From contig JAATFF010000133.1 of the NCBI GenBank assembly GCA_015655335.1, positions 1 to 47,731 of the forward strand: 47,731 nt of DNA, read 5' to 3'. Each line of letters starts with the position of its first letter. The stretch's first letter is position 1. This document shows, piece by piece, positions 1-47,731 of this stretch. The position numbers were made by a program, and so were the translations under genes. The DNA comes from Lysobacterales bacterium. Its GTDB lineage: Bacteria; Pseudomonadota; Gammaproteobacteria; Xanthomonadales; Rhodanobacteraceae. The notes under the pieces were generated by a model. That model was not told the origin of the DNA. It worked only from the letters and a program-made list of their open reading frames with translations, and made no database searches.

Positions 1-987
1 GGAGGTCGGTTTATGCTAAACGCGAACGAGTCTGCGTGGGAGCCGATGGGCGATGCAGGCCTGGGCTGCAATCGCTATCCCGATCCGCAGCCTGGCGCGT
101 TGCTGCAGTCCTTGGCAGCACTTTATGGCGTACGCCAAGAACAGCTGTTCGTGGGTCGCGGCAGCGACGAGGCCATTGACCTGCTGGTGCGCGCTTTCTG
201 TCGCGCCGGTCAGGACGCCATCGTTATCCAGCCACCCACCTTTGGTATGTATGCCGTAAGCGCACGCATCCAGAATGCAGCAGTGATAGAGGTGGCGCTG
301 ACATCCGACTTCAGTCTCGATGCGCAGACATTGCTGGCGGCGGTGACACCGGCAGTGAAATTGGTTTTCCTCTGTACGCCCAATAATCCCACTGGGCGGT
401 CGATTCCACGCGCCGATATCGAACAATTGGCGCGAGCATTGGCGGGCAAAGCGCTACTCGTCGTTGACGAAGCCTATGTGGAATTTTCCGACCAGCGCAG
501 TGTGTCCGACCTGATCGGACGCTACGAAAACCTGGCGGTGCTGCGCACGCTGTCGAAGGCATGGGCGCTTGCTGGCGTGCGGATAGGTAGCTTGCTGGCC
601 GATCCAGATGTGATCGCGTTGATCCGCCGAATCATGCCTCCGTATCCGTTGCCTCTGCCGTGTGTGGCAACGGCACTGGCAGAATTGTCGCCGTCCGGTC
701 AAGTTGCGGCACGCGAAAACATCGCAATCGTGCGCGAACAACGCGCGATTATGCGAGTGGCGTTATCCAGAATTCCGGGCGTGCGTGACGTGCTGCCATC
801 GGACGCCAACTTTCTTGCCGTACGTTTCGACGATGCGGGCACCATTTACCAGCGCTTTTTGCGAGCGGGTATCGTCGTGCGCGATATCCGTCGCTATCCT
901 CAATTACAAGACGCGTTGCGCATCACCATCGGTACGCCAGCGGAAAATGCTCGCGTACTCACCGTGTTAAGCGAGACCAAGGTATGA
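1..987 (+). CDS. hisC: Histidinol-phosphate aminotransferase, 5' end cut by window edge
   Basis: PLP-dependent class I/II aminotransferase that converts imidazole-acetol phosphate and glutamate to histidinol phosphate in cytoplasmic histidine synthesis. The frame is open from base 1, and the first ATG at 13 falls in the conserved LNANES segment. That segment lies some 25-35 residues into family members, so the true start is outside the window. Counting from that Met, CTPNNPTG is at 121-128, DEAY at 152-155, and the Schiff-base lysine is K182 in [11 protein letters not shown]. About 324 of the usual 350-360 residues are visible. The stop overlaps the hisB start by 4 nt, so the two are translationally coupled. 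Family assignment is firm. Confidence 0.96.
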
Positions 988-2048
988 GCCGCAAGATTCT
1001 ATTCGTCGACCGTGATGGTTGCTTAATCGACGAACCCGCCGACGAACAGATCGATAGCTACGAAAAGCTGTCCCTGCTGCCTGGCGTGATCGCAGCACTG
1101 CAGCGCGTCGTAGCGGCGGGCTATGAATTGGTTATGGTCACCAATCAGGATGGGCTAGGCACGGATCGGTTTCCGCAAGCCGATTTCGACGGCCCTCACC
1201 AGCTAATGACGCGTATCTTCGCTTCGCAGGGTGTGCATTTCCAAGATGTCTTGATCGATCGCAGCTTCTCGCACGAAGGCTTGGATACGCGTAAGCCCGG
1301 TATCGGCATGATGCGCCAGTATCTCGCTGACGACAGCTGGACGCGTGCCGATTCGGCCACGGTGGGCGACCGTGAGACGGATCTACAATTCGCAGCGAAC
1401 ATGGGCGTTCGTGGGTTGCTGGTTGGCCCCAATGGTATGAGTTGGGAGGAAGTTGCCCATCGGCTTCTCGATCGGCCGCGCATCGCGGAGGTCGTTCGCT
1501 TCACCAAGGAAACGCGCATCAAAGTGCGTGTCGATCTCGATCGTCAGATCGATCCGGTTGCCCATACGGGTCTTGGATTTTTCGATCACATGCTGGAACA
1601 GATAGGCAAGCACGGCGGTTTTGCCTTGCAAATCGTGTGTGAAGGCGATACGAAGGTCGATGAACATCACACCATCGAAGACTGCGCGCTCGCGCTAGGG
1701 CAGGCGTTGCGCCAGGCCTTAGGCGACAAGCGTGGGATCGGCCGGTACGGCTTCACCTTGCCGATGGACGAATCGCAGGCAAGCGCGGCGTTGGATATTT
1801 CTGGTCGTCCGTATTTCGTCTTTGACGGAACATTTCCACGCGAACGTGTCGGCGATGTACCCACCGAGCTGGTACCGCATTTCTTTCGTTCATTGTGCGA
1901 TACCCTCGGTGCGAACCTGCATTTGTCGGTAAAGGGTGAAAACGCACATCACATGGTCGAGGCATGCTTCAAGGTCACCGCACGTGTTTTGCGCCAGGCG
2001 ATCCGTCGAGAAGGCGACGAGCTGCCTAGTACCAAAGGAACGCTGTAA
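984..2048 (+). CDS. hisB: Bifunctional histidinol-phosphatase / imidazoleglycerol-phosphate dehydratase
   Basis: Fused enzyme of 354 aa catalysing steps 6 and 8 of histidine synthesis. The N-terminal half is a HAD phosphatase with the DxD nucleophile pair D9/D11 in [12 protein letters not shown]. The C-terminal half, from about residue 165, is the dehydratase with metal-binding [18 protein letters not shown] and the late ENAHHMVEA motif. This fusion is typical of Gammaproteobacteria and supports the taxonomic placement. It starts inside the hisC stop (ATGA overlap), and its TAA shares one base with the hisH ATG. No motif is missing. Confidence 0.97.
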
Positions 2049-2638
2049 TGAGTGTGGTCCTGGTCGATGCGGGTGGCACCAACATCGGATCGGTGCGCTA
2101 TGCCTTGCAGCGGCTCGGTGTCGATGCATCGTTGACGGCCGATGTGGCGCAGATACGCGCTGCGGACAAAGTTATCTTGCCGGGAGTCGGGGCAGCAGGT
2201 CCCGGCATGGCGCGGTTGCGGGAATTGAAACTGGCCGACGTCATCCGTTCGCTCACGCAACCCGTGCTTGGCGTATGCCTGGGTATGCAGCTGCTTTGCG
2301 CGCATTCGGCCGAGGGCAGTACGGATTGTCTGGGTGTCATCCCGGCCGATGTTTCCCGCTTCGAAGAGGCGCCCGGTTTGTGTGTTCCGCATATGGGCTG
2401 GAACCGTCTATCGCCCGTCGCTACGCACCCGATACTCAAGAATATGGAGGATGGCGACTGGGCGTACTTCGTGCACAGTTATGCCGTTCCGCTCGGTAGC
2501 TACACGCTTGCGAGTGCAGATTACGGTGGTGGTTTTTCTGCGGTCATCGCGAGCGGCAATTTCCATGGCATGCAGTTTCATCCGGAGCGCTCGGCCAGCG
2601 TTGGCGCCAAACTACTGAAGAATTTCCTCGAGCTATGA
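2048..2638 (+). CDS. hisH: Imidazole glycerol phosphate synthase, glutamine amidotransferase subunit
   Basis: Class I glutaminase subunit (196 aa) that supplies ammonia to HisF through the HisHF tunnel. The nucleophile elbow is LGVCLGMQLLC, with Cys at about residue 77. The partner His and Glu lie in GMQFHPERS near the C terminus, so the catalytic triad is complete. Length is normal for the family. It overlaps hisB by one base and hisA by 4 nt (ATGA), which fits coupled translation of the synthase subunits, although hisA lies between hisH and hisF as in enteric operons. Confidence 0.96.
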   Translation: MSVVLVDAGGTNIGSVRYALQRLGVDASLTADVAQIRAADKVILPGVGAAGPGMARLRELKLADVIRSLTQPVLGVCLGMQLLCAHSAEGSTDCLGVIPADVSRFEEAPGLCVPHMGWNRLSPVATHPILKNMEDGDWAYFVHSYAVPLGSYTLASADYGGGFSAVIASGNFHGMQFHPERSASVGAKLLKNFLEL

Positions 2639-3363
2639 CTTTTGAAGTGATTCCCGCTATCGATCTGCGCGGTGGCCAGGTGGTTCGCCTGCGTCAGGGT
2701 GATTACGCCCAGGAGACGCGTTACGAGACGGACCCACATGTGCTTGCCAAGCGCTACGCTGCTGCCGGTGCGCGCTGGTTGCATGTGGTGGACTTGGATG
2801 GCGCGCGTGCTGGTGATATGGCAAATCTTGCCGTTATCGAAGCGCTCGCAAAAATCGACATGAATGTTCAAGCCGGTGGCGGTGTGCGTACCGAAGATGA
2901 CGTGCAACGCTTATTTGCTGCTGGCGTGGAGCGGGTGGTGGTGGGAAGCGCTGCCATTCGTAATCCTGAGCGTGTTGCCGACTGGCTAAAGAATCATGGT
3001 GCGGAGCGATTCACTATCGCGCTGGACACACGTTGGCGTGACGATCGCTGGAGCTTGCCTAGCGCGGGCTGGACCGAAGAGGAGGCGCGTACGTTGGACG
3101 AACTGGCCCCCTGGTTTGCTGAGCAAGGCGCGCGTCATCTGCTGTGCACGGATATCGATCGCGACGGGATGCTGGCTGGCTTCAACCTCGACCTCTATCG
3201 GCATTTAGCGAAAACCGTTCCGCAGCTTGGGGTTCAGGCCTCCGGCGGTGTGCGTTCTCTCGACGATATCCGCGCGGCGCGCGAAGCAGGTGCGCAAGGC
3301 GTGATCCTCGGACGTGCCTTGCTGGAAGGCCGCTTTGCGCTGGAGGACGCACTGGCATGCTGA
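2635..3363 (+). CDS. hisA: ProFAR isomerase (phosphoribosylformimino-AICAR-P isomerase)
   Basis: A (beta/alpha)8-barrel of 242 aa that isomerises ProFAR to PRFAR, the substrate of HisHF. The N-terminal catalytic Asp is in [14 protein letters not shown] and the second acid is in the CTDIDRDGM segment. Phosphate-binding glycine loops are visible as AGGGVRT and ASGGVRS. Length is normal. The ATG overlaps the hisH stop, and the last codons overlap hisF by 7 nt. Confidence 0.96.
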
Positions 3364-4148
3364 GTCGCCGCATCATTCCATGCCTGGACGTGCGCGATGG
3401 CAAGGTGGTCAAAGGTGTGCGTTTTCGTGATCACGTGGTGATGGGCGAGATTGTCGAACTCGCCTTGCGTTACCGCGACGAAGGCGCTGACGAGCTGGTG
3501 TTTTACGACATCACCGCGAGCCCGGAAGGTCGCAGTGTGGATCGAAGCTGGGTCGAACGGGTTGCGCGCGTTATCGACATTCCGTTTTGCGTCGCCGGTG
3601 GCATCCGCTCTGTGGACGAGGCACGCGGTGTGCTGTATGCCGGCGCCGACAAAATTTCGGTCAATTCGCCCGCACTAGAACGCCCCGAACTGATCGATGA
3701 GCTGGCCGCCGCCTTTGGTGTGCAGTGCGTGGTGGTGGGTATCGATTCCATGCGTGATGCTGACGGTGAATGGCGTGTGCGTCAGTACACCGGCGATCCT
3801 TCCAAGACACGCGCGCTGTTGCGAAGCACGCTCGATTGGATGATTGAAGCGCAGCGGCGCGGCGCCGGTGAGATCGTTCTTAATTGCATGGACAGCGATG
3901 GTGTGCGCAAGGGTTACGATTTGACGCAGCTCGCTGCAGCGCGCGCGGTTTGTCACGTGCCGCTAATCGCCTCTGGCGGTGCCGGTACCATGGAGCACTT
4001 TCGCGATGCGTTTGTGCGTGCCGGCGTCGATGGTGCTTTGGCAGCCAGCGTTTTTCACAGCGGTTCCATCGCAGTGCCCGATCTCAAACGATATTTGCAG
4101 CAACAAGGCGTGGTGGTTCGCTTGCAGGAGATATCTGGCCATGAATGA
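3357..4148 (+). CDS. hisF: Imidazole glycerol phosphate synthase cyclase subunit
   Basis: Cyclase subunit (263 aa) that turns PRFAR plus ammonia from HisH into imidazole glycerol phosphate and AICAR. The paired barrel aspartates lie in [16 protein letters not shown] at the N terminus and in [12 protein letters not shown] chose the ATG at 3357 because the protein then begins [12 protein letters not shown] as in other HisF. The frame is open further upstream (to 3144), but that part lies inside hisA and is not HisF-like. It overlaps hisA by 7 nt and hisIE by 8 nt. Confidence 0.96.
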
Positions 4149-4758
4149 CACAGCGAGCGATTTCAGCCGGCTCGATTGGAAAAAATCGGAAGGATTGTTG
4201 CCCGCGATCGTGCAGCACTGGCTAACCGGCGAAGTGTTGATGCTTGGCTATATGAATGCCGAGGCGCTCGCGCAAACCCAAGCCAGCGGCAAGGTGACTT
4301 TTTATAGTCGTAGCAAACAAAGGCTGTGGACCAAGGGCGAAAGTTCCGGTCACGTGTTACTGCTCAAGTCGATTCGCGTGGACTGCGACGCCGATACGTT
4401 GTTGGTGCAAGCCAACCCTCACGGGCCCACTTGCCATCTCGGGACGAGCAGCTGTTTCGGCGATACGGTACGACCGCCGCTTGGATTCTTGGCCGAACTG
4501 GATTCGCTGGTAGCGAGCAGAAAGGCTGAATTGCCCGAGGGTAGTTACACCACCCAATTGTTTAGCGGTGGCACGCGCCGCATTGCGCAGAAAGTTGGCG
4601 AGGAGGGTGTCGAGACGGCGCTTGCTGCGGTGACCCAAGGCGACGAAGAGCTATTGGGCGAAGCAGCCGATCTGGTTTTTCACCTTACGGTGCTGCTACG
4701 TGCGCGCGGTTTTGGGTTGGCGGATGTGACCCGCGTACTGGCGGAGCGGCATGCATAA
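4141..4758 (+). CDS. hisI: Phosphoribosyl-AMP cyclohydrolase / phosphoribosyl-ATP pyrophosphohydrolase
   Basis: Bifunctional HisIE of 205 aa catalysing steps 2 and 3 of histidine synthesis. The N-terminal cyclohydrolase carries [29 protein letters not shown], and the metal-binding DCDAD and CHLGTSSCF segments. The C-terminal pyrophosphohydrolase carries [13 protein letters not shown] and the EAADLVFHL helix. I chose the ATG at 4141, inside the end of hisF, because the cyclohydrolase domain begins about 10 residues later; the open frame upstream is hisF shadow. This is the last gene of the operon and converges on the C13 peptidase gene with 15 nt between stop codons. I see no obvious terminator in that gap. 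Confidence 0.95.
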
Positions 4759-4773
4759 CAGGCCGCTTGCGAT

Positions 4774-5793
4774 TCACTTGGCGGCTGCCGGCGCACTGCT
4801 CGCTGCGGCGGGCGGCGTAAAGGGCACCGCTGCCCCCGGTTTGATGTCCTTGCGCCATAGCGCAAGCTGCTGAACGATTCCTTCGCCGATATTGATCTGC
4901 GGGTCGGAGGGTGTGAGCTTGTCCTGTTTTTCCCAGCCGTCGATGTCGGTCTTCGCATACTGAAACGCGTCGACGAAGTCATCTGTGCGATTCATGGCAT
5001 CGATCAACCATGCCTTGCCAAAATAAGTGACGTTGGAATCGCTTCCGCAACCGAAGGAACTGCGGTCGGTGCGCGCCGCCGTCAGTATCAGCGTGCCGGG
5101 CCCGTGTAGATCCGGTATGAAGCCGCCCGAGTAACAGGCGTTGACTACGATGACCTTCCACTTGAACGGGTGCTTCTTGAGGATCCCGGCAAGATCGGGC
5201 GCGCCAATTTGATCCAGCGGCAGGGGATCCATGTCGACCAGCAGGTTGTGGTCCTCATCGCCGTGGGAAGTCATGTAGAGAACGAGGATGTCCTGATCGG
5301 GCTTCATGACATCGCCCAGGCCGCTTAGCGCGCTCTCCAGATTGCTCCAATCCGCCAGCGGATGGGTTTGCAGGGTGGTGGGATTGTTTTCCAGCACCAA
5401 GGCATGAGCAGTCGGGCCGAAGCGCTGCGTGAAGAGCTGCGCCGCGTATTCCGCCTCATTGCGGAAGACATCTTCGCCACCATCGCCGGCGAAGGTCAGC
5501 AAGTAAAGATTGGTCTTACCTGCAACGCGTGGTCCCAGGCGCGACAACGCTTCATGCAGCATCGTCGGTTGTGCGTAGATGACCTGCTCTGGCGAGAGGC
5601 CTTGGTTCGGCCAGTTGTCGTTGCTGTCACCGCTATCGTCGGTATCGTTGCTGGAGCTAGCAGCTGCCGGCGCGGTCACGCTGGACGGAATGCTCGCGGC
5701 GGGGTGAACGGGCGAGGGCGAGTGTCCGGCAACCAGCGTCATTAGCAACACACCGGCGGCGAAGGCGAGCAGGGCAGTCAATGCGATGCGCAT
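4774..5793 (-). CDS. Caspase-like peptidase of family C13 (legumain type), exported or membrane-anchored
   Basis: 339 aa. The N terminus has a positive charge and a hydrophobic run (ALTALLAFAAGVLLMTLVAG), so it is a signal peptide or anchor. A Ser/Asp/Asn-rich linker follows (about 30-65). The peptidase core shows the clan CD His-Cys dyad: H177 in MTSHGDED and C220 in VNACYSGGF, each after a hydrophobic strand. The substrate is unknown. Legumain-type enzymes cleave after Asn or Asp, but I cannot infer specificity here. It lies 9 nt downstream of mtnC on the same strand and is probably co-transcribed with it. No functional link to methionine salvage is known to me. Confidence 0.85.
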   Translation of the reverse strand: MRIALTALLAFAAGVLLMTLVAGHSPSPVHPAASIPSSVTAPAAASSSNDTDDSGDSNDNWPNQGLSPEQVIYAQPTMLHEALSRLGPRVAGKTNLYLLTFAGDGGEDVFRNEAEYAAQLFTQRFGPTAHALVLENNPTTLQTHPLADWSNLESALSGLGDVMKPDQDILVLYMTSHGDEDHNLLVDMDPLPLDQIGAPDLAGILKKHPFKWKVIVVNACYSGGFIPDLHGPGTLILTAARTDRSSFGCGSDSNVTYFGKAWLIDAMNRTDDFVDAFQYAKTDIDGWEKQDKLTPSDPQINIGEGIVQQLALWRKDIKPGAAVPFTPPAAASSAPAAAK

Positions 5794-5802
5794 GCGGGCA
5801 GC

Positions 5803-6489
5803 TCAGAGTTGGATGGCGTCGAAATCGGTGTAGGCAGGGTGCCTGGGTTGGGCCGGTATAGCGAGTGGTGGCCGCAGCAGCCAAGCCGTTCTCAGGCCGG
5901 CCGCTTGGGCCGCGTCCAGCTCTTCGACGATATCGGAGAGGAACAGCACGTGCTCGGGACGCTCACCGATCGCGTCGGCAATGCGCCGATAGGAATCCTG
6001 GTCCCTTTTAGGGCCCGTCTCGGTATCGAAATAGCCCGCGAACAAGGCGCTGAGATCCCCCGCGTCGCTGTAGCGGAAAAGGAGCTTCTGTGCCGGCACG
6101 GAGCCAGACGAGTACACATATAAGTGCAGCCCTTCTCCGCGCCAGGCGTGCAGGCGCGCGGCGACTTCGGGATACATATGGGCCTGGTATTCGCCCGCTT
6201 CGTAGCCTTCCTTCCAGATCATGCCCTGCAGCGCCTTCAGCGCCGTGGATTTGCGGTCTTCGTCGATCCAGCGCAGCAAGAGCTCGATCACTTCCTGCCG
6301 AGTGGCCTCGATATAATTCGCTTCCTTCGCCGCTTCGTGCAGCCAATGCTGCACGTCGGCGTGATCGGCATGCGTTTCGATATAGGCCGGCAAGTGTTGG
6401 CGCGCGTAGGGAAACAGCACGTCTTTGACGAAGCTGATCGAACTGGTGGTTCCTTCGATGTCGGTGACGATGGCGCGAATGACGGTCAT
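5803..6489 (-). CDS. mtnC: Enolase-phosphatase E1 (acireductone synthase)
   Basis: HAD-superfamily enzyme (228 aa) that enolises and dephosphorylates 2,3-diketo-5-methylthiopentyl-1-phosphate to give the acireductone used by MtnD. Motif I is [18 protein letters not shown] at the N terminus. [10 protein letters not shown] (motif II region) and [16 protein letters not shown] (motif IV) follow. Length is normal. It is on the same strand as mtnB and mtnD but is separated from them by a strong intrinsic terminator, so it probably has its own promoter or depends on read-through. Confidence 0.95.
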
Positions 6490-6568
6490 GGGGGCAATCA
6501 GGAAAAACGGGTTCTCAAGCTTAACCCGCTCCCAGGGTTGCGCAAGCGATCAAGTTCTTGAAACGTGT

Positions 6569-6607
6569 AAAAAAAGTGAGCCCCGGCACGTTGTCGGGGC
6601 TCACTTT
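6569..6607 (-). terminator. Intrinsic terminator after mtnD
   Basis: Perfect 13-bp inverted repeat (AAAGTGAGCCCCG at 6573-6585, complement at 6595-6607) around a 9-nt loop. On the minus strand it is followed by a run of seven T (6575-6569). It begins 17 nt after the mtnD stop codon, the ideal position to end the mtnBD transcript. Confidence 0.9.
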
Positions 6608-6623
6608 GATGTGCGGTAACGGC

Positions 6624-7184
6624 TTAGGCGGCGGTTGCCAGGGGTTTCATGCGTGGGAACTGCTCGGCGATGTCAGAACCGGTGAAGTTGGCCACCCAGC
6701 CATCTTTGTTGGTGAACAGCCGGATGGCCACGAAGTAGGGGGCCTCGCTCATATCGAACCAGTGTCGGGTGCCGTCGGGTACGCCGATCAGGTCGCCCTG
6801 TTCGCACAGCACGTCGTACACCTTGTCTTGAATGTGCAGGGTGAACTGGCCGGCGCCGGCCACAAAGAAACGCACCTCGTCCTCGCTATGGGTGTGCTCG
6901 CTGAGAAACTTCTGGCGCAAGGCCGCGCGGTCCGGATGATCGGGCGTCAGGCTGATGACATCGACTGATTGGTAGCCTTCTTCTTGCATCAGTCGATCAA
7001 TGTCCTGGTGATAGGCCGCAATGACTTGGTCCTGGCTGGCGCCAGGTACGACCGGTTGGCTGGCTTCCCATTGTTCGAAGCGCACACCGACTTTGGCCAG
7101 TTCGCGAGCGATGCCGGCATGTTCCTCGTGCACCGATAGCGGATTTTGCGGTTGTTCCGCACTGAAAATGCGCAGGCGACTCAT
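6624..7184 (-). CDS. mtnD: Acireductone dioxygenase
   Basis: Cupin metalloenzyme (186 aa) of methionine salvage. With Fe it yields 2-keto-4-methylthiobutyrate and formate; with Ni it gives the off-pathway product. The three-His, one-Glu metal site is seen as [14 protein letters not shown] (two His and the Glu) and the later His in DGTRHWFDM. The start overlaps the mtnB stop by 4 nt (ATGA), so translation is coupled. Length is normal and a strong terminator follows. Confidence 0.96.
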
Positions 7185-7828
7185 GCGTTCAATCTCCTCA
7201 AGTCGAGTTCACAGCCAAGCAGGAATTCCAGCGCTTCCAGGTGGCGCTGTGCTTCGGCCATATCGTGCCCCCAGGTATAGATGCCGTGGCCGTTGATCAG
7301 GTAGGCATGCAGCGGTTTGCCGCTATCGATCCAGGTGTCGACCTGCGCGACCAGTTCGGGCATGTGCTGGGTGTTGGGAAAAACGGGGATGTCCAGCGCG
7401 CTTTCGTGTGTGGTGTGGCCGCGAATGGCTTTTTGCAATTCCCAGCCTTCCAGTTTCACAACGCCATCTTTGGCGAATAGGCGTGACGCAACGCTCTGCG
7501 TTCGCGAGTGCGTATGCAGCACCGCATTGACCTCGGGCCAGCGGCGGTAAAGCTGCGTGTGGAGTTCCGTTTCGGCGCTTGGACGCGAACTCGTGCCGAC
7601 GGCCTTGCCATTCATATCCACCAACATAATGTCGTCGCGACCGAGCTTGCCCTTGTCGCGACCGGATATGGTGATGGCGGCGTGATCGGCGTCTACGCGC
7701 ATCGAAAAATTGCTGCTTGTGGCCGGTGTCCAGCCGTGTTGCGCCAGTTCGCGCGCGGCGGTAGCGATCGCATCTGCACGCTCATGAAACAGCGTGGTGG
7801 GAATGGAAGATGGCAAGATTTGGCTCAT
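7181..7828 (-). CDS. mtnB: Methylthioribulose-1-phosphate dehydratase
   Basis: Class II aldolase-fold, zinc-dependent dehydratase (215 aa) acting upstream of MtnC. The metal-binding HTHSR segment, the third His in [11 protein letters not shown], and the substrate loop [17 protein letters not shown] are all present. It is the first gene of the mtnBD unit, with a sigma-70-like promoter 28-55 nt upstream. mtnA and mtnK/mtnP are not in the window, so the rest of the salvage pathway is elsewhere. Confidence 0.95.
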
Positions 7829-7855
7829 GGTAAATGGACGTCCAAACGAGGTACG

Positions 7856-7883
7856 ACTATAGCATGGGGGCGAAAAATGGTAA
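7856..7883 (-). promoter_or_regulatory. Candidate sigma-70 promoter for mtnB
   Basis: Read on the minus strand, TTACCA (7883-7878, 4/6 to the -35 consensus) and TATAGT (7861-7856, 5/6 to the -10) are separated by 16 nt. The predicted transcript start lies about 20 nt before the mtnB ATG. Called by eye. Confidence 0.5.
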
Positions 7884-7983
7884 TGCGAGTTATTCGCGAA
7901 AGGGTCTGAATGGACTTGGCGGCGTTAGGATATGAAAGGAATCGCCGCATACCGGTGGCGAATAAACCGTGATGAGGATTGTT

Positions 7984-8316
7984 ATGTCCGGGTGTGAAGA
8001 TATCGAGTCACGTCGTCGTTTCCTCAAGTTTGCCGCCGGCGGTGCAGTCGGGGCAATGCTGATCGGTGGATTGCCGCGCATCGTGCGTGCAGATGATCTA
8101 CCGCATGTTTCCGATGCCGATCCTACGGCCAAAGCACTGGGTTACGTTGAAGACGCAACCGTGAGCAAGGATCCGAAACACAAGACGGGCGATACGTGTG
8201 CCAATTGCCAGTTCTATTCCGGTGGCCCGACGGGTTACGGTCCATGCCAGCTGTTCCTGGGCAAATCGGTGAGCGCTAAAGGCTGGTGCGTTTCGCACAC
8301 GCCTAAGAAAGCTTGA
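7984..8316 (+). CDS. High-potential iron-sulfur protein (HiPIP), Tat-exported
   Basis: Small periplasmic [4Fe-4S] electron carrier of 110 aa. The Tat signal is ESRRRFLKFAAGGAVGAML, with the twin Arg at about 10-12. The mature domain carries four cysteines, C72, C75, C88 and C102, in TCANCQFY, YGPCQLF and GWCVSH, the HiPIP pattern. I chose the ATG at 7984 because AGGA sits 6 nt before it; upstream in-frame GTG and ATG codons (7969, 7972) would only lengthen the n-region. HiPIPs shuttle electrons between the bc1 complex and terminal acceptors. A monocistronic unit is likely, since an intrinsic terminator follows. Confidence 0.93.
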   Translation: MSGCEDIESRRRFLKFAAGGAVGAMLIGGLPRIVRADDLPHVSDADPTAKALGYVEDATVSKDPKHKTGDTCANCQFYSGGPTGYGPCQLFLGKSVSAKGWCVSHTPKKA

Positions 8317-8340
8317 CGCATCATTGATGCGCTTCAACGT

Positions 8341-8365
8341 AGGCCGGCCTTGTGCCGGCCTTTTT
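8341..8365 (+). terminator. Intrinsic terminator after the HiPIP gene
   Basis: AGGCCGGC (8341-8348), a 5-nt loop, and GCCGGCCT (8354-8361) run into TTTTT. It lies 25 nt after the HiPIP stop. Confidence 0.88.
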
Positions 8366-8420
8366 GTGTTCGCGTGTGCATGTAGAAGGCACCGCGGATG
8401 GCGTTGTCCTGGACGCGCAA

Positions 8421-8454
8421 CGAAAAGAAAAACGCCTGCACAGGGCAGGCGTTT
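8421..8454 (-). terminator. Intrinsic terminator of an unannotated minus-strand transcript
   Basis: On the minus strand, AAACGCCTG (8454-8446), a 7-nt loop and CAGGCGTTT (8438-8430) are followed by TTTTTCTTTT. The only annotated minus-strand gene upstream ends at 8772, more than 300 nt away, so this terminator suggests a separate transcript covering about 8430-8650. Confidence 0.75.
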
Positions 8455-8472
8455 GAAGAAAACGAAAGGGTC

Positions 8473-8642
8473 TTACTGAAAAGTGCTACCCGGACGCGTC
8501 AGGCTGAGGAGCTGACTCGCCTGACGCGCCGGGTCGCGATCCGGGGCCCACTGCCAAGTGATCAACCCACGGGCTGCTGATAATACTCCGGTTGCTTGAA
8601 ATGGGGCGAACCGCGATCGGAAATTTGTGGTTGGCGATTAAT
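8473..8642 (-). other. Candidate small gene or sRNA: two short overlapping frames, possible frameshift remnant
   Basis: No gene is recognised here, but two short minus-strand frames have host-like codon use. The first (8642-8562, no ATG, GTG or TTG start) ends GSPHFKQPEYYQQPVG then TGA. The second, one base back, starts at a TTG (8565), contains WQWAPDRDPARQASQLLSL, and ends with TAA at 8475-8473, about 20 nt before the terminator stem. One extra T at the junction would join them as PVGLITWQW. It could be a frameshifted small protein gene, a programmed -1 frameshift, or an sRNA with chance frames. A TATAAA at 8655-8650 could start the transcript near 8643. Function unknown. Confidence 0.4.
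8488..8534. repeat. Long imperfect palindrome inside the 8421-8660 unit
   Basis: ACCCGG, one bulged A, and CGCGTCAGGC (8488-8504) pair with GCCTGACGCG and CCGGGT (8519-8534) around a 14-nt loop. That gives 16 paired positions with a single bulge, a very stable hairpin in RNA from either strand. It lacks a T-run, so it is not itself a terminator. Confidence 0.8.
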
Positions 8643-8645
8643 TTA

Positions 8646-8659
8646 TTGTTTTATATCAA
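8646..8659. promoter_or_regulatory. FNR/ANR-like box
   Basis: TTGTTTTATATCAA matches the FNR/ANR consensus TTGAT-N4-ATCAA at 9 of 10 fixed positions. It lies in an AT-rich patch just upstream of the candidate minus-strand unit and overlaps its possible -10. An activator would normally sit about 41 bp upstream of the start site, so the placement fits either a start near 8611 or repression. AT-rich DNA raises the chance of a false match. Confidence 0.3.
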
Positions 8660-8771
8660 TTACTTAAGAGAAATTTTCGAGACGTAACTTTCAAGTCATT
8701 AAAAGACCGTTCGCTGCACGTTTGCTGCAATTCGGCACTATTCCTGATCAATAAGCGAAGTTCGCCGAAAA

Positions 8772-10229
8772 TCAGCTCTTCGCTGAGCTATTGGCAAGAC
8801 GCAGGCGACTGTGCCGAACCCCATAGGCGAAATAAATCGCAAAGCCGATCAGGGTCCAGGCGATCATCAGGGCCCAATTGAACCAGTCCATGGTGCACAG
8901 CAGGGCCAGGCAGCTGAGTACACCGGCGGTGCATGTGAGTCCGGCCCAGGGCACGCGAAACGTGCGCGGCAATTCGGGTGACGTGTAGCGCAGGATCAGC
9001 ACGCCAGCGCATACGGCGACAAACGCGATCAACGTGCCCATCGACGTAAGATTCGTCAGCAGGTCCAGTGGAAACACCGCTGCGAGTACGGCGATGCCGA
9101 CGCCGGTGATGACGGTATTCACATGCGGCGTGCGATGGCGGGGGTGAATGCGATTGAACACCTGCGGCAGCAGGCCATCGCGCGACATGATCATGAAAAT
9201 GCGCGGCTGCGCGATGATCATCACCAGGATCACTGAAGAGAGGCCGATCAGTGCGCCGATTTCCACCCAAGGACGCAACCAGTTGAGTTCGGCATGAGCA
9301 CGAATCGCTGTGACAACGGGTTCATCGGTGCCCAGCAGGTTGTACGGAATAAGGCCCGTCAGAACAGCAGCCATCGCCAGGTAAAGCACGGTGCAGATCA
9401 CTAGCGACACCAGCGTACCGAACGGTAGATCGCGCTGCGGATTTTTGCATTCCTGCGCGGCGGTCGATGTCGCTTCGAATCCGATATATGCGAAGAACAC
9501 CATGGCCGCACCCCGGAAGATGCCATCCCAGCCGTATTTGTGATTACCTTGCGACGGCGGAATGAACGGGTGCCAGTTGGCTGGATTTACATAACGGTAG
9601 CCGGCGACCACCACCAGCACGATCAGGCCCACCTTCAGCATCACCATCAACAAATTGATGCCGGCCGATTCACGGATGCCGACGTAACAAAGCCACGTCA
9701 GCGCCAGCACGATGGCGACGGCGGGCAGGTTGATCAAGTGACCGGTCGCTACCAGCTCGCCGTTGGTATAGGCGAACGGTGCATCGGTAAGTGTTTGCGG
9801 GAGATGTACGCCGACGTTATCAAGCAAGCTGGTGAAATATCCGGTCCAGCTCGCGGCAACGGCGGACGCGGAGATGCCATATTCCAGCACCATGTTCCAG
9901 CCGATGAACCATGCGGTCACTTCACCGAGTGTGGCGTAGGCATACGAATACGAACTGCCGGAAATCGGGATAAGTGTGGCGAATTCGGAATAACACAGCG
10001 CGGTGAATCCGCTGCAGATAGCGGCGAGGATGAAAGAGATCAGCACGGCCGGCCCGGCGTGGTCCGCCGCGGCCTGACCCGTTACCACGAAAATGCCGCT
10101 GCCGATGACTGCGCCAATGCCGAGCGCCGTGATGCCCCACGGGCCCAACGTTCGCCGCAGGCTCGGGCCATGTGAGCTGTCGGCGTCATCGGAAAAATCG
10201 GTTTTGCGGGCGAACAACTGCTTGAGCAT
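8772..10229 (-). CDS. APC-family amino acid permease (cationic amino acid transporter type)
   Basis: Inner-membrane protein of 485 aa with about 12 hydrophobic segments and a polar N-terminal tail. The family signature GIGAVIGSGIFVVTG lies in TM1, with SGSSYSYAYATLGE in TM3 and FFAYIGFEATSTAAQE in TM6, as in YfnA/CAT transporters. The substrate cannot be told from sequence; CAT-type members carry amino acids by proton coupling. It is related to, but clearly different from, the next permease gene on the same strand, and a terminator separates the two. Only a weak hairpin (AGCTC/GAGCT) overlaps its stop codon. Confidence 0.9.
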   Translation of the reverse strand: MLKQLFARKTDFSDDADSSHGPSLRRTLGPWGITALGIGAVIGSGIFVVTGQAAADHAGPAVLISFILAAICSGFTALCYSEFATLIPISGSSYSYAYATLGEVTAWFIGWNMVLEYGISASAVAASWTGYFTSLLDNVGVHLPQTLTDAPFAYTNGELVATGHLINLPAVAIVLALTWLCYVGIRESAGINLLMVMLKVGLIVLVVVAGYRYVNPANWHPFIPPSQGNHKYGWDGIFRGAAMVFFAYIGFEATSTAAQECKNPQRDLPFGTLVSLVICTVLYLAMAAVLTGLIPYNLLGTDEPVVTAIRAHAELNWLRPWVEIGALIGLSSVILVMIIAQPRIFMIMSRDGLLPQVFNRIHPRHRTPHVNTVITGVGIAVLAAVFPLDLLTNLTSMGTLIAFVAVCAGVLILRYTSPELPRTFRVPWAGLTCTAGVLSCLALLCTMDWFNWALMIAWTLIGFAIYFAYGVRHSRLRLANSSAKS

Positions 10230-10248
10230 AAGGGTTCCGGAAATAAAG

Positions 10249-10274
10249 CCGGCACGGTGTTTTCACCGTGCCGG
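10249..10274 (-). terminator. Intrinsic terminator between the two permease genes
   Basis: Perfect 11-bp stem CCGGCACGGTG (10249-10259) with its complement at 10264-10274 and a 4-nt loop. On the minus strand it is followed by CTTTATTT. It lies 32 nt past the stop of the upstream permease gene (10307-11791), so the tandem permeases are separate units. Confidence 0.75.
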
Positions 10275-10306
10275 ACAGGATTCACTCAATGATGCGGCGC
10301 ATGGCC

Positions 10307-11791
10307 TCAGGTGGGTTCGGTGCCATTGGCGAGATGGCTCTTGCGATAACCGTAGAGGTAATAGACCACAAGGCCGACAACACCCCAGGCAAAGAATATT
10401 TCCAGTGTCTTGAGCGGTAGGTTGACGAACAGCAGCAGGCAGCCCAGCACCGCAAGCGGGCAGACGATCCACACCAGCCGCATGCGGAAGGGGCGCTTGC
10501 GATCGGGCTGCGTCACGCGCAGAACCATCACACCGATTGCCACCATCATGAACGCGAACAGCGTGCCCGAGTTCGTAATGTCCGCCAGCTGACCCACTGG
10601 GTAGATCGCGCCGAAGATGGAAACAAAAATACCCGTGATCAGCGTGACCACATGCGGCGTGTGGAAGCGCGGATGAATCTTGGAGAGGAAGTTGGGAAGC
10701 AGGCCGTCACGCGCCATCGTAAAGAAAATACGCGTCTGCCCATACGTCATGGTCAGGATCACAGAAGGCAGCGCAATGCCGGCGGCGAGGCCGAGGAAAG
10801 TGCCGAGCTGGTTATGGTTGAGCATGCGCAGAACATGGGCCAGCGCTTCCTTGCTGCAGACAAGCGCTTCGGAGGCTTTGCATGCCGCCGCCATCTCCGG
10901 CGTGCCAGGCTGCAGAGCCATCCCATTGGCGCCCAAGATCGGCTGTGCGCCGACCGAACCGATCGCACTATAGCTCACCAGTAGGTAATAGACGGTACAG
11001 ACACCGAGCGAGCCAATCAGGCCGATCGGGATGTTGCGGTTGGGATTCTTGGTTTCCTCGGCCGCGGTGGATACCGCATCGAAGCCGACGTAAGCGAAGA
11101 AGATTGAAGCGGCAGCGCCAAGCACGCCAATGCCGCCCATCGGGCTACCCCAGCCGTTGGGTACGAACGGCTTGAAATTCGGATCCTTGACGGCGGGTAG
11201 CGCCACGAAGATAAAGGCGGTAAGCGCCAGCACCTTAACCACCACCAGCACGCTGTTGACCTTCGCCGACTTTGATGTGCCAATCACCAGCAAAAAGGTG
11301 ATGACGGCACCGATCAAGAAGGCCAGCAAGTTGAACGTGCCACCATCCATCGGACCGGTGCGCAGAAATTCCGGTAGGCCAAAGCCCGCATGCGCAAGCA
11401 ACCCGTTGACGTAACCCGACCAGCCTACGCATACCGTGCTGGCCGCGATCGTGTATTCCAGCACCAATGCCCAGCCGACGATCCAGGCCATGCCTTCGCC
11501 GAGCACGCCATACGTATAGGTATAGGCGGAACCGGCCACCGGCACCATCGAAGCGAGTTCGGCGTAAGCCAATGCGGCCAGTCCGCATACCACGGCAGCG
11601 ATGATGAAAGAGATCATCATGCCGGGACCGGCTTTCTGTCCGGCTTCTGCGGTGAGAACGAAAATACCGGTGCCGATAATGGCGCCGATACCCAACATGG
11701 TGAGCTGGAATGCGCCAAGCTGTCGGGTGAGAGCTTTCTTTTCGGCTGTGGCGAGAATCTGGTCGAGTGGCTTGACGCGCTTGAAAAGCAT
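10307..11791 (-). CDS. APC-family amino acid permease
   Basis: Inner-membrane transporter of 494 aa with about 12 membrane segments. TM1 carries GIGAIIGTGIFVLTAEAG and TM6 carries FFAYVGFDAVSTAAEE. An extended loop between TM7 and TM8 (about 290-325) has two Cys. I chose the ATG at 11791 (MLFKRVKPL), preceded by GGGGAG 8-9 nt upstream; an in-frame ATG at 11815 has no ribosome site. CAT-type family; substrate unknown. About 215 nt separate it from the outer-membrane protein gene, room for its own promoter. Confidence 0.9.
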   Translation of the reverse strand: MLFKRVKPLDQILATAEKKALTRQLGAFQLTMLGIGAIIGTGIFVLTAEAGQKAGPGMMISFIIAAVVCGLAALAYAELASMVPVAGSAYTYTYGVLGEGMAWIVGWALVLEYTIAASTVCVGWSGYVNGLLAHAGFGLPEFLRTGPMDGGTFNLLAFLIGAVITFLLVIGTSKSAKVNSVLVVVKVLALTAFIFVALPAVKDPNFKPFVPNGWGSPMGGIGVLGAAASIFFAYVGFDAVSTAAEETKNPNRNIPIGLIGSLGVCTVYYLLVSYSAIGSVGAQPILGANGMALQPGTPEMAAACKASEALVCSKEALAHVLRMLNHNQLGTFLGLAAGIALPSVILTMTYGQTRIFFTMARDGLLPNFLSKIHPRFHTPHVVTLITGIFVSIFGAIYPVGQLADITNSGTLFAFMMVAIGVMVLRVTQPDRKRPFRMRLVWIVCPLAVLGCLLLFVNLPLKTLEIFFAWGVVGLVVYYLYGYRKSHLANGTEPT

Positions 11792-12007
11792 GAATGGGGC
11801 TCCCCGTGAAAACAAATATCACATCGATTAGAAACCGCGACGAATCAGGGCGCGTCGATCCGAGGTGACGCCCAACCATAGCGGAGCGGCTTGGGGCGTA
11901 CAAGCTGCATTGCGGCTAGACAATTGGAATGTCCGGGATGGGCGGACACCGTTTTCTCGACCGTCGGATGGCGCCTGCGTTTTGCGGTGTTGTTGATGGT
12001 GCCTTGC

Positions 12008-12985
12008 TCAGAAAACCATGTTGAAGGCGGTCATCGGCGTGACGAACGCATCGTTGTTGCGCCCTGCAAAACTCAATTGCACACCGCTGATGAGGCCGAA
12101 GCGATCATTGAAGTTGTATTCGATCGCAGGTGCCAAGCTATAGACCGAACGCAATGGGTCGCGGCGTGCGAAAGGCGTCGATGCATCTGCGGCGCCCTGC
12201 ATGCCTTTCAGCTGCGACGCCGATGCGCGGTTGTAGGCCAGGTCCATGGCGAGCACCCAGTGGAGATCGATGCTGTATTCGGCCGAGGTAGAAATGCCGA
12301 GTGAGTTGCCTAGCCGCACATGTCCGTGGAAATCCTGCGATGTGCCGTAGGCACTCATACCGGTTACATCCACTTGATTCGGCGGAAGGCTGTAGGACGC
12401 GACAGCGCGGAAACGCAGCGGCCTGCCGTTGGGCAGCCATACGTACTGCTGGACCATGAGAGAAAACGTATCTACTGAGGCGCCGTCGCCGGCGGCATTG
12501 AGCGGATTTTCGTTCAGCCGGTCATAGGCGCCCGTCGGGAATCGATGCGAATAGTTCACCGATACGGCGGGGTCTTTCTTATCCTCCCCTGGCGACAGCA
12601 GCAGGTACTGGGCTCCGAACGTTGTATCGTTCGCACCCAGACCATCGGTATGCGCGCCTGCTGACATGGCATGCGCCGCACCACCGGTCAGTTGCAATTG
12701 GAAGCGATCGGTGACGCCGTAAAAGATAGGGATCAGGGTTTGCCATTGGCGCGTGCCGGCAGCTTTGGTGTAACGCTGCCCTTGATCGTTATAGGCATCA
12801 TCACTGCTGTAGTAAATCAGATACGGCTCGACGATTAGCATGCCGGCAGGCGCCGTCATGGGATTGGACGTCAGCAGCGGTCCGGTAAAATTTGCCGGTG
12901 AATCCGAGGCCACCGCCTGGCTTCCCAGCAGTGCGGTTGAAAGCAGACAAACGAGAGAGCTGAGTTTGCGGTAGGGGCGTGTCAT
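12008..12985 (-). CDS. Outer-membrane beta-barrel protein, putative (meta-pathway transporter type)
   Basis: 325 aa. There is a clear signal peptide (about 1-26, ending SQAVA). The rest is alternating polar and aromatic strand-like segments with Gly/Asn turns, such as LQLTGGAAHAMSAG, VSVNYSHRFPTGAYD and AEYSIDLHWVLAMDLAYNR. It ends in Phe (NMVF*), the usual outer-membrane assembly signal. It resembles uncharacterised transporter-like barrel proteins of the phenol meta-pathway type, but the substrate is unknown. It may share a region with the permease downstream, though a 216-nt gap suggests separate control. Confidence 0.65.
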   Translation of the reverse strand: MTRPYRKLSSLVCLLSTALLGSQAVASDSPANFTGPLLTSNPMTAPAGMLIVEPYLIYYSSDDAYNDQGQRYTKAAGTRQWQTLIPIFYGVTDRFQLQLTGGAAHAMSAGAHTDGLGANDTTFGAQYLLLSPGEDKKDPAVSVNYSHRFPTGAYDRLNENPLNAAGDGASVDTFSLMVQQYVWLPNGRPLRFRAVASYSLPPNQVDVTGMSAYGTSQDFHGHVRLGNSLGISTSAEYSIDLHWVLAMDLAYNRASASQLKGMQGAADASTPFARRDPLRSVYSLAPAIEYNFNDRFGLISGVQLSFAGRNNDAFVTPMTAFNMVF

Positions 12986-13179
12986 AGGGCGCGTCTTGAT
13001 ATCGTGTAATGAGTTGACTGAGATGGCTCGCGCGGAACACGAGTCGTCATGGCACGATTCAAGCTATTGACTGCGCTGGATATGATCTATCGTTCAATTC
13101 TGAAAAACACTGCGATATCGTTTTTTTGATCGGAATGACTCGCCTTGTAAGTTTTTACTGACTCATCTAGGGGTTGTTT

Positions 13180-13722
13180 GTGAATCTTCGTCAGTCGTTG
13201 TGCCATTACGCGGATCGCCATCCTCACGATTCCCATGTGACTGCATGCTTGGCTTTTTTGGATAAGGCCGTGCGCCCATTTGATCGCGCACACGAGCTAG
13301 GGCATTTCACGGCATCCGCCTGGCTTGTCGACGCGGATGGTAAACACGTATTGCTTACGCACCATCGCAAGTTGAATCGATGGCTGCAGCTGGGTGGTCA
13401 CGCTGACGGTGACAGCGATCTGGCAGCCGTTGCGCTGCGTGAGGCACAAGAAGAATCGGGCTTGGTCGATTTAATCGACGAGCCGGATGTGTTTGATGTA
13501 GACAAGCATTGGATACCTGAGCGCAAGGGCGAGCCCGGGCATTGGCATTACGATGTGCGCTATGTCGTGCGCGCAAGCACGCGCGACGGGCTTGTCGTCA
13601 GCGACGAATCCTTGGACCTGGCGTGGGTATCCATACGAATGCTGGCCGATGCCGACGATACGAATGATTCGTTGCGGCGCATGGCGCGCAAGTGGCTGGA
13701 GCGCGAAACAAGTACCGGCTAG
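13180..13722 (+). CDS. Nudix hydrolase
   Basis: 180 aa with a Nudix box at residues 73-95, [20 protein letters not shown] then SGL. The metal-binding REAQEE core is intact, but the first Glu of the GX5E part is Ser here (Asp next to it). Nudix enzymes hydrolyse nucleoside diphosphates linked to another moiety; I cannot name the substrate. I chose the GTG at 13180 because AGGGG lies 6 nt upstream; a TTG at 13174 is in frame but inside the spacer. Its TAG stop shares the CTAG tetranucleotide with the stop of the facing dioxygenase gene. Confidence 0.85.
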
Positions 13723-14240
13723 CCGTAGCGTGCCGGTGCGGGGTTTACGTGGCCGCAGGCGCTGCACGTACGCGCTGCGCGCGATGCGTAGAAGCGATCG
13801 AATACCGGTGGGAAATCGGTCTCGATGTCGTGCAGTATGAAATACTCTTCATAGAGTTTGTGGTTGCATCGCTCGCAGAACCACAGCAAACCATCTTTTT
13901 CGTGCTCGAGCCGGCGACGTTCGATCACCATACCGATGGAATCAGGCATGCGTTGCGGTGAATGCGGGACACGCGGCGGTAAGTAGAAAATTTCGCCGGC
14001 GCGAATCGGAATATCGCGCGCTACACCATCATCCTGCACCTTCAGCACGATCTCGCCTTCGATCTGGTAAAAAAACTCCGGGCCCTCGTCGTGGTGATAG
14101 TCGGTGCGTGCATTCGGCCCACCAACGATCATGATGATGAAGTCGCCGTCGACAATGCACTTATTGCCCACCGGTGGCTTGAGTAAATGGCGGTGCTCGG
14201 CAATCCATTGCTGAAGGTCGAAGGGCGGCAATAAGGACAT
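13719..14240 (-). CDS. nbaC: 3-hydroxyanthranilate 3,4-dioxygenase
   Basis: Cupin dioxygenase (173 aa) that opens the ring of 3-hydroxyanthranilate to 2-amino-3-carboxymuconate semialdehyde, in tryptophan/kynurenine breakdown or quinolinate synthesis. The Fe site is H49, E55 and H93 ([16 protein letters not shown]). The bacterial rubredoxin-like metal site is complete: C122, C125, C159, C162 (FCERCNH, TCSACGH). I chose the ATG at 14240 because homologues start just before PPFDLQQWI; an in-frame ATG at 14273 adds 11 unconserved residues. No other kynurenine-pathway gene is in the window. Confidence 0.92.
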
Positions 14241-14302
14241 AGGGACAGTCCGATGGTGGAAGAGCGTCACCATAGCGCCAGCGTGGCTGTAAATGAAGAC
14301 TC

Positions 14303-15055
14303 CTATAGCGACGATGCTGCGCTGGATATCTCGCCCACTGGCAGGAATTGGAAGAATTGCCCGCCAACGAAGCTCTGTGCGTAGTTAATGACCGAGCGGC
14401 GATATTTCTCGGCCGTAAACTCTGCCACCAAGTCCGTACGGCCGATGATCGTGCCGAACAAGCGCTCGAAGCTGAGATTTTGCTCGAGGTCGGAGGCAGT
14501 GTTGGAACGTAGCAGCGGATGTCCTGTGTTATCCCGGCGCTGGGCGAGCAGCCACATGGCAATTTCGACGTTGCGTGCAGCGTTGTAGACGCGTTGCGCG
14601 TCCAATCCGTCGATCAGATAGAGATGGCGCTTGCCACCGTGCGCGGTGACCAACATGTCGCCGATGCCATAGATAAGCATGCCAACGCGGTCGCCTTCAA
14701 ATTTCGGATCGAGTGCGAGTTCCATCGCCTTGGTGTCGCGGACCGTCAGCCCAACTAACGGCGTGTGTGCCTCGATGGCCGTGCGGACGCGGACTTCGGC
14801 TGCTTCGCGACTGGTTGCGCCGCTTTTTTTCCATTCCGATGGGTTGCGTTTGTAGAGCTTGTCCATCAGCAAATACAGCGCAGCGAGATTATCGCGTATC
14901 TCCAAATTGGCCATGCGATTGGGATCGGATTGCACGAGTTGGCCTTTGGTCAGACCTGCCTCGGGCACAACATGGCCGTTTACGGGTGGAGTGGGTTTGC
15001 AACCCGCACAAAAGATGACTAACAGTGAGAGAGGCAGCGATGTGAGCTTCTTCAT
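14303..15055 (-). CDS. Predicted lipoprotein of unknown function
   Basis: 250 aa. The N terminus [20 protein letters not shown] is a lipoprotein signal with the acylated Cys at 19. The Cys at -3 is unusual for a lipobox but tolerated. The remainder is mostly helical, with no catalytic motif I recognise. The start at 15055 gives a short charged n-region; an in-frame ATG at 15082 falls within the upstream terminator hairpin and is unlikely. It may be co-transcribed with the dioxygenase gene 62 nt downstream. Confidence 0.75.
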
Positions 15056-15080
15056 GCCGAACGTTCCAATCCTTGGACGC

Positions 15081-15104
15081 AAAAAGCGCCGCTCGTGGCG
15101 GCGC
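15081..15104 (-). terminator. Intrinsic terminator downstream of parE
   Basis: Minus strand: GCGCCGC (15104-15098), a 5-nt loop and GCGGCGC (15092-15086), followed by TTTTT. It lies 72 nt after the parE stop and before the lipoprotein start. Confidence 0.8.
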
Positions 15105-15134
15105 GTGCATAAAGTATGTCAGTAGTGATTCTCA

Positions 15135-15165
15135 GCTTTCGCCTTCAATCTATGAAGGCGAAAGC
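15135..15165. repeat. 12-bp perfect inverted repeat after parE
   Basis: GCTTTCGCCTTC (15135-15146) and its exact complement (15154-15165) flank a 7-nt loop. It starts 11 nt past the parE stop on the minus strand. No T-run follows, so it is not a canonical terminator. It may protect the 3' end or help termination at the hairpin 30 nt further on. Confidence 0.75.
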
Positions 15166-15175
15166 CTTTAACCGA

Positions 15176-17065
15176 TTAGACGTCGAGTGTGGCCAGGTCG
15201 CCTTTTTCTTCCAGCCAGCTCTTGCGATCACCGGCACGTTTCTTGGCCAGCAGCATGTCCATCAGTTTCGTGGTGCCATCGCCGTCTTCGACGGTGAGCT
15301 GCACCAGGCGACGCGTGTCGGGATAGATCGTAGATTCGCGCAATTGTGAGGGATTCATTTCACCCAAACCTTTGAAGCGCGTCACCGAGACCTGTCCTTT
15401 GATCTTTTCGCGCTCGATGCGCTGAAGCATCGCCGCCTTTTCGTTTTCGTCCAGGCAATAGAACACTTGCTTGCCCACATCGACGCGAAATAGCGGCGGC
15501 ATGGCCACAAACACATGTCCTTCGCGCACCAGTGAAGGGAAGTGGCGCAAGAACAATGCGCTGAGCAACGTGGCGATGTGCAGGCCGTCGGAATCGGCGT
15601 CTGCGAGGATAACCACCTTGCCGTAGCGCAATCCGCTCAGATCATCCTTGCCTGGATCGCAACCAATGGCGATAGCCAGATTGTGTACTTCTTCCGAAGC
15701 AAGCACTGAAGTGGATTCGACTTCCCATGTGTTGAGGATCTTGCCGCGTAGCGGAAGGATGGCCTGGAAGTCTTTGTCGCGCGCCTGCTTGGCGCTGCCG
15801 CCGGCCGAGTCGCCCTCGACCAGGAATAGTTCGGTGCGCGTGAGATCCGTGGCTGTGCAGTCGGCAAGCTTGCCGGGCAGGGCGGGGCCTTGCGTGATCT
15901 TCTTGCGAATGACTTGCTTGGCAGCTTTCAGTCGGGCGCTGGCGCGTTCGATCGCCAACTGTGCAATGCGCTCGCCAAGATCTACATGCTGATTGAGCCA
16001 GAGGCTGAAGGCATCGTGCACGACGCTTTCCACTAAAGCGGCAGCGTTGCGTGAAGACAGGCGCTCTTTGGTCTGTCCAGCAAATTGCGGGTCTTGCAGT
16101 TTGGCCGACAGCACAAAAGCCAATCGTTCCCAGACATCTTCCGGCGCCAACTTCACGCCGCGCGGAAGTAGATTGCGGATGTCGCAGAATTCGCGAATGG
16201 CATTGGTAAGGCCAGTGCGCAAGCCGTTGACATGCGTGCCGCCTTGCACAGTAGGAATCAGGTTGACATAGCTTTCCTGCACCAGCTCGCCTTCCGGCAA
16301 CCAGGTTAGTGCAACGTCGAGGCCTTCGGTGTCGCGTGCCACGTGATGCACATACAGATCGGCAGGCAGGCACTCGGCGCCGTCGAGTTCGCCGCGCAGG
16401 TAATCGCGCAGGCCGTCTTCGTAGTACCACTCGCTGACTTCGCCGGTGGCTTCGTCGGTGAGCTTGACGTTGAGTCCGGCGCAGAGCACGGCTTTCGCGC
16501 GCAGCAGATGCTTCAGCTTGGGCAGCGAGATTTTCGGTGAATCGAAATACTTCGGATCAGCCCAGAAGCGCACCGTGGTACCGGTTTTCTTCTTAGGTAC
16601 TGTGCCGATCGTCTCCAGCGGGCTGGCGCGGTCGCCGTGGGCGAAGGCCATACGGTATTCGTTGCCATCGCGGCGGATGGTGACTTCCACCTTGGTCGAC
16701 AGCACGTTCACCACCGATACGCCCACGCCATGCAGGCCGCCGGAGAAGCTGTAGTTGTTGCCGGAGAACTTACCGCCGGCGTGCAGGCGAGTAAGGATCA
16801 GTTCCACGCCCGGGATGCCTTCTTCCGGATGGATGTCCACCGGCATGCCGCGGCCATCATCCGTGACTTCCACCGAACCGTCCGTATGAAGGATCACATC
16901 GATCGATTTCGCATGGCCGGCAAGCGCTTCGTCGACCGAGTTGTCGATGACTTCCTGCGCCAGATGGTTCGGGCGCGTGGTATCGGTATACATCCCCGGG
17001 CGGCGCTTGACGGGATCCAGACCGGAGAGGACTTCAATGTCGGCGGCGTTGTAGCGACTGCTCAT
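15176..17065 (-). CDS. parE: DNA topoisomerase IV subunit B
   Basis: ATPase subunit (629 aa) of topoisomerase IV, which unlinks daughter chromosomes with ParC. The GHKL ATPase motifs are EVIDNSVDEALAG, DDGRGMPVDIH and GGLHGVGVSVVNVLS. The Toprim domain has EGDSAGGSAKQARD and the acid pair in ILADADSDGLHI. The C terminus lacks the roughly 170-residue insertion of enteric GyrB, and the length fits ParE. parC is not in the window. Confidence 0.95.
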   Translation of the reverse strand: MSSRYNAADIEVLSGLDPVKRRPGMYTDTTRPNHLAQEVIDNSVDEALAGHAKSIDVILHTDGSVEVTDDGRGMPVDIHPEEGIPGVELILTRLHAGGKFSGNNYSFSGGLHGVGVSVVNVLSTKVEVTIRRDGNEYRMAFAHGDRASPLETIGTVPKKKTGTTVRFWADPKYFDSPKISLPKLKHLLRAKAVLCAGLNVKLTDEATGEVSEWYYEDGLRDYLRGELDGAECLPADLYVHHVARDTEGLDVALTWLPEGELVQESYVNLIPTVQGGTHVNGLRTGLTNAIREFCDIRNLLPRGVKLAPEDVWERLAFVLSAKLQDPQFAGQTKERLSSRNAAALVESVVHDAFSLWLNQHVDLGERIAQLAIERASARLKAAKQVIRKKITQGPALPGKLADCTATDLTRTELFLVEGDSAGGSAKQARDKDFQAILPLRGKILNTWEVESTSVLASEEVHNLAIAIGCDPGKDDLSGLRYGKVVILADADSDGLHIATLLSALFLRHFPSLVREGHVFVAMPPLFRVDVGKQVFYCLDENEKAAMLQRIEREKIKGQVSVTRFKGLGEMNPSQLRESTIYPDTRRLVQLTVEDGDGTTKLMDMLLAKKRAGDRKSWLEEKGDLATLDV

Positions 17066-17150
17066 GCGAAGACGGAGCTTCCGTGAAAGGGTGGCGCGGG
17101 AGGATGGGTTGCGGTTTGGTGGAGGTCAATAGGCCGTCGTCCATCCCGAT

Positions 17151-18950
17151 TTAAAGCGGTGCGCAATGTTTTTCCAGCCAAGCCAGATCAGCATCTTCCA
17201 GCAGAGGCCCGAGTGCCGCGCGCACTGAAGCATGGTAGTCGTCTAGCCATGCCCGTTCTTCGGGGTTGAGCAGCCCAGGTTCCAGGGCGCGTCGGTCGAA
17301 CGGGCAGAGCGTCAACGTTTCGAAGGCGTAGAAGTCACCGAATTCGGTCTGCTCGGCCTCGACCACCACAGCGAGGTTTTCATGGCGGATGCCATGGCGT
17401 GCCGGCTTATACAAACCAGGTTCGATCGAACTGATCATACCTGGCTCCAGCGGCACCAGCGCGCCGCCGGCGATCGGTGGCCGGATACCTTGTGGACCTT
17501 CGTGCACATTAAGGAAGTAACCGACGCCGTGGCCTGTTCCATGACCGTAGTCCATGCCTGAGGCCCATAGCGGAGCGCGTGCAAGCGCATCCAGTTGCGG
17601 GCCGCTGGCACCCTTGGGGAAGCGTGCGCGCGACAGGGCGATCATGCCTTTCATCACCAGGGTGGCATCGCGTCGCTGTTCGGCGGTGGTCGGCCCTAGC
17701 GCCAGTACGCGGGTGATATCGGTGGTGCCGCCGAGGTATTGGCCGCCGGAATCGATCAGGAGCAGGCCGTGGCGTTGCAGCGTGTTGTGCGCTTCGGGCG
17801 TGGCGCGGTAATGCGGAAGGGCGCCGTTTTCCATGTAACCGGCAATCGTGGCAAAACTCTCGCCGACGAAATCGGGTTGCGCCGAACGTTCTTCGCGCAA
17901 GAGGGTATCGACGTCCAGTTCGGTTTGCGTCATTCCCGCGGCAAGCCTCTCCTCCAGTCGACGGAAAGCGCGCGTGAGTGCGGCACCATCCCGGCGCATC
18001 ACCTCGCGAATATGAGTGAGCTCGTCTTTGCTCTTGCATGCCTTGAACGCTGTCGAAGGGTTTGGGCCTTCGATACACGTGGCTTTCGTGCCGATCTTTT
18101 GCACTACTGAGCTGACGACTCGGCCCGGATCGAACAGTAGGGTGTCGTTCGTTCCAAGTTCGCTAAGAGCGTCACCCAGTGTGGCGTAGTTGGCGATCTG
18201 GATGCCGTCCGCGGCGAGGGCCGCCACGAGCTCATCGTTGAGCTTCATGCGATCGACAAACAGTGTCGCGCGTCCCGCCGTCTCAACGAGCAAATGCGCC
18301 AGGAACACTGGATTGCATTCGACATCGCTGCCACGAAGATTGGTGAGCCACGCAATGTCGTCAAGACTGGAGATAAGGTGATGTGTCGCGTGCTGCTTGC
18401 GCAATGCACCGCGAAGCTTGTCAAATTTTTCCGCGCGTGAGGTTCCGGCGTAGGTGAGCGGATGTTCGACGACGGGTGCTTTGGGTAGGGCGGGGCGCTC
18501 GGCCCATATGTCCCCTGGGAGGTCCAGATCCACGCGCAGTTTGACGCCGACACTGCCCAGCAGGCGTTCGACCTGCCGCTGGGTGGCCACGGACACGCTG
18601 TCGCCTACCACGGCGATGACGTCACCTTGATGTAAGTGTTGTTGCAGCCACGAAAGATGTTCGGGCGCGTGAGCGGTCCGCTGTTTCATCAGCGCGATGC
18701 CGTTACCGGCAAGCTGCTGTTCGGCTTGCGAGAAATAACGCGAATCGGTCCACAGCCCGGCTTCCGTGGCGGTGACCAGCAACGTGCCGGCCGAACTGGT
18801 GAAGCCGGAAAGCCACTCGCGCGCTTGCCAGTGAGCAGGCAGATATTCGGACAGATGCGGGTCGGCGGTGGGAACAAGGCAGGCGGCGATGCTGCGCTTG
18901 GCCATCGCATCACGCAATGCGGCAATACGTGCAGGAATCGAAGTGCTCAT
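17151..18950 (-). CDS. Xaa-Pro aminopeptidase family protein (M24B)
   Basis: Cytoplasmic metallopeptidase of 599 aa. It has two N-terminal creatinase-like domains (about 1-300), the pita-bread M24 domain (about 310-530) and the short M24 C-terminal extension seen in the long, eukaryote-like aminopeptidase P group. Metal ligands are visible: Asp in LLIDSGGQYLGGTTDITR, His in GHGTGHGVGYFLNVHEG, and Glu in SSIEPGLY and ENLAVVVE. It removes N-terminal residues that precede proline. It lies 85 nt upstream of parE on the same strand. Confidence 0.9.
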   Translation of the reverse strand: MSTSIPARIAALRDAMAKRSIAACLVPTADPHLSEYLPAHWQAREWLSGFTSSAGTLLVTATEAGLWTDSRYFSQAEQQLAGNGIALMKQRTAHAPEHLSWLQQHLHQGDVIAVVGDSVSVATQRQVERLLGSVGVKLRVDLDLPGDIWAERPALPKAPVVEHPLTYAGTSRAEKFDKLRGALRKQHATHHLISSLDDIAWLTNLRGSDVECNPVFLAHLLVETAGRATLFVDRMKLNDELVAALAADGIQIANYATLGDALSELGTNDTLLFDPGRVVSSVVQKIGTKATCIEGPNPSTAFKACKSKDELTHIREVMRRDGAALTRAFRRLEERLAAGMTQTELDVDTLLREERSAQPDFVGESFATIAGYMENGALPHYRATPEAHNTLQRHGLLLIDSGGQYLGGTTDITRVLALGPTTAEQRRDATLVMKGMIALSRARFPKGASGPQLDALARAPLWASGMDYGHGTGHGVGYFLNVHEGPQGIRPPIAGGALVPLEPGMISSIEPGLYKPARHGIRHENLAVVVEAEQTEFGDFYAFETLTLCPFDRRALEPGLLNPEERAWLDDYHASVRAALGPLLEDADLAWLEKHCAPL

Positions 18951-19193
18951 CGGTGCATGGTAGCAGGCTGTTGTGTCGATGCCTTAGGTGTCGGGAAGGC
19001 GACGTTTCGTGCGGTGGTCCAGTCGAATTTTGATCTAAAAGCGGAAGGGCTTGCCAGTGTCGAGCGAGAAATGTTAGACGGCGATCTCGAGCGCGGCATT
19101 ATGTCTCGGGCTGGTCAATGCTTGTTGCAGCGCGATATCCTATGCAGGTCGTCCCCACGACACATCCCCCGTCAGCCTGTCTAAGAGTTGTTT

Positions 19194-20123
19194 GTGAACA
19201 AGCGTTCCCTTGTGTCCGCCTTGCGCTGGTCGTGCGCAGGTCTCACCGTGTTCCTCAGCGGTTGCAATATGGAAGTCCTGTCGCCCAAGGGCGATGTGGG
19301 TATGCAGGAAAAGTCTCTGATCCTGATCGCCCTGGGCTTGATGTTGGTGGTCGTGATCCCGGTCATCGTGATGACCCTGGTCTTTGCCTGGCGTTATCGC
19401 GCCTCGAACACCAAGGCGACGTATGCGCCGAAGTGGTCGCATTCGACGGCGATCGAGGCCGTGGTGTGGGCCATTCCGTGCGTCATTATCGCGATCCTCG
19501 GTACGATCACGTGGCGCACGTCGCACACGCTCGATCCGTACAAGCCGCTGGAGTCCAAGGTCAAGCCGATCACCATCCAGGTGGTGTCACTGGATTGGAA
19601 GTGGCTCTTCATCTATCCGGACTACGGCATCGCGAGCGTCAACGAGATCGCGTTTCCGACCGATGTGCCCGTGCACTTTGAAATCACCTCCGATTCGGTG
19701 ATGAACGCGTTCTTCATTCCTCAGCTTGGCAGCCAGATCTACGCCATGGCGGGCATGGACACGCAGCTCAACCTGATCGCGAACGAGCCGGGCACGTACG
19801 CGGGGCTTTCGACGAATTACAGCGGTGCAGGTTTTTCGGACATGCACTTCAATGCGATCGCGACCTCGCAGCAGGGTTTCTCTGACTGGATCAACAAGGC
19901 CAAGGCCAGCTCCGTCAATCTCGATGTGCAGGCGTACCACACGCTGGCACAACCGAGCGAGAAGCAGCCGGTGGCGTATTACGCCGCGGTCAAGCCGGGT
20001 TTGTTCAACAACATCATCCAGCAGTACATGGGCGATATGTCGATGAGTCGCATCGGCACGCAATCGCCTGCGCAAGCGAGCGCGATTCCCTCGTCCAACG
20101 ATCACGCCAAGGCTTCGGAGTAG
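19194..20123 (+). CDS. cyoA: Cytochrome bo ubiquinol oxidase subunit II
   Basis: Lipoprotein subunit of the proton-pumping terminal oxidase (309 aa). The signal ends FLSGC with lipid-modified C24, two TM helices follow (about 40-65 and 85-105), and then the periplasmic cupredoxin domain. The CuA cysteines of cytochrome c oxidases are absent, which points to a quinol oxidase. I chose the GTG at 19194 because AAGAG lies 6 nt upstream; a TTG at 19188 is in the spacer. It is first in cyoABCD. cyoE (haem O synthase) does not follow and must be elsewhere. Confidence 0.93.
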   Translation: MNKRSLVSALRWSCAGLTVFLSGCNMEVLSPKGDVGMQEKSLILIALGLMLVVVIPVIVMTLVFAWRYRASNTKATYAPKWSHSTAIEAVVWAIPCVIIAILGTITWRTSHTLDPYKPLESKVKPITIQVVSLDWKWLFIYPDYGIASVNEIAFPTDVPVHFEITSDSVMNAFFIPQLGSQIYAMAGMDTQLNLIANEPGTYAGLSTNYSGAGFSDMHFNAIATSQQGFSDWINKAKASSVNLDVQAYHTLAQPSEKQPVAYYAAVKPGLFNNIIQQYMGDMSMSRIGTQSPAQASAIPSSNDHAKASE

Positions 20124-20126
20124 GCC

Positions 20127-22142
20127 ATGTTCGGAAAACTTTCTCTATCGGCCATTCCATACAATGAGCCGATCATTATGGGCACCTTGCTTATGGTGAC
20201 CCTCGCGGGTGCAGCGCTGCTTGGCTGGGTGACTTACCAGCGCAAATGGGGTTACCTGTGGAGCGAGTGGTTCACCACGGTCGACCATAAGCGCATCGGC
20301 GTGATGTACATCATCATGGCGCTGCTCATGCTGCTGCGTGGCTTTGCCGACGCGATCATGATGCGTGGCCAGCAGGCGATGGCCTCGGCCGATGCCGCCG
20401 GCTACCTACCGGCGCATCATTACGATCAGATCTTCACGGCGCACGGCGACATCATGATCTTCTTCATGGCGATGCCGTTCATCACCGGCCTGATGAACCT
20501 GGTCGTGCCGCTGCAGATCGGCGCGCGCGACGTGGCGTATCCGTTCCTCAACTCGCTCAGCTACTGGCTGACCGCGGGTGGCGTGGTGCTGATCATGCTG
20601 TCGATGTTCGTGGGCGATTTCGCCGCGACCGGCTGGCTGGCCTACCCGCCGCTGTCCGAACTGAAATTCAGCCCGACGGTCGGCGTGGACTACTACATCT
20701 GGTCGCTGCAGTTGTCGGGCCTGGGTACGACGCTTAGCGGCATCAACTTCATCGTGACGATCCTGCGCATGCGCACGCCGGGCATGACGCTGATGAAGAT
20801 GCCGGTGTTCACTTGGACCGCGCTGGTTACCAACATCCTGATCGTCGCTGCCTTTCCGGTGCTGACCGTCACGCTGGCCTTGCTTGCCGCCGACCGTTAC
20901 CTGGACATGCATTTCTTTATGAACGAGCTTGGCGGCAACGCCATGATGTACGTGAACCTGATCTGGATTTGGGGTCATCCCGAGGTCTACATCCTGGTGC
21001 TGCCGTGCTTCGGTGCGTATTCGGAAATCATCGCCACCTTCTCGGGCAAGCCGCTGTTCGGCTACAAGTCGATGGTCTATGCCACGGCGGGCATCGGCAT
21101 TCTTTCCTTCCTGGTGTGGCTGCATCACTTCTTCACCATGGGCTCGGGCGCGGACGTCAATGCCTTCTTCGGCATCATGACGATGATCATCTCCGTGCCG
21201 ACCGGCGTAAAACTGTTCAACTGGCTATTCACGATGTATCGCGGTCGCGTGCGCCTTACCGTTCCGGTGCTCTGGACGATCGGCTTCATGGTTACCTTCA
21301 CCGTAGGTGGCATGACCGGCGTGTTGCTGGCGGTCCCAGGTGCGGACTTCGTGCTGCATAACAGCGTGTTCCTGATCGCGCACTTCCATAACGTGATCAT
21401 CGGCGGCGTGGTGTTTGGCTGCCTTGCGGCGATGAACTACTGGTTCCCGAAGGCGTTCGGCTTCAAGCTGGAGGAACGTTTCGGCAAATATTCGTTCTGG
21501 TGCTGGCTGGTCGGTTTCTACGTGGCGTTCGTGCCGCTGTATATCCTTGGCCTCAAGGGCATGACGCGCCGCATGAACCACTACGTCAATCCGGAGTGGC
21601 AGCCTTACCTGGTGGTGGCGCTGATCGGTGCCGTGATCATCATGGCGGGTATCGGCTTCACGATTCTTCAGCTCGTGGTGAGCGTGCGCAATCGCGCCGA
21701 GAACCGCGACCTGACCGGCGATCCGTGGGGTGGACGCACGCTGGAATGGTCAACCAGCTCGCCACCGCCGTTCTACAACTTTGCCGTGTTGCCGCACGTT
21801 GAGGAGCTGGACCAGTTCTGGGCGGACAAAGAACACAAGCGCGCTTACAAACGTCACGCGCATTACGCGGACATCCATATGCCGCGCAACACGGGCGTGG
21901 GTGTATTCATGGGCGGGTTCGGCACCGTGCTGGGCTTCGCAATGGTGTGGCACATCTGGTGGCTGGCTGCGTTTGGTTTGCTCGGCATGGTCGCTTCGTT
22001 CATCGCGCGTGCCTACGACACCAATGTGGACTACTACGTGCCGGGCGCCGAAGTCGAGAAGATCGAACGCGCACGCCTGGTGCCGTCGCAGAAGCTGGTC
22101 GAACACGTGGATCCGGCATCGGCCGGTCAGAAGGTTGCGTAA
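20127..22142 (+). CDS. cyoB: Cytochrome bo ubiquinol oxidase subunit I
   Basis: Catalytic subunit (671 aa) holding haem b, haem o3 and CuB, with about 15 TM helices. Visible ligands are the low-spin haem His in [13 protein letters not shown], the CuB His and cross-linked Tyr in [12 protein letters not shown], the two CuB His in HHFF, and the haem His pair in [13 protein letters not shown]. It starts 3 nt after cyoA and ends 3 nt before cyoC. Length matches E. coli CyoB. Confidence 0.97.
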
Positions 22143-22145
22143 GTC

Positions 22146-22769
22146 ATGAGCAGTTCCACGATTACCGCTACGCACGACACCGTTTCCCACGGCGTCGATC
22201 ACGAGCATCACGATGATGGATCCAAGACCCTGCTCGGGTTCTGGATCTACCTGATGAGCGACTGCCTGATTTTCTCGGCACTGTTCGCCACCTTCGCCGT
22301 GCTATCCAATGCCACCGTCGGCGGTCCGAACGGCAAAGAGCTGTTCGACCTGTCCTACGTGCTGGGTGAAACCATGCTGCTGCTGGTCAGCAGCTTCACC
22401 TTCGGCGTGGCGATGCTGAACATGCACGCCGGCCATCGCAACAAGGTGATCGGCTGGTTGTTCATCACCTTCTTGTTCGGTGCAGCTTTCGTGGCGATGG
22501 AAATCCACGAGTTCGCGCACCTCATCCACGAAGGTGCCGGTCCGGATCGCAGTGCGTTCCTGTCGTCTTACTTCACCCTGGTCGGCACCCACGGTCTGCA
22601 CGTGACCTGCGGCCTGATCTGGATCGTGGTGATGATGGACATGATTCGCCGTTACGGCCTGAACGACGCTGTCACCCGTCGCTTGTCTTGCCTGAGCCTG
22701 TTCTGGCACTTCCTGGATGTGGTCTGGATCTGCGTGTTCACCATTGTTTATCTGCGGGGAGTGCTCTGA
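22146..22769 (+). CDS. cyoC: Cytochrome bo ubiquinol oxidase subunit III
   Basis: Membrane subunit of 207 aa with five TM helices. The family segment [20 protein letters not shown] opens the first helix, and [10 protein letters not shown] and [17 protein letters not shown] follow. The N terminus is His/Asp-rich ([10 protein letters not shown]). The stop overlaps the cyoD start by one base (TGATG). Confidence 0.96.
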
Positions 22770-23146
22770 TGTCGAGCCAACACAGTCATGCCTCGGGTGC
22801 GGATCACAAGCATGCCAATCACGGCAGCCTGAAGTCCTACATCGTCGGGTTCATCCTCTCCATCGTGCTGACGCTGCTGTCGTTCGGCTGCGTGATGTCG
22901 GGTGCGGTTCCGCACGATCTGATCCTGCCGGGTATCGTGGTGCTCTGCGTGGCCCAGGTGCTGGTGCAATTGGTGTTCTTCCTGCATTTGAGCGCCGCGC
23001 CGGGGCAGCGAGACAATCTGTCGATCGGCGTGTTCACGGTGCTGATCATCGCCATCGTGGTGGTGGGTTCCCTGTGGGTGCTGCACAACATGAATGTGAA
23101 CATGATGCATCCGGCACCAGCCATGTCCCTGGGCAACGCCGGCTGA
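22769..23146 (+). CDS. cyoD: Cytochrome bo ubiquinol oxidase subunit IV
   Basis: Small assembly subunit (125 aa) with three TM helices and a His-rich N terminus (SSQHSHASGADHKHANHG). The helices begin at SYIVGFILSIVLT, LILPGIVVLCVAQVLVQLVF and LSIGVFTVLIIAIVVVGS. I chose the ATG at 22769, coupled to the cyoC stop; the open frame further upstream is inside cyoC. It is the last gene of the operon and is followed by the paired REP-like element. Confidence 0.95.
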   Translation: MSSQHSHASGADHKHANHGSLKSYIVGFILSIVLTLLSFGCVMSGAVPHDLILPGIVVLCVAQVLVQLVFFLHLSAAPGQRDNLSIGVFTVLIIAIVVVGSLWVLHNMNVNMMHPAPAMSLGNAG

Positions 23147-23161
23147 GGCGCATGCTTCAAG

Positions 23162-23251
23162 CCCGTCGTCCCGGCGAAAGCCGGGACCTAGCGCCTTGGC
23201 TCCGTAATTAAGCCACTGGGTCCCGGCCCCGGCTTTCGCCGGGACGACGGG
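23162..23251. repeat. Inverted pair of REP-like palindromes (BIME-like) between cyoD and pyrG
   Basis: The left arm (23162-23188, starting CCCGTCGTCCCGG) and the right arm (23219-23251, ending CCGGGACGACGGG) are reverse complements over 27 nt, except for a 6-nt insertion (CCCCGG) in the right arm. Each arm is itself a hairpin (CCCGGC-GAAA-GCCGGG). The 30-nt spacer holds a third small stem (TGGCT/AGCCA). Such GTCGTCCCGGC palindromes are common intergenic repeats in proteobacterial genomes. It could end or protect the cyo transcript. Confidence 0.85.
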
Positions 23252-23291
23252 TTAGTAAGCAGATGGGCTCTCGGGAAAGCGACGCAGCTGA

Positions 23292-25876
<2,585 letters not shown>

Positions 25877-25903
25877 TGGTGTCGCGCGGTTGCCGCGCAT
25901 TGA

Positions 25904-27235
<1,332 letters not shown>

Positions 27236-27253
27236 GCGAGGTAGAACCCGACG

Positions 27254-27586
27254 ATGTTGCGTTGGATCGCCTTGATCCTACTGCTCTTGTTGATCGGACT
27301 GCAGCTCGAGCTGTGGTCCAATCACGGTGGCATGTCCGAGGTGACCAGCTTGCGTATCGCGGTCAAAAAGCAGGGCGATGAAAACGACAAGCTGGTCCAG
27401 CGCAATCAGGCGCTGGCCGCTGACGTGAACGATCTCAAGCATGGTGAACAGGCTGTCGAGGCGCGCGCCCGCGCCGAGTTAGGACTGATCAAGCCGGGTG
27501 AAACCTTTTATCAGGTCGTCGAAAAACCAGGCAATGCCGCTAGCGTCGTAGCGCCAGCGGCGTCCAGCACCAGTGGTGGCAACTAA
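27254..27586 (+). CDS. ftsB: Cell division protein FtsB
   Basis: Small bitopic protein (110 aa) of the FtsQBL divisome subcomplex. A single TM helix at the N terminus (WIALILLLLLIGLQLELW) is followed by a coiled coil (about 35-75, with heptad-like Leu/Val) and the conserved ARAELGLIKPGETFYQVV segment. The Ala/Ser-rich tail is poorly conserved. Its TAA overlaps the ATG of a 16-codon ORF where ispD would normally begin. Confidence 0.94.
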   Translation: MLRWIALILLLLLIGLQLELWSNHGGMSEVTSLRIAVKKQGDENDKLVQRNQALAADVNDLKHGEQAVEARARAELGLIKPGETFYQVVEKPGNAASVVAPAASSTSGGN

Positions 27587-27637
27587 ATGAGCGGATTCTG
27601 GCGAGCGGCTCGCTATAAGTATGTGGAGCGGGGCTGA
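27587..27637 (+). pseudogene. 16-codon ORF in the usual ispDF position; possible deletion scar
   Basis: ATG directly after the ftsB stop (TAAATG) opens MSGFWRAARYKYVERG then TGA. In E. coli and many Xanthomonadales, ispD starts here, often with a short Met-polar-Phe/Trp-Trp N terminus before the AAG nucleotide site, then ispF and truD. Only this stub lies before truD. My reading is a precise deletion of ispDF. It could also be an unrelated short leader. Confidence 0.35.
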
Positions 27638-27647
27638 ATCTATTCTC

Positions 27648-28664
27648 ATGTCGACATCCGAACTCGAACTGCCCAGAGCCCATGGCACACCACCGTTGAC
27701 AGCAGAATTGCGTCGCACACCGGAAGATTTCCGCGTCGATGAAATCCTTGGCTACGATGCCGACGGCGAGGGTGAACATGCTTTGTTGTGGGTCGAAAAG
27801 CGTGACGCCAACACCGATTGGGTGGCGCGAGAATTGGCGCGTTTTGCAGGCGCGCCACCGCTGAATGTCGGTTATGCCGGTTTGAAGGATCGCCATGCGG
27901 TAACGCGTCAGGCGTTTACCGTGCAACTGGCAGGCAAGCCAGATCCCGATTGGAGCGCGTTTCCGCACGCTGAGGTGAAAGTGCTGGCGAGTACGCGGCA
28001 CAAACGCAAACTCAAGCGAGGTGCTCTGCGCGGCAATCGTTTCGTGTTGGTGATGCGCGACGTCCGGGGAGACAAGACACGCGCCGAAGAAATATTGCAG
28101 GCCATCGTCGCGCGAGGCGTCCCCAACTATTTCGGCGAACAACGATTCGGGCGTGAGGGCGGCAATGTCGCGCAAGCGCGCGCGATGTTCGCCGGACGGC
28201 GTGTGGATCGCGACAAGCGTTCGATCCTGCTATCCGCGGCGCGCTCGCACATTTTCAATAACGTGTTGGCCGCTCGCGTCGAACGGGACGCTTGGGACAA
28301 ACCGCTGGACGGCGACATCTGGTCGCTCGCCGGTTCGCGTTCCTGGTTTGGACCGGAGCCGTTCGACGACACACTCGCTGCACGTTTGGTGCAAGGCGAT
28401 ATCCATCCATCGGGACCGCTGTGGGGCCAGGGCGAGCCGCCAACGGCATCTGTAGCGGGTGATCTGGAGCGCCATATCGCCGCCATGCATACCGATTTGG
28501 CCGATGGTTTGGCCGCCGCTCGCATGGAACAGGAGCGTCGCTCTTTGCGACTTATGCTGAAAGATTTGCGCTGGCGCTGGCTGGATGATGAAACGCTTGA
28601 GCTTGGTTTCGAGTTGCCCGCGGGCGCCTATGCCACGGTTGTGGCGCGGGAACTGATCGGCTAA
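27648..28664 (+). CDS. truD: tRNA pseudouridine(13) synthase
   Basis: Modifies U13 of tRNA-Glu and others (338 aa). The catalytic Asp lies in GYAGLKDRHAVTRQAFTV. The N-terminal TPEDFRVDEILGY and the FGEQRFGREGGNV motif are typical. I chose the ATG at 27648 (MSTSELELPRAHG); an ATG at 27621 is in frame but adds 9 unconserved residues and overlaps the preceding short ORF. The stop abuts the stop of the facing Smr gene with no base between them (TAATTA). Confidence 0.94.
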   Translation: MSTSELELPRAHGTPPLTAELRRTPEDFRVDEILGYDADGEGEHALLWVEKRDANTDWVARELARFAGAPPLNVGYAGLKDRHAVTRQAFTVQLAGKPDPDWSAFPHAEVKVLASTRHKRKLKRGALRGNRFVLVMRDVRGDKTRAEEILQAIVARGVPNYFGEQRFGREGGNVAQARAMFAGRRVDRDKRSILLSAARSHIFNNVLAARVERDAWDKPLDGDIWSLAGSRSWFGPEPFDDTLAARLVQGDIHPSGPLWGQGEPPTASVAGDLERHIAAMHTDLADGLAAARMEQERRSLRLMLKDLRWRWLDDETLELGFELPAGAYATVVARELIG

Positions 28665-29213
28665 TTATTTGCTTTTGAGCAATACCACGACGGCGCCGGT
28701 GCCCCCTTGCATCGGGCGTGCGGAGGCGAACGCAATCACGTCGTCCCGTCGACGCAGCAGGCGCTCGGTCAGTGCCTTCAGCACCGGACCGGCTGCTTTG
28801 GAACGCAGTCCTTTGCCGTGCACGATGCGTACGCAATGCAGCCCGCGCGCGGATGCCTCGGCGAGAAATGCCGTGATGGTTGTTTGCGCCGCAGCCGCAT
28901 TCATCTGGTGCAGGTCGATATCATCCTGCACGCTGTATTGGCCACGCTTGAGTTGGCGTAGCAATTTGGGCGGATAGCCGTCGTGCAGGTAGCTCAGCTC
29001 CTCGCCGACCTCCATCAGAGCCGGATCGAAAGCCATGTCCAGCAATTCGCCCGGCACCGCCGCCTCATCGGCCTCAAGCATATGAGGGTGCGGCTCGGGT
29101 TTGGGTATCGCAGGAGGCGGTGCGACAGGATCCAGCCGACGCACATCACCGATCGCATCACGGAAAAGGCGGCTGTCCTCATCGTTGACGGTGGTTGGCG
29201 TGCGGCGCTTCAT
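28665..29213 (-). CDS. Smr-domain protein
   Basis: 182 aa. The C-terminal Smr (MutS2-related) domain covers about 95-182, with DLHQMNAAAAQTTI, VRIVHGKGLRSK and the final GGTGAVVVLL. The N-terminal half is charged and Pro-rich. Smr domains are nicking nucleases or RNA-cleaving modules; stand-alone bacterial members (YfcN/SmrB) can cleave mRNA at collided ribosomes. The usual LDLHG is DLHQ here. I chose the ATG at 29213, with AGGA 8 nt upstream; an ATG three codons earlier is in frame. It faces truD. Confidence 0.88.
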   Translation of the reverse strand: MKRRTPTTVNDEDSRLFRDAIGDVRRLDPVAPPPAIPKPEPHPHMLEADEAAVPGELLDMAFDPALMEVGEELSYLHDGYPPKLLRQLKRGQYSVQDDIDLHQMNAAAAQTTITAFLAEASARGLHCVRIVHGKGLRSKAAGPVLKALTERLLRRRDDVIAFASARPMQGGTGAVVVLLKSK

Positions 29214-29381
29214 GGAAATCATCCTAACGAATGACGGACGATTCTAGGGAGGGTTTCGTGGTGGTGAGTGAAGTCGAGGCGCAGCCGTGAAACCGCCGGT
29301 CCGCTCAGTTAGACTCCAAAGTTCAGGGAGCGTGTGACGGAGCCTTCGGGCCGCACGCCGTAAATCAGCTTTGAACGGATC

Positions 29382-30176
29382 ATGATGCGAGTTCTGGTTA
29401 GTAACGATGATGGCGTGGATGCTCCGGGCATCCGCGTACTTGCCGAGCGCCTTGGCGTCGTCGGCCAGGTGACGGTGGTGGCTCCTGATCGCGATCGCTC
29501 CGGCGCAAGCAACTCCTTGACACTCGATGCACCGATCCGCGCGTTGCGGATGGACAATGGCTATTACCGTGTCGCGGGTACGCCTACCGACTGCGTGCAT
29601 CTCGCGTTGGCCGGCATGCTGGACTATGAGCCGGATATCGTCGTTTCCGGCATCAACAATTCGGCCAACCTCGGCGACGACGTGATCTATTCCGGTACGG
29701 TGTCGGCCGCGATGGAAGGACGTTTTCTCGGCTTGCCGGCGATTGCGGTGTCATTGGTCAGCAAGGATCACAAGGGCGAGCATTACGATTCAGCCGCCAA
29801 AGCCGTGCTGCTGTTGATGGAGCGCCTGTTGGTCGATCCGCTTCCGGCGGACACCATTCTCAACGTCAACGTTCCTGATCGTCCCTGGGAAGATATCCTC
29901 GGCTTTGAGGTAACACGCCTTGGCAAGCGGCATCGTTCTGCGCCTTGCATCAAGCAGACCGATCCACGCGGCAAAACGATCTGGTGGATCGGTCCTGCCG
30001 GCGACGTCGACGATGCGGGCCCAGGTACGGATTTTCATGCTGTGCAGCGCGGGTACGTATCGTTAACGCCTATCCACGTTGATCTCACGCGTTTCCAGGC
30101 TTTGGAAAAAGTCAGCAGTTGGGTCCATGCGTTGACCGACGGCATGAATGGGAAAACCGATGGCAAGGCAGCGTGA
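29382..30176 (+). CDS. surE: 5'/3'-nucleotidase SurE
   Basis: Metal-dependent survival phosphatase (264 aa) hydrolysing nucleoside 5'- and 3'-monophosphates. The metal site is [14 protein letters not shown], and [20 protein letters not shown] is the second signature. Met codons at 29382 and 29385 are equally plausible starts. It is upstream of pcm as in E. coli. The 159 nt before it hold no gene I can support. Confidence 0.95.
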
Positions 30177-30177
30177 G

Positions 30178-30873
30178 GTGAACGTGCATCCATTGCCGCC
30201 ATCCGCCCTCAAGGGCGAGGGAATGACCTCTCAGCGCGCGCGCGATCGGCTTGCCGCCAAGTTGAAGGAAGAGGGTATTCACGATCAGCGCGTGATCGAT
30301 GTCATCCGCAATTTGCCGCGTCATCACTTTATCGATCAGGCACTGCATTCGCGCGCCTATGAAAACACCGCGCTACCGATCGGTCACGGTCAGACGATCT
30401 CGCAACCCTGGGTGGTGGCGCGCATGACGGAGGCGCTGCTTGAGCCGTTCGATAAGAAGGACGGGCGTCCGCTGAAAGTGCTGGAGATCGGCACGGGTTC
30501 GGGCTATCAGGCAGTCGTGCTGGCGAACTTGGTGCCGCAGGTTTTCACGGTCGAACGTATCGAGGAGCTGTTGCGCCAGGCGCGCCGTCGGTTCCGGCAG
30601 CTTGGCATCGACAACATCCGTTCGCGTCACGATGACGGCAAGCTGGGTTGGGCTGCGGAGGCGCCGTTCGATGCCATTATCCTGACGGCGGCCGGCGACG
30701 CCATTCCCACCCAGGTGCTCGACCAATTAAGTCCCGACGGCGTGCTGGTGGCGCCGGTGGGTTCTCCTAGCAGTCAAACCCTGATCCGTATGCGCGGTGA
30801 CGGTAAAGGCGATTTCATGCAAGAAGAATTGGCTGCCGTGAGTTTTGTACCGTTGCTGGGCGGCATCGGCTGA
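30178..30873 (+). CDS. pcm: Protein-L-isoaspartate O-methyltransferase
   Basis: Repairs isoaspartyl residues in damaged proteins using SAM (about 231 aa). Motif I is [16 protein letters not shown]. The substrate segment is [23 protein letters not shown], and post-motif I is [10 protein letters not shown]. The start is uncertain: GTG at 30178 gives about 18 residues before the conserved TSQRARDRL, like relatives, while ATG at 30223 would give a shorter protein. Its TGA overlaps the next ATG by one base. Confidence 0.93.
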
Positions 30874-31481
30874 TGCGCTTGTTTGGAAAGCTTTACGCGC
30901 GCGTTTTGGTCTGGGCGCGCGATCCCCGAGCGATCTACTACCTTTGCGGACTTAGTTTCGTCGAAGCCTTCATCTTTCCGATCATGCCGGAAGTGATGCT
31001 CGCTCCGATGATGCTTGGCAAGCGGCATAAGGCGTTTTTCTACGCCAATATCAGCCTGTTGTTTTCGCTGCTGGGGTCGTTGGTGGGTTATGCGTTGGGT
31101 CATTGGGCCTTCCATGCGCTGACGCCATTGTTGCAATCGCTGCATCTCTACGATCCCATCGAACGCGGCGTCGAAAATCTGCGCACGCAGATGAATCAGC
31201 ACTGGTTTGAGTTGCTGCTGGTATTGACGCTTGCCGCTTTGCAGCCGGTGGTGCCGATGAAGTTCGTCACCTGGGCGGCCGGCATCGTTGGCGTGCCGGT
31301 GATTCCGTTTCTAGCCTGCGTATTGCTCGGGCGCGGCAAGCGGGTGTGGTTGCTTGCGCTATTGATCCGATTGTTCGGTGAGCGCGCCGAACGTGTCCTT
31401 CACCGCCATATCGAATGGATCGGCTGGGCTGCCCTGGTCGTACTGGCTGCACTTGCGGCTTGGTGGATCCTCAAGCACTAG
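30873..31481 (+). CDS. yqaA: YqaA/DedA-family (VTT domain) inner-membrane protein
   Basis: 202 aa with four to five hydrophobic segments. The SNARE-associated/VTT features are YYLCGLSFVEAFIFPIMPEV near the N terminus and the re-entrant-loop motif PVVPMKFVTWAAGIVGVP. Relatives in the DedA superfamily translocate undecaprenyl phosphate or phospholipids; no direct data exist for this subfamily that I can cite. It is translationally coupled to pcm, and nlpD follows 64 nt after its stop. Confidence 0.85.
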   Translation: MRLFGKLYARVLVWARDPRAIYYLCGLSFVEAFIFPIMPEVMLAPMMLGKRHKAFFYANISLLFSLLGSLVGYALGHWAFHALTPLLQSLHLYDPIERGVENLRTQMNQHWFELLLVLTLAALQPVVPMKFVTWAAGIVGVPVIPFLACVLLGRGKRVWLLALLIRLFGERAERVLHRHIEWIGWAALVVLAALAAWWILKH

Positions 31482-31545
31482 CTCCCGGCCATCCATTTAG
31501 CCGGTCCGCATGAAAACTCCGCGCGACCTCGTTATGCTCAGACGC

Positions 31546-32421
31546 ATGAAAGGATTAATGCGATGGTCCGCGTCCACCTCTATTGCACTACTCATGGCCG
31601 GTTGCAGCACGGTCGTGGTCCAACAGCCGCCGCAGGGATCTACCGTCCGGCCTGTGCAGGCGAGTAGCACGGTCGGCACTTATACGGTCGTCAAAGGTGA
31701 CACGCTTTACTCCATTGCTTTTCGCAACGGCATGGATTTTCGTGAATTGGCCAGAGTAAACGGCGTTGCTGCGCCCTACACGATCTGGCCCGGCCAGGTG
31801 CTCAAGCTATCCGCTCATGGTCCGGCGCCTATCGTGCATGCGCCGCCTGTGGTCGCCAAGGCACCTCCGAATACACCGCAGCAGGCGCCTTCTGCACCCG
31901 TATCTCAACCCGCCGAACCGGTAGCGTCCGCGCCCAAGCCTGCTCATGCGAGTTCCGTGGTCCCCGTGGCGGGCGTAGCGCCGGCGGCAGTCGTTCCTGT
32001 CGCGGCAACGGCGGCGCCCATCGTTGCGAGCGGGGGTACGAGGAGCGCGGGCGGCGTGAAATGGCGTTGGCCAGCGTCTGGCGCCGTAGTCGGGCGATTC
32101 CAAAGCAGTGCCGCCATTCCGGGCATCGATATCGCCGGCAAGGAAGGTGATGCCGTGGTCGCAGCCGCCGATGGCGTGGTGGTCTATAGCGGCAATGGTC
32201 TGGTCGGTTACGGTGAGCTGGTCATCATCAAGCACAACGACAGCTTCCTGTCCGCTTACGGGCACAACCGCAAACGCTTGGTGACGGAAGGGCAGCAAGT
32301 GAAGGCCGGTCAGCAGATCGCGGAGATGGGCTCGAGCAGCAGTTCGCGTGATGAACTGGAGTTTCAGATACGCAAGGACGGCAGCCCGGTCGATCCGCTC
32401 GACTACCTGCCTACACGCTGA
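31546..32421 (+). CDS. nlpD: NlpD-like LysM/M23 lipoprotein, amidase activator
   Basis: About 291 aa. The lipobox LLMAGC puts the acylated Cys at 20. A LysM peptidoglycan-binding domain follows (YTVVKGDTLYSIAFRNGMDF), then a long Pro/Ala/Val linker and a C-terminal LytM (M23) domain. The first zinc His is replaced (PGIDIAG instead of HxGxD), so it should be catalytically dead, like E. coli NlpD, which activates AmiC at the septum. The start is uncertain: ATGs at 31510, 31546 and 31558 are in frame, and AAAGGA precedes 31558 closely. rpoS, its neighbour in E. coli, is absent here. Confidence 0.9.
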   Translation: MKGLMRWSASTSIALLMAGCSTVVVQQPPQGSTVRPVQASSTVGTYTVVKGDTLYSIAFRNGMDFRELARVNGVAAPYTIWPGQVLKLSAHGPAPIVHAPPVVAKAPPNTPQQAPSAPVSQPAEPVASAPKPAHASSVVPVAGVAPAAVVPVAATAAPIVASGGTRSAGGVKWRWPASGAVVGRFQSSAAIPGIDIAGKEGDAVVAAADGVVVYSGNGLVGYGELVIIKHNDSFLSAYGHNRKRLVTEGQQVKAGQQIAEMGSSSSSRDELEFQIRKDGSPVDPLDYLPTR

Positions 32422-32427
32422 CCCGGT

Positions 32428-32805
32428 TTACGCGTCGGGGAGAATGAAAGCGGCGACGACTCGTCGACCTTCGCCGGCCAGCAGATCGTAGGTGCGCGCC
32501 GCGGCGGCATTGTCCATGACTTCGATGCCGATGCCTCGGCGCAGAAAACCAGCCATGAAAGCAGCCGGCGGAAATTGCTGGCGTGTCCCCGTGCCGAGCA
32601 ACACCAGTTCCGGTTTCAATTCGAGGATGCTGGCAACATGGCTCTCATCTAGCGCCAGCGCGCTGGAGACCGGCCACTGCTCGACGGCGCGATCGGGAGC
32701 CAGCAGAAAACTCGCGGTCAGTTCGCGATCGACAATCGTGATGGCGTTGGGGGCAACCCGACGGACGAAAAGGTATCCGTTTGGCCTATCCAGCGATAAA
32801 TCCAT
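32428..32805 (-). CDS. Mth938-like domain protein (DUF498)
   Basis: 125 aa single-domain protein. The family core is visible as LTASFLLAPDRAVEQWP, LKPELVLLGTGTRQQFPP and GIGIEVMDNAAAARTYDLLA. It is related to the mitochondrial complex I assembly factor NDUFAF3. The bacterial role is not established. It lies 9 nt after yhbY on the same strand and faces nlpD. Confidence 0.88.
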   Translation of the reverse strand: MDLSLDRPNGYLFVRRVAPNAITIVDRELTASFLLAPDRAVEQWPVSSALALDESHVASILELKPELVLLGTGTRQQFPPAAFMAGFLRRGIGIEVMDNAAAARTYDLLAGEGRRVVAAFILPDA

Positions 32806-32814
32806 GGCCGTTCC

Positions 32815-33111
32815 TTAACGCGGCAAAGCAAGCCGCGGATCGTCTTCGTTGCGCCGGAACAGCACCACGATGTGACCGATCTGCTGCACGCTTTCGGCAC
32901 CGGTTCCTTTGAGCAAGGTGCCGATCTGCGTGTCGCGCTCGTCTTTGCCGCCGCCGGAGAGCTTCACTTTCACCAGCTCGTGGTGCGACAACGCCAGGTC
33001 GAGTTCCTTCACCACCGCTTCGGTCGCGCCCTTGGCGCCCAGCAGAATCACCGGGTGAAGATCGTGAGCGAGGCTGCGCAGATAGCGTCGCTGCGAAGGG
33101 GAAATGGCCAT
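32815..33111 (-). CDS. yhbY: Ribosome-associated RNA-binding protein, CRM domain
   Basis: 98 aa CRM-domain protein of the YhbY family, which binds pre-50S particles. Motifs are LRSLAHDLHPVILLGAKGAT and the GxxG-type loop in LSGGGKDER. It is divergent from rlmE as in E. coli and many Gammaproteobacteria; the shared 77-nt spacer to the rlmE start must hold both promoters. Confidence 0.93.
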   Translation of the reverse strand: MAISPSQRRYLRSLAHDLHPVILLGAKGATEAVVKELDLALSHHELVKVKLSGGGKDERDTQIGTLLKGTGAESVQQIGHIVVLFRRNEDDPRLALPR

Positions 33112-33188
33112 GCGTTCAGTCTCGGATTCGCGACTAGGGGACCGTAAAGGGTATCATGGACTTCCCCTGTTCCCGGCCGTTGCCGATC

Positions 33189-33839
33189 ATGCCTCGCAGC
33201 AAGAGCAGTTCCCGCTGGCTGCGGGAGCACTTCGATGATGTCTACGTCAAAAAGGCCCAGGCCGAGGGGCTGCGTTCGCGTGCGGTTTTCAAGCTGGAGG
33301 AGCTGATCGAGCGCGATAACCTGCTCAAGCCGGGTATGCGCATAGTGGACCTCGGCGCGGCGCCTGGCGGGTGGTCGCAGCTGGTTCGTCAGCGCCTGGG
33401 CGATAGTGGTACCGTGGTGGCGTTGGATATCCTGCCCATGCAGGGTATTGGCGGCGTCGATTTCTTGCAGGGCGATTTTCGTGAAGAAAGCGTCTTGCGT
33501 GAATTGGAGTCGCACCTGGACGGCCAAAAGCTCGATCTTGTGCTGTCGGACATGGCCCCCAATATGAGTGGGGTGGCCTTGGCCGACCAGATCCGAGCGA
33601 TGGATCTGGCCGAACTGGCGCTTGATTTCAGTAAGCACTGGCTCAAACCGGGCGGAGCGTTTTTAATCAAGTTGTTCCAGGGAACGGGCTTCGACGATTA
33701 CCTGCGAGGCTTGCGCACGTCCTTCACGCGCGTAAGCATGCGTAAACCAAAGGCCTCACGCGCACGTTCGCGTGAGGTATATGCGCTGGCTACCGGATAC
33801 AAACCGGGCGGCCGGCAGACTGGCGAGAACCGCGCATGA
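33189..33839 (+). CDS. rlmE: 23S rRNA (uridine-2552) 2'-O-methyltransferase
   Basis: RrmJ/FtsJ methyltransferase (216 aa) for U2552 of the 23S A loop. The SAM site is [14 protein letters not shown], and the K-D-K-E tetrad is recognisable in [12 protein letters not shown] and FLIKLFQG. I chose the ATG at 33189 ([15 protein letters not shown], the family N terminus); the in-frame ATG at 33156 adds 11 unconserved residues. It overlaps ftsH by 4 nt. Confidence 0.95.
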
Positions 33840-35773
33840 ACGAGACATGGAAAACCCTGTTGCTCTGGCTGGTTATCGCGGTGGTGCTAATCACCGTGTT
33901 CCAGAGCTTCAACCCGCACGGTGGCGCCTCTTCGGACCTGCCATACAGCAGCTTTGTGCAGAGCGTGGACAGTGGCAATGTCGCCACGGCCACGATCAGC
34001 GCCGAAAACCACGCCACCATCAGCGGCAAGCTGAAGGACGGCAGCAACTACCGCACGGTCGCACCGGTGCTCGGCTTCTCCACCAGCTCGGTGGTCAAGC
34101 AGATGCAGGACAAGAACGTCACCGTGACCCAGGACTCCGGCACGGGTTTCTCGCTGATCGGCCTCTTGGTGAACTGGCTGCCGGTGATTCTGATCGTCGG
34201 CGTGTTCATCTGGTTCATGCGCCAGATGCAGCAGGGTGGCGGTGGACGCGGCGCGATGAGCTTCGGCCGTTCGCGCGCCAAGCTGCAAGGCGAGGATCAG
34301 GTCAAGGTCAATTTCAGTGACGTGGCCGGTTGCGACGAAGCGAAGGAAGAAGTCGGCGAACTTGTCGAGTTCCTGCGCGATCCAGGCAAGTTCCAACGAC
34401 TCGGCGGCAAGATTCCGCGCGGCGTGCTGATGGTCGGTCCACCCGGTACCGGTAAAACGCTGCTCGCCAAGGCGATTGCCGGCGAAGCCAAGGTACCGTT
34501 CTTCTCGATTTCGGGTTCTGACTTCGTCGAAATGTTCGTGGGTGTCGGCGCTTCGCGCGTACGCGATATGTTCGACCAGGCCAAGAAACACGCCCCATGC
34601 ATCATCTTCATCGACGAAATCGATGCCGTGGGTCGTCATCGCGGTGCCGGTCTTGGCGGCGGTCATGACGAACGCGAGCAGACGCTCAATCAGTTGCTGG
34701 TCGAAATGGACGGTTTTGAAGGCACCGAGGGCATCATCGTCATCGCCGCCACCAACCGTCCTGACGTCCTTGATCCCGCGCTGCTTCGTCCAGGCCGTTT
34801 TGATCGCCAGGTGGTGGTCGGCTTGCCGGACGTGAAGGGTCGCGAACAGATTCTCAAAGTGCATCTGCGTAAGGTGCCGACGGCCAGCGACGTGGATGCG
34901 ATGGTGATTGCGCGTGGCACACCTGGCTTCTCGGGCGCGGATCTCGCCAACCTCGTTAACGAAGCTGCCTTGTTCGCTGCCCGCGAGAACGCCCGCGAAG
35001 TGCGCATGAACCATATGGACAAGGCGCGCGACAAGATCCTGATGGGCACCGAACGTCGCTCGATGGCGATGAGCGAAGACGAAAAGAAGCTCACCGCCTA
35101 TCACGAAGCGGGCCACGCCATCGTGGGCCGGCTCGTGCCCGAGCATGATCCGGTCTACAAGGTCACGATCATTCCGCGCGGTCGTGCCTTGGGTGTGACG
35201 ATGTATCTGCCGGAAGGCGACAAGTACAGCATGAACAAGCTGGCGATCGAGTCGCAGCTTTGTTCGCTATACGGCGGTCGCGTAGCCGAAGAAATCATCT
35301 TCGGTACCGACAAGGTGACGACCGGCGCTTCGAACGATATCGAGCGTGCCACCAAGATGGCGCGCAACATGGCCACCAAGTGGGGTTTGTCCGATGAACT
35401 CGGACCCGTCACCTATGGCGAGGAAGAGGACGAGGTGTTCCTGGGTCGTTCGGTAACTCAGCATAAGAACGTCTCCAACGAAACCGCGCGCAAGATCGAC
35501 GAAGTGGTGCGTGAAATCCTCAATCGAGCCTATGCGCGCAGCAAGCAACTGCTGACCGACAACATCGACAAACTGCATGTGATGGCCGATGTGTTGCTGC
35601 AGTACGAAACGATTGATGCGCGCCAGATCGACGACATCATGAATGGCCGCGTTCCGGGGCCCCCGGCGGATTGGTCCAAGACTTCTTCGCCTGGTTCGTC
35701 GGTGCCGCCACCGCCTCCTCGTGGCGATGCGGGTGCCAAGGTAGGCGATCCGGCGACGCAGAGCAGAGTTTGA
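33836..35773 (+). CDS. ftsH: ATP-dependent zinc metalloprotease FtsH
   Basis: Membrane-anchored AAA+ protease (645 aa) degrading membrane and regulatory proteins. Two TM helices flank a periplasmic loop (about 5-22 and 105-122). The AAA module has Walker A GPPGTGKT (K207), Walker B IIFIDEID and the SRH arginines in [10 protein letters not shown]. The zinc site is HEAGH starting at H423, with a later Asp ligand. The C terminus is Pro/Gly-rich. It is coupled to rlmE and followed by a strong terminator. folP, a usual neighbour, does not follow. Confidence 0.97.
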
Positions 35774-35816
35774 GTTATTGAGTTATCGGCCGTTAGAGGC
35801 CACTCAAGAAAAAAAG

Positions 35817-35842
35817 AGCCGCCTTTTCGAGGCGGCTTTTTT
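35817..35842 (+). terminator. Intrinsic terminator after ftsH
   Basis: AGCCGCC (35817-35823), loop TTTTCGA, and GGCGGCT (35831-35837) run into TTTTTT. It lies 43 nt past the ftsH stop. An A-run on the other side means it could work in both directions. Confidence 0.92.
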
Positions 35843-35891
35843 ATTGCACGAGGGTCGCCGACGTGACGTCCTATGGATCTCCCGTGGCATA

Positions 35892-35935
35892 TTTATCCGG
35901 ATAATATTGATAAATAGTTTTATCCGGGTATTATT
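35892..35935 (+). promoter_or_regulatory. Promoter overlapped by a 17-bp direct repeat (operator-like) upstream of the DUF2239 gene
   Basis: Two copies of TTTATCCGG-N-TA-N-TATT (35892-35908 and 35919-35935, 15 of 17 identical) lie 27 bp apart in an AT-rich patch. The first contains the perfect palindrome TATCCGGATA (35894-35903). A sigma-70-like promoter sits across them: TTGATA at 35907-35912 (5/6), 16 nt, TATTAT at 35929-35934 (5/6). The -35 touches copy 1 and the -10 lies in copy 2, so a protein bound here would block RNA polymerase. The ATG is about 23 nt after the likely start. Confidence 0.6.
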
Positions 35936-35963
35936 TGGGTTCCTTACCTCGACGTCGCCAGCG

Positions 35964-36581
35964 ATGAACGCCATACCTTCCCATTCCTATACCAGCTTCC
36001 AAGGCCCTCGTCGCTTGGTTACAGGGGCGTTGCCAGCCGTTGCTTTGGCAGTCAAGCGAGCGATGGAGCAACGCTCCGACAGCCCGATATTGACCTTCGA
36101 TAACAGTTCGGGACGATCGATCGATATCGATACGAGAGGCTCGGACGACGAAATGGTGGGGCGCCTGACAAAGGCTTATGAGCATGTCGCATCGGCTGGC
36201 GCAGGCCCGGATTCGGAAGAACCTCGCGGCCGAGGACGCCCCAAACTGGGAGTCGTCGCCCGTGAGGTGACGCTACTGCCTAGGCATTGGGAATGGTTGT
36301 CTGCGCAGCCCGGCGGTGCTTCCGTGGCATTGCGCAAGCTGGTTGAGCAGGCTCGGCTCACTCATGGCGAACGGGATAAGACACGCAAAGCCCATGAGCG
36401 GGCGTATTACTTCATGTCGGCGATGGCCGGCGATATGCCGGGTTTTGAGGAAGCTACACGCGCACTATTTGCGAATGACATGCGCGCATTCGGCGAACTT
36501 ATCGCAGCATGGCCAAACGATGTGCGCGATCACGCGACGTGGCTTGCCAATGATAGCGATACGCCGACACCGGCCGACTGA
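35964..36581 (+). CDS. DUF2239 family protein, possible DNA-binding protein
   Basis: 205 aa protein of a family with no known function. At about 88-97 there is an AT-hook-like core, RGRGRPK. It is followed directly by REVTLLPRHWEWLSAQPG then GASVALRKLVEQAR, which reads like a ribbon-helix-helix fold: a short beta strand, then two helices. The N-terminal part (about 1-85) is Ser/Arg-rich and the C-terminal part helical. I chose the ATG at 35964 because the N terminus MNAIPSHSYTSFQGPRRLV looks native; the open frame before it lies over the ftsH terminator. DNA binding and autoregulation are inferences. It converges on arsC with 3 nt between. Confidence 0.8.
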   Translation: MNAIPSHSYTSFQGPRRLVTGALPAVALAVKRAMEQRSDSPILTFDNSSGRSIDIDTRGSDDEMVGRLTKAYEHVASAGAGPDSEEPRGRGRPKLGVVAREVTLLPRHWEWLSAQPGGASVALRKLVEQARLTHGERDKTRKAHERAYYFMSAMAGDMPGFEEATRALFANDMRAFGELIAAWPNDVRDHATWLANDSDTPTPAD

Positions 36582-36584
36582 ACG

Positions 36585-36929
36585 TCAGAGAATATCCCGA
36601 ACGATTTCAGGGGGACGTCCGATCACAGCCCTGCCGTTTACTACCACGATGGGGCGCTCAATCAGGCGAGGATGAGCCGTCATCGCGGCGATCAACGCTT
36701 GCTCATCCAGCGCAGGATCGTCCAAATGCAGCGATTGGTATTCCTCTTCGCCGGTGCGGAGCAGTTGGCGCGCCGTGATACGAAGTTGTGACAACAAGAC
36801 GTTCAATTCATCGATACTGGGCGGCGTTTCGAGGTAGTTGATCACCTCGAACGGCTTACCGTGTTGCTCGAGCAGAGCCAGCGCGCTACGCGACTTTGAG
36901 CAGCGCGGGTTGTGATAAATGCGAATCAT
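36585..36929 (-). CDS. arsC: ArsC-family arsenate reductase (glutaredoxin type)
   Basis: 114 aa thioredoxin-fold protein. The catalytic Cys is in YHNPRCSKSR, with the Arg-containing ERPIVVVNGRAVIGRPPE at the other end. This pattern matches glutaredoxin-dependent arsenate reductase rather than YffB/Spx. No other ars genes are nearby, so a general stress or detoxification role is as likely as true arsenic resistance. It lies 35 nt after rluB on the same strand. Confidence 0.9.
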   Translation of the reverse strand: MIRIYHNPRCSKSRSALALLEQHGKPFEVINYLETPPSIDELNVLLSQLRITARQLLRTGEEEYQSLHLDDPALDEQALIAAMTAHPRLIERPIVVVNGRAVIGRPPEIVRDIL

Positions 36930-36964
36930 CGGAAGAGGGATGGCGCACGATGCCGTTCGCAGCT

Positions 36965-38410
36965 TCAGCGATTGCCGGAGCGATTGCCACCACCACCGCC
37001 GCCGCTACCACCGCGACCGCCGTGTGGCCGGCCACCGCCACCGCCATGTCCCTGCGGTCTACCGCCGCGGCCCTGAGGGCGTCCACCCTGACCTTGGCCC
37101 TGTCCTTGCCCTTGCCCTCCTGGATGGCTGCCGCCGCGATTGTTGCGGTTGGCGTTGCCGCTGAAACCACCGTAAGGAGTGCTGGGATTGGCATTGCTAT
37201 GACGGCGATTGCCGGCAGGGTTGCCGCCACCGCCACCGCCACCGCCGCTGGCAGGGCGACCGCCATCGCGGCTTTCGCCCGCGAACCATGTGCGTGCGGG
37301 AGGCAATTCCTGGCCAGGGCCGATGCCGCGTTTTTTCTTGTTGCGATTGATGCCGGGACCGTTTGCTGAGCGCTCGGGCTTGGCAACGTTGCCGTTCACT
37401 TCGCGATTTGGATTCGGGCGACGGCGTTGCTGCTTGCCGCGTGCCGGCTCCTCGCGGATGCGATCGAAGGCGCGCAATTCACGCGCTTCGTCGTGATAAC
37501 CGCCACTCCACGCAGTACCAGCGCCTTTCTCCGGGCGATATTCGGTGACATTGCGGGGCGCGCGGCGTTGATGCAGCACTGGGCTAAGCGTCAACACCGG
37601 TTGCGGAGCACCAAGGCCGGCGACCTTGCGCAGTTCCTTGACCGATTCTTCGCTCAACGTTTCACAGTCGCTACGGCGTAGCGCGCGCGGCAGTTCGATG
37701 TTGCCGTAACGAATGCGCTTGAGTCGGCTAACCAGAAAGCCCTGCGAATCCCACAGGCGGCGGACCTCGCGATTGCGGCCTTCGCGAATGACCACGCGGA
37801 ACCAGCTATGGCTGCCGCCACGACTGATGATCGCGATTTCGTCGAAGCGGGCAGGGCCGTCTTCCAATTCCACGCCGGTTTTAAGCTTTTCGATCATTTC
37901 ATCGGGGACTTCGCCATGCACGCGGCAGAGGTATTCGCGCTCCAGACCACTGCGCGGATGCATCAGGGCGTTGGCAAGCTCGCCGTCGGTGGTCAGCAGA
38001 AGCAGACCCGTAGTGTTGATATCCAGGCGACCCACGGCAACCCAGCGCGCGCCCTTCAGTCGCGGCAGCTGTTCGAATACGGTGGGGCGACCTTCTGGAT
38101 CTTCGCGCGTGGTCACCACGCCCTCGGGCTTGTGGTAGACCAGTACCTCGGCGTCGTCCCGGCTATCGGTGGCGACGACGAACTGTTTGCTGTCGATGAC
38201 GACGCGATCACCGGCGCGGACGCTGGCACCGATCGTGGCCGGGCTGCCGTTGAGTTCGACTTCGCCGCCCTGGATGCGTTGTTCCAGCATACGGCGAGAG
38301 CCAAGACCGGCGTTGGCGAGCACCTTGTGCAGGCGTTCTTCGATCTGCGGTGCGTTTTCAGGCGTTGCAGCGCGCTTGAGACTTAATACGGATTTTTGCG
38401 GCGCATTCAT
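36965..38410 (-). CDS. rluB: 23S rRNA pseudouridine synthase RluB with long Gly/Asn/Arg-rich tail
   Basis: 481 aa. An S4 RNA-binding domain (about 23-75) is followed by the RsuA-type catalytic domain with D130 in VAVGRLDINTTGLLLL. This class makes pseudouridine 2605 in 23S rRNA. From about residue 290 to the end the protein is a disordered tail of Arg/Asn, then Gly-Gln-Gly-Arg repeats (GQGQGQGQGG, RGGRPQGHGGGGG), far beyond the catalytic core. The start overlaps the scpB stop by 4 nt, a linkage seen in many Gammaproteobacteria. Confidence 0.93.
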   Translation of the reverse strand: MNAPQKSVLSLKRAATPENAPQIEERLHKVLANAGLGSRRMLEQRIQGGEVELNGSPATIGASVRAGDRVVIDSKQFVVATDSRDDAEVLVYHKPEGVVTTREDPEGRPTVFEQLPRLKGARWVAVGRLDINTTGLLLLTTDGELANALMHPRSGLEREYLCRVHGEVPDEMIEKLKTGVELEDGPARFDEIAIISRGGSHSWFRVVIREGRNREVRRLWDSQGFLVSRLKRIRYGNIELPRALRRSDCETLSEESVKELRKVAGLGAPQPVLTLSPVLHQRRAPRNVTEYRPEKGAGTAWSGGYHDEARELRAFDRIREEPARGKQQRRRPNPNREVNGNVAKPERSANGPGINRNKKKRGIGPGQELPPARTWFAGESRDGGRPASGGGGGGGGNPAGNRRHSNANPSTPYGGFSGNANRNNRGGSHPGGQGQGQGQGQGGRPQGRGGRPQGHGGGGGRPHGGRGGSGGGGGGNRSGNR

Positions 38411-39234
38411 GCGCGGTACTCCTCGGTGTCTTGCTCGGCGGTGCCGTTTGCGGCCTCCGCACTGTCCGCTGCCTCATCGGCAGTGGAGGGATGGGTTTCG
38501 TTGACGGTATCCACGTCAGGCGCGGGTTCGTCATGCTGTGAATCGGTGATGTCCGCGTGATCGTGTTGATCGTCGCCGGCAGGATGTTCGTTTTCGTCTT
38601 TTTCTGCTTCTGCGCTTTCGGGTTCTTCTTCAGCGTCAGGGTCGATCGGCAAATCGCGGATGACGCGGGGCGGGAAGGGGTCATCGTCCAGGCGAAGCTG
38701 CGGATCTTCCAGGTCGCGGATTTCGGCAAGCGTCGGCAGTTCATCCAGCGATTTGAGGTTGAAATAATCGAGAAAAGCGCGAGTGGTACCGAACAATGCC
38801 GGTTTGCCAGGTACGTCGCGGTGGCCCACCACGCGAATCCACTCGCGCTCTTCCATCGTCTTGATGATGTTGGAGGAGACCACCACGCCGCGGATTTGCT
38901 CGATTTCCGGGCGCGTGATGGGCTGGCGGTAAGCGATCAATGCCAGCGTTTCCAGCAGCGCGCGCGAGTAACGGCTGGGCTTTTCGCTCCACATGCGCGA
39001 TATCCAAGGATGAACATCTTGGCGCACTTGGTAGCGAAAACCGGAGCCGACTTCCTTCAGCTCGACGCCGCGACCGTTGCAATCTTCCGCAAGGGCTTCA
39101 AGCGCCATGGCAATCTGCGCACGGTCGACGCCGTCTTCCTCGACAAACAGCTCGCCCAGTTGCGCCACGCTCAACGGTTGGCTGGCGGCCAGTAAAGCGG
39201 CTTCGATAATCGGTTTCAGTTGCTCGATCTGCAT
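38407..39234 (-). CDS. scpB: Segregation and condensation protein B
   Basis: Kleisin-associated winged-helix protein (275 aa) that works with ScpA and SMC in chromosome condensation. The core (about 1-185) contains RALLETLALIAYRQPITRPE and RGVVVSSNIIKTMEERE. After about residue 190 comes a very acidic tail (DPDAEEEPESAEAEKDENEH and on to the end) of roughly 85 residues. It is coupled to rluB. scpA lies 39 nt upstream. Confidence 0.94.
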   Translation of the reverse strand: MQIEQLKPIIEAALLAASQPLSVAQLGELFVEEDGVDRAQIAMALEALAEDCNGRGVELKEVGSGFRYQVRQDVHPWISRMWSEKPSRYSRALLETLALIAYRQPITRPEIEQIRGVVVSSNIIKTMEEREWIRVVGHRDVPGKPALFGTTRAFLDYFNLKSLDELPTLAEIRDLEDPQLRLDDDPFPPRVIRDLPIDPDAEEEPESAEAEKDENEHPAGDDQHDHADITDSQHDEPAPDVDTVNETHPSTADEAADSAEAANGTAEQDTEEYRA

Positions 39235-39273
39235 AAGCTTAGGATCGGGTGTCCATGACGGGTTGCGTTCGCG

Positions 39274-40206
39274 TTACTCGGTGCCGGACGCGGATTGTTG
39301 TTGTTCATCGAATGCGTCGTCATCGGCGGAAACTTCGGCCTCTTCTTCTGCCGAGGTGGCGTTGGCCTTAACGTAAATCGGCCCCAACGGCTCTTCCTGC
39401 ACGATGTTGATCAGGAACTCCTTGGCCAGTTCGAGCATGGCCAGGAAGGTAACCACGACGCCCAGCCGGCCTTCGGTCACGTCGAACAGGCTTTCGAAAG
39501 GGTGAAACTGGTCGTCGTCCAGGCGGCTGAGCAGTTCGCCCATGCGCTGGCGCACACTCAGCGCCTCGCGCTTGATGGCGTGATGCCCGAACAGTTCGGC
39601 CCGGTGCATCACATCCTTGAGGGCCAGCAGCATTTCCTTCAGATCCAGCGGTGGCGGCAACTTGATCACGTTGCGCTCGCCGACGTCGGCCTGTACTGCC
39701 ACCGTATCGCGCTCCATGCGCGGCAGGGTGTCGATATCTTCGGCGGCCTTCTTGAACCGCTCGTATTCTTGCAGTCGCCGCACCAGCTCGGCGCGGGGAT
39801 CCTCTTCCAAGTTTTCGTCCGATGGCGGCCTGGGCAACAGCAGCCTCGACTTGATCTCGGCCAGGATAGCGGCCATCAGCAGGTATTCCGCGGCCAGCTC
39901 CAGGCGCATCACATCGCGCATCATGTCGATGTATTCCATGTATTGCCGGGTGATTTCAGCAATCGGAATATCGAGAATGTCGAGGTTCTGCCTGCGGATC
40001 AAATAGAGCAAAAGATCCAACGGTCCCTCAAACGCCTCCAGGATGACTTCCAGTGCATCCGGGGGGATGTAAAGGTCCTGCGGCATCTGCAGCATCGGCT
40101 CGCCACGCACGATCGCCAGCGGCATTTCCTGCTGCTGCGGCACCCCGGCGAACGCGTCATGCGTTGCTTGTATAGGCTGAGACTCGGTTGGCTCAGTGGT
40201 CATCAA
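39274..40206 (-). CDS. scpA: Segregation and condensation protein A (kleisin)
   Basis: 310 aa kleisin bridging SMC heads. The signature FEGPLDLLLYLIRRQNLDILDIPIAEITRQY, here quoted in parts as EGPLDLLLYLI and RRQNLDILDIP, lies at about 58-90. ITRQYMEYIDMM and AAEYLLMAAILAEIKSRLLLP follow. The first 50 residues are a Gln/Pro-rich extension. The C-terminal winged helix (about 200-280) is followed by an acidic end. SMC itself is not in the window. Confidence 0.94.
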   Translation of the reverse strand: MMTTEPTESQPIQATHDAFAGVPQQQEMPLAIVRGEPMLQMPQDLYIPPDALEVILEAFEGPLDLLLYLIRRQNLDILDIPIAEITRQYMEYIDMMRDVMRLELAAEYLLMAAILAEIKSRLLLPRPPSDENLEEDPRAELVRRLQEYERFKKAAEDIDTLPRMERDTVAVQADVGERNVIKLPPPLDLKEMLLALKDVMHRAELFGHHAIKREALSVRQRMGELLSRLDDDQFHPFESLFDVTEGRLGVVVTFLAMLELAKEFLINIVQEEPLGPIYVKANATSAEEEAEVSADDDAFDEQQQSASGTE

Positions 40207-40907
40207 TGCATGTCATTGGGCCGCCCGGCAGGGCTGGCGGTTCGTTCTGTTGACGATTAGAACCCTCATTCGATATCTAACCGAAGAAAGGTTCATGCCC
40301 GGAATGCCTGAGTTACGGAGGCGATTCCCATGAAGCCAATATTCTCTTTCGATGCCCAGCCAGGGCGTGCGGTTTTCCCGCTGTTGCTATAAACCCCGAT
40401 GAAATCACGCGTCGTGAGTTCGGTCAGGTAGGCGGTCGTTGGCGCCGGATCGGTCGTAATGCAAAACGATTCGGCAGAAACCAAGCGTGACGCCGCCGGC
40501 GTCGCCCGCGATTCGTAAAGGTTGGCTGAATGCATCGGGTGGAGGCCATCCCGACCGGGGCTCCCGGCGGGCATCCGTGCGTGGCTCCACACGCGGGTTA
40601 CAGATTAGCTGCAGTCCGAGGACATGTCCAGCGAGCGCTTCAGCTGCCGTAGGGGTTCGGTGCCAGGGAAGATCGCGCCCGTGCACGGTGCGGCAGCATG
40701 TGACCCGTCGCGTCTCCTGTCAGTTCGTCGGCTGCACTGAAACACATAAAAACAGCCTGTGAAACGTGGTTGTAGCAGTGGCATATGGCTTGCATCATCA
40801 TAGGAAGATATCCAAGGGGCATTGGCGGCCAAGGGCAGATGCGCGAGGCAGGATGCGATCCAGGATGGGGTCTGGGCCGATGGCGGCGACGCTAAGCGGG
40901 GAGGGAG
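40207..40907. other. 700-nt stretch with no supported gene
   Basis: It lies between scpA (-) and the PilZ gene (+). Several frames of 60-140 codons are open on both strands, but none shows a recognisable motif and their composition is not consistent. I see stable hairpins (for example GACGCC-GCC-GGCGTC at 40489-40503) and a 20-codon ORF with a good ribosome site (40330-40392). It could be a long 5' leader, an sRNA region or a decayed gene. Confidence 0.6.
40330..40392 (+). CDS. Possible 20-residue peptide with strong ribosome binding site
   Basis: GGAGGCG lies 7 nt before the ATG. The peptide is MKPIFSFDAQPG then RAVFPLLL. No homology is recognised. The ribosome site is among the best in the window, but so short an ORF occurs easily by chance, and a longer open frame lies on the opposite strand over the same bases. 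Confidence 0.25.
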   Translation: MKPIFSFDAQPGRAVFPLLL

Positions 40908-41288
40908 ATGAAAGACATGATGACGACGGGTGACGATGCCATGGATGGTTCCGAGAGCGAGCATTTGCGCCCTGCGCGGATGCGTATCAAGACCACGGTG
41001 TTGATGAGTCATGGCGACGAATCGCATCCGACTGACCTGATCGACATTTCAGCGACGGGCGTTCTACTGCGCCGACCGCGCGATTGGGGTGGTCAGGCGG
41101 GGGAGAGTTGGGTGCTGGACATGATCTTCGGGCATGACTTGCACATCCACCTCGAAGCCAAGGTCGCCCGCGTTTCGGAAAAGCACATCGGTTTTGCGTA
41201 CACGCGCATTCCCGAAGACAAGCAGGTGCCGCTCTGGAATCTGCTAGGCGGTTACGCCGATATCCTGGAGATGTGGCACGACGAATGA
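40908..41288 (+). CDS. PilZ-domain protein (predicted c-di-GMP binding)
   Basis: 126 aa. The PilZ c-di-GMP signature is present as RPARMRIK (RxxxR) at about 20-27 and DLIDISATGVLLRRP (D/NxSxxG) at about 42-56. A beta-barrel pattern follows, ending before a short helical C terminus. It is likely a cytoplasmic c-di-GMP effector in motility, type IV pili or exopolysaccharide control; the partner is unknown. GGGAGGG lies just upstream; ATGs at 40908, 40917 and 40920 are possible starts. Confidence 0.8.
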   Translation: MKDMMTTGDDAMDGSESEHLRPARMRIKTTVLMSHGDESHPTDLIDISATGVLLRRPRDWGGQAGESWVLDMIFGHDLHIHLEAKVARVSEKHIGFAYTRIPEDKQVPLWNLLGGYADILEMWHDE

Positions 41289-41297
41289 GCGTGCTTA

Positions 41298-41322
41298 AAC
41301 ACCCCGCGTGACGCAGGGTGTT
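41298..41322. terminator. Hairpin between the convergent PilZ and fadD genes
   Basis: AACACCC (41298-41304) pairs with GGGTGTT (41316-41322) around an 11-nt loop that can add three more pairs. The T-runs are short (TTT on the minus side), so terminator function is only plausible. Confidence 0.4.
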
Positions 41323-41348
41323 CGGCTTCAGCCTTTTACGCGCGACAG

Positions 41349-43037
41349 TCAGCTAGCTATGGCGGCTTTCTTTTCGTCGCGCAGTTCACGACGCAGGATC
41401 TTGCCGACGTTGCTCTTAGGCAGCGCGTCGCGAAATTCGATCACTTTAGGACGCTTGTAGCCGGTGAGGTTTTCGCGGCAGAACTCCTTGAGCTGCTCTA
41501 CCGTCAGATTGGGATCCTTGCGCACCACGAACAGTTTCACCACTTCACCGGAATGCTCGTCGGGCACGCCAATCGCAGCAACCTCAGCCACGCCTGGGTG
41601 CTTCATCACCGTATCCTCGATCTCATTCGGATACACGTTGAAGCCTGACACCAGAATCATGTCCTTCTTGCGGTCCACGATGTAGACATAGCCGGCATCG
41701 TCCATGCGGCCGATGTCGCCGGTTCGCAGCCAGTTGTCGTCAGTGAGGACCTTGCTTGTTTCTTCCGGCTGGTTCCAATAACCCTTCATCACCTGGGGGC
41801 CCTGGATACAGATCTCGCCGACTTCTCCGATACCCAGGTGTTTACCATCCTCGTCTTGGATGCTGATCGACGTGGAGGGAATGGGAAGGCCGATCGAGCC
41901 GGTGAAACGCACGCCATCCACCAGTGGATTGATGGTGGCAACCGGGGAGCTTTCGGTCATGCCGTAGCCTTCGACCAAGGCGCAGCCGGTGACTTTTTCC
42001 CATTTCTCAGCCACTGCACGCTGCACGGCCATGCCGCCGCCAAAACTCATTCGGAGCGTCGAGAAATCGACCTGGTCAAAACCTGGTGTGTTCAACAGGC
42101 CGTTGAAGAGCGTGTTGACGCCGGTGATCGCGGTAAAGCGGATCTTGCTCAGTTCCTTCACGAAGCCCGGCATATCGCGAGGATTGGTGATCAGGATGCT
42201 GCGTCCACCAAAGCGCAGGAAGATGAAGCAATTACAGGTCAGAGCGAAGATGTGATACAGCGGCAAGGCGGTGATGATGGTTTCTTCACCGGGCTTGATC
42301 TTCGCGCCAAACCAGGCGCCGGACTGCAACATGTTCGCGACCATGTTGCCGTGGGTAAGCATGGCGCCCTTGGCGACGCCCGTCGTGCCGCCGGTGTATT
42401 GCAAGAAAGCAATATCGTCGTGTGACACGGACGGCTTTGGCGCCTCATAGTTGGCTCCCGCCGCAAGCGCACTCTTGAAGCGCACCGCATGCGGAAGTTG
42501 GTAGGCCGGCACCATCTTTTTGACGTATTTGAGCACCGCGTTGATCACTATACCTTTGGCGCCAAGCAAATCGCCAATGCCGGTGGTGATGATGTGTTTG
42601 ACGCCCGTCTCGGCGACGATCTGTCGCAAGGTGGCGGCGAAATTGTCGAGCACCACAATGGCCCGAACATCCGCATCGACCAGCTGGTGCTTGAGTTCGC
42701 GCGCCGTGTACATCGGATTGGTGTTCACCACGATCATGCCGGCACGCAAGGCGCCGAACAGTGCGATCGGGTACTGCAGCACATTGGGCATCATGATCGC
42801 GACGCGATCGCCCTTGTTGAGCTTGAGCTCTCCCGTCAGATACGCCGCGAACTGGCGGCTGAGCGTATCGATCTCGCCATAGGTGAGGCTTTTTCCAAAG
42901 TTGGAGAAAGCAACGCGCTGGCGATAGCGTTCAAAGGCTTCTTCCAGGACGGCAACAACCGAGGTGTACTGATTGATGTCGATCTCTGCGGGTACGCCAT
43001 CCGGATAATGACTCAGCCAAGGACGCTGATTGCTCAT
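41349..43037 (-). CDS. fadD: Long-chain fatty acid-CoA ligase
   Basis: Acyl-CoA synthetase (562 aa) activating exogenous long-chain fatty acids for beta-oxidation or lipid synthesis. The adenylation motifs are the P-loop YTGGTTGVAKGAML, GYGMTESSPVA, the hinge WLRTGDIGRMD and the C-terminal Lys in LPKSNVGKILRRELR. I chose the ATG at 43037 (MSNQRPWLSHYPDGVP, the family start) with GGA upstream; an ATG at 43064 adds 9 residues. Confidence 0.94.
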   Translation of the reverse strand: MSNQRPWLSHYPDGVPAEIDINQYTSVVAVLEEAFERYRQRVAFSNFGKSLTYGEIDTLSRQFAAYLTGELKLNKGDRVAIMMPNVLQYPIALFGALRAGMIVVNTNPMYTARELKHQLVDADVRAIVVLDNFAATLRQIVAETGVKHIITTGIGDLLGAKGIVINAVLKYVKKMVPAYQLPHAVRFKSALAAGANYEAPKPSVSHDDIAFLQYTGGTTGVAKGAMLTHGNMVANMLQSGAWFGAKIKPGEETIITALPLYHIFALTCNCFIFLRFGGRSILITNPRDMPGFVKELSKIRFTAITGVNTLFNGLLNTPGFDQVDFSTLRMSFGGGMAVQRAVAEKWEKVTGCALVEGYGMTESSPVATINPLVDGVRFTGSIGLPIPSTSISIQDEDGKHLGIGEVGEICIQGPQVMKGYWNQPEETSKVLTDDNWLRTGDIGRMDDAGYVYIVDRKKDMILVSGFNVYPNEIEDTVMKHPGVAEVAAIGVPDEHSGEVVKLFVVRKDPNLTVEQLKEFCRENLTGYKRPKVIEFRDALPKSNVGKILRRELRDEKKAAIAS

Positions 43038-43164
43038 GTTCGATCCAAGCTCCAGTAGTGACAACTCCGATGGTGACGACGAGGGGCATCAGGCATCATG
43101 CGGGCGAGGCATTGGAGCATACGCCTGCGTATAGCAGCAAGCGGCGCTGCAGCGAGATTCGAGC

Positions 43165-43611
43165 ATGTCGAACATGAAAAAGGTGTACCGCATTTTGTGC
43201 CTGCTGGGCTTGCTGGCCCTTGGGACGACTGGATGCCATCGCACACCGGACGAGGCGCTGATTCGGCAGGCCATCGATACGGCAGCACAAGCAACCGAGC
43301 AGCTTGATGCTTCGGCCCTGACCGGGCAGCTCAGCGATGACTTTGACGGCAATAACGGTTTGATGACGCGCCAGGATGCCGGCAACCTGTTGCGAGTGGC
43401 CCGGTTGCGTGGCGAAACGCTGCACGCCGTCATCGGGCCCGTGGATGTCTCGCCGCGGGGCGATCGCTACGTCGCCGATTTCACGGTCACGCTGACCAGT
43501 GGCGGCAAGCTGTTCCCGGCGCAGCTGGGTGTTTACAAGGTGGAAATGGCATGGCGTCGCGAGGGGCACGACTGGCGCTGCTACGAAGCCAGCTGGACGC
43601 AGTCGCTTTGA
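43165..43611 (+). CDS. Small predicted lipoprotein of unknown function
   Basis: 148 aa. The signal is MKKVYRILCLLGLLALG then TTGC, with the acylated Cys at 24 counting from 43165. The mature part starts with a helical region (LIRQAIDTAAQATEQLD) and then strands ending in WRREGHDWRCYEASWTQ, which recalls NTF2-like nuclear-transport-factor folds, but I cannot confirm that. ATG 43165 or 43174 may be the start. A bidirectional terminator follows. Confidence 0.7.
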   Translation: MSNMKKVYRILCLLGLLALGTTGCHRTPDEALIRQAIDTAAQATEQLDASALTGQLSDDFDGNNGLMTRQDAGNLLRVARLRGETLHAVIGPVDVSPRGDRYVADFTVTLTSGGKLFPAQLGVYKVEMAWRREGHDWRCYEASWTQSL

Positions 43612-43622
43612 TGCATGGCATA

Positions 43623-43654
43623 AAAAACGCCGCCCTGTCTCGAGCGGCGTTTTT
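43623..43654. terminator. Bidirectional terminator between the lipoprotein gene and acnA
   Basis: AAAAACGCCGC (43623-43633) and GCGGCGTTTTT (43644-43654) flank a 10-nt loop, giving a T-run on both strands. It lies 12 nt past the lipoprotein stop and 8 nt past the acnA stop. Confidence 0.9.
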
Positions 43655-43661
43655 ATCGCGA

Positions 43662-46406
43662 TCAGGCAGCCTTCTTGCTGGCCAGCTGACGCAAGACGTA
43701 CTGCAAGATGCCCCCATGGCGGAAGAACTCGCGTTCCTTCGGCGTCAACAGCAACACTTTCACCGTGAACGTCTTTTCGCCTTTATCGCCCTTGGCGACC
43801 ACCGTGGCTTCTTTCGATTCGCCGTCCTTCAAGCCGGTGATCTCGAACGTTTCCTTGCCGGTCAGGCCCAGCGACTTGGCGTTCTCGCCATCTTTGAACT
43901 GTAGCGGTAGCACGCCCATGCCCACCAGGTTGGAGCGATGGATGCGTTCGAAGCTTTCGGCGATTACCGCCTTCACGCCCAGCAACAAGGTGCCTTTGGC
44001 TGCCCAGTCACGCGATGAGCCGGTGCCATATTCCTTGCCAGCCAACACGATCAGCGGTGTCTTGTCGGCTTTGTATTTCATCGCCGCATCGTAGATGGCC
44101 ATCTGCTCGCCGTTCGGCACGTAGAGCGTGTAGCCACCCTCGACACCATCCAGCATCAGGTTCTTGATACGGATGTTGGCAAAGGTGCCGCGGACCATTA
44201 CGTCGTCATTACCGCGACGCGAGCCGTAGGAGTTGAAGTCGTGCGGCTCCACACCCTTGGAGATCAGGAAGCGTCCCGCCGGGCTGTCCTTCTTGATCGA
44301 GCCGGCCGGGGAAATGTGGTCGGTGGTAATCGAATCGCCGAACACACCCAACGCATGTGCGCCATGGATATCTTCGATCTTGCCGATCTGCATCGTCATG
44401 CCGTCGAAGTAGGGCGGGTTCTTGATGTACGTCGAATCGCTCCACTTGTATACGGCGCCGTCGGGTGAGGCGATGTGGTTCCAGCGCGTGTCGCCCTTGA
44501 ACACGTCGGCATAGTTCTTCTTGAACATCTCCGGATTGATCGCACCGGCGATCACGTCGGAAATTTCTTGGTTGCTGGGCCAGATGTCCTTCAAGTACAC
44601 CGGCTTGCCGTCCTTGTCTTCGCCCAGCGGGTCCTTGGAAAGATCGACATCCAGCGAGCCCGCCAGCGCATAGGCAACGACGAGCGGTGGTGAAGCCAGG
44701 TAGTTCATCTTCACTTCCGGATGCACGCGGCCTTCGAAGTTGCGATTGCCGGACAGCACGGATGCCACGGCAAGGTCGCCCTCGGCAATGCCCTTGCTGA
44801 TTTCCGCGGGTAGCGGACCGGAGTTACCAATGCAGGTCGTGCAGCCATAGCCGACGATGTAGAAGCCGACCTTCTCCAATTCTTTGAGCAGTCCGGTCTT
44901 TTCAAGATAGTCGGTAACCACCAGTGAGCCCGGGCCGATCGACGTCTTCACCCACGGCTTTGCCTTCAGGCCTTTGGCAGCTGCCTTTTTGGCCAGCAAT
45001 CCAGCGCCCAACATCACTGCTGGATTTGAGGTGTTGGTGCACGAGGTAATCGCCGCAATCACGACCGCGCCATCACCGAGCAGGAAGCTTTGGTTGTCTT
45101 TCTCTACGCGCACGCCGCCACTGGTGATGCTGTTGGCAGGATTGCCAATCGCTGCGCCGCCGCCTTCATTCTGAAAGCTTCCAGCATCGCCATTGGATTT
45201 GCGGTTGGCGGTTAGCGGACCAATGGCTTCCTGGAAGCTCTTCTTCACGCCTTCCAGCAACACGCGGTCCTGCGGGCGCTTCGGGCCAGCCATGGATGGC
45301 CTTACATCGGCCAGGTTGAGTTCCAGCGTGGTGGTGAAGTGGGCGGGCGGCGTGTTCTCGTCATGCCACAGACCTTGGGCCTGTGCGTACGCTTTGACCA
45401 ACTCGATGTGATCATCGCTGCGGCCGGACAAGTGCATGTAGTTCAATGCTTCTTGATCGATCGGGAAGATGCCACAGGTGGCACCGTATTACGGCGCCAT
45501 GTTGCCGATGGTGGCACGGTCGGCCAGCGGTAGATGCTTGAGACCGTCGCCGAAGAACTCGACGAACTTGCCAACCACGCCAAGCTTGCGCAGCATCTGC
45601 GTCACCGTCAGTACCAGGTCGGTAGCAGTGACACCTTCGGACAATTTGCCGGTGAGCTTGAAACCCACGACTTGCGGAATCAGCATCGAAGACGGCTGCC
45701 CCAGCATCGCCGCTTCCGCTTCGATACCGCCGACGCCCCAGCCCAACACACCGATGCCGTTGATCATCGTGGTGTGCGAATCGGTGCCAAATACTGTGTC
45801 CGGATAAGCCCAGCTCTCGCCGTCCACTTCTGCAGTGAACACCACACGAGCCAAATGCTCCAGATTCACCTGGTGCACGATACCGGTGCGCGGCGGTACG
45901 ACCTTGAAGTTGTTGAACGCTTTCTGGCCCCAGCGCAGGAACGAGTAACGCTCCTGATTGCGCTCGAATTCGATCTCGACGTTTTTCTCCAGCGCGGATT
46001 CGGAACCGTAGACATCCACTTGCACGGAATGATCGATCACCAGTTCGGCCGGCGCCAGCGGATTGATCTGATTGGCATCGCCACCTAGCTTCACCACCGC
46101 ATCGCGCATGGCGGCCAGGTCGACCACGCAAGGCACACCGGTGAAATCTTGCAGCACCACGCGCGCCGGCATAAACGCAATCTCGGTATCCGGCTCGGCT
46201 TTGGGATCCCACTTGGCAACCGCTTCGATTTCCTTTTTGGTGACGCTGACGCCGTCTTCGTGGCGCAACAGATTCTCCAGCAGGATCTTCATCGAATAAG
46301 GAAGATGCTTCAGATCGAAATGCTTGCCGAGCTTGGTCAGGCTGGCGATCTGATACGTGCTGCCTTTGACCTTGAGGGTGTCGCGGGTGGCGAATGAATC
46401 CTGCAT
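43662..46406 (-). pseudogene. acnA: Aconitate hydratase A gene interrupted by an in-frame TAA
   Basis: The reading frame equals a full AcnA of 914 aa (citrate-isocitrate isomerase, TCA cycle) except for TAA at 45491-45489, codon 306. The text reads RATIGNMAP, stop, YGATCGIFPIDQEALNYMHL, where homologues have Glu at the stop (NMAPEYGATCG), so one G-to-T change (GAA to TAA) explains it. All three Fe-S ligands lie beyond it: C456 in ITSCTNTSN and C522/C525 in YGCTTCIGNSG. The 305-aa N-terminal product cannot be an active enzyme. No other stop or frameshift is present. Possible causes are recent inactivation, a base-call error, or suppression. GGAG precedes the ATG at 46406. acnB, divergent, may compensate. 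Confidence 0.9.
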
Positions 46407-46733
46407 GGGGATAGCTCCTGTTGCTTGAAATCAGGCGGACGCACGGGGCGCAGCAGGGCAATGCTAGACCACCGAACGTTAGGGGAATTGCAAGGAGACC
46501 GGTCTTCCGTTTGGGGATGTTGCAAAGTTTGGGACAAATCGCCACGCGTGCAAGCCACTTCGGGGTGATTTCAGCATGCTGTCATTGCAAGATTTCGAAC
46601 GCTGCCGGAAACGCCGCTTTGGATTGCGGCACTTGTAGCTCGACTGGCAAAATAGGCGGCTGAAATGCTCCAGATAGCGGCATCCAGACAAGGCATTCGC
46701 CCTTGTCCAGCCCCAGCCAAAGGACGAGATCAC
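46407..46733. promoter_or_regulatory. 327-nt divergent region between acnA and acnB
   Basis: This holds the promoters for both aconitase genes. I can see the ribosome sites (GGAG before acnA; AAGGACGAG before acnB at 46720-46728) but no clear -35/-10 pair, operator or gene. A long open frame on the minus strand runs through it from acnB and is a shadow. Confidence 0.5.
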
Positions 46734-47731
46734 ATGCTCAACGCCTACCGCCAACATGTCGCCGAGCGCGCTGCGCTGGGTATTCCCCCGCTGCCGTTGT
46801 CGGCCCAACAGACCGCTGAGCTGATCGAACTCCTGAAGAATCCGCCTGCTGGCGAAGAGGCCACCCTCGTCGAGCTGATCACGTACCGTGTGCCGGCGGG
46901 CGTCGACGATGCCGCGAAGGTCAAGGCGTCGTATCTCGCTGCTGTTGCCTTCGGTACCGAGAAGTCCGCATTGATCAGCCGCGAGAAAGCGACCGAATTG
47001 CTCGGCACCATGCTGGGCGGCTACAACATCCATCCCTTGATCGAATTGCTCGACGACGCACAGGTGGGTGGCATCGCTGCCGAAGCGTTGAAGAAAACCT
47101 TGTTGATGTTCGACTCCTTCCACGACGTCAAGGAAAAGGCCGACAAGGGCAACGCGCACGCCAAGTCCGTGCTGCAAAGCTGGGCCGATGCAGAGTGGTT
47201 CACCAGCCGTCCGGAAGTGCCCAAGAGCCTGACCATCACCGTGTTCAAGGTGCCGGGCGAAACCAACACGGACGATCTGTCGCCGGCACCCGACGCCACC
47301 ACGCGTCCAGATATCCCGCTGCACGCACTGGCCATGCTGAAGAACAAACGCGAAGGCGCACCGTTCCAGCCGGAAGAAGACGGCAAGCGCGGTCCGATCC
47401 AGCAGATCCTCGATCTCACCAAGCAGGGTCATCTCGTTGCGTACGTGGGCGACGTGGTCGGCACCGGTTCCAGCCGCAAGTCCGCCACCAACTCCGTGCT
47501 GTGGTGGACGGGCGAAGACATCCCCTTCATCCCAAACAAGCGCTTCGGTGGTGTTTGCCTGGGCAGCAAGATCGCGCCGATCTTCTACAACACGATGGAA
47601 GATGCTGGTGCGCTGCCGATCGAGCTCGACGTCTCCAAGATGGAGATGGGCGACGTGGTCGAGCTGCGTCCGTATGAGGGCAAGGCACTGAAGAACGGCG
47701 AAGTGATCGCCGAATTCCAGGTCAAGTCCGA
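46734..47731 (+). CDS. acnB: Aconitate hydratase B, 3' end beyond window
   Basis: The first 332 residues of the bifunctional aconitase/2-methylisocitrate dehydratase (about 860 aa in full). The N-terminal HEAT-like domain begins MLNAYRQHVAERAALGIPP and includes GGYNIHPLIELLDD, as in AcnB. The swivel domain follows, with DATTRPDIPLHALAM, VGDVVGTGSSRKSATNSV and NKRFGGVCLGSKIAPIF. The Fe-S cysteines lie beyond the window. Start ATG at 46734 has AAGGACGAG upstream. It is divergent from acnA and would be the working aconitase if acnA is dead. Confidence 0.95.
   Translation, partial: MLNAYRQHVAERAALGIPPLPLSAQQTAELIELLKNPPAGEEATLVELITYRVPAGVDDAAKVKASYLAAVAFGTEKSALISREKATELLGTMLGGYNIHPLIELLDDAQVGGIAAEALKKTLLMFDSFHDVKEKADKGNAHAKSVLQSWADAEWFTSRPEVPKSLTITVFKVPGETNTDDLSPAPDATTRPDIPLHALAMLKNKREGAPFQPEEDGKRGPIQQILDLTKQGHLVAYVGDVVGTGSSRKSATNSVLWWTGEDIPFIPNKRFGGVCLGSKIAPIFYNTMEDAGALPIELDVSKMEMGDVVELRPYEGKALKNGEVIAEFQVKS

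Follow-up and report, generated by a model that had tools for sequence, protein, structure and literature searches.

The acnA gene of the window (the whole stretch of DNA that was analysed, 47,731 nucleotides, which is the entire contig C45 of a draft genome) is interrupted by a single in-frame TAA at codon 306. The interruption is best explained as a single erroneous consensus base in a draft assembly that is fragmented, with acnA itself intact, a reading that was assigned a probability of roughly 0.55 and was judged somewhat likelier than a null allele that is real and of very recent origin. The gene would accordingly encode an ordinary AcnA aconitase and belong to the divergent acnA-acnB pair of its group, and we infer a wrong base and not a new mutation.

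The acnA frame and codon 306

The acnA frame is located on the minus strand at positions 43662-46406, terminator included, and comprises 914 codons (46406 to 43665) followed by the natural terminator at 43662-43664. Direct reading of the sequence gave TTA at 45489-45491 of the plus strand, corresponding to TAA on the minus strand. The open reading frame at 46406-45489 therefore consists of 305 codons (codons 1-305, 45492..46406) and this stop, after which the same frame is open for 608 more codons (codons 307-914, 43665..45488) up to the terminator. Both the motif around the stop (NMAP-stop-YGATCG) and the length of the undisrupted run behind it agree with the preliminary description. No second lesion was found in acnA, the rest of the frame being clean.

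In a profile search, the two pieces matched consecutive positions of the AcnA model NF006757 (4-307 and 323-887 of 888), the C-terminal piece being counted from the first start codon in it, which lies 14 codons past the TAA; the N-terminal piece also matched positions 5-225 of Pfam PF00330. Scored alone, the N-terminal piece reached 510.5 bits, below the cut-off of 686, and the C-terminal piece 870. Read through the stop, the frame scored 1432.3 bits, with '1 TAA' inside, so that a full-length match above the cut-off is obtained across the TAA, while no single uninterrupted frame encodes the whole of AcnA. Three cysteines of the frame (456, 522 and 525), which are presumed to be the ligands of the 4Fe-4S cluster, align with cysteines of human IRP1. 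All three lie past the TAA, consistent with the earlier claim that the Fe-S ligands come later than the stop, and a terminated product should for that reason not be an aconitase. If the base were real, translation would end at residue 305, leaving an inactive fragment.

For comparison with relatives, loci from other genomes were examined; 114 entries (113 in a first count), 107 of them distinct, contain the stretch NM[AS]PxYGATC. The position of codon 306 is Glu in every one of the 107, encoded by GAA in 69 and by GAG in 38, just as had been stated for AcnA homologues; the sequences with GAA or GAG belong to species other than that of the window, whose own acnA has a stop at this position of NMAPEYGATC. 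With Glu found there throughout, the TAA is no mere accident of how the sequences were aligned. The position presumably corresponds to the active-site Glu262 of mitochondrial aconitase, an assignment that the alignment register fits (window residue 304 was aligned with residue 259 or 260). The nearest relative by acnA, G009 (81-89% DNA identity over the main pieces), has GAA at this codon, and the TAA of the window thus differs by a single base from GAA, the more frequent of the two Glu codons in relatives. This short distance favours a genuine and very young nonsense mutation, a single G-to-T substitution at the Glu codon carried by the strain or by part of its population, which was regarded as a serious contender, at somewhat over one chance in three.

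Constraint on acnA and the stop in related genomes

Comparison of acnA between the window and G009 gave a dN of 0.0127, a dS of 0.509 and a dN/dS of 0.025 (0.0067 before the stop and 0.032 after it). After polarisation by three outgroups, the window branch showed 45 synonymous and 5 nonsynonymous changes, compared with 45 and 6 on the branch of the intact sister. Given 3.2 nonsynonymous sites for each synonymous one, the probability of five or fewer nonsynonymous changes is 0.011 if 5% of the branch was unconstrained and 0.13 if 2% was. The unconstrained share of the acnA branch of the window is hence below about 5%. There was no sign of decay or relaxed selection in lesions, dN/dS or branch counts relative to the sister, and the gene has neither the additional lesions nor the relaxed selection of an established pseudogene. 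Since the branch lacks relaxed selection, the stop is either very young or not real. The clean remainder of the frame and its low dN/dS support a consensus error, and the absence of traceable decay or relaxed selection counts against a null allele.

At 97.5% identity to G009, acnA ranks sixth among 45 window alignments, a set that includes some non-genes. In one of the best conserved genes of the window a real null is least to be expected, whereas a random error may strike any gene. Given this high conservation, the stop is better explained by a random error than by a mutation that is tolerated, though only by a modest factor.

An interior acnA stop was detected in 1 of 16 genomes of the genus, and none of the 15 others looked close enough to belong to the species of the window. 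In the family, a match at E <= 1e-290 was obtained in 132 of 137 genomes (124 of the 127 good ones), and best matches were listed for 131 of these 132 (G332 was left out). Among the 131, the interior stop occurs in the window's own genome only (1/131), and no conservation of the stop among relatives was thus found in this set. Its restriction to one assembly argues for an error, and the strong match kept in 132 of 137 genomes argues against a null. Interior stops were also flagged in G057, G050 and G040, where they fall outside the aligned residues (1 to 909-911). In the wider search of the order, the only other flagged stop among the matches listed, in G200, is at residue 910 and represents the natural end.

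Loss of acnA may nevertheless occur within the group, a point in favour of a null allele and against an error. Of the five family genomes without a match at E <= 1e-290, four are 85-94% complete (G314, G328, G348 and G361). The fifth, G327, is 99% complete; no acnA candidate was found in it, perhaps owing to natural loss of the gene. In addition, the best match of G044 to the C-terminal piece of AcnA is only 47% identical. At the level of the order, a match at E <= 1e-100 was obtained in 291 of 299 genomes (all 243 good ones), but an argument from retention of acnA throughout the order was dropped, as AcnD-type genes match the model too and the matches themselves were listed for part of these genomes. 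G044, for instance, has a match at this level although its best match is only 47% identical.

In-frame stops and the quality of the draft

The draft genome comprises 3,504,455 bases in 169 contigs, is 86.17% complete and gave only 27 tRNA matches, a state of fragmentation that makes a wrong consensus base easier to accept. A six-frame codon-usage screen for in-frame stops covered 446 kb, made up of the window and 20 other stretches of the draft, and required 60 open coding-like codons on each side; it is estimated to find about half of such stops and replaced an initial codon-usage screen that was too noisy (552 stops). It returned 25 in-frame stops between coding-like stretches, and only for that in acnA was a position within a gene demonstrated. 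Pfam scans on both sides of 20 of the 24 others placed 17 between different families. Two had no family upstream and were uninformative (L147, minus strand, 10398; L157, minus strand, 12337), and one was flanked on both sides by the same short domain, read as two paralogues (L156, plus strand, 10733). Four stops in the window (39276, 32817, 22140 and 20121) were taken as gene boundaries, G009 having separate open reading frames on either side of each.

If the screen finds about half of all cases, a single such stop would, as a rough estimate, require a substitution error in about 1 in 10,000 bases. Stop-making errors in this assembly look rare, although disrupted genes do exist. That acnA provides the sole stop shown inside a gene in 446 kb weighs against an error, and the scarcity of nonsense codons elsewhere in the draft favours a real mutation. 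Among Pfam matches in the own genome, 38 ABC_tran, 22 TonB barrel, 44 MFS and 7 Aldedh matches were without a stop, and of 19 ACR_tran matches one contained a TAG and one, below the cut-off, a TAA. Judged by coordinates, two ACR_tran genes (C7 near 89615-89621; C149 near 11114-11144) and one MFS_1 gene (C56 near 3643-3787) seem to be frame-split. These splits could be real or assembly errors; if the latter, they lend support to an error in acnA as well.

Several other regions of the window were noted in the alignment with G009. Stops fell within the first 70 residues of the G009 open reading frame in the alignments at 8775-10472, 10310-11875, 33030-33836 and 7810-8313. The first three were read as over-long starts; at 7810-8313, the alignment with a 168-codon open reading frame of G009 is 76% identical, three stops of the window fall within the first 52 codons, and the segment may be either a small gene in decay or another case of an over-long start. 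The segments at 28674-30278 and 40303-40659 align to G009 at 74% and 61%, respectively, and were taken as non-genes, and about 1.4 kb at 11919-13299 are without a main match in the collinear G009 contig.

Decoding of the stop, acnB and comparison with known systems

The preliminary description had named a base-call error, a recent substitution and a suppressed stop as possible causes. The first two both fit the data, and the third found no support. A TAA that is read through or suppressed, serving as a switch or being decoded by a special tRNA, would yield full-length AcnA. Such decoding would require the conservation that is seen past the stop, but this conservation is accounted for equally well by an error or a young mutation. 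No TTA, CTA or TCA anticodon was detected among the 27 tRNAs found, although one could be missing from the incomplete draft, and genes for both RF1 and RF2 are present in the own genome. TAA is also in use as an ordinary terminator, since it accounts for 10 of the 24 other stops in the screen, which mostly lie between genes of different families. The TAA of acnA is followed by T, and the resulting UAAU context is described as the most efficient bacterial termination signal (PMC5289835). The stop was, moreover, seen in no other relative among the matches listed. Neither a TAA-reading tRNA nor a loss of TAA as terminator was thus found, and readthrough is considered very unlikely.

Even less credence was given to a split aconitase, in which a 305-residue piece and a 594-residue piece started from a TTG at 45446 would be active together in the manner of LeuC and LeuD. 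Its starting point is the 594-codon open reading frame that begins 14 codons past the TAA. LeuC and LeuD divide at the linker to the swivel domain; the break in acnA, by contrast, falls within the catalytic core, 150 residues ahead of the first cluster cysteine, and a stop at this place was present in no other family genome among the matches listed. A real stop at this active-site position with AcnA still made, either across the TAA or as two pieces, is highly improbable overall, and no sign of a new way of decoding was found in the tRNAs, the release factors, the stop context or the relatives.

If the stop were instead a real null mutation, the cell would make a fragment devoid of cluster cysteines and swivel domain, with the aconitase activity left to AcnB. 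An intact-looking acnB does adjoin acnA, in divergent orientation. Its N-terminal 332 codons are located on the plus strand at 46734..47731, match TIGR00117 at positions 1-321 and are cut by the contig end, and the remainder forms 531 open codons at the end of contig C46 (G000:C46:20566-23518, G000 being the window's own genome). When placed on G009, contigs C45 and C46 share three bases where they join, and the acnB frame agrees. Three matches were obtained in a Pfam aconitase search of the own genome. Two of them are acnA and the rest of acnB on C46; the third, on C146, was taken as LeuC rather than another acnA on the basis of its sequence and a LeuD-like neighbour. The search of this draft, which is 86% complete, found no further copy of acnA. 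The earlier proposal that the strain relies on AcnB is accordingly possible if the stop is real, being consistent with an adjoining acnB that is open on both sides of the contig break and with the lack of a second acnA in the 86% of the genome that the draft covers.

Work on Xanthomonas bears on both sides of the question. According to PMC3321045, a delta-acnA strain there grew like the wild type in vitro, which favours a tolerated null and weakens the case for an error in the window. The acnA gene, called rpfA in Xanthomonas, is not without function, as a mutant of it in X. campestris was recognised because extracellular enzymes and polysaccharides were affected (PMC3321045). In E. coli, AcnA is described as the aconitase of stationary-phase or stressed cells (PMC8987015). 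A search of the literature by title or abstract start revealed no report of this acnA allele among the matches listed.

The observation itself is accurate, and the acnA stop is an ordinary event under the preferred reading of a consensus error as well as under that of a young mutation. If real, it would represent one natural acnA null alongside a retained acnB, and a minor piece of evidence on the dispensability of AcnA. If an error, it serves as a caution: when a single nonsense codon turns up in a draft genome, in a gene under constraint, the reads should be consulted before loss of function is claimed.

The gene shares its full-length sequence and three cysteines with AcnA-type aconitate hydratases (NF006757, TIGR01341; acnA, rpfA in Xanthomonas), and the divergent acnA-acnB layout in the window is that described for Xanthomonas (PMC3321045). 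It differs from them in that its frame is broken by a TAA at codon 306, in this assembly only. Compared with a pseudogene made by a single nonsense mutation or with a sequencing error in a draft, it likewise shows one substitution, no further decay and absence from relatives, and nothing sets the acnA of the window apart from such cases.
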